A DNA stretch of 19,317 nucleotides. It comes from a candidate division KSB1 bacterium (GTDB lineage Bacteria > Zhuqueibacterota > JdFR-76 > DREG01). Under the pieces are notes generated by a model, which was not told the DNA's origin, did no database searches, and worked only from the letters and a program-made list of their open reading frames with translations. The DNA is taken from the NCBI GenBank assembly GCA_022566355.1, contig JADFJB010000095.1, positions 1 to 19,317 on the forward strand, written 5' to 3'. The position numbers and the translations under genes are program-made. Shown one piece after another: positions 1-19,317 of this stretch. The stretch's first letter is position 1. Each line of letters opens with the position of its first letter.

Positions 1-2
1 CG

Positions 3-62
3 TTAGAGCCTATATCAATGGAAGCAAATTTCATTAAAATACCTTTAGATGTAATTATATAA
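3..62 (+). CDS. Possible C-terminal end of an upstream gene (partial)
   Basis: The frame starting at base 3 is open from the window edge to a TAA at 60-62 and encodes about 19 residues ending in IPLDVII. The other two plus frames stop at or before base 36. It ends 122 bases before dnaE. The stretch is too short to assign a function and could be chance; sequence to the left of the window would settle it. Confidence 0.25.
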   Translation, partial: LEPISMEANFIKIPLDVII

Positions 63-71
63 AATAAACTT

Positions 72-100
72 TTGTAAAATATAGATATAGTGATTATTAG
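72..100 (+). promoter_or_regulatory. Weak candidate promoter upstream of dnaE
   Basis: TTGTAA (72-77) and TATTAG (95-100) are separated by 17 bases, about 85 bases before the dnaE start. The whole 63-184 interval is very AT-rich, so boxes like these arise easily by chance. The dnaE ribosome-binding site, AAGGA at 174-178 with a 6-base spacer, is much more convincing than the promoter. Confidence 0.2.
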
Positions 101-184
101 AATTAATATATATTTAAATAGGTTTTAACGAAAATATTTTTTTAATAGAAAATAGAGAATTAACCACCAAAATAAGGATTCCGA

Positions 185-3100
185 ATGCCATTTATTCACT
201 TGCATAACCACTCCGATTATAGTCTTTTAGATGGTGCATGTAAAATAAAAGATTTGCTTAAATGTGCGTCAGAACAGAAGATGGAGGCTTTGGCAATCAC
301 CGATCATGGGAATATGTTTGGCACTATTAATTTTTATCGTGCAGCCAAAAAGCAGGGGATAAAGCCAATCATTGGAGTAGAGGCTTATGTTGCTCCCAGA
401 AGTCGTAAGGAAAAATCAAAAACCGACAGGAGCGATAATTCGTACCATCTTATATTATTAGTAAAAAATCTAACCGGTTATCGCAATTTATTGAAATTGG
501 TTTCGATTGGATATCTGGAAGGATTTTACTATAGGCCGAGAATTGATCATGAAGTATTAAAGGAATATCATGATGGTATAATTGCAATGTCGGCATGTCT
601 GCAAGGCGAAGTAGCTCAGGCGATAGTAAAAGGAAATATTGAGCTGGCTAAACAAAAGGCTGAGTCATATCGGGATATATTCGGGGATGATTTTTATTTG
701 GAAATGCAAAACCATGAAATTCCTGATGAAAAAATAGCTGCAGAAGGAGTGCAGTACTTAAGCAAGGAATTGAGTATTCCTTTGGTGATCACCAATGATA
801 TTCATTACATGAGAAAGGAACATCACAAGCCTCATGACGCCCTGGTTTGCATACAAACCGGCAAAGAATTGGATGATCCGGATCGCCTTAAAATCGAAAC
901 CGAAGAACTATATTTTAAGTCGGAACAAGAGATGCGGGAATTATTTATCAGCCATCAGGAAGCGCTGGATATAACAAAAGAGATAGCAAATAAATGTGAT
1001 TTACAACTGGAGTTCGGCAAAACATATCTTCCGAAATATGAAATTCCTTCTGACCATGAAGCAGATAATCTCGAGGATTATCTAAGACAAGTAGCGAGAC
1101 AAAATCTCGAAAAACGCTATCCGGAAATTACTCCTGAAATTGAGGAGCGCTTTAATTTTGAACTTGAGGTGATTCATAAAATGGGTTACCCTGGCTATTT
1201 TTTGATTGTAAAAGATTTTATAGATTTTGCACGGAGCCAGGGAATTCCGGTTGGTCCGGGAAGAGGTTCCGCTGCCGGCAGCATCATTTCATATGTTCTT
1301 GGCATAACCAATATTGATCCGCTAAAATATGGTTTACTGTTCGAAAGATTCTTAAATCCTGAACGTGTGTCCCTTCCGGATATTGATATTGATTTTTGTT
1401 ACGAACGCCGCGAGGAAGTGATTGATTATGTGCGAAAAAAGTATGGAGATAAAAACGTTACCCAAATCATCACTTTCGGAACCATGATGGCCCGTGCTGT
1501 CATTCGTGATGTCGGCCGGGTATTGAAATTAAAATATAGCGACGTTGATCAAATTGCCAAGATGATCCCTTTTGGCAATACTATCGACGAAGCATACAAA
1601 AACGTCAAAGAATTTAGAGATATATTCAATTCAAATGACGAACGATTTCAGCAGTTGTTGGAATATTCCAAAGCTTTGGAGGGTGTAGCCCGACACGCAT
1701 CTACCCACGCGGCGGGCGTGGTGATCGCCCCGGAAGAATTAACCAATTTTGTGCCTCTTTTTGTTTCGAATACCGGTGATGTAACGACTCAATATGATAT
1801 GAATTGTATTGAGGACATCGGGTTGTTGAAAATGGATTTCCTTGGCTTACGGACATTAACGGTACTGGCTAAAATCGTTCGAATGTTACGCGGTCGTGAT
1901 GTAGAAATAGACTTGGATCAAATCCCTTTGGATGATAAAGAAACCTATGAACTTTTTGGTAAGGGTGAAACAACAGGAATATTCCAGTTTGAAAGCGGCG
2001 GTATGCGAGATTACCTGATGAAATTAAAGCCAACAAAAATTGATGATCTGATTGCGATGAACGCCTTGTATCGGCCTGGTCCTATGAAGATGATTGACGA
2101 TTATATTGCCCGAAGTCATGGGAAAAAAGAAATCGAATACCTGCACCCTCTCTTGGAATCGGTTTTAAAAGAAACATATGGCATCATCGTTTATCAAGAA
2201 CAAGTTATGCAAATTGTGAGTGTCCTTGGCGGATTTACCCTGGGTGAAGCAGATATCCTACGCAAAGCTATGGGTAAGAAGGAGATGGATTTATTAAAGA
2301 AGCAGGAAGCTAAATTTACCGAGGGTGCAAAACAAAAAGGAATTTCCGAAAAACTGGCCCAAAAGATTTTTGATTTGATCATTGAATTTGGCAATTACGG
2401 TTTTAATAAATCCCACGCGGTTTGCTATTCGGTTGTCGCATACCAGACAGCATATCTTAAAACACATTATCCTGCCGAGTTTATGGCTTCCACTTTAACC
2501 AGCGAAATGTCGAACTCTGACCGTATTATGGTCCTGATAGACGAATGCAGGCGCATGGGGCTTGATATACTTCCTCCATGTGTGAACGACAGTTTGGCTG
2601 ATTTTACAATTGATGGCAAAAGTATTCGATTTGGTTTGGCTGCGGTAAAAAACGTTGGGAAAGGGTCAATCGAATCGATTATTCGAGCCCGGAAAAAACA
2701 TGGGGCGTTCACCAATATTTACCAGTTTCTCCAGAATCTTGATTTGCGTGCTGTTAATAAAAAAGTAATGGAAAGCCTTGCAAAAGCGGGGGCAATGGAT
2801 TGTTTACAAGGAAGCCGTTCTCAGCAGTTTTATAATATCGAAAACGCGATAACATTTGCTCAGAACACACAATCCGAATACCAAAGAGGACAATTCAGTA
2901 TGTTCGATGCTGCCAATAATGGCGGAAAGAGTGTTTTGAATCGTTTCCCTGAATTAATAGAAACGGATGAATGGAGTCAATCTGAGCAGCTAACCTTTGA
3001 ACGCGAATTGCTCGGTTTTTATGTTTCCGGTCACCCCTTGAATAAATTTCAAGATGAAGTCGAAGCGTTTTCTACCATTCATCTGAATAAATTAAATGCT

Positions 3101-3613
3101 TTATCTGATGGATGCGCGGTAAAAATTGGCTGTATCATTACCAATATTAAAACTATTTTTGACAAATCAAACAGGAAGATGGCATTTGCCACCATTGAGG
3201 ATTTTACCGGGTCAGTAGAGATGTTGGTTTTTTCATCCATTTATGAAAAAATAGGATCACTGGTTCAGCCTGATTCTCTGATCCTAATTACCGGAAAAAT
3301 CTCAACGCAGGATAATAAGGAGCCAACAATCATTTGTGAAGAAATTCTCTTACTGGCTGAAGCAAGAGAAAAGTTCACAAAAAATGTCTGTATGAATTTA
3401 AGCCTAAATGGATTGACTAACAAAAAATTAGATAGGATCAAAAAATTAGTCAATGAGCATAAAGGAAAATGCAAATTCCTTATTCATGTGACCAATGGCG
3501 ATACGAGAGAATATATTATCCAATCACAAAAGTATAGAGTTGCACCTGGGAATGATTTACTCGTAAACTTGAAGGAAATTGTCGGAGCCGAAAATGTTTG
3601 GATTGAAGGGTAA
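185..3613 (+). CDS. dnaE: DNA polymerase III subunit alpha (DnaE1 type)
   Basis: This is the catalytic subunit of the replicative DNA polymerase holoenzyme; it acts in the cytoplasm and adds dNTPs at the fork. At 1142 residues it has the normal length for DnaE. The N-terminal PHP domain (about 1-270) shows HLHNHSDYS, TDHGN, GVEAYV, SYHLIL, SACLQGE and TNDIHY. The palm has GPGRGSAAGS (357-366) and SLPDIDIDF with the paired catalytic Asp401 and Asp403. The fingers contain GIIVYQEQVMQ and FNKSHA. A helix-hairpin-helix region and an OB fold follow (about 975-1060, around TIEDFTGSVEMLVF). The PHP metal ligands H7, H9, D40, H41, E66, H88, C138, D205 and H207 all appear present, unlike E. coli DnaE, so the domain could be an active proofreading exonuclease. 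The start is supported by AAGGA six bases upstream. Family assignment is certain. Confidence 0.98.
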   Translation: MPFIHLHNHSDYSLLDGACKIKDLLKCASEQKMEALAITDHGNMFGTINFYRAAKKQGIKPIIGVEAYVAPRSRKEKSKTDRSDNSYHLILLVKNLTGYRNLLKLVSIGYLEGFYYRPRIDHEVLKEYHDGIIAMSACLQGEVAQAIVKGNIELAKQKAESYRDIFGDDFYLEMQNHEIPDEKIAAEGVQYLSKELSIPLVITNDIHYMRKEHHKPHDALVCIQTGKELDDPDRLKIETEELYFKSEQEMRELFISHQEALDITKEIANKCDLQLEFGKTYLPKYEIPSDHEADNLEDYLRQVARQNLEKRYPEITPEIEERFNFELEVIHKMGYPGYFLIVKDFIDFARSQGIPVGPGRGSAAGSIISYVLGITNIDPLKYGLLFERFLNPERVSLPDIDIDFCYERREEVIDYVRKKYGDKNVTQIITFGTMMARAVIRDVGRVLKLKYSDVDQIAKMIPFGNTIDEAYKNVKEFRDIFNSNDERFQQLLEYSKALEGVARHASTHAAGVVIAPEELTNFVPLFVSNTGDVTTQYDMNCIEDIGLLKMDFLGLRTLTVLAKIVRMLRGRDVEIDLDQIPLDDKETYELFGKGETTGIFQFESGGMRDYLMKLKPTKIDDLIAMNALYRPGPMKMIDDYIARSHGKKEIEYLHPLLESVLKETYGIIVYQEQVMQIVSVLGGFTLGEADILRKAMGKKEMDLLKKQEAKFTEGAKQKGISEKLAQKIFDLIIEFGNYGFNKSHAVCYSVVAYQTAYLKTHYPAEFMASTLTSEMSNSDRIMVLIDECRRMGLDILPPCVNDSLADFTIDGKSIRFGLAAVKNVGKGSIESIIRARKKHGAFTNIYQFLQNLDLRAVNKKVMESLAKAGAMDCLQGSRSQQFYNIENAITFAQNTQSEYQRGQFSMFDAANNGGKSVLNRFPELIETDEWSQSEQLTFERELLGFYVSGHPLNKFQDEVEAFSTIHLNKLNALSDGCAVKIGCIITNIKTIFDKSNRKMAFATIEDFTGSVEMLVFSSIYEKIGSLVQPDSLILITGKISTQDNKEPTIICEEILLLAEAREKFTKNVCMNLSLNGLTNKKLDRIKKLVNEHKGKCKFLIHVTNGDTREYIIQSQKYRVAPGNDLLVNLKEIVGAENVWIEG

Positions 3614-3723
3614 GGGTTCAGATGTTATTTTGTTTTAATGGTTAATTGTAGAACACACTATTTTTTCAATAATGTTTTTCAAAGATTACATCGGGTCATT
3701 TTAAAAACTCCCAGGAGACCATT

Positions 3724-4224
3724 ATGGATTTTGAGCTCAAACCTTTATCAATAAAAGCCATTCCGGAGGCGTTGGAAAAAGTCGAGCGCTATCGTCTTTT
3801 AAATGAACCCAAAGAAGCCGAGAGCATTTGCCTTGACATCTTAAATGCTGAACCAGGAAACCAAAAAGCGCTTATCTGGCTGATTTTATCTTTGACTGAT
3901 CAATTTAATGAAGGCATTACAGACGGTGTAGATCGAGCCCGGGAATTACTGCCTCAATTAAAAAATGATTATGATAGATTATATTATCGAGGGTTAATCT
4001 TTGAAAGGCAGGGGAAAGCCTTATTGCAACGGGGGATGCCCGGCACATCACATGCCGCATATGAATGGTTTCGGGAAGCAATGCTTCATTTCGAAGAAGC
4101 GGAAAAACTGCGCCCTACTCGTAATGAAGATGCAATTCTTCGCTGGAATACCTGTGCGCGAATTATCATGAGTGAGAAGTTAGAACCCAGACCAGATGAT
4201 GAATTTGAACCGTATTTAGAGTAA
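3724..4224 (+). CDS. Conserved hypothetical TPR-like protein
   Basis: This is a 166-residue soluble protein with no signal peptide or membrane segment. It looks all-helical, with a TPR-like pair near residues 15-60 (EALEKVERYRLLNEPKEAES, then AEPGNQKALIWLILSLTD). A conserved-looking C-terminal stretch contains YEWFREAMLHFEEAEKLRP and ILRWNTCARII. I recall similar proteins, annotated only as TPR or hypothetical, in Acidobacteria-like genomes, but no function is known to me. The start has an ideal AGGAG at 3713-3717 with a 6-base spacer. It follows dnaE by 110 bases on the same strand and is followed by a strong terminator, so it may be the last gene of that transcript. A role in protein-protein interaction is the most that the helical repeats suggest. 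Confidence 0.8.
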   Translation: MDFELKPLSIKAIPEALEKVERYRLLNEPKEAESICLDILNAEPGNQKALIWLILSLTDQFNEGITDGVDRARELLPQLKNDYDRLYYRGLIFERQGKALLQRGMPGTSHAAYEWFREAMLHFEEAEKLRPTRNEDAILRWNTCARIIMSEKLEPRPDDEFEPYLE

Positions 4225-4328
4225 ATTTAAATCTCTAATTTCGAAATTAGTATCAAATTCCAATGATATAAATCCGAAACTATAGACACATTTAGCAGCC
4301 ATCATTAAGTTAATATATTGTTTCAGAT

Positions 4329-4355
4329 AAGGGGAGGAATTTCCCCTCCTTTTTT
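4329..4355 (+). terminator. Rho-independent terminator between convergent genes
   Basis: AAGGGGAGG and CCTCCTTTTTT can fold into a GC-rich hairpin with a seven-base loop (an alternative register pairs AGGGGA with TCCCCT), followed directly by a run of T on the plus strand. It lies 105 bases after the TPR-like gene and 45 bases beyond the stop of minus-strand frdD. It therefore terminates the plus-strand transcript and may also slow the opposing frd transcript, although the minus orientation lacks a good T tract. Confidence 0.8.
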
Positions 4356-4399
4356 GAGACTGTTGTTCCTGCGCTTCGTAATGTCTAGTTTATTGAACC

Positions 4400-4747
4400 C
4401 TAAAAACTCCATAGGGTATACCCGGCTAGCAATGTCACAAGAGTCGCGCTGCCGTAACAGATAGTCGCTACCAGCACATTCAAATGCTTAACCTGTAAGC
4501 CGTCGTAAAGAGTAAACCGAAAACGGTGCGCCCAGTGGAAAAGAGAAAGAGAAATAACCCCAAAGAGAAATAAACGAGGAAGAGGATGTTTTACGAAAGA
4601 TAATAAGTCCCCGTAGTGGGGAGCGTCGATCCATCCTAGTGGAATGGCAAGGCCGTTCAGGAATAGCAGCACCGGTAAAACGAGAGCGGAGATAGCGCCA
4701 CCTGCACCAAACACTCCCCACCAAAAAGGATCGATGTTTCTTTTCAC
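4400..4747 (-). CDS. frdD: Fumarate reductase membrane anchor subunit D
   Basis: This is one of the two hydrophobic subunits that anchor quinol:fumarate reductase in the inner membrane and form the quinol site. Its 115 residues compare with 119 in E. coli FrdD. It has FWWGVFGAGG near the N terminus (E. coli has FWGLFGAGG), followed by three hydrophobic helices at about 13-35, 52-72 and 90-113. HRFRFTLYDG corresponds to the HRMHHAMHD region of the E. coli subunit. It is the last gene of the minus-strand operon, 15 bases after frdC. The absence of a conserved set of haem-ligand histidines fits the type D enzyme. Identification rests on sequence similarity plus operon position. Confidence 0.93.
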   Translation of the reverse strand: MKRNIDPFWWGVFGAGGAISALVLPVLLFLNGLAIPLGWIDAPHYGDLLSFVKHPLPRLFLFGVISLSLFHWAHRFRFTLYDGLQVKHLNVLVATICYGSATLVTLLAGYTLWSF

Positions 4748-4762
4748 GGCGGTTCCTTTAAA

Positions 4763-5179
4763 TCAAATTGTCAACAGTATCCAAGCAATGAATGAGGAAA
4801 GAAAAAACCACGCGATGTAGTTTAACGCCTTAATCGCCACGTCCGGTACGCGTTTTTTGCCAAGACGCATGACCAACGCTTTCGGGGAAAGATTGAACCA
4901 AGTGAATGTGTGAAAGAGTAGAAACAAAAAGGCGATACCATGTAAGACAATCGAAACTGGTGTTTTGAGCAATTCTAAGAAGCTTGTGTAGGCCTCTTGG
5001 CTTTGAGTCAACGCACGAATTTGAAACAGCAAAACGAGTGCGTAAAATGCTACCGACAAACAGGTCAGCTCCCTGAGAATGAATTTAGCGTGCGTCCAAT
5101 TGTGAACCCACCAAAAAATGGGCATCTGTTTTCGATACCACTTTGGGTGATATTTGGTATAATTTGGGTTTCGAGTCAT
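4763..5179 (-). CDS. frdC: Fumarate reductase membrane anchor subunit C
   Basis: This membrane subunit works with FrdD to anchor FrdAB and oxidise quinol (menaquinol in the classical enzyme). Its 138 residues compare with 131 in E. coli. Three hydrophobic segments lie at about 37-57, 73-93 and 113-136. LRELTC (Glu37) matches the quinol-site Glu29 region of E. coli FrdC, and LLFHTFTWFNLSPKA (His90) matches LHTKTWFELAPKA with His82, both with an offset of eight. There is no sign of a cytochrome b type haem anchor. Its start follows the frdB stop by 30 bases, and AGGA is visible upstream of the ATG on the minus strand. Confidence 0.95.
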   Translation of the reverse strand: MTRNPNYTKYHPKWYRKQMPIFWWVHNWTHAKFILRELTCLSVAFYALVLLFQIRALTQSQEAYTSFLELLKTPVSIVLHGIAFLFLLFHTFTWFNLSPKALVMRLGKKRVPDVAIKALNYIAWFFLSSFIAWILLTI

Positions 5180-5209
5180 CGTGAGTTTTTCCTAGAATCA
5201 ATCAATCTT

Positions 5210-5950
5210 CTATTTTCCCCAGGGCATAAGTAGAGATTTCCACCAATCCACGGCTCCATCCACTTTGTAGCGCTGAATTGCTCCCGCCGGATCGACATCT
5301 TTGGGACACACCACGGTACACTCCCCTACCAACGTGCACTCGAAGATACCATTGTCCTCAGAGAGTACTTCCATCCTCTGTTTATTCCCTTGATCCCGGT
5401 TGTCCAAATTATAACGCTGTGCAAGAGCGATGACCGCAGGTCCCATAAAGGTGGGTTCCAGGCCATATACAGGACAGGCTGCATAGCACAACATACAGTT
5501 GATGCACATGCTAAATTGCATGTAGTCCTCAAGTTCCGCTGGCGTTTGTAAGTATTCCCCATCAGACAAGGGTTTTTCCTGTTCACGGATGATCCAAGGG
5601 CTCACTCGTTTCAACTTCTCCATAAAGTCACTCATCTCAATGACTAGATCGCGAACAACGGGAAAATTCTCTAAGGGCTCTACTCGAACTGGCCCAGGCA
5701 GATACTTTTCCAAAAAGCTCGCACAGGTGAGTTCCGGTACGCCATTGACCATCATCCCGCAACTGCCACAAACCCCCATGCGGCAAGACCAACGGTACGA
5801 CAGGGTTCCATCCAACGTGTCTTTGATGTGGTTCAAGGCATCAAGGATTACCCAATCTTTTTGACAAGGCACTTCGTAGCTCTGGTAGACCGGCTCGGAT
5901 TCTTCTTCCGGACGGTAACGGTAGACTTCTAATGTGATGCTGGTTGCCAT
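5210..5950 (-). CDS. frdB: Fumarate reductase iron-sulfur subunit
   Basis: This 246-residue subunit carries electrons from the quinol site to the flavin through three Fe-S clusters. The N-terminal plant-type ferredoxin domain holds C56, C61, C64 and C76 ([10 protein letters not shown] ... C) for [2Fe-2S]. The C-terminal domain has [12 protein letters not shown] and [17 protein letters not shown], giving C149, C152, C155 and C215 for [4Fe-4S] and C159, C205 and C211 for [3Fe-4S]. The cysteine spacing matches E. coli FrdB to within one residue throughout. Methionine replaces glycine between the second and third cluster cysteines, which should be neutral. A GAGG site lies just upstream of the ATG, and the gene begins 30 bases after the frdA stop. 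All ligands are intact, so the protein should be functional. Confidence 0.97.
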
Positions 5951-5980
5951 AAAACCTCTAGTATGTTGTCACTGTGTCTG

Positions 5981-7720
5981 TTACTTTCCATAAACGCGCT
6001 CTGCCGGCGGCCATTTAGTGATTGTCACCGGCAGGTACTCAATTCGCGGCGGTTGGCTTTCATGTCTAAAGGCCAAACTATGTGTCAGAAATTTTCCGTC
6101 GTCTCGTTCTGGATAATCCGTGCGTTGATGGGAGCCTCGAGACTCTGTCCTCTTTAGAGCTGACTGTACAGTCGCCTCCGCAACATCGAGCATGTAGGAA
6201 AGTTCGATAGCCAACATGAGCTCAGTATTGAAAGTTAAGCTGTGATCCTGAATCGCGAGATTCAAAAATCTTTCCTGCAGATTATTGATGATTTCTTGTG
6301 ATTTTCTCAAGGAATTTTCATCGCGATAAATGCCTACACCTTCTTCCATCGCCTGGTGCATCTCACTCCTAATCTTCGCGATCCGCTCTTTACCACCCTC
6401 ATTTCTGAAAAACTGTCTTTCAATCCGTTTTGTTTCATCTACTGCAAGTGAGTATATGGCGGCGTTTGGATCTCTCTGATCCGATGCGAATTGGGCCGCA
6501 GCCTTACCTGCCCTGGCGCCAAACACCAACAACTCAGTCAGAGAATTGGAACCAAGACGATTAGCTCCATTGATGTTGACACACGCGACCTCGCCCGCCG
6601 CAAATAAACCTTTTAGTGGCGTCTCTCCATGAATATCCGTATGAATCCCACCCATCATGTAGTGGACAACCGGACGCACTGGAATCATCTCTTTCAAAGG
6701 GTCAATGTTTTCGTACTTTAGACAAAGCTCACGCACAAAGGGAAGCTTGCTGTTGATGACCTTCTCACCTAGATGACGAAGATCCAGGTGAACGTAGTGG
6801 CCGTATTCCCCCTCGAGAGTCCGTCCCTTCTCTTGCTCTTTGATAAAAGCCTGGGACAGCCGGTCACGAGGTCCCAGCTCCATAGAACGCAGAACGGGTT
6901 TTGGCTGCGGAGTGCCAAGGTTGTAATCCTGCAAGTAGCGATATCCGTCCTTGTTGAGCAGCCATCCTCCTTCGGAGCGAGATGCTTCCGTTATCAGAAT
7001 GCCCGTAAACGGCAACCCGGTTGGATGGTATTGAATGAACTCCATATCCTTCAGCGGCACGCCGGCGCGATAGGCGAGAGCCATACCGTCGCCATTTTTT
7101 ATATTGGCATTGGTCGTAAATGGAAACACTCTTCCACACCCGCCTGTACTGATGATGACAGCCTTGGCAGTGATGGCCTCAATTCTTCCCGTAGCAAGCT
7201 CTATTGCCACCACGCCTTGACAACGTCCATCATCTACAAGCAATTTGGTAACAAACCATTCGTCATATCGTTGGATGGGATCATATTTAAGCGAGGTCTG
7301 AAATAAAGTGTGCAGCATGTGAAAGCCGGTTTTGTCGGATGCGAACCAGGTGCGTTCTATCTTCATGCCGCCAAATGGCCGCACAGCGATGCTGCCATCT
7401 TCTTCACGGCTCCAGGGACAACCCCAGTGCTCAAGCTGGATCATCTCCTCTGGTGCCTCCTTGACAAATACCTCGACGGCATCCTGGTCGCAGAGCCAGT
7501 CGGCTCCTGAAATGGTATCATAAGCATGATCTTCAAGACTGTCGTTCTGCTTGATAACTGCCGCAGCTCCTCCCTCTGCAGATACCGTGTGGCTGCGCAT
7601 CGGATAAACTTTTGACACCACGGCGATGCTCAGTTTTGGATTGATTTCAGCAACAGCGATTGCGGCGCGCAACCCGGCTCCACCACCGCCAACTATCATT
7701 ACATCATGCTTGTGGGCCAT
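5981..7720 (-). CDS. frdA: Fumarate reductase flavoprotein subunit
   Basis: This is the catalytic subunit, which reduces fumarate to succinate at a covalently bound FAD in anaerobic respiration. Its 579 residues compare with about 602 in E. coli, the difference being a shorter C-terminal tail. The FAD-binding GGGGAG lies at 11-16. The flavinylated histidine is H44 in [11 protein letters not shown]. Active-site residues aligned to E. coli FrdA are H232 (QYHPTGLP), R285 (GPRD), H353 (VVHYMMGG) and R388 (GANRLGS). The high similarity to the E. coli sequence across the whole protein favours QFR over succinate dehydrogenase, and the FrdC/FrdD neighbours confirm the four-subunit form. It is first in the operon, with AAGGAGAG about 10 bases before the ATG. 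GC content is visibly higher than in dnaE or the genes after 9 kb. Confidence 0.97.
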
Positions 7721-7799
7721 ATGCAGAACTCTCTCCTTAAATTAGGCTACTGAAAGAATTGTGTAGAATTTCGACCACTGGAAATGACAAAAGAATGAA

Positions 7800-7828
7800 A
7801 ATATAGCTTACCTAACTTTAATATACAA
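7800..7828 (-). promoter_or_regulatory. Candidate sigma70 promoter of frdABCD
   Basis: Read on the minus strand, TTGTAT (7828-7823) and TATATT (7805-7800) are separated by exactly 17 bases, about 80 bases upstream of the frdA ATG. The orientation, spacing and position suit the operon. The predicted transcript start would be near 7793. Confidence 0.5.
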
Positions 7829-7843
7829 CAAAAAAATAACTTG

Positions 7844-7869
7844 CGGCAATATGCCGATGTTGACACATC
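7844..7869. promoter_or_regulatory. Two adjacent dyads upstream of the frd promoter
   Basis: CGGCA-ATA-TGCCG (7844-7856) and GATGT-TGAC-ACATC (7856-7869) share one base and lie just upstream of the candidate frd -35 box. Relative to the inferred start their centres are near -57 and -69. The second has the five-base arms and four-base spacer of an FNR/CRP-family site but not the FNR bases TTGAT/ATCAA. An activator for anaerobic expression is a reasonable guess; no regulator gene is in the window. Confidence 0.35.
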
Positions 7870-8385
7870 TACTGCGTAATCTGTATTTAAAAGCGTCCTA
7901 AGTGGCATAAATCTCAAAAGAGGATAACACTAAAATTGTCGGCAGGGAAGACATCCATCATAAGTCCTTTTGATGAGTTAAACCAAAATCCTGTACCTTG
8001 CTGTTTGAATAACTTCAGTTGCCATATTGAGCCTTTCCATGTTTAAAAAACGTAAAGAATTTGTATGTGGAAAACCGATCAGTAAGGATTTAATAATGGA
8101 TTTTGGATTGTAAAAATCAAGAAGAAAATTAAGCAGATAAAATATAGTTTTAACTATAAATTCATCTTGTTACAAAGCTCACTGGGTTCTATGCGCTTTG
8201 ATAAAAGGTAGCGTGACTCCAAACTTATATTTTTAGTAATCGCTTCCATAATATTTTCTTGACTTTGTTAAATCCATTTGGTAATTTTCGAAGAATAAAA
8301 CATAGTAGGGAGGTTATGGAAAGTTCATGACCAGCTTTGGTGTCTGAAAAATGGTAATTTTATGAAGAGCAGAAATTATTGGTTT
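7870..8385. other. Intergenic stretch with no convincing gene
   Basis: About 500 bases between the frd regulatory region and the palindromes contain only very short frames on either strand, for example a 24-codon frame from 8039, with no recognisable protein. The only structured signals are a small ATAGTT-TT-AACTAT dyad near 8145 and a plausible plus-strand promoter at 8259-8287. Base composition is AT-rich, unlike the adjacent frd genes. It may be decayed coding sequence, but I could not match it to any family. Confidence 0.5.
8259..8287 (+). promoter_or_regulatory. Candidate plus-strand promoter
   Basis: TTGACT (8259-8264) and TAATTT (8282-8287) are separated by 17 bases, a good match to sigma70 spacing. 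It points toward the palindromes and the interrupted membrane-protein gene. The AT-rich background makes chance occurrence possible. Confidence 0.3.
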
Positions 8386-8405
8386 AATTCAAGTATACTT
8401 GAATT
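8386..8405. repeat. Perfect 20-bp palindrome
   Basis: AATTCAAGTATACTTGAATT equals its own reverse complement over all 20 bases, and pairing stops at the flanking T and C. With no loop it is better suited to a dimeric protein-binding site or a recombination site than to an RNA terminator. It lies about 100 bases downstream of the candidate promoter at 8259 and six bases before a second inverted repeat. Confidence 0.85.
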
Positions 8406-8411
8406 CTTACT

Positions 8412-8433
8412 AACCACTTATCAATAAGTGGTT
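8412..8433. repeat. Perfect inverted repeat, 9-bp arms and 4-base loop
   Basis: AACCACTTA (8412-8420) and TAAGTGGTT (8425-8433) pair perfectly around TCAA. No T run follows on either strand, so it is a poor terminator. It sits immediately next to the 20-bp palindrome, which suggests the two form one composite site, for example an operator or an end of a mobile element. Confidence 0.8.
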
Positions 8434-8449
8434 TAAAAACATTCGCACA

Positions 8450-8677
8450 TTGATATCTTCAAATAGTCAAAAAGAAACTTCAGATGAGAGGCGATCAGTT
8501 TTTAATGAATGTATATATGAAAATTATGAGATACGTAAACCCTTATTACTTAAAGAAAATAAAATAGAGAACGAACGTTCCATTGAATATAAAATCAGTC
8601 AAGTATTATCATCATTACAAAAAACGAACAACAAGAGTTATTCAAAAATCCAAGAATGGCAATTTTATTTTCTTTAG
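8450..8677 (+). CDS. Doubtful hydrophilic ORF, possibly the N-terminal part of a broken gene
   Basis: A 75-codon frame from a TTG (in frame and open back to 8414) encodes a charged peptide rich in Lys, Glu, Asn and Ser, with no motif I recognise. It lacks a clear Shine-Dalgarno sequence and ends inside the membrane-protein frame that follows in another register. A -1 change at the A run 8619-8624 would join its residues up to SSLQK to NEQQELFKNPR and the membrane segments of the next feature. It may therefore be the first part of the same decayed gene, or simply chance in AT-rich DNA. Confidence 0.15.
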   Translation: MISSNSQKETSDERRSVFNECIYENYEIRKPLLLKENKIENERSIEYKISQVLSSLQKTNNKSYSKIQEWQFYFL

Positions 8678-8919
8678 TTGGTCCAATTTTTCTAATCCCA
8701 GGATTGATTATTCCTCAAGTCTCATAGGTGTTTCTGATTTTTGGATTATTCTTTACATATATTTGGATTACTAATCTACAAGTGTTCTACAAAATGTTAA
8801 AATTGATGCGATATTTTGAACGTAAAGGAATCGAGTATAAAACTGTCCTTATGATAAAAAAAGATAACAGAGTGCTAGATATAAACAATCCTGAAAAGTT
8901 TATGAATGCCTTGAATTGA
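8656..8919 (+). pseudogene. Small two-helix membrane protein interrupted by an in-frame TAG
   Basis: The frame from ATG 8656 encodes 23 mostly hydrophobic residues (MAILFSLVGPIFLIPG...), then TAG at 8725-8727. It resumes in the same frame with VFLIFGLFFTYIWIT and a basic cytoplasmic tail (KLMRYFERKGIEYKTVLMIK) to TGA at 8917-8919. Apart from the stop it reads as one 87-residue protein with two transmembrane helices and a structured tail, so the TAG falls in the loop between the helices. I do not recognise the family. An alternative is translation restart at GTG 8728, giving a one-helix 63-residue product, but no ribosome-binding site precedes it. A sequencing error is also possible. The upstream frame at 8450-8618 may be part of the same gene with a second lesion. 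Confidence 0.45.
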
Positions 8920-8994
8920 TACTAAAATAAAGAATAGAACTTAGCTGAATAAAAAGACTTTAGAAAAACAACTTATAGTAGTGTGAGTTCAACG

Positions 8995-9324
8995 ATGTTA
9001 AAATATAAAGGTTATACCGGAAATGTTGTGTATGATGATGAGTTTGCAATATTTCACGGTGAAGTTTTAGATACAAGAGATGTAATAACTTTTCAAGGGA
9101 TGAGTGTAAAAGAAATCCAAAGGGCTTTTCGAGATTCAATAAATGATTATCTGGATTTTTGCAAATCAAGAAGTGAAGAACCTAACAGACCTTTTTCAGG
9201 TAAATTTGTATTAAGAATGCCTCCTGAGCTTCACCACAAATTGTATGTCAAAGCCGCTAAATCCGGTAAGAGTTTAAACAAGTGGGTAATAGAAAATCTA
9301 GAGAAAATTTCTCTTGAGAGTTAG
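8995..9324 (+). CDS. HicB-like antitoxin (type II toxin-antitoxin family), orphan
   Basis: This 109-residue protein has the HicB layout: an N-terminal partial RNase H-like fold beginning MLKYKGYTGNVVYDDEFAI and containing FHGEVLDTRDVITFQG and DYLDFC, then a C-terminal ribbon-helix-helix DNA-binding domain (GKFVLRMPPELHHKL ... KSLNKWVIENLEKI). HicB proteins normally neutralise a HicA RNase and repress their own operon. No HicA-like ORF is visible within several hundred bases on either side, so this copy is solitary; solitary HicB-like proteins of this subtype are common. I prefer ATG 8995 over GTG 8983 because family members start MLKYKGY. The Shine-Dalgarno sequence is weak. It lies in a low-coding zone next to palindromes that could be its operators, which is untested. 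Confidence 0.85.
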   Translation: MLKYKGYTGNVVYDDEFAIFHGEVLDTRDVITFQGMSVKEIQRAFRDSINDYLDFCKSRSEEPNRPFSGKFVLRMPPELHHKLYVKAAKSGKSLNKWVIENLEKISLES

Positions 9325-9370
9325 GGTTTTCTTATTGATTTGATGACGTTCTTGATGTGGTAGAAAAACA

Positions 9371-9505
9371 ATGAAACCGAAATCTCATTTAAAAGATGGT
9401 CAACTCGTCGCAGATTTAAGTTTTGGAGAACTGGAAGAAATGAGTCAAAAGGATCAAAGTCTGAAGGTCATCTTATGGAATGTTGTCGGAATTAAAATAG
9501 ACTAG
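9371..9505 (+). CDS. Hypothetical 44-residue protein
   Basis: An ATG frame of 44 codons ends at TAG 9503-9505. The product is charged and probably soluble, with a protein-like stretch LSFGELEEMSQKD and a hydrophobic end (VILWNVVGIKI). It starts 46 bases after the hicB-like gene on the same strand. The ribosome-binding site is poor. It could be a small genuine protein, a fragment of a longer decayed gene, or chance. No family is recognised. Confidence 0.3.
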   Translation: MKPKSHLKDGQLVADLSFGELEEMSQKDQSLKVILWNVVGIKID

Positions 9506-9509
9506 ATAT

Positions 9510-9524
9510 ATTGATGCCATCAAT
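9510..9524. promoter_or_regulatory. 15-base dyad just upstream of the quinone oxidoreductase gene
   Basis: ATTGATG-C-CATCAAT is perfectly symmetrical around one base and ends 24 bases before the ATG at 9549, between the small ORF and the oxidoreductase. Position and symmetry suit a repressor operator. It resembles an FNR box (TTGAT/ATCAA), but the spacer is three bases instead of four. Confidence 0.3.
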
Positions 9525-9548
9525 TCAATTAAAAACAATGAGGATTTC

Positions 9549-10517
9549 ATGAAAGCAATACAAATAACAAAACATGGCGGTAGTGAAGCCATGGAATATA
9601 AGGATGTCCCAACTCCAGATCCAGGTACTGACGAGGTATTATTGAAACTCGGCGCTTGTGGAGTAAATTTCATAGATGTATACCAACGAACCGGTCTATA
9701 CCCTGTTAACTTACCTTATATTCTTGGACTTGAAGGTGCGGGTAGTGTGGAGCAAATTGGCAATGATGTTTCCAGCTTTTCAATTGGCGATTCGGTAGCA
9801 TTTACAGGAGCAGCCGGAGCCTATGCCGAATATGTTGTAGTACCTGCCGGTAAATTAGTGCGATTGCCGCAAGAAATCGATTTTCGTTCTGCAGCGGCTG
9901 TAATGCTACAGGGCATGACGGCTCACTACCTGGCATTCAGTACTTACCCGCTAAAGAGTGGTGACACATGCCTTGTCCATGCTGCCGCTGGAGGCGTCGG
10001 GCTCTTATTGGTTCAGATGGCGAAACAATGTGGCGCCAGGGTTTTTGGCACTGTTTCAACAGAGGAAAAAGCAGCTTTAGCTCGTTCTGCTGGCGCCGAT
10101 GAGGTAATTCTATATACACAGAAAGATTTCGAACAAGATGTGAAAAGTTTGACCGATGGCAAAGGAGTCAATGTGGTTTACGATTCAGTGGGTAAAGACA
10201 CTTTTGAAAAGAGTTTGAATTGCCTTTCGCTTCAGGGTTATTTGGTTTTGTACGGTCAATCGAGCGGTCCCGTGCCGCCGTTCGATCCGGCTATTTTAAA
10301 TACAAAAGGCTCGCTCTTTCTCACCAGGCCATCCCTGTTTCATTATATTGCCGACCGGGCGAGTCTTGAAAAACGCGCAGAAGAAGTGTTAGATTGGGTT
10401 GCTAAAGGACAATTGAATTTGCGGATTGAACATGTTTTCCCATTAGCAGAAGCCGCCGACGCACATAGCAGTCTTGAAGGACGAAAAACTACTGGGAAAG
10501 TTCTTCTAATTCCGTAA
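9549..10517 (+). CDS. NAD(P)H:quinone oxidoreductase, zinc-free MDR family
   Basis: This is a soluble 322-residue oxidoreductase of the quinone reductase branch of the medium-chain dehydrogenase superfamily, expected to reduce quinones or enones with NADPH. An N-terminal GroES-like domain (about 1-125) carries CGVNFIDVYQRTGLYP and LGLEGAGSVEQIG. The Rossmann domain has HAAAGGVGLLLVQMAK (144-159), the AAAGGVG fingerprint typical of QOR. Catalytic and structural zinc cysteines of alcohol dehydrogenases are absent. The C terminus, LEGRKTTGKVLL, is also typical. Length matches E. coli Qor (327). GAGGA at 9540-9544 supports the start. It stands alone between a low-coding zone and a MITE-like repeat. 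The true substrate cannot be told from sequence. Confidence 0.93.
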   Translation: MKAIQITKHGGSEAMEYKDVPTPDPGTDEVLLKLGACGVNFIDVYQRTGLYPVNLPYILGLEGAGSVEQIGNDVSSFSIGDSVAFTGAAGAYAEYVVVPAGKLVRLPQEIDFRSAAAVMLQGMTAHYLAFSTYPLKSGDTCLVHAAAGGVGLLLVQMAKQCGARVFGTVSTEEKAALARSAGADEVILYTQKDFEQDVKSLTDGKGVNVVYDSVGKDTFEKSLNCLSLQGYLVLYGQSSGPVPPFDPAILNTKGSLFLTRPSLFHYIADRASLEKRAEEVLDWVAKGQLNLRIEHVFPLAEAADAHSSLEGRKTTGKVLLIP

Positions 10518-10549
10518 GAATTATACTCTGAATAAACTCTAAATTTAAC

Positions 10550-10724
10550 TTAGCCTGGATAATTCATGAATTATAGTTTTAAGCTTAAAATTTCCTAATT
10601 GTCATCCCGTCGCAACGGGATCTATTTCCATAAAAAGGGAATAGTAAAATCGTAAGTATAAATTAGTTGTAAAATAGATCCCTACTGGATGACAGTGATA
10701 AGGTTTATGAATAAATCAAGTTAG
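10550..10724 (+). repeat. MITE-like palindromic element, copy 1
   Basis: This 175-bp non-coding element starts TTAGCCTGGATAATTCAT and ends with the near-complement ATGAATAAATCAAGTTAG, giving imperfect terminal inverted repeats of about 23 bp. Nested inside are GTCATCCCG...CGGGATCTATTT and, near the other end, AAATAGATCCC...GGATGAC, so most of it can fold on itself. A second copy lies at 16910-17083 in the opposite orientation, with one exact 38-base match (10600-10637 against 16997-17034). No ORF is present, so any mobility would need a transposase elsewhere. The rest of the 10518-10883 gap is AT-rich with nothing recognisable. Confidence 0.85.
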
Positions 10725-10883
10725 TTATTATAATATCAAATGTCCAAAATTACATTCAAATAAAATATTAAACCGTGAATGAAAAATTGTTCTTGTTTCG
10801 ATTGATTCAAAAGTTATATTATTAGATTCAAATTATTGAATTCGAAAATCTGAAAAAATATAATCAATTCATAGAATCCACCT

Positions 10884-11354
10884 ATGAAAACAACAATTAG
10901 AAAATCTGACCCAAAAAATGCAAACGAATTAACTTTGATTGCACACATCTCAAAAAGATACTGGGGATATTCTGAAAGCTCGATTAAGGAATGGGAAAAT
11001 GAGCTCACAATAACAAAAGAATTCATACAAGTCAATCAAGTCTTTGAAATTGTAAAGTCAAAAAAAACGGTGGGTTTCTATGCTTTGGCTGATAAAGATG
11101 AAGGAATGAGTATTGAGCATTTTTGGATTTTACCTGAATATATAGGCAACGGGTTGGGGACGAAGTTATTCCAGCATGCTGTAAAAATTGCCGGATCGAT
11201 GAGTGCTAAATGGTTTGAAATTGTATCTGATCCAAATGCAGAAGGTTTTTTTGTAAAGATGGGAGCCAAAAGAATTGGAGACCTTGTGACCCAGTTAGAA
11301 GGCAGACCTCGACGTTTACCTTTGTTTAAGTATAAATTTCCAATGAAGGAATGA
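10884..11354 (+). CDS. GNAT-family N-acetyltransferase
   Basis: This is a cytoplasmic 156-residue protein expected to transfer an acetyl group from acetyl-CoA to an unknown amine. The fold order is visible: N-terminal strand and helix (TIRKSDPKNANELTLIAHISK), a beta strand at VGFYAL, then motif A, IEHFWILPEYIGNGLGTKLF (78-95), where GNGLG is the CoA pyrophosphate loop. A later strand (WFEIVSDPNAEGFFVKMGAKRIG) is typical of motif B with the family's FYxKxGF-like turn. The stop overlaps the start of the next gene by ATGA, so the two are probably translationally coupled. The Shine-Dalgarno sequence is weak. The substrate is unknown; a partner role with the lipoprotein downstream is not evident. 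Confidence 0.88.
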   Translation: MKTTIRKSDPKNANELTLIAHISKRYWGYSESSIKEWENELTITKEFIQVNQVFEIVKSKKTVGFYALADKDEGMSIEHFWILPEYIGNGLGTKLFQHAVKIAGSMSAKWFEIVSDPNAEGFFVKMGAKRIGDLVTQLEGRPRRLPLFKYKFPMKE

Positions 11355-12325
11355 ATACCACAAGAAATATCAGAATAAATGTGTCTCTATTCGTATTGAT
11401 TTTAGGATTGTTGTTCGGATGTAATCCAGCTCAAAAATCACAATATAAACTGGAATCGAATGAGCCTTTCCTCGTTATCCTTGGAATTGCACAGGATGCC
11501 GGCTTTCCACAAGCCGGTATGAAGCAAAATGAGCTTTGGGAAGATCCGACAAAAAAAAGATACGCAACTTGCCTGGCGTTAATCGATCCTTTATCCAAAC
11601 AAAGGTGGATGTTTGAAGCTACTCCGGACTTTAAATACCAGCTTCATGAATTAGACAAGATTTTGCCTGTAGATAATGTTCCCGGATTGACTGGTATTTT
11701 TCTGACTCATGCTCATGTTGGGCATTACACCGGCTTGATACACATTGGTCATGAAATTATTGGCGGCAAGAAAGTTCCGGTTCATGCCATGCCGCGCATG
11801 CATGAATTTTTAAGTTCCAATGGCCCCTGGGATCAGTTGGTTCGGTATGAAAATATTGAATTACGAAAACTAACAAAAGATAAATCAATACAGTTGAATC
11901 CCAGGTTATCAGTTACACCATTTCTTGTTCCACACAGGGATGAATATTCTGAAACCGTTGGTTTCCGCATTCAGGGTCCGAATCGTTCGGTGATTTTTAT
12001 TCCTGATATCAATAAATGGGAAATATTGGATGAGTGGGGGATCAGGATTGAGGATTTAATTTCACAGGTTGATGTTGCATTGTTGGATGGCTCTTTTTTT
12101 GCCGACGGGGAAGTGCCGGGGCGGGTGATGTCTGAAATACCACACCCTTTTATTTCTGAAAGTATGGACCGGTTTAGTGCGCTTGCGGAACAGGAAATCG
12201 AAAAGATTAAATTCATTCACCTGAACCGAACCAATCCTGCGCTGTTTGAAGAAAACATAGAATTTAAAGAAATTAAAGCTAAAGGATTTGGACTTGCCAA
12301 AGAATTAGAAAGGATCAGGCTTTAG
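11351..12325 (+). CDS. PqqB-like metallo-beta-lactamase-fold hydrolase, predicted lipoprotein
   Basis: The 324-residue product has a basic N terminus, a hydrophobic core and a lipobox LLFGC with Cys24, so it is probably anchored to the membrane outside the cytoplasm. The body resembles the PqqB branch of the MBL fold: ILGIAQDAGFPQAGM near the N terminus, then THAHVGHYTGL with H120, H122 and H125, LVPHRDEYSETVGF with H195, FIPDI with D219, and FIHLNRTNP with H290. The aspartate of the usual HxHxDH motif is Gly124 here, which should weaken the second metal site. No other pqq genes are present, so PQQ synthesis is unlikely. The start overlaps the acetyltransferase stop (ATGA). It is probably a metal-dependent hydrolase of unknown substrate. 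Confidence 0.88.
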   Translation: MNTTRNIRINVSLFVLILGLLFGCNPAQKSQYKLESNEPFLVILGIAQDAGFPQAGMKQNELWEDPTKKRYATCLALIDPLSKQRWMFEATPDFKYQLHELDKILPVDNVPGLTGIFLTHAHVGHYTGLIHIGHEIIGGKKVPVHAMPRMHEFLSSNGPWDQLVRYENIELRKLTKDKSIQLNPRLSVTPFLVPHRDEYSETVGFRIQGPNRSVIFIPDINKWEILDEWGIRIEDLISQVDVALLDGSFFADGEVPGRVMSEIPHPFISESMDRFSALAEQEIEKIKFIHLNRTNPALFEENIEFKEIKAKGFGLAKELERIRL

Positions 12326-12365
12326 TTGTTTTAATATTAAGTAGGTCAAATTATACATAACAACC

Positions 12366-12436
12366 TTGTTTAGCATCCTGAGTAATCCCGACGTTTTTTG
12401 TCGGGATATATCGAAGGGTGCTACTCAAAATAACAA
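12366..12436. repeat. Short palindromic repeat with central hairpin
   Basis: A perfect 8-bp stem ATCCCGAC (12385-12392) / GTCGGGAT (12400-12407) encloses a T-rich seven-base loop. The flanks continue the symmetry loosely: TTGTTTAGCATCCTGAGTA on the left, GTGCTACTCAAAATAACAA on the right. It resembles widespread intergenic CATCCTGAG...CGAAGG repeats and is distinct from the 175-bp elements. It fills much of the gap between two lipoprotein genes. The T-rich loop, rather than a T tail, argues against a simple terminator. Confidence 0.6.
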
Positions 12437-12489
12437 TTGTGAACAGTTTAATAGAACATCACAATAATTCATAAAAAAGGAATCATTCA

Positions 12490-14859
12490 ATGTTCATAAA
12501 CAGACTGCTGCAACACAAAGTTTGCGTAATTTTCTTATTCGTTCTTTTATTCGGCTGTCAATCCCAAAGAGCAGATATCCCAGCAAGAGCTGATTACACC
12601 TCAGTTACCAAAGCTTTAGAACGTGTAATCACCAGGGAAATGGAGGACAAACAATTTTCGGCTGTATCCATCGCTCTGGTGGATGACCAGGAAATCGTCT
12701 GGGCAAAAGGATTTGGCATGGCTGATCCTGATAAAAAAACCGTTGCTACTGCTGAAACAGTTTACAGAATTGCATCTCTGTCTAAGTTGTTCACTGATAT
12801 GTCTGTTATGCAGCTTGCAGAAAGCGGAAAAATAGATATCGATGCGCCTGTCACAGATTATCTGCCAAATTTCCAACCACAAAATTCATTTGGTAAAAGG
12901 TTAACACTTCGACAAATTATGAGTCATCGTGCCGGAATTGTGCGTGAACCGCCGGTTGGACATTACTTCGATCCTACTGAACCAACAGTCGCACAATTGG
13001 TTGAGAGCCTAAATCAAACAGCTTTGGTCTATGAGCCCGAAACACGCACCAAGTATTCAAATGCCGGCATTTCAGTAGCAGGGTTTGCCGTTGAGAAAGT
13101 TGCTGAAAAGCCTTTCATCCAATACATCCAAGCCGCAATACTTGATCCAATTGGCATGACGAGAAGCGCCTATGAACCCCTCCCGGAAATCAAAAAACAT
13201 TTGGCAAAGGGTTACATGTGGACTTATGATGGCAGAACTTTTGAAGCTCCTACATTTCAACTGGGTATGGTGCCTGCCGCTGGCATGTATTCCACCGTTA
13301 AAGATCTGGCAAGGTTTATGAAGGTGCTGTTCAACAATGGGGAAGGCCCCGGTGGAGCCATACTCAAACCAGAGACCCTTGCGAAAATGTATGAGATCCA
13401 ATACGCAAGCGAGGAACAGAAATCCGGCTTCGGACTAGGGTTTTATGTTAATGAATTCGAAGGGAAACGAAAAATCGGGCACGGTGGTGTGATGTATGGA
13501 TATGCTACTCAAATTGCCGCATTACCGGATGAGAAATTGGGAGTCGTAACGATTATTACATTAGATGCAGCCAATGAAGTAGCAAACCGGATAAATAATT
13601 ATGCATTTAAACTCATGCTGGCTAAAAAAGAGGGTAAAGTTCTTCCCGAGTTTGATCAACCGGGATCACCGATTCCGACTGAAGTTATACGAAAAATAGA
13701 AGGTACTTATGTAAATTTAAAACGTACCGTTGAGCTCAAGGAACAAAATGGAAAATTATTCCTTTATTCCGGCAGTATTCGTGCAGAATTAAAATCCATT
13801 GGAGATACGTTAATTACAGATGATCCTTTGGGCTATGGTGTAAAGATAGTGCCACAAGAAAATGGCGGTATTATTTATCAAAGTGAATCTCTGTCCCGGC
13901 TGACACTCGATCAACCAACCTCAATCCCAAAACACTGGAATGGTTTGATTGGGGAATATGGTTGGGACCACAACACGCTTTATATATTGGAGAAATATGG
14001 AAAACTGTACACTCTAATCGAGTGGTTTTTCTATTATCCCCTTGAGGAAATATCCAGGAATGTTTATGCTTTTCCAAATTATGGATTATATCATGGAGAA
14101 AAGCTCATTTTTGATCGCGATGATAAAGGGTATGCTACGCAAGTGGAGGCAGCCAATGTGGTTTTCAAACGAAGGCCCGCTGGCATGGATGGAGGCGCTA
14201 CATTCAAAATTAAACCTCTTAAAGAGAGTGAGGAACTTCGAAAAACTGCGCTGGCAGCAAATCCACCTGCGGAAAATAGAGAGCTTGAAGCGGATCTGGT
14301 AGATATTACGCAATTGGATAACACCATCAAATTAGATATACGTTATAGTTCAACCAACAATTTTATGAGTACCGTATTTTATGAACAGGCAAAAGCCTTT
14401 ATGCAACGCCCAGCCGCAGAGGCCCTGGTTCGTGTGCATCGTGATTTGAAAAAGATGGGCTATGGTCTTTTGATCCATGATGCTTATCGACCCTGGTATG
14501 TTACCAAGATGTTCTGGGATGCCACTCCGGAAAGTCTCAAGCATTTTGTTGCAGATCCGCAAAAAGGATCGAGGCACAATAGGGGATGTGCAGTGGACTT
14601 GACACTTTATGACTTAAAGACTGGAGAAACGGTCGATATGGTCGCTACCTATGATGAATTTTCCGATCGGTCGTTTCCTTATTATCCGGGTGGAACATCA
14701 CAACAGAGATGGCTGAGAAAATTATTGCGAAATTCAATGGAGGCGGAAGGTTTTGAAATTTATCAATTTGAATGGTGGCATTTCGATTACGAAACCTGGC
14801 AAAAATATCCCATATCAAATCTTACTTTTGAAGGAATTCTGAATCAAAATCAACAATGA
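12490..14859 (+). CDS. Lipoprotein fusion of S12 serine hydrolase and M15D D-Ala-D-Ala dipeptidase
   Basis: This 789-residue predicted lipoprotein (lipobox VLLFGC, Cys23) joins three parts. Residues about 35-385 are a class C beta-lactamase/D,D-peptidase (S12) domain with S96-L-S-K99, Y189-S-N191 and H331-G-G. Residues about 395-565 hold two beta-rich repeats, EGTYVNLKRTVELKEQNGK and GEYGWDHNTLYILEKYGK, like lipocalin-type appendages of S12 proteins. Residues about 600-789 are a VanX/DdpX-type dipeptidase with zinc ligands H696 and D703 (SRHNRGCAVD) and H764, catalytic E761 (EWWH), and R667 in DAYRPW. All catalytic residues of both enzymes are present. It would act at the cell surface or in the periplasm, perhaps trimming D-amino-acid peptides to single residues. 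AAGGA precedes the ATG by eight bases. The stop overlaps the ureohydrolase start. Substrate is inferred from the families only. Confidence 0.93.
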   Translation: MFINRLLQHKVCVIFLFVLLFGCQSQRADIPARADYTSVTKALERVITREMEDKQFSAVSIALVDDQEIVWAKGFGMADPDKKTVATAETVYRIASLSKLFTDMSVMQLAESGKIDIDAPVTDYLPNFQPQNSFGKRLTLRQIMSHRAGIVREPPVGHYFDPTEPTVAQLVESLNQTALVYEPETRTKYSNAGISVAGFAVEKVAEKPFIQYIQAAILDPIGMTRSAYEPLPEIKKHLAKGYMWTYDGRTFEAPTFQLGMVPAAGMYSTVKDLARFMKVLFNNGEGPGGAILKPETLAKMYEIQYASEEQKSGFGLGFYVNEFEGKRKIGHGGVMYGYATQIAALPDEKLGVVTIITLDAANEVANRINNYAFKLMLAKKEGKVLPEFDQPGSPIPTEVIRKIEGTYVNLKRTVELKEQNGKLFLYSGSIRAELKSIGDTLITDDPLGYGVKIVPQENGGIIYQSESLSRLTLDQPTSIPKHWNGLIGEYGWDHNTLYILEKYGKLYTLIEWFFYYPLEEISRNVYAFPNYGLYHGEKLIFDRDDKGYATQVEAANVVFKRRPAGMDGGATFKIKPLKESEELRKTALAANPPAENRELEADLVDITQLDNTIKLDIRYSSTNNFMSTVFYEQAKAFMQRPAAEALVRVHRDLKKMGYGLLIHDAYRPWYVTKMFWDATPESLKHFVADPQKGSRHNRGCAVDLTLYDLKTGETVDMVATYDEFSDRSFPYYPGGTSQQRWLRKLLRNSMEAEGFEIYQFEWWHFDYETWQKYPISNLTFEGILNQNQQ

Positions 14860-15680
14860 TATCATCTCAAGAGATAGAATCCAACAATCAGAGCGTAATA
14901 CTAATCGGGTTTCCATTTGATGAATATTCATCGTATTTGAAGGGCGCTGCCAAAGCGCCGCAAGCTATTCGGGATGCTTTAAAATCGGAATCGACCAACT
15001 CCTTTAGTGAATCAGGGCTTGATCTGAGTATTCCTGATGTACTTAAAGATTTTGGTGATGTTGTGTTTTCTTCTGATGAATATGTAAGCAAGATCGGCAC
15101 ATCCATTCAAGGTATTCTCCGAAGTGACCAAATCCCAATAGCGCTTGGAGGAGATCACTCTATCACATATCCGATTGTCAAAGCATTTCATAAAAAATAT
15201 CCGCTGTTAAATATTCTTCATTTTGACGCCCATCCTGATCTTTACGATGAATTCCAGGGTAACCGGTTTTCGCACGCCTGTCCATTTGCAAGGATCATGG
15301 AAGAAAATCTAGCGTCGCGGCTTATTCAACTAGGGATTCGAACCTGCACGCAACACCAAAGAGATCAGGCAAAAAAATTTGGTGTTGAAATGATCGAAAT
15401 GAAAGATTGGACTCAAAAATTCAGTATTGATTTCGAGGGACCAATTTATATATCGTTTGATTTGGATGTGCTGGATCCCGCTTATGCCCCTGGTGTTTCA
15501 CATCATGAGCCAGGTGGCGCTTCAATTCGGCAAGTATTAAATGTAATTCAACAATTAAACTGCAAGATAGTCGGTGCAGATGTTGTTGAATTAAATCCGG
15601 AAAGAGATCCGTTTGGTATAACAGCAATGACGGCTGCTAAAATTGTTAAAGAAATCGCAGCAAAAATGATCCAGAAATAG
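14856..15680 (+). CDS. Agmatinase/arginase-family ureohydrolase
   Basis: This cytoplasmic binuclear manganese enzyme of 274 residues is expected to release urea from a guanidino compound, most often agmatine to putrescine. All metal ligands are present: H101 in ALGGDHSITYP, D124, H126 and D128 in FDAHPDLYD, and D202 and D204 in SFDLDVLDPAYAPG. SHACPFARI (139-147) and the HHEPGG turn fit the agmatinase side of the family, but arginase, guanidinobutyrase or formiminoglutamase cannot be excluded. Length is slightly shorter than typical SpeB (about 300). The start overlaps the stop of the S12-M15D gene by ATGA, implying translational coupling and perhaps joint use in nitrogen recovery. No signal peptide is present. 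Confidence 0.92.
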   Translation: MISSQEIESNNQSVILIGFPFDEYSSYLKGAAKAPQAIRDALKSESTNSFSESGLDLSIPDVLKDFGDVVFSSDEYVSKIGTSIQGILRSDQIPIALGGDHSITYPIVKAFHKKYPLLNILHFDAHPDLYDEFQGNRFSHACPFARIMEENLASRLIQLGIRTCTQHQRDQAKKFGVEMIEMKDWTQKFSIDFEGPIYISFDLDVLDPAYAPGVSHHEPGGASIRQVLNVIQQLNCKIVGADVVELNPERDPFGITAMTAAKIVKEIAAKMIQK

Positions 15681-15845
15681 GTAAGCATTTCCGTAATTCC
15701 AGCACATATCCTTTTTATTATCCATGTCTAATCCGCAGGATTCAGTGGCAATCATTAAAGTTCATTTATCAACCAAAACTTTGTAGAAAATGATGCACTA
15801 TAGTTCTATATTTAAAAATTATTTTTGGAAAGGATTAACTAAATC

Positions 15846-16037
15846 ATGAGTCATATGAATCCACTTGAGAAGTCAAAAGTTGATTATGCTGAGTTGATCA
15901 AAAAAATAGGATCGGCTGATTCACCTGTTGGTATCGATGCTGGTTATACACATGCTGTGATCATCGAGTATTTGCGGCAAATTAGCGATAGGTTGGACAA
16001 ACTTGAACAAGCGATCGGTGTAAAAGAAAATAGCTAA
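15846..16037 (+). CDS. Conserved-looking small protein with C-terminal coiled-coil segment
   Basis: A 63-residue soluble protein. The middle has SADSPVGIDAGYTHAVIIEYL, followed by a heptad-like helix QISDRLDKLEQAIGV that could form a short coiled coil. AAAGGA lies 11 bases upstream of the ATG; an in-frame ATG nine bases later is an alternative start. I recall similar short proteins annotated as hypothetical but no function. It is separated from the ureohydrolase by 165 bases and probably has its own transcript. The compact sequence and coding-type composition make a real gene likely despite the short length. Confidence 0.65.
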   Translation: MSHMNPLEKSKVDYAELIKKIGSADSPVGIDAGYTHAVIIEYLRQISDRLDKLEQAIGVKENS

Positions 16038-16206
16038 TTATTTAGGTTTAGCTTTGATAATTATAATGCATTCTATCTTCTTTTTGATTGTAAATTGCAC
16101 CAACAAATTCTTCCCCTTTTCAACAGTTTCGTGAAGAAGGAGAATGATTTTAATTCATAATTTGTATTATGAAACCAAATTAATAATAAATATGGAGATT
16201 GTGTAA

Positions 16207-16830
16207 GTGCCAACACAAAAAAAACCTGAAAAAGGAAAACCAGTTCAAAAACAAACCACAGTGATTCTATCTCTTGCAACTGTATTTTTTTTGTTTTCTG
16301 GTTATCATTTCGTGAATGCATTGAAGAAAGGACCGGAGCACATACATTCTCGAGATGATGCGCCAAAAAACCAACAGCAAACAAACCAACAAGTTCCAGA
16401 TGTTTTAACCCACGAAGAAATGCATGCCCTGGAGGAACAACTAAAATTAGATCCGGAAAACTTTGAAAATCTTAGACATTTAGGCCATTTGTATCTTGAA
16501 GAACGCCTGCCGGGAAAAGCTGTTGAAGTATTCCGAAAGGCAGCTTTGTTGAATCCAAGCGCTTTAGACGTTTATGTTGAACTTGGCGTAGCCCTTAGGC
16601 AAAACGGTCAACCCGATCAAGCTGCAGAAGTGTTGACCCGCATTTCCAATTCCGTGCCAGAGTTTACAGATGCATGGTTACAATTAGCCATTACCTATCG
16701 ATTTGGCTTAGAAGATAATCAAAAGGCTCTGCAAGCATTTGAGAAATTTCTAACACTAGATTCGGAAAGTCCAATTGTTGCACAAGTAAAACAAGAAATT
16801 GAAGCGATAAAATCTGAAATGAAAAATTAG
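16207..16830 (+). CDS. Membrane-anchored TPR protein
   Basis: A 207-residue protein with a basic N terminus, one transmembrane helix at about 18-36 (TVILSLATVFFLFSGYHFV), a polar Gln/Asn-rich linker, and tetratricopeptide repeats from about 78 to 190. Repeat units are visible at ENLRHLGHLYLEERLPGKA, VYVELGVALRQNGQPDQA and WLQLAITYRFGLEDNQKA. The topology suggests a single-pass inner-membrane protein with the TPR domain outside the cytoplasm, as in CcmI/NrfG-like or envelope scaffold proteins, but no cytochrome biogenesis genes are nearby. The GTG start is supported by GGAGA at 16194-16198, eight bases upstream. The stop is followed by an inverted MITE-like element. The partner is unknown. Confidence 0.85.
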   Translation: MPTQKKPEKGKPVQKQTTVILSLATVFFLFSGYHFVNALKKGPEHIHSRDDAPKNQQQTNQQVPDVLTHEEMHALEEQLKLDPENFENLRHLGHLYLEERLPGKAVEVFRKAALLNPSALDVYVELGVALRQNGQPDQAAEVLTRISNSVPEFTDAWLQLAITYRFGLEDNQKALQAFEKFLTLDSESPIVAQVKQEIEAIKSEMKN

Positions 16831-16909
16831 AAATCATGGTTCATGCTAAACCATCTCCCAAAGTATTATCAAATTAAAATGTTTTGAAGAAAACTGATTA
16901 ACGTGATCG

Positions 16910-17083
16910 ATTAACCTGATCTATTCATAAACCTTATCACAGTCATCCCGGAGGGATATGTTTTGCAACTAATTTATACAACCAATTTTACTATTTCTTT
17001 TTATGGAAATAGATCCCGTTGCGACGGGATGACATTTGGAAACTTTAAGCTTAAAAGCTGATTTATGAATTATCCAGGTTAAT
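16910..17083 (-). repeat. MITE-like palindromic element, copy 2 (inverted)
   Basis: This 174-bp element is the reverse complement of the element at 10550-10724, matching over its full length with scattered substitutions and a few indels. Ends are ATTAACCTG and CAGGTTAAT, perfectly complementary at the outer nine bases and imperfectly for about 23. Inside are CATCCCG and CGGGATGAC dyads. It is preceded by a near-perfect 13-base direct repeat of GATTAAC(G/C)TGATC at 16897-16922, and it ends 29 bases before the M61 peptidase start, where it could carry or disturb that gene's promoter. Confidence 0.88.
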
Positions 17084-17111
17084 TTCGAATTAATAACCTA
17101 ATGGAGATTAT

Positions 17112-19055
17112 ATGTTGATGATGAATAAGAGAATACTTTTTCCTTTGAGTTTGTTTCTGTTTCTTGGATCAGCTGGATGGGGGTTGGCGCAAAAACCCAT
17201 TCGATATGAAATTTCATTTCAAAATGCTGTTCATCACGAAGCCGAAATTTCAATTGATTTTCCTGATGTAAAAGTTGATGTTCTGGAAGTTCGAATGAGC
17301 CGGTCTTCGCCTGGCAGGTATGCAATTCATGAGTTCGCAAAAAATGTTTACAATGTTAAAGCCTTTAATAGTAAAGGAAAAAAATTAGTTATTAGTCGAC
17401 CAAATCCGTCCCAGTGGAATATTGCTGGTCATGATGGCAATGTAAAAGTCACCTATACATTATTTGCAGATCGGGCCGGCGGAACCTATTCCGGAATCGA
17501 TGAAACCCATGGCCATTTGAATATGCCGGCAACATTCGTATGGGCTCGTGGGCTAGGTGATAGACCCATCGAAATTGAGTTTAATGTGCCACAATCCAGT
17601 AATTGGAAGGTAGCAACGCAACTGAAACCCACCGGAAATTCATATAAATTCACTGCGCCAAATCTGTATTATTTTTTAGATAGCCCAACTGAGTTGAGTG
17701 ATTTCATTTTAGAAGAATGGAAGGTTGAAACAAATAATCAAACAGCGATGATCCGGATTGCCATGCATCATGACGGCACTGAAGACGAAGTGAAGATTTA
17801 TGCAAAAATGACGGATGCGATCATCAAGGAAGAAATTGCGGTTTTTGGCGAATTACCTGAATTTGATTATGGGACGTATACTTTTATCTGTGATTACCTA
17901 CCCCATGTTTCAGGCGACGGTATGGAGCATCGCAACTCAACCATTTGTGTAAGCACGAGATCCCTGAAGAAGTTTGCTAGCCGTAATCTCAGCACAATGG
18001 CGCATGAATTTTTTCATGCCTGGAATGTGGAAAGATTGCGTCCCAAATCGTTGGAGCCATTTGATTTCGAGCGAGCGAACATGTCCGGTGAACTGTGGTT
18101 TGCCGAAGGCTTTACCAGCTATTACACATCTCTTATCATGCACAGAGCTCAAATCAGAAGTTTAGATCGATATACCCAAAGTATTTCACAAGGCTTAACT
18201 TTTGTGATTAACTCACCGGGGCGAAATTTCTTTAGTCCTGTGGAAATGAGCATGCAAGCCCCATTTGTAGATGCCGCAACCGCAGTCGATCCAAATAACC
18301 GAACCAATACATTTATTTCTTATTATACTTATGGCTCAGTTACCGGACTGGGATTAGACCTAACGCTTCGGTCTAAATTTCGTGTAACCTTAGATGATTA
18401 TATGAAAGCTGTATGGCAGGCACATGGGAAAACTGAAATTGCCTACACCCTTGATGATTTGCGTACTATTCTCGGGAAAGTGGCCGGGGATCAAAAGTTT
18501 GCAGATAATTTTTTTGAAAAGCATATTTTTGGATCCGAAATAGTCGATTATAAAAAGTTGCTGGCGAACGCCGGACTGCTATTACACAAAGCAGATCCGG
18601 ATAAAGCATTTCTGGGATACATCAATTTAGAATACTCCGATGAAGGCGCACGACTCAGTTCCGCAACAAGAATAGGCAGCCCTATGTACCAGGCAGGATT
18701 GGATCGCGGCGATTTAATCGAGGAATTGGATGGAAAGATATTACAAAGCGCAGATGATTTTGAAGCGGTGCGAAATGCTCACAAAGCTGGTGATACTGTT
18801 ACGATAAACTTCCAGCAACGTGGAAAAATAAAAGAAAAGCAGATTACATTTGTCGATCATCCGGGTTTAGAAGTTGTGCCTTACGAACATGTCGGCATGC
18901 AATTAACTGAGAACATGAAGAAATTCAGGGAGAATTGGTTAGGATCAAAAACGGGAGGGGTTAATCTGACCAAGACGTGCCCGGTTTGTAAACGTTCGTA
19001 TGAATTTCAACTTGAATATTGTCAATTTGATGGAGAAGAATTATCCATATTTTGA
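17112..19055 (+). CDS. Exported M61-family metallopeptidase with PDZ domain and C-terminal ribbon-like tail
   Basis: The 647-residue protein starts with a Sec signal peptide (cleavage probable after GWGLA, about 26). An N-terminal beta domain (about 28-200) is followed by a thermolysin-like catalytic domain with GMEHRNS (270-276), the zinc motif H298-EFF-H302 and the third ligand E332 in WFAEGFTSYY. This order defines the glycyl-aminopeptidase family M61. A PDZ domain covers about 500-583 (GSPMYQAGLDRGDLIEELDG). The end is unusual: TCPVCKRSYEFQLEYCQFDG has C623, C626 and C637, resembling a short zinc ribbon of the CPxC...CxxDG kind. GGAG at 17103-17106 favours the first ATG, although ATGs at 17118 and 17121 are possible. 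It probably removes N-terminal Gly or Ala from peptides outside the cytoplasm. Confidence 0.95.
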   Translation: MLMMNKRILFPLSLFLFLGSAGWGLAQKPIRYEISFQNAVHHEAEISIDFPDVKVDVLEVRMSRSSPGRYAIHEFAKNVYNVKAFNSKGKKLVISRPNPSQWNIAGHDGNVKVTYTLFADRAGGTYSGIDETHGHLNMPATFVWARGLGDRPIEIEFNVPQSSNWKVATQLKPTGNSYKFTAPNLYYFLDSPTELSDFILEEWKVETNNQTAMIRIAMHHDGTEDEVKIYAKMTDAIIKEEIAVFGELPEFDYGTYTFICDYLPHVSGDGMEHRNSTICVSTRSLKKFASRNLSTMAHEFFHAWNVERLRPKSLEPFDFERANMSGELWFAEGFTSYYTSLIMHRAQIRSLDRYTQSISQGLTFVINSPGRNFFSPVEMSMQAPFVDAATAVDPNNRTNTFISYYTYGSVTGLGLDLTLRSKFRVTLDDYMKAVWQAHGKTEIAYTLDDLRTILGKVAGDQKFADNFFEKHIFGSEIVDYKKLLANAGLLLHKADPDKAFLGYINLEYSDEGARLSSATRIGSPMYQAGLDRGDLIEELDGKILQSADDFEAVRNAHKAGDTVTINFQQRGKIKEKQITFVDHPGLEVVPYEHVGMQLTENMKKFRENWLGSKTGGVNLTKTCPVCKRSYEFQLEYCQFDGEELSIF

Positions 19056-19116
19056 GGATGAGATTGTGGTAAAGGTTGAGGTTAAGTGTTCGTTTTACTG
19101 TGGAATTTAAATAATC

Positions 19117-19293
19117 GAAACTTCTGAAAAATAACTATTTTGCTGTCATTTCGAGGAGTTTACGACGAGAAATCTTTTAATCTATACCAAAAAATGTTTT
19201 GTTAGAGATAAAATTTCTCTTCGCGGAGTTTATCCTAAAGCCTAGCTGAAGGACTGCGTCGAAATGACATTCTGTTAATTTTTCAGAAGTTTC
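19117..19293. repeat. MITE-like element with terminal inverted repeats and 6-bp target duplication
   Basis: GAAACTTCTGAAAAAT at 19117 is mirrored by ATTTTTCAGAAGTTTC ending at 19293. Just inside, TGTCATTTCGA (left) and TCGAAATGACA (right) extend the symmetry. The 177-bp interior has no ORF but contains GAGAAATCTTTT/AAAATTTCTC pairing. The element is flanked on both sides by ATAATC (19111-19116 and 19294-19299), consistent with a target-site duplication. Its sequence is unrelated to the 175-bp repeat pair. Confidence 0.85.
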
Positions 19294-19311
19294 ATAATCA
19301 AACATTAAATT

Positions 19312-19317
19312 AAGGAG
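19312..19317 (+). promoter_or_regulatory. Possible ribosome-binding site of a gene beyond the window
   Basis: The window ends in AAGGAG, an ideal Shine-Dalgarno sequence, in AT-rich DNA after the repeat. A start codon would be expected within about ten bases beyond the edge. Confidence 0.25.

Follow-up and report, generated by a model that had tools for sequence, protein, structure and literature searches.

An exported S12-M15D fusion, probably a bifunctional D-peptide hydrolase, with a probable plant-type arginase as its local neighbour

The window, that is, the whole 19,317-nucleotide stretch of DNA that we analysed, carries on its forward strand a long gene joining two peptidase domains and, immediately downstream, a gene for a ureohydrolase, P0002. 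The features of the two genes are as follows.

12490..14859, + strand: fusion of an S12 domain, two beta-barrels and an M15D domain; 789 aa, predicted exported lipoprotein
12490..12558, + strand: signal peptide with lipobox LFGC, Cys23
12616..13587, + strand: S12 (serine beta-lactamase-like) domain, residues 43-366 (Pfam, alignment)
12775-12786, 13054-13062 and 13480-13488, + strand: S12 motifs SLSK, YSN and HGG, respectively
13687..13902, + strand: first small beta-barrel, residues about 400-471 (predicted structure)
13951..14172, + strand: second small beta-barrel, residues about 488-561, with conserved IEWFFYYPL (predicted structure, alignment)
14287..14790, + strand: M15D (VanX/DdpX-type) zinc dipeptidase domain, residues 600-767 (Pfam, alignment)
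14479-14490, 14569-14598 and 14770-14781, + strand: M15D motifs DAYR, SRHNRGCAVD and EWWH, respectively
14856..14859, + strand: ATGA stop/start overlap of the fusion and P0002, not kept in the nearest relative
14856..15680, + strand: plant-type arginase-like ureohydrolase P0002, 274 aa; Asn48 codon 14997-14999, Tyr130 codon 15243-15245

Residues 43-366 of the fusion matched Pfam Beta-lactamase (PF00144, 3.8e-68), and the three signatures of an S12 serine peptidase (SxxK, YxN and HxG) lie inside that domain as SLSK (residues 96-99), YSN (189-191) and HGG (331-333). Likewise, residues 600-767 matched Pfam Peptidase_M15 (PF01427, 2.3e-33) and contain the M15D signatures DxYR, SxHxxGxAxD and ExWH as DAYR (664-667), SRHNRGCAVD (694-703) and EWWH (761-764). 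Across 13 aligned sequences the catalytic residues varied little or not at all, and every fused copy retained the zinc and Arg motifs of M15D. A preliminary description of the window had reported a 789-residue lipoprotein with complete S12 and M15D catalytic sets whose stop overlaps the next start by ATGA, and the domains, motifs, lipobox and coordinates bear out both statements. It had further proposed a surface enzyme, of which the export signal stands: some relatives have a lipobox and the rest an ordinary signal peptide-like N terminus, so that export looks conserved from these sequences and lipid anchoring does not. As the lipobox is present in only part of the relatives, a surface location is left unsupported.

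The predicted structure placed two small beta-barrels between the catalytic domains, a region missed by both Pfam and the preliminary description. An S12 domain followed by two C-terminal beta-barrels is the architecture of DAP-like D-aminopeptidases, and the predicted fold of the fusion has the same arrangement. The structure was modelled from 13 sequences, and how its domains pack together is uncertain (pTM was 0.77 for the whole model and 0.50 for the barrels). Because the full-model structure alignment rows (VIA-align) spanned mostly residues 32-382, the middle region was folded and searched alone, and its only matches at Foldseek E <= 0.001 were DAP (1ei5, 3.3e-7), the DL-peptidase Lip3 (9sn1) and SurE. 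The second barrel aligned with the C-terminal barrel of DAP with a Z of 10.1, 27% identity and an rmsd of 2.5 across 84 residues, and it fitted the PBP cyclase Ulm16, the esterase IS11 and Pab87 at Z similar to DAP.

The nearest structural relatives of the fusion were thus the D-stereospecific S12 enzymes Pab87, D-aminopeptidase DAP, SurE and Lip3. DAP of Ochrobactrum anthropi (PDB 1ei5) shares the S12 domain and the beta-barrels that follow it, which align with those of the fusion, but it has no M15D domain and only about 20% identity over the whole alignment. By sequence, the closest solved structure to the S12 part was the CubicO peptidase Pab87 of Pyrococcus abyssi (2qmi, 139.8 bits), which resembles the fusion in its lipocalin-like C-terminal barrel as well but differs in being an archaeal octamer with a single barrel and no M15D. 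Pab87 is a D-stereospecific aminopeptidase and DD-carboxypeptidase that prefers D-Ala-pNA and trims muropeptides (PMC2651629). The likeness to these enzymes, Pab87 being the closest, supports the earlier suggestion that the fusion may act on D-amino-acid peptides. Esterases and LACTB were also among the sequence and fold matches of the S12 part, and the domain could therefore have another substrate.

The M15D domain, in turn, shares Pfam Peptidase_M15 and the full set of zinc and Arg motifs with the dipeptidases VanX and DdpX, but these are lone enzymes whereas the fusion is exported and fused. Its scores remained below the NCBIfam equivalog cut-offs of both (81.9 vs 320 bits for VanX, 143.5 vs 176 for DdpX). 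A VanX-type M15D domain joined to a beta-lactamase-like S12 domain could suggest a protein of glycopeptide resistance or one that hydrolyses beta-lactams. VanX works on the cytoplasmic D-Ala-D-Ala pool, however, whereas the fusion has an export signal, and the scans of window ORFs with Pfam and NCBIfam profiles gave no match to vanH or vanA, so that neither the cytoplasmic location nor the partners of a VanX resistance system were found. With the low VanX score and a score of 74.2 against the cut-off of 415 for the class C beta-lactamase model, a resistance role of either kind is barely credible, and vancomycin resistance in particular was ruled out by location and by the low model scores.

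The preliminary description had proposed a search for other proteins combining S12 and M15D, and this search found the architecture in several bacterial phyla. In the phylum of the window's genome, 12 of the 82 genomes contained the fusion, 10 of them in full length and 2 as fragments at contig ends; matches were present in 13 of 199 sampled Planctomycetota genomes, and a scan of genome contigs recovered relatives from Calditrichia, Rhodothermales and Planctomycetota. Among the carriers of the fusion is the culturable Aquisphaera insulae (L046). As full-length relatives with 46-70% identity occur in several phyla, the fusion is not a chance product, and on the sequences compared the S12-M15D fusion is a conserved and widespread architecture. 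The fused M15D copies clustered apart from the stand-alone M15Ds (support 0.949) in a group that also includes the M15Ds of contigs L050 and L051, a pattern that fits a single origin and later transfer. We found no published account of the fusion in a literature search that was thin on subscription papers, and the preliminary description had likewise been unable to name a described system pairing S12 and M15D with a ureohydrolase.

Stand-alone M15Ds were present in 25 of the 82 genomes of the phylum, weak matches under about 90 bits being omitted from the count, and in none of the 12 with the fusion. The chance of such exclusion is about 0.009 if the two occur independently, and 0.020 without the two fragment genomes, in a test that is over-simple in ignoring the shared ancestry of relatives. 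Most stand-alone M15Ds had signal-like N termini, too. The neighbours of the other fusion genes were often peptidases (M20, M2, S9, S33/S15, M1) of no fixed family, and the neighbourhoods inspected revealed no constant partner gene.

Other arrangements of M15D were also seen. A 1137-aa Planctomycetota protein (L042 4902-8315) has two S12 domains and then M15D, a form that may be shared by two open frames, one of 1145 aa in G141 and one of 1179 aa in G198. On a Flammeovirgaceae contig (L051 4191-5663), a 490-aa frame joins BacA/UppP (residues 6-258) to an M15D (303-469) of the same branch as that of the fusion.

We propose, with a probability of about 0.68, that the fusion protein is exported and hydrolyses D-peptides through both of its catalytic domains, and that the downstream gene encodes a separate enzyme adjoining it through local gene order. 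The S12 domain and the barrels, built like DAP, would cleave bonds beside D-residues, whether in fragments of peptidoglycan or in other D-peptides, and the C-terminal M15D would split dipeptides of the D-Ala-D-Ala type; on one exported chain, the two could degrade D-peptides outside the cytoplasm to free amino acids for uptake. The proposal builds on the observed domain make-up, catalytic motifs, export signal, conserved architecture, fold relatives and lack of a co-occurring separate M15D, while D-specificity, the order of cleavage and a nutritional role we infer from likeness of fold and sequence. A simple relay from S12 to M15D is not obvious, because a DD-carboxypeptidase frees single D-Ala and M15D needs a dipeptide, and the domains may equally well act in parallel as in sequence. 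We offer only tentatively the more specific scenario that a DAP-like S12 domain hands D,D-dipeptides to the fused M15D and that the unit spread between phyla, replacing a stand-alone exported dipeptidase.

The main rival to D-peptide degradation is cell-wall maturation, in which the S12 domain would trim the cell's own stem peptides and M15D would clear D-Ala-D-Ala from the periplasm, neither of them serving nutrition. In favour of this, Pab87 has DD-carboxypeptidase activity on muropeptides (PMC2651629), the BacA/UppP fusion of L051 links this M15D branch to envelope synthesis, and the fusion has an AmpH-like NCBIfam match, albeit of 107.3 bits and below the cut-off of 266. Yet the occurrence is patchy (the 12 of 82 and 13 of 199 genomes above) and no cell-wall gene constantly adjoins the fusion, and we consider a maturation role unlikely. 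If the fusion degrades D-peptides, the matter has wider interest: the D-amino acids of peptidoglycan represent a store of nutrients with few described exported enzymes dedicated to it, and the recurrent fusion of two D-residue enzyme types provides a testable handle on how Planctomycetota and related groups may draw on this store.

The ureohydrolase had been assigned to the agmatinase family, and P0002 does exceed the cut-off of the agmatinase model TIGR01230 (214.6 bits vs 174.3) and fall below that of the RocF-type arginase model TIGR01229 (77.3 vs 227.6). However, other proteins of the plant-type arginase clade exceed the TIGR01230 cut-off as well, and the substrate label is probably wrong. 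The closest solved structures to P0002 were those of plant arginases, at 246 bits, with the best agmatinase reaching 131. In plant arginases the carboxylate of the substrate is held by an Asn in loop L2* and a Tyr in loop L4, and the agmatinases compared with them lack both (PMC7370999). Residues of the Asn48 and Tyr130 type were found in 21 of 21 clade members, two plant enzymes included, whereas the genome's other ureohydrolase, SpeB, has Tyr and Arg at these positions. P0002 grouped with the plant arginases, apart from SpeB (clade support 0.79); with AtARGAH1 (6vsu) and MtARGAH (6vss) it shares about 50% identity, the Ser-Thr-Asn motif and the Tyr and Phe of the substrate pocket, but unlike them it is bacterial and called an agmatinase by TIGR01230.

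Elsewhere in the genome, SpeB lies beside a pyruvoyl-dependent arginine decarboxylase (C33) and is likely the agmatinase of this organism, and an ornithine aminotransferase is encoded at C52. With the plant-arginase scores, the Asn and Tyr, the clade and the separate SpeB, we set aside an agmatinase function for P0002, which is probably an arginase of plant type, possibly with agmatinase side activity as has been proposed for plants. In the cytoplasm it would convert L-arginine to ornithine and urea, with ornithine passing onward through ornithine aminotransferase. No urease exceeded the family cut-off in this genome, and the nitrogen of urea is therefore probably not released intracellularly by urease. 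Judging from this case, the agmatinase model seems to cover bacterial arginase-like enzymes as well, and some bacterial agmatinase labels are then probably wrong.

The preliminary description had taken the two genes for a coupled unit, in which the breakdown of D-peptides at the surface feeds intracellular nitrogen release by the ureohydrolase. The ATGA overlap in the window favours such coupling, as do the adjacency of the genes in a second genome, G005, and the finding in G015 and G016 of a P0002-type arginase immediately downstream of a DPP7-like S46 peptidase. Against this, fusion and ureohydrolase were side by side only in the window's genome (G000) and G005, which belong to the same family. 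The preliminary description had itself named a lack of conservation of this neighbour in relatives as grounds for rejecting the coupling, and that lack is what the comparison showed. In G005, apparently the genome to which contig L038 belongs, the genes are roughly 100 bases or more apart with a repeat-like stretch in the gap, and the first homologous residues have no in-frame ATG ahead of them, the overlap being lost. Most other fusion genomes lack a P0002-type arginase, and the next closest relatives of P0002 occur in genomes without the fusion. Among 11 genomes of the phylum of the Rhodothermales contig, the arginase had no constant peptidase or other common neighbour, and a link to exported peptidases was not clear in G007 and G024; G016 has an M13 peptidase besides the S46, but the evidence for a general tie is weak. 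With the probable arginase function and no urease over the cut-off, the proposed coupling did not hold up and is very improbable; a conserved operon was ruled out by the adjacency in two genomes only. The adjacency of fusion and arginase is, in our reading, a matter of local gene order, and P0002 probably has no functional part in the role of the fusion.

A few further observations concern the surroundings of these genes. In L168 (4388-7721), a P0002-type arginase follows a D-Ala-D-Ala ligase, and arginase, ligase and a dihydroorotase lie head to tail almost without gaps. Downstream of the arginase in the window is a 63-codon ORF (15846-16037) with similar sequence in L038 around 3389-3721, and a TPR gene follows this region in both. 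Upstream of the fusion (10884-12325), a GNAT gene overlaps a gene of the metallo-beta-lactamase fold that resembles PqqB but stays far under the cut-off for it (98.3 vs 245).
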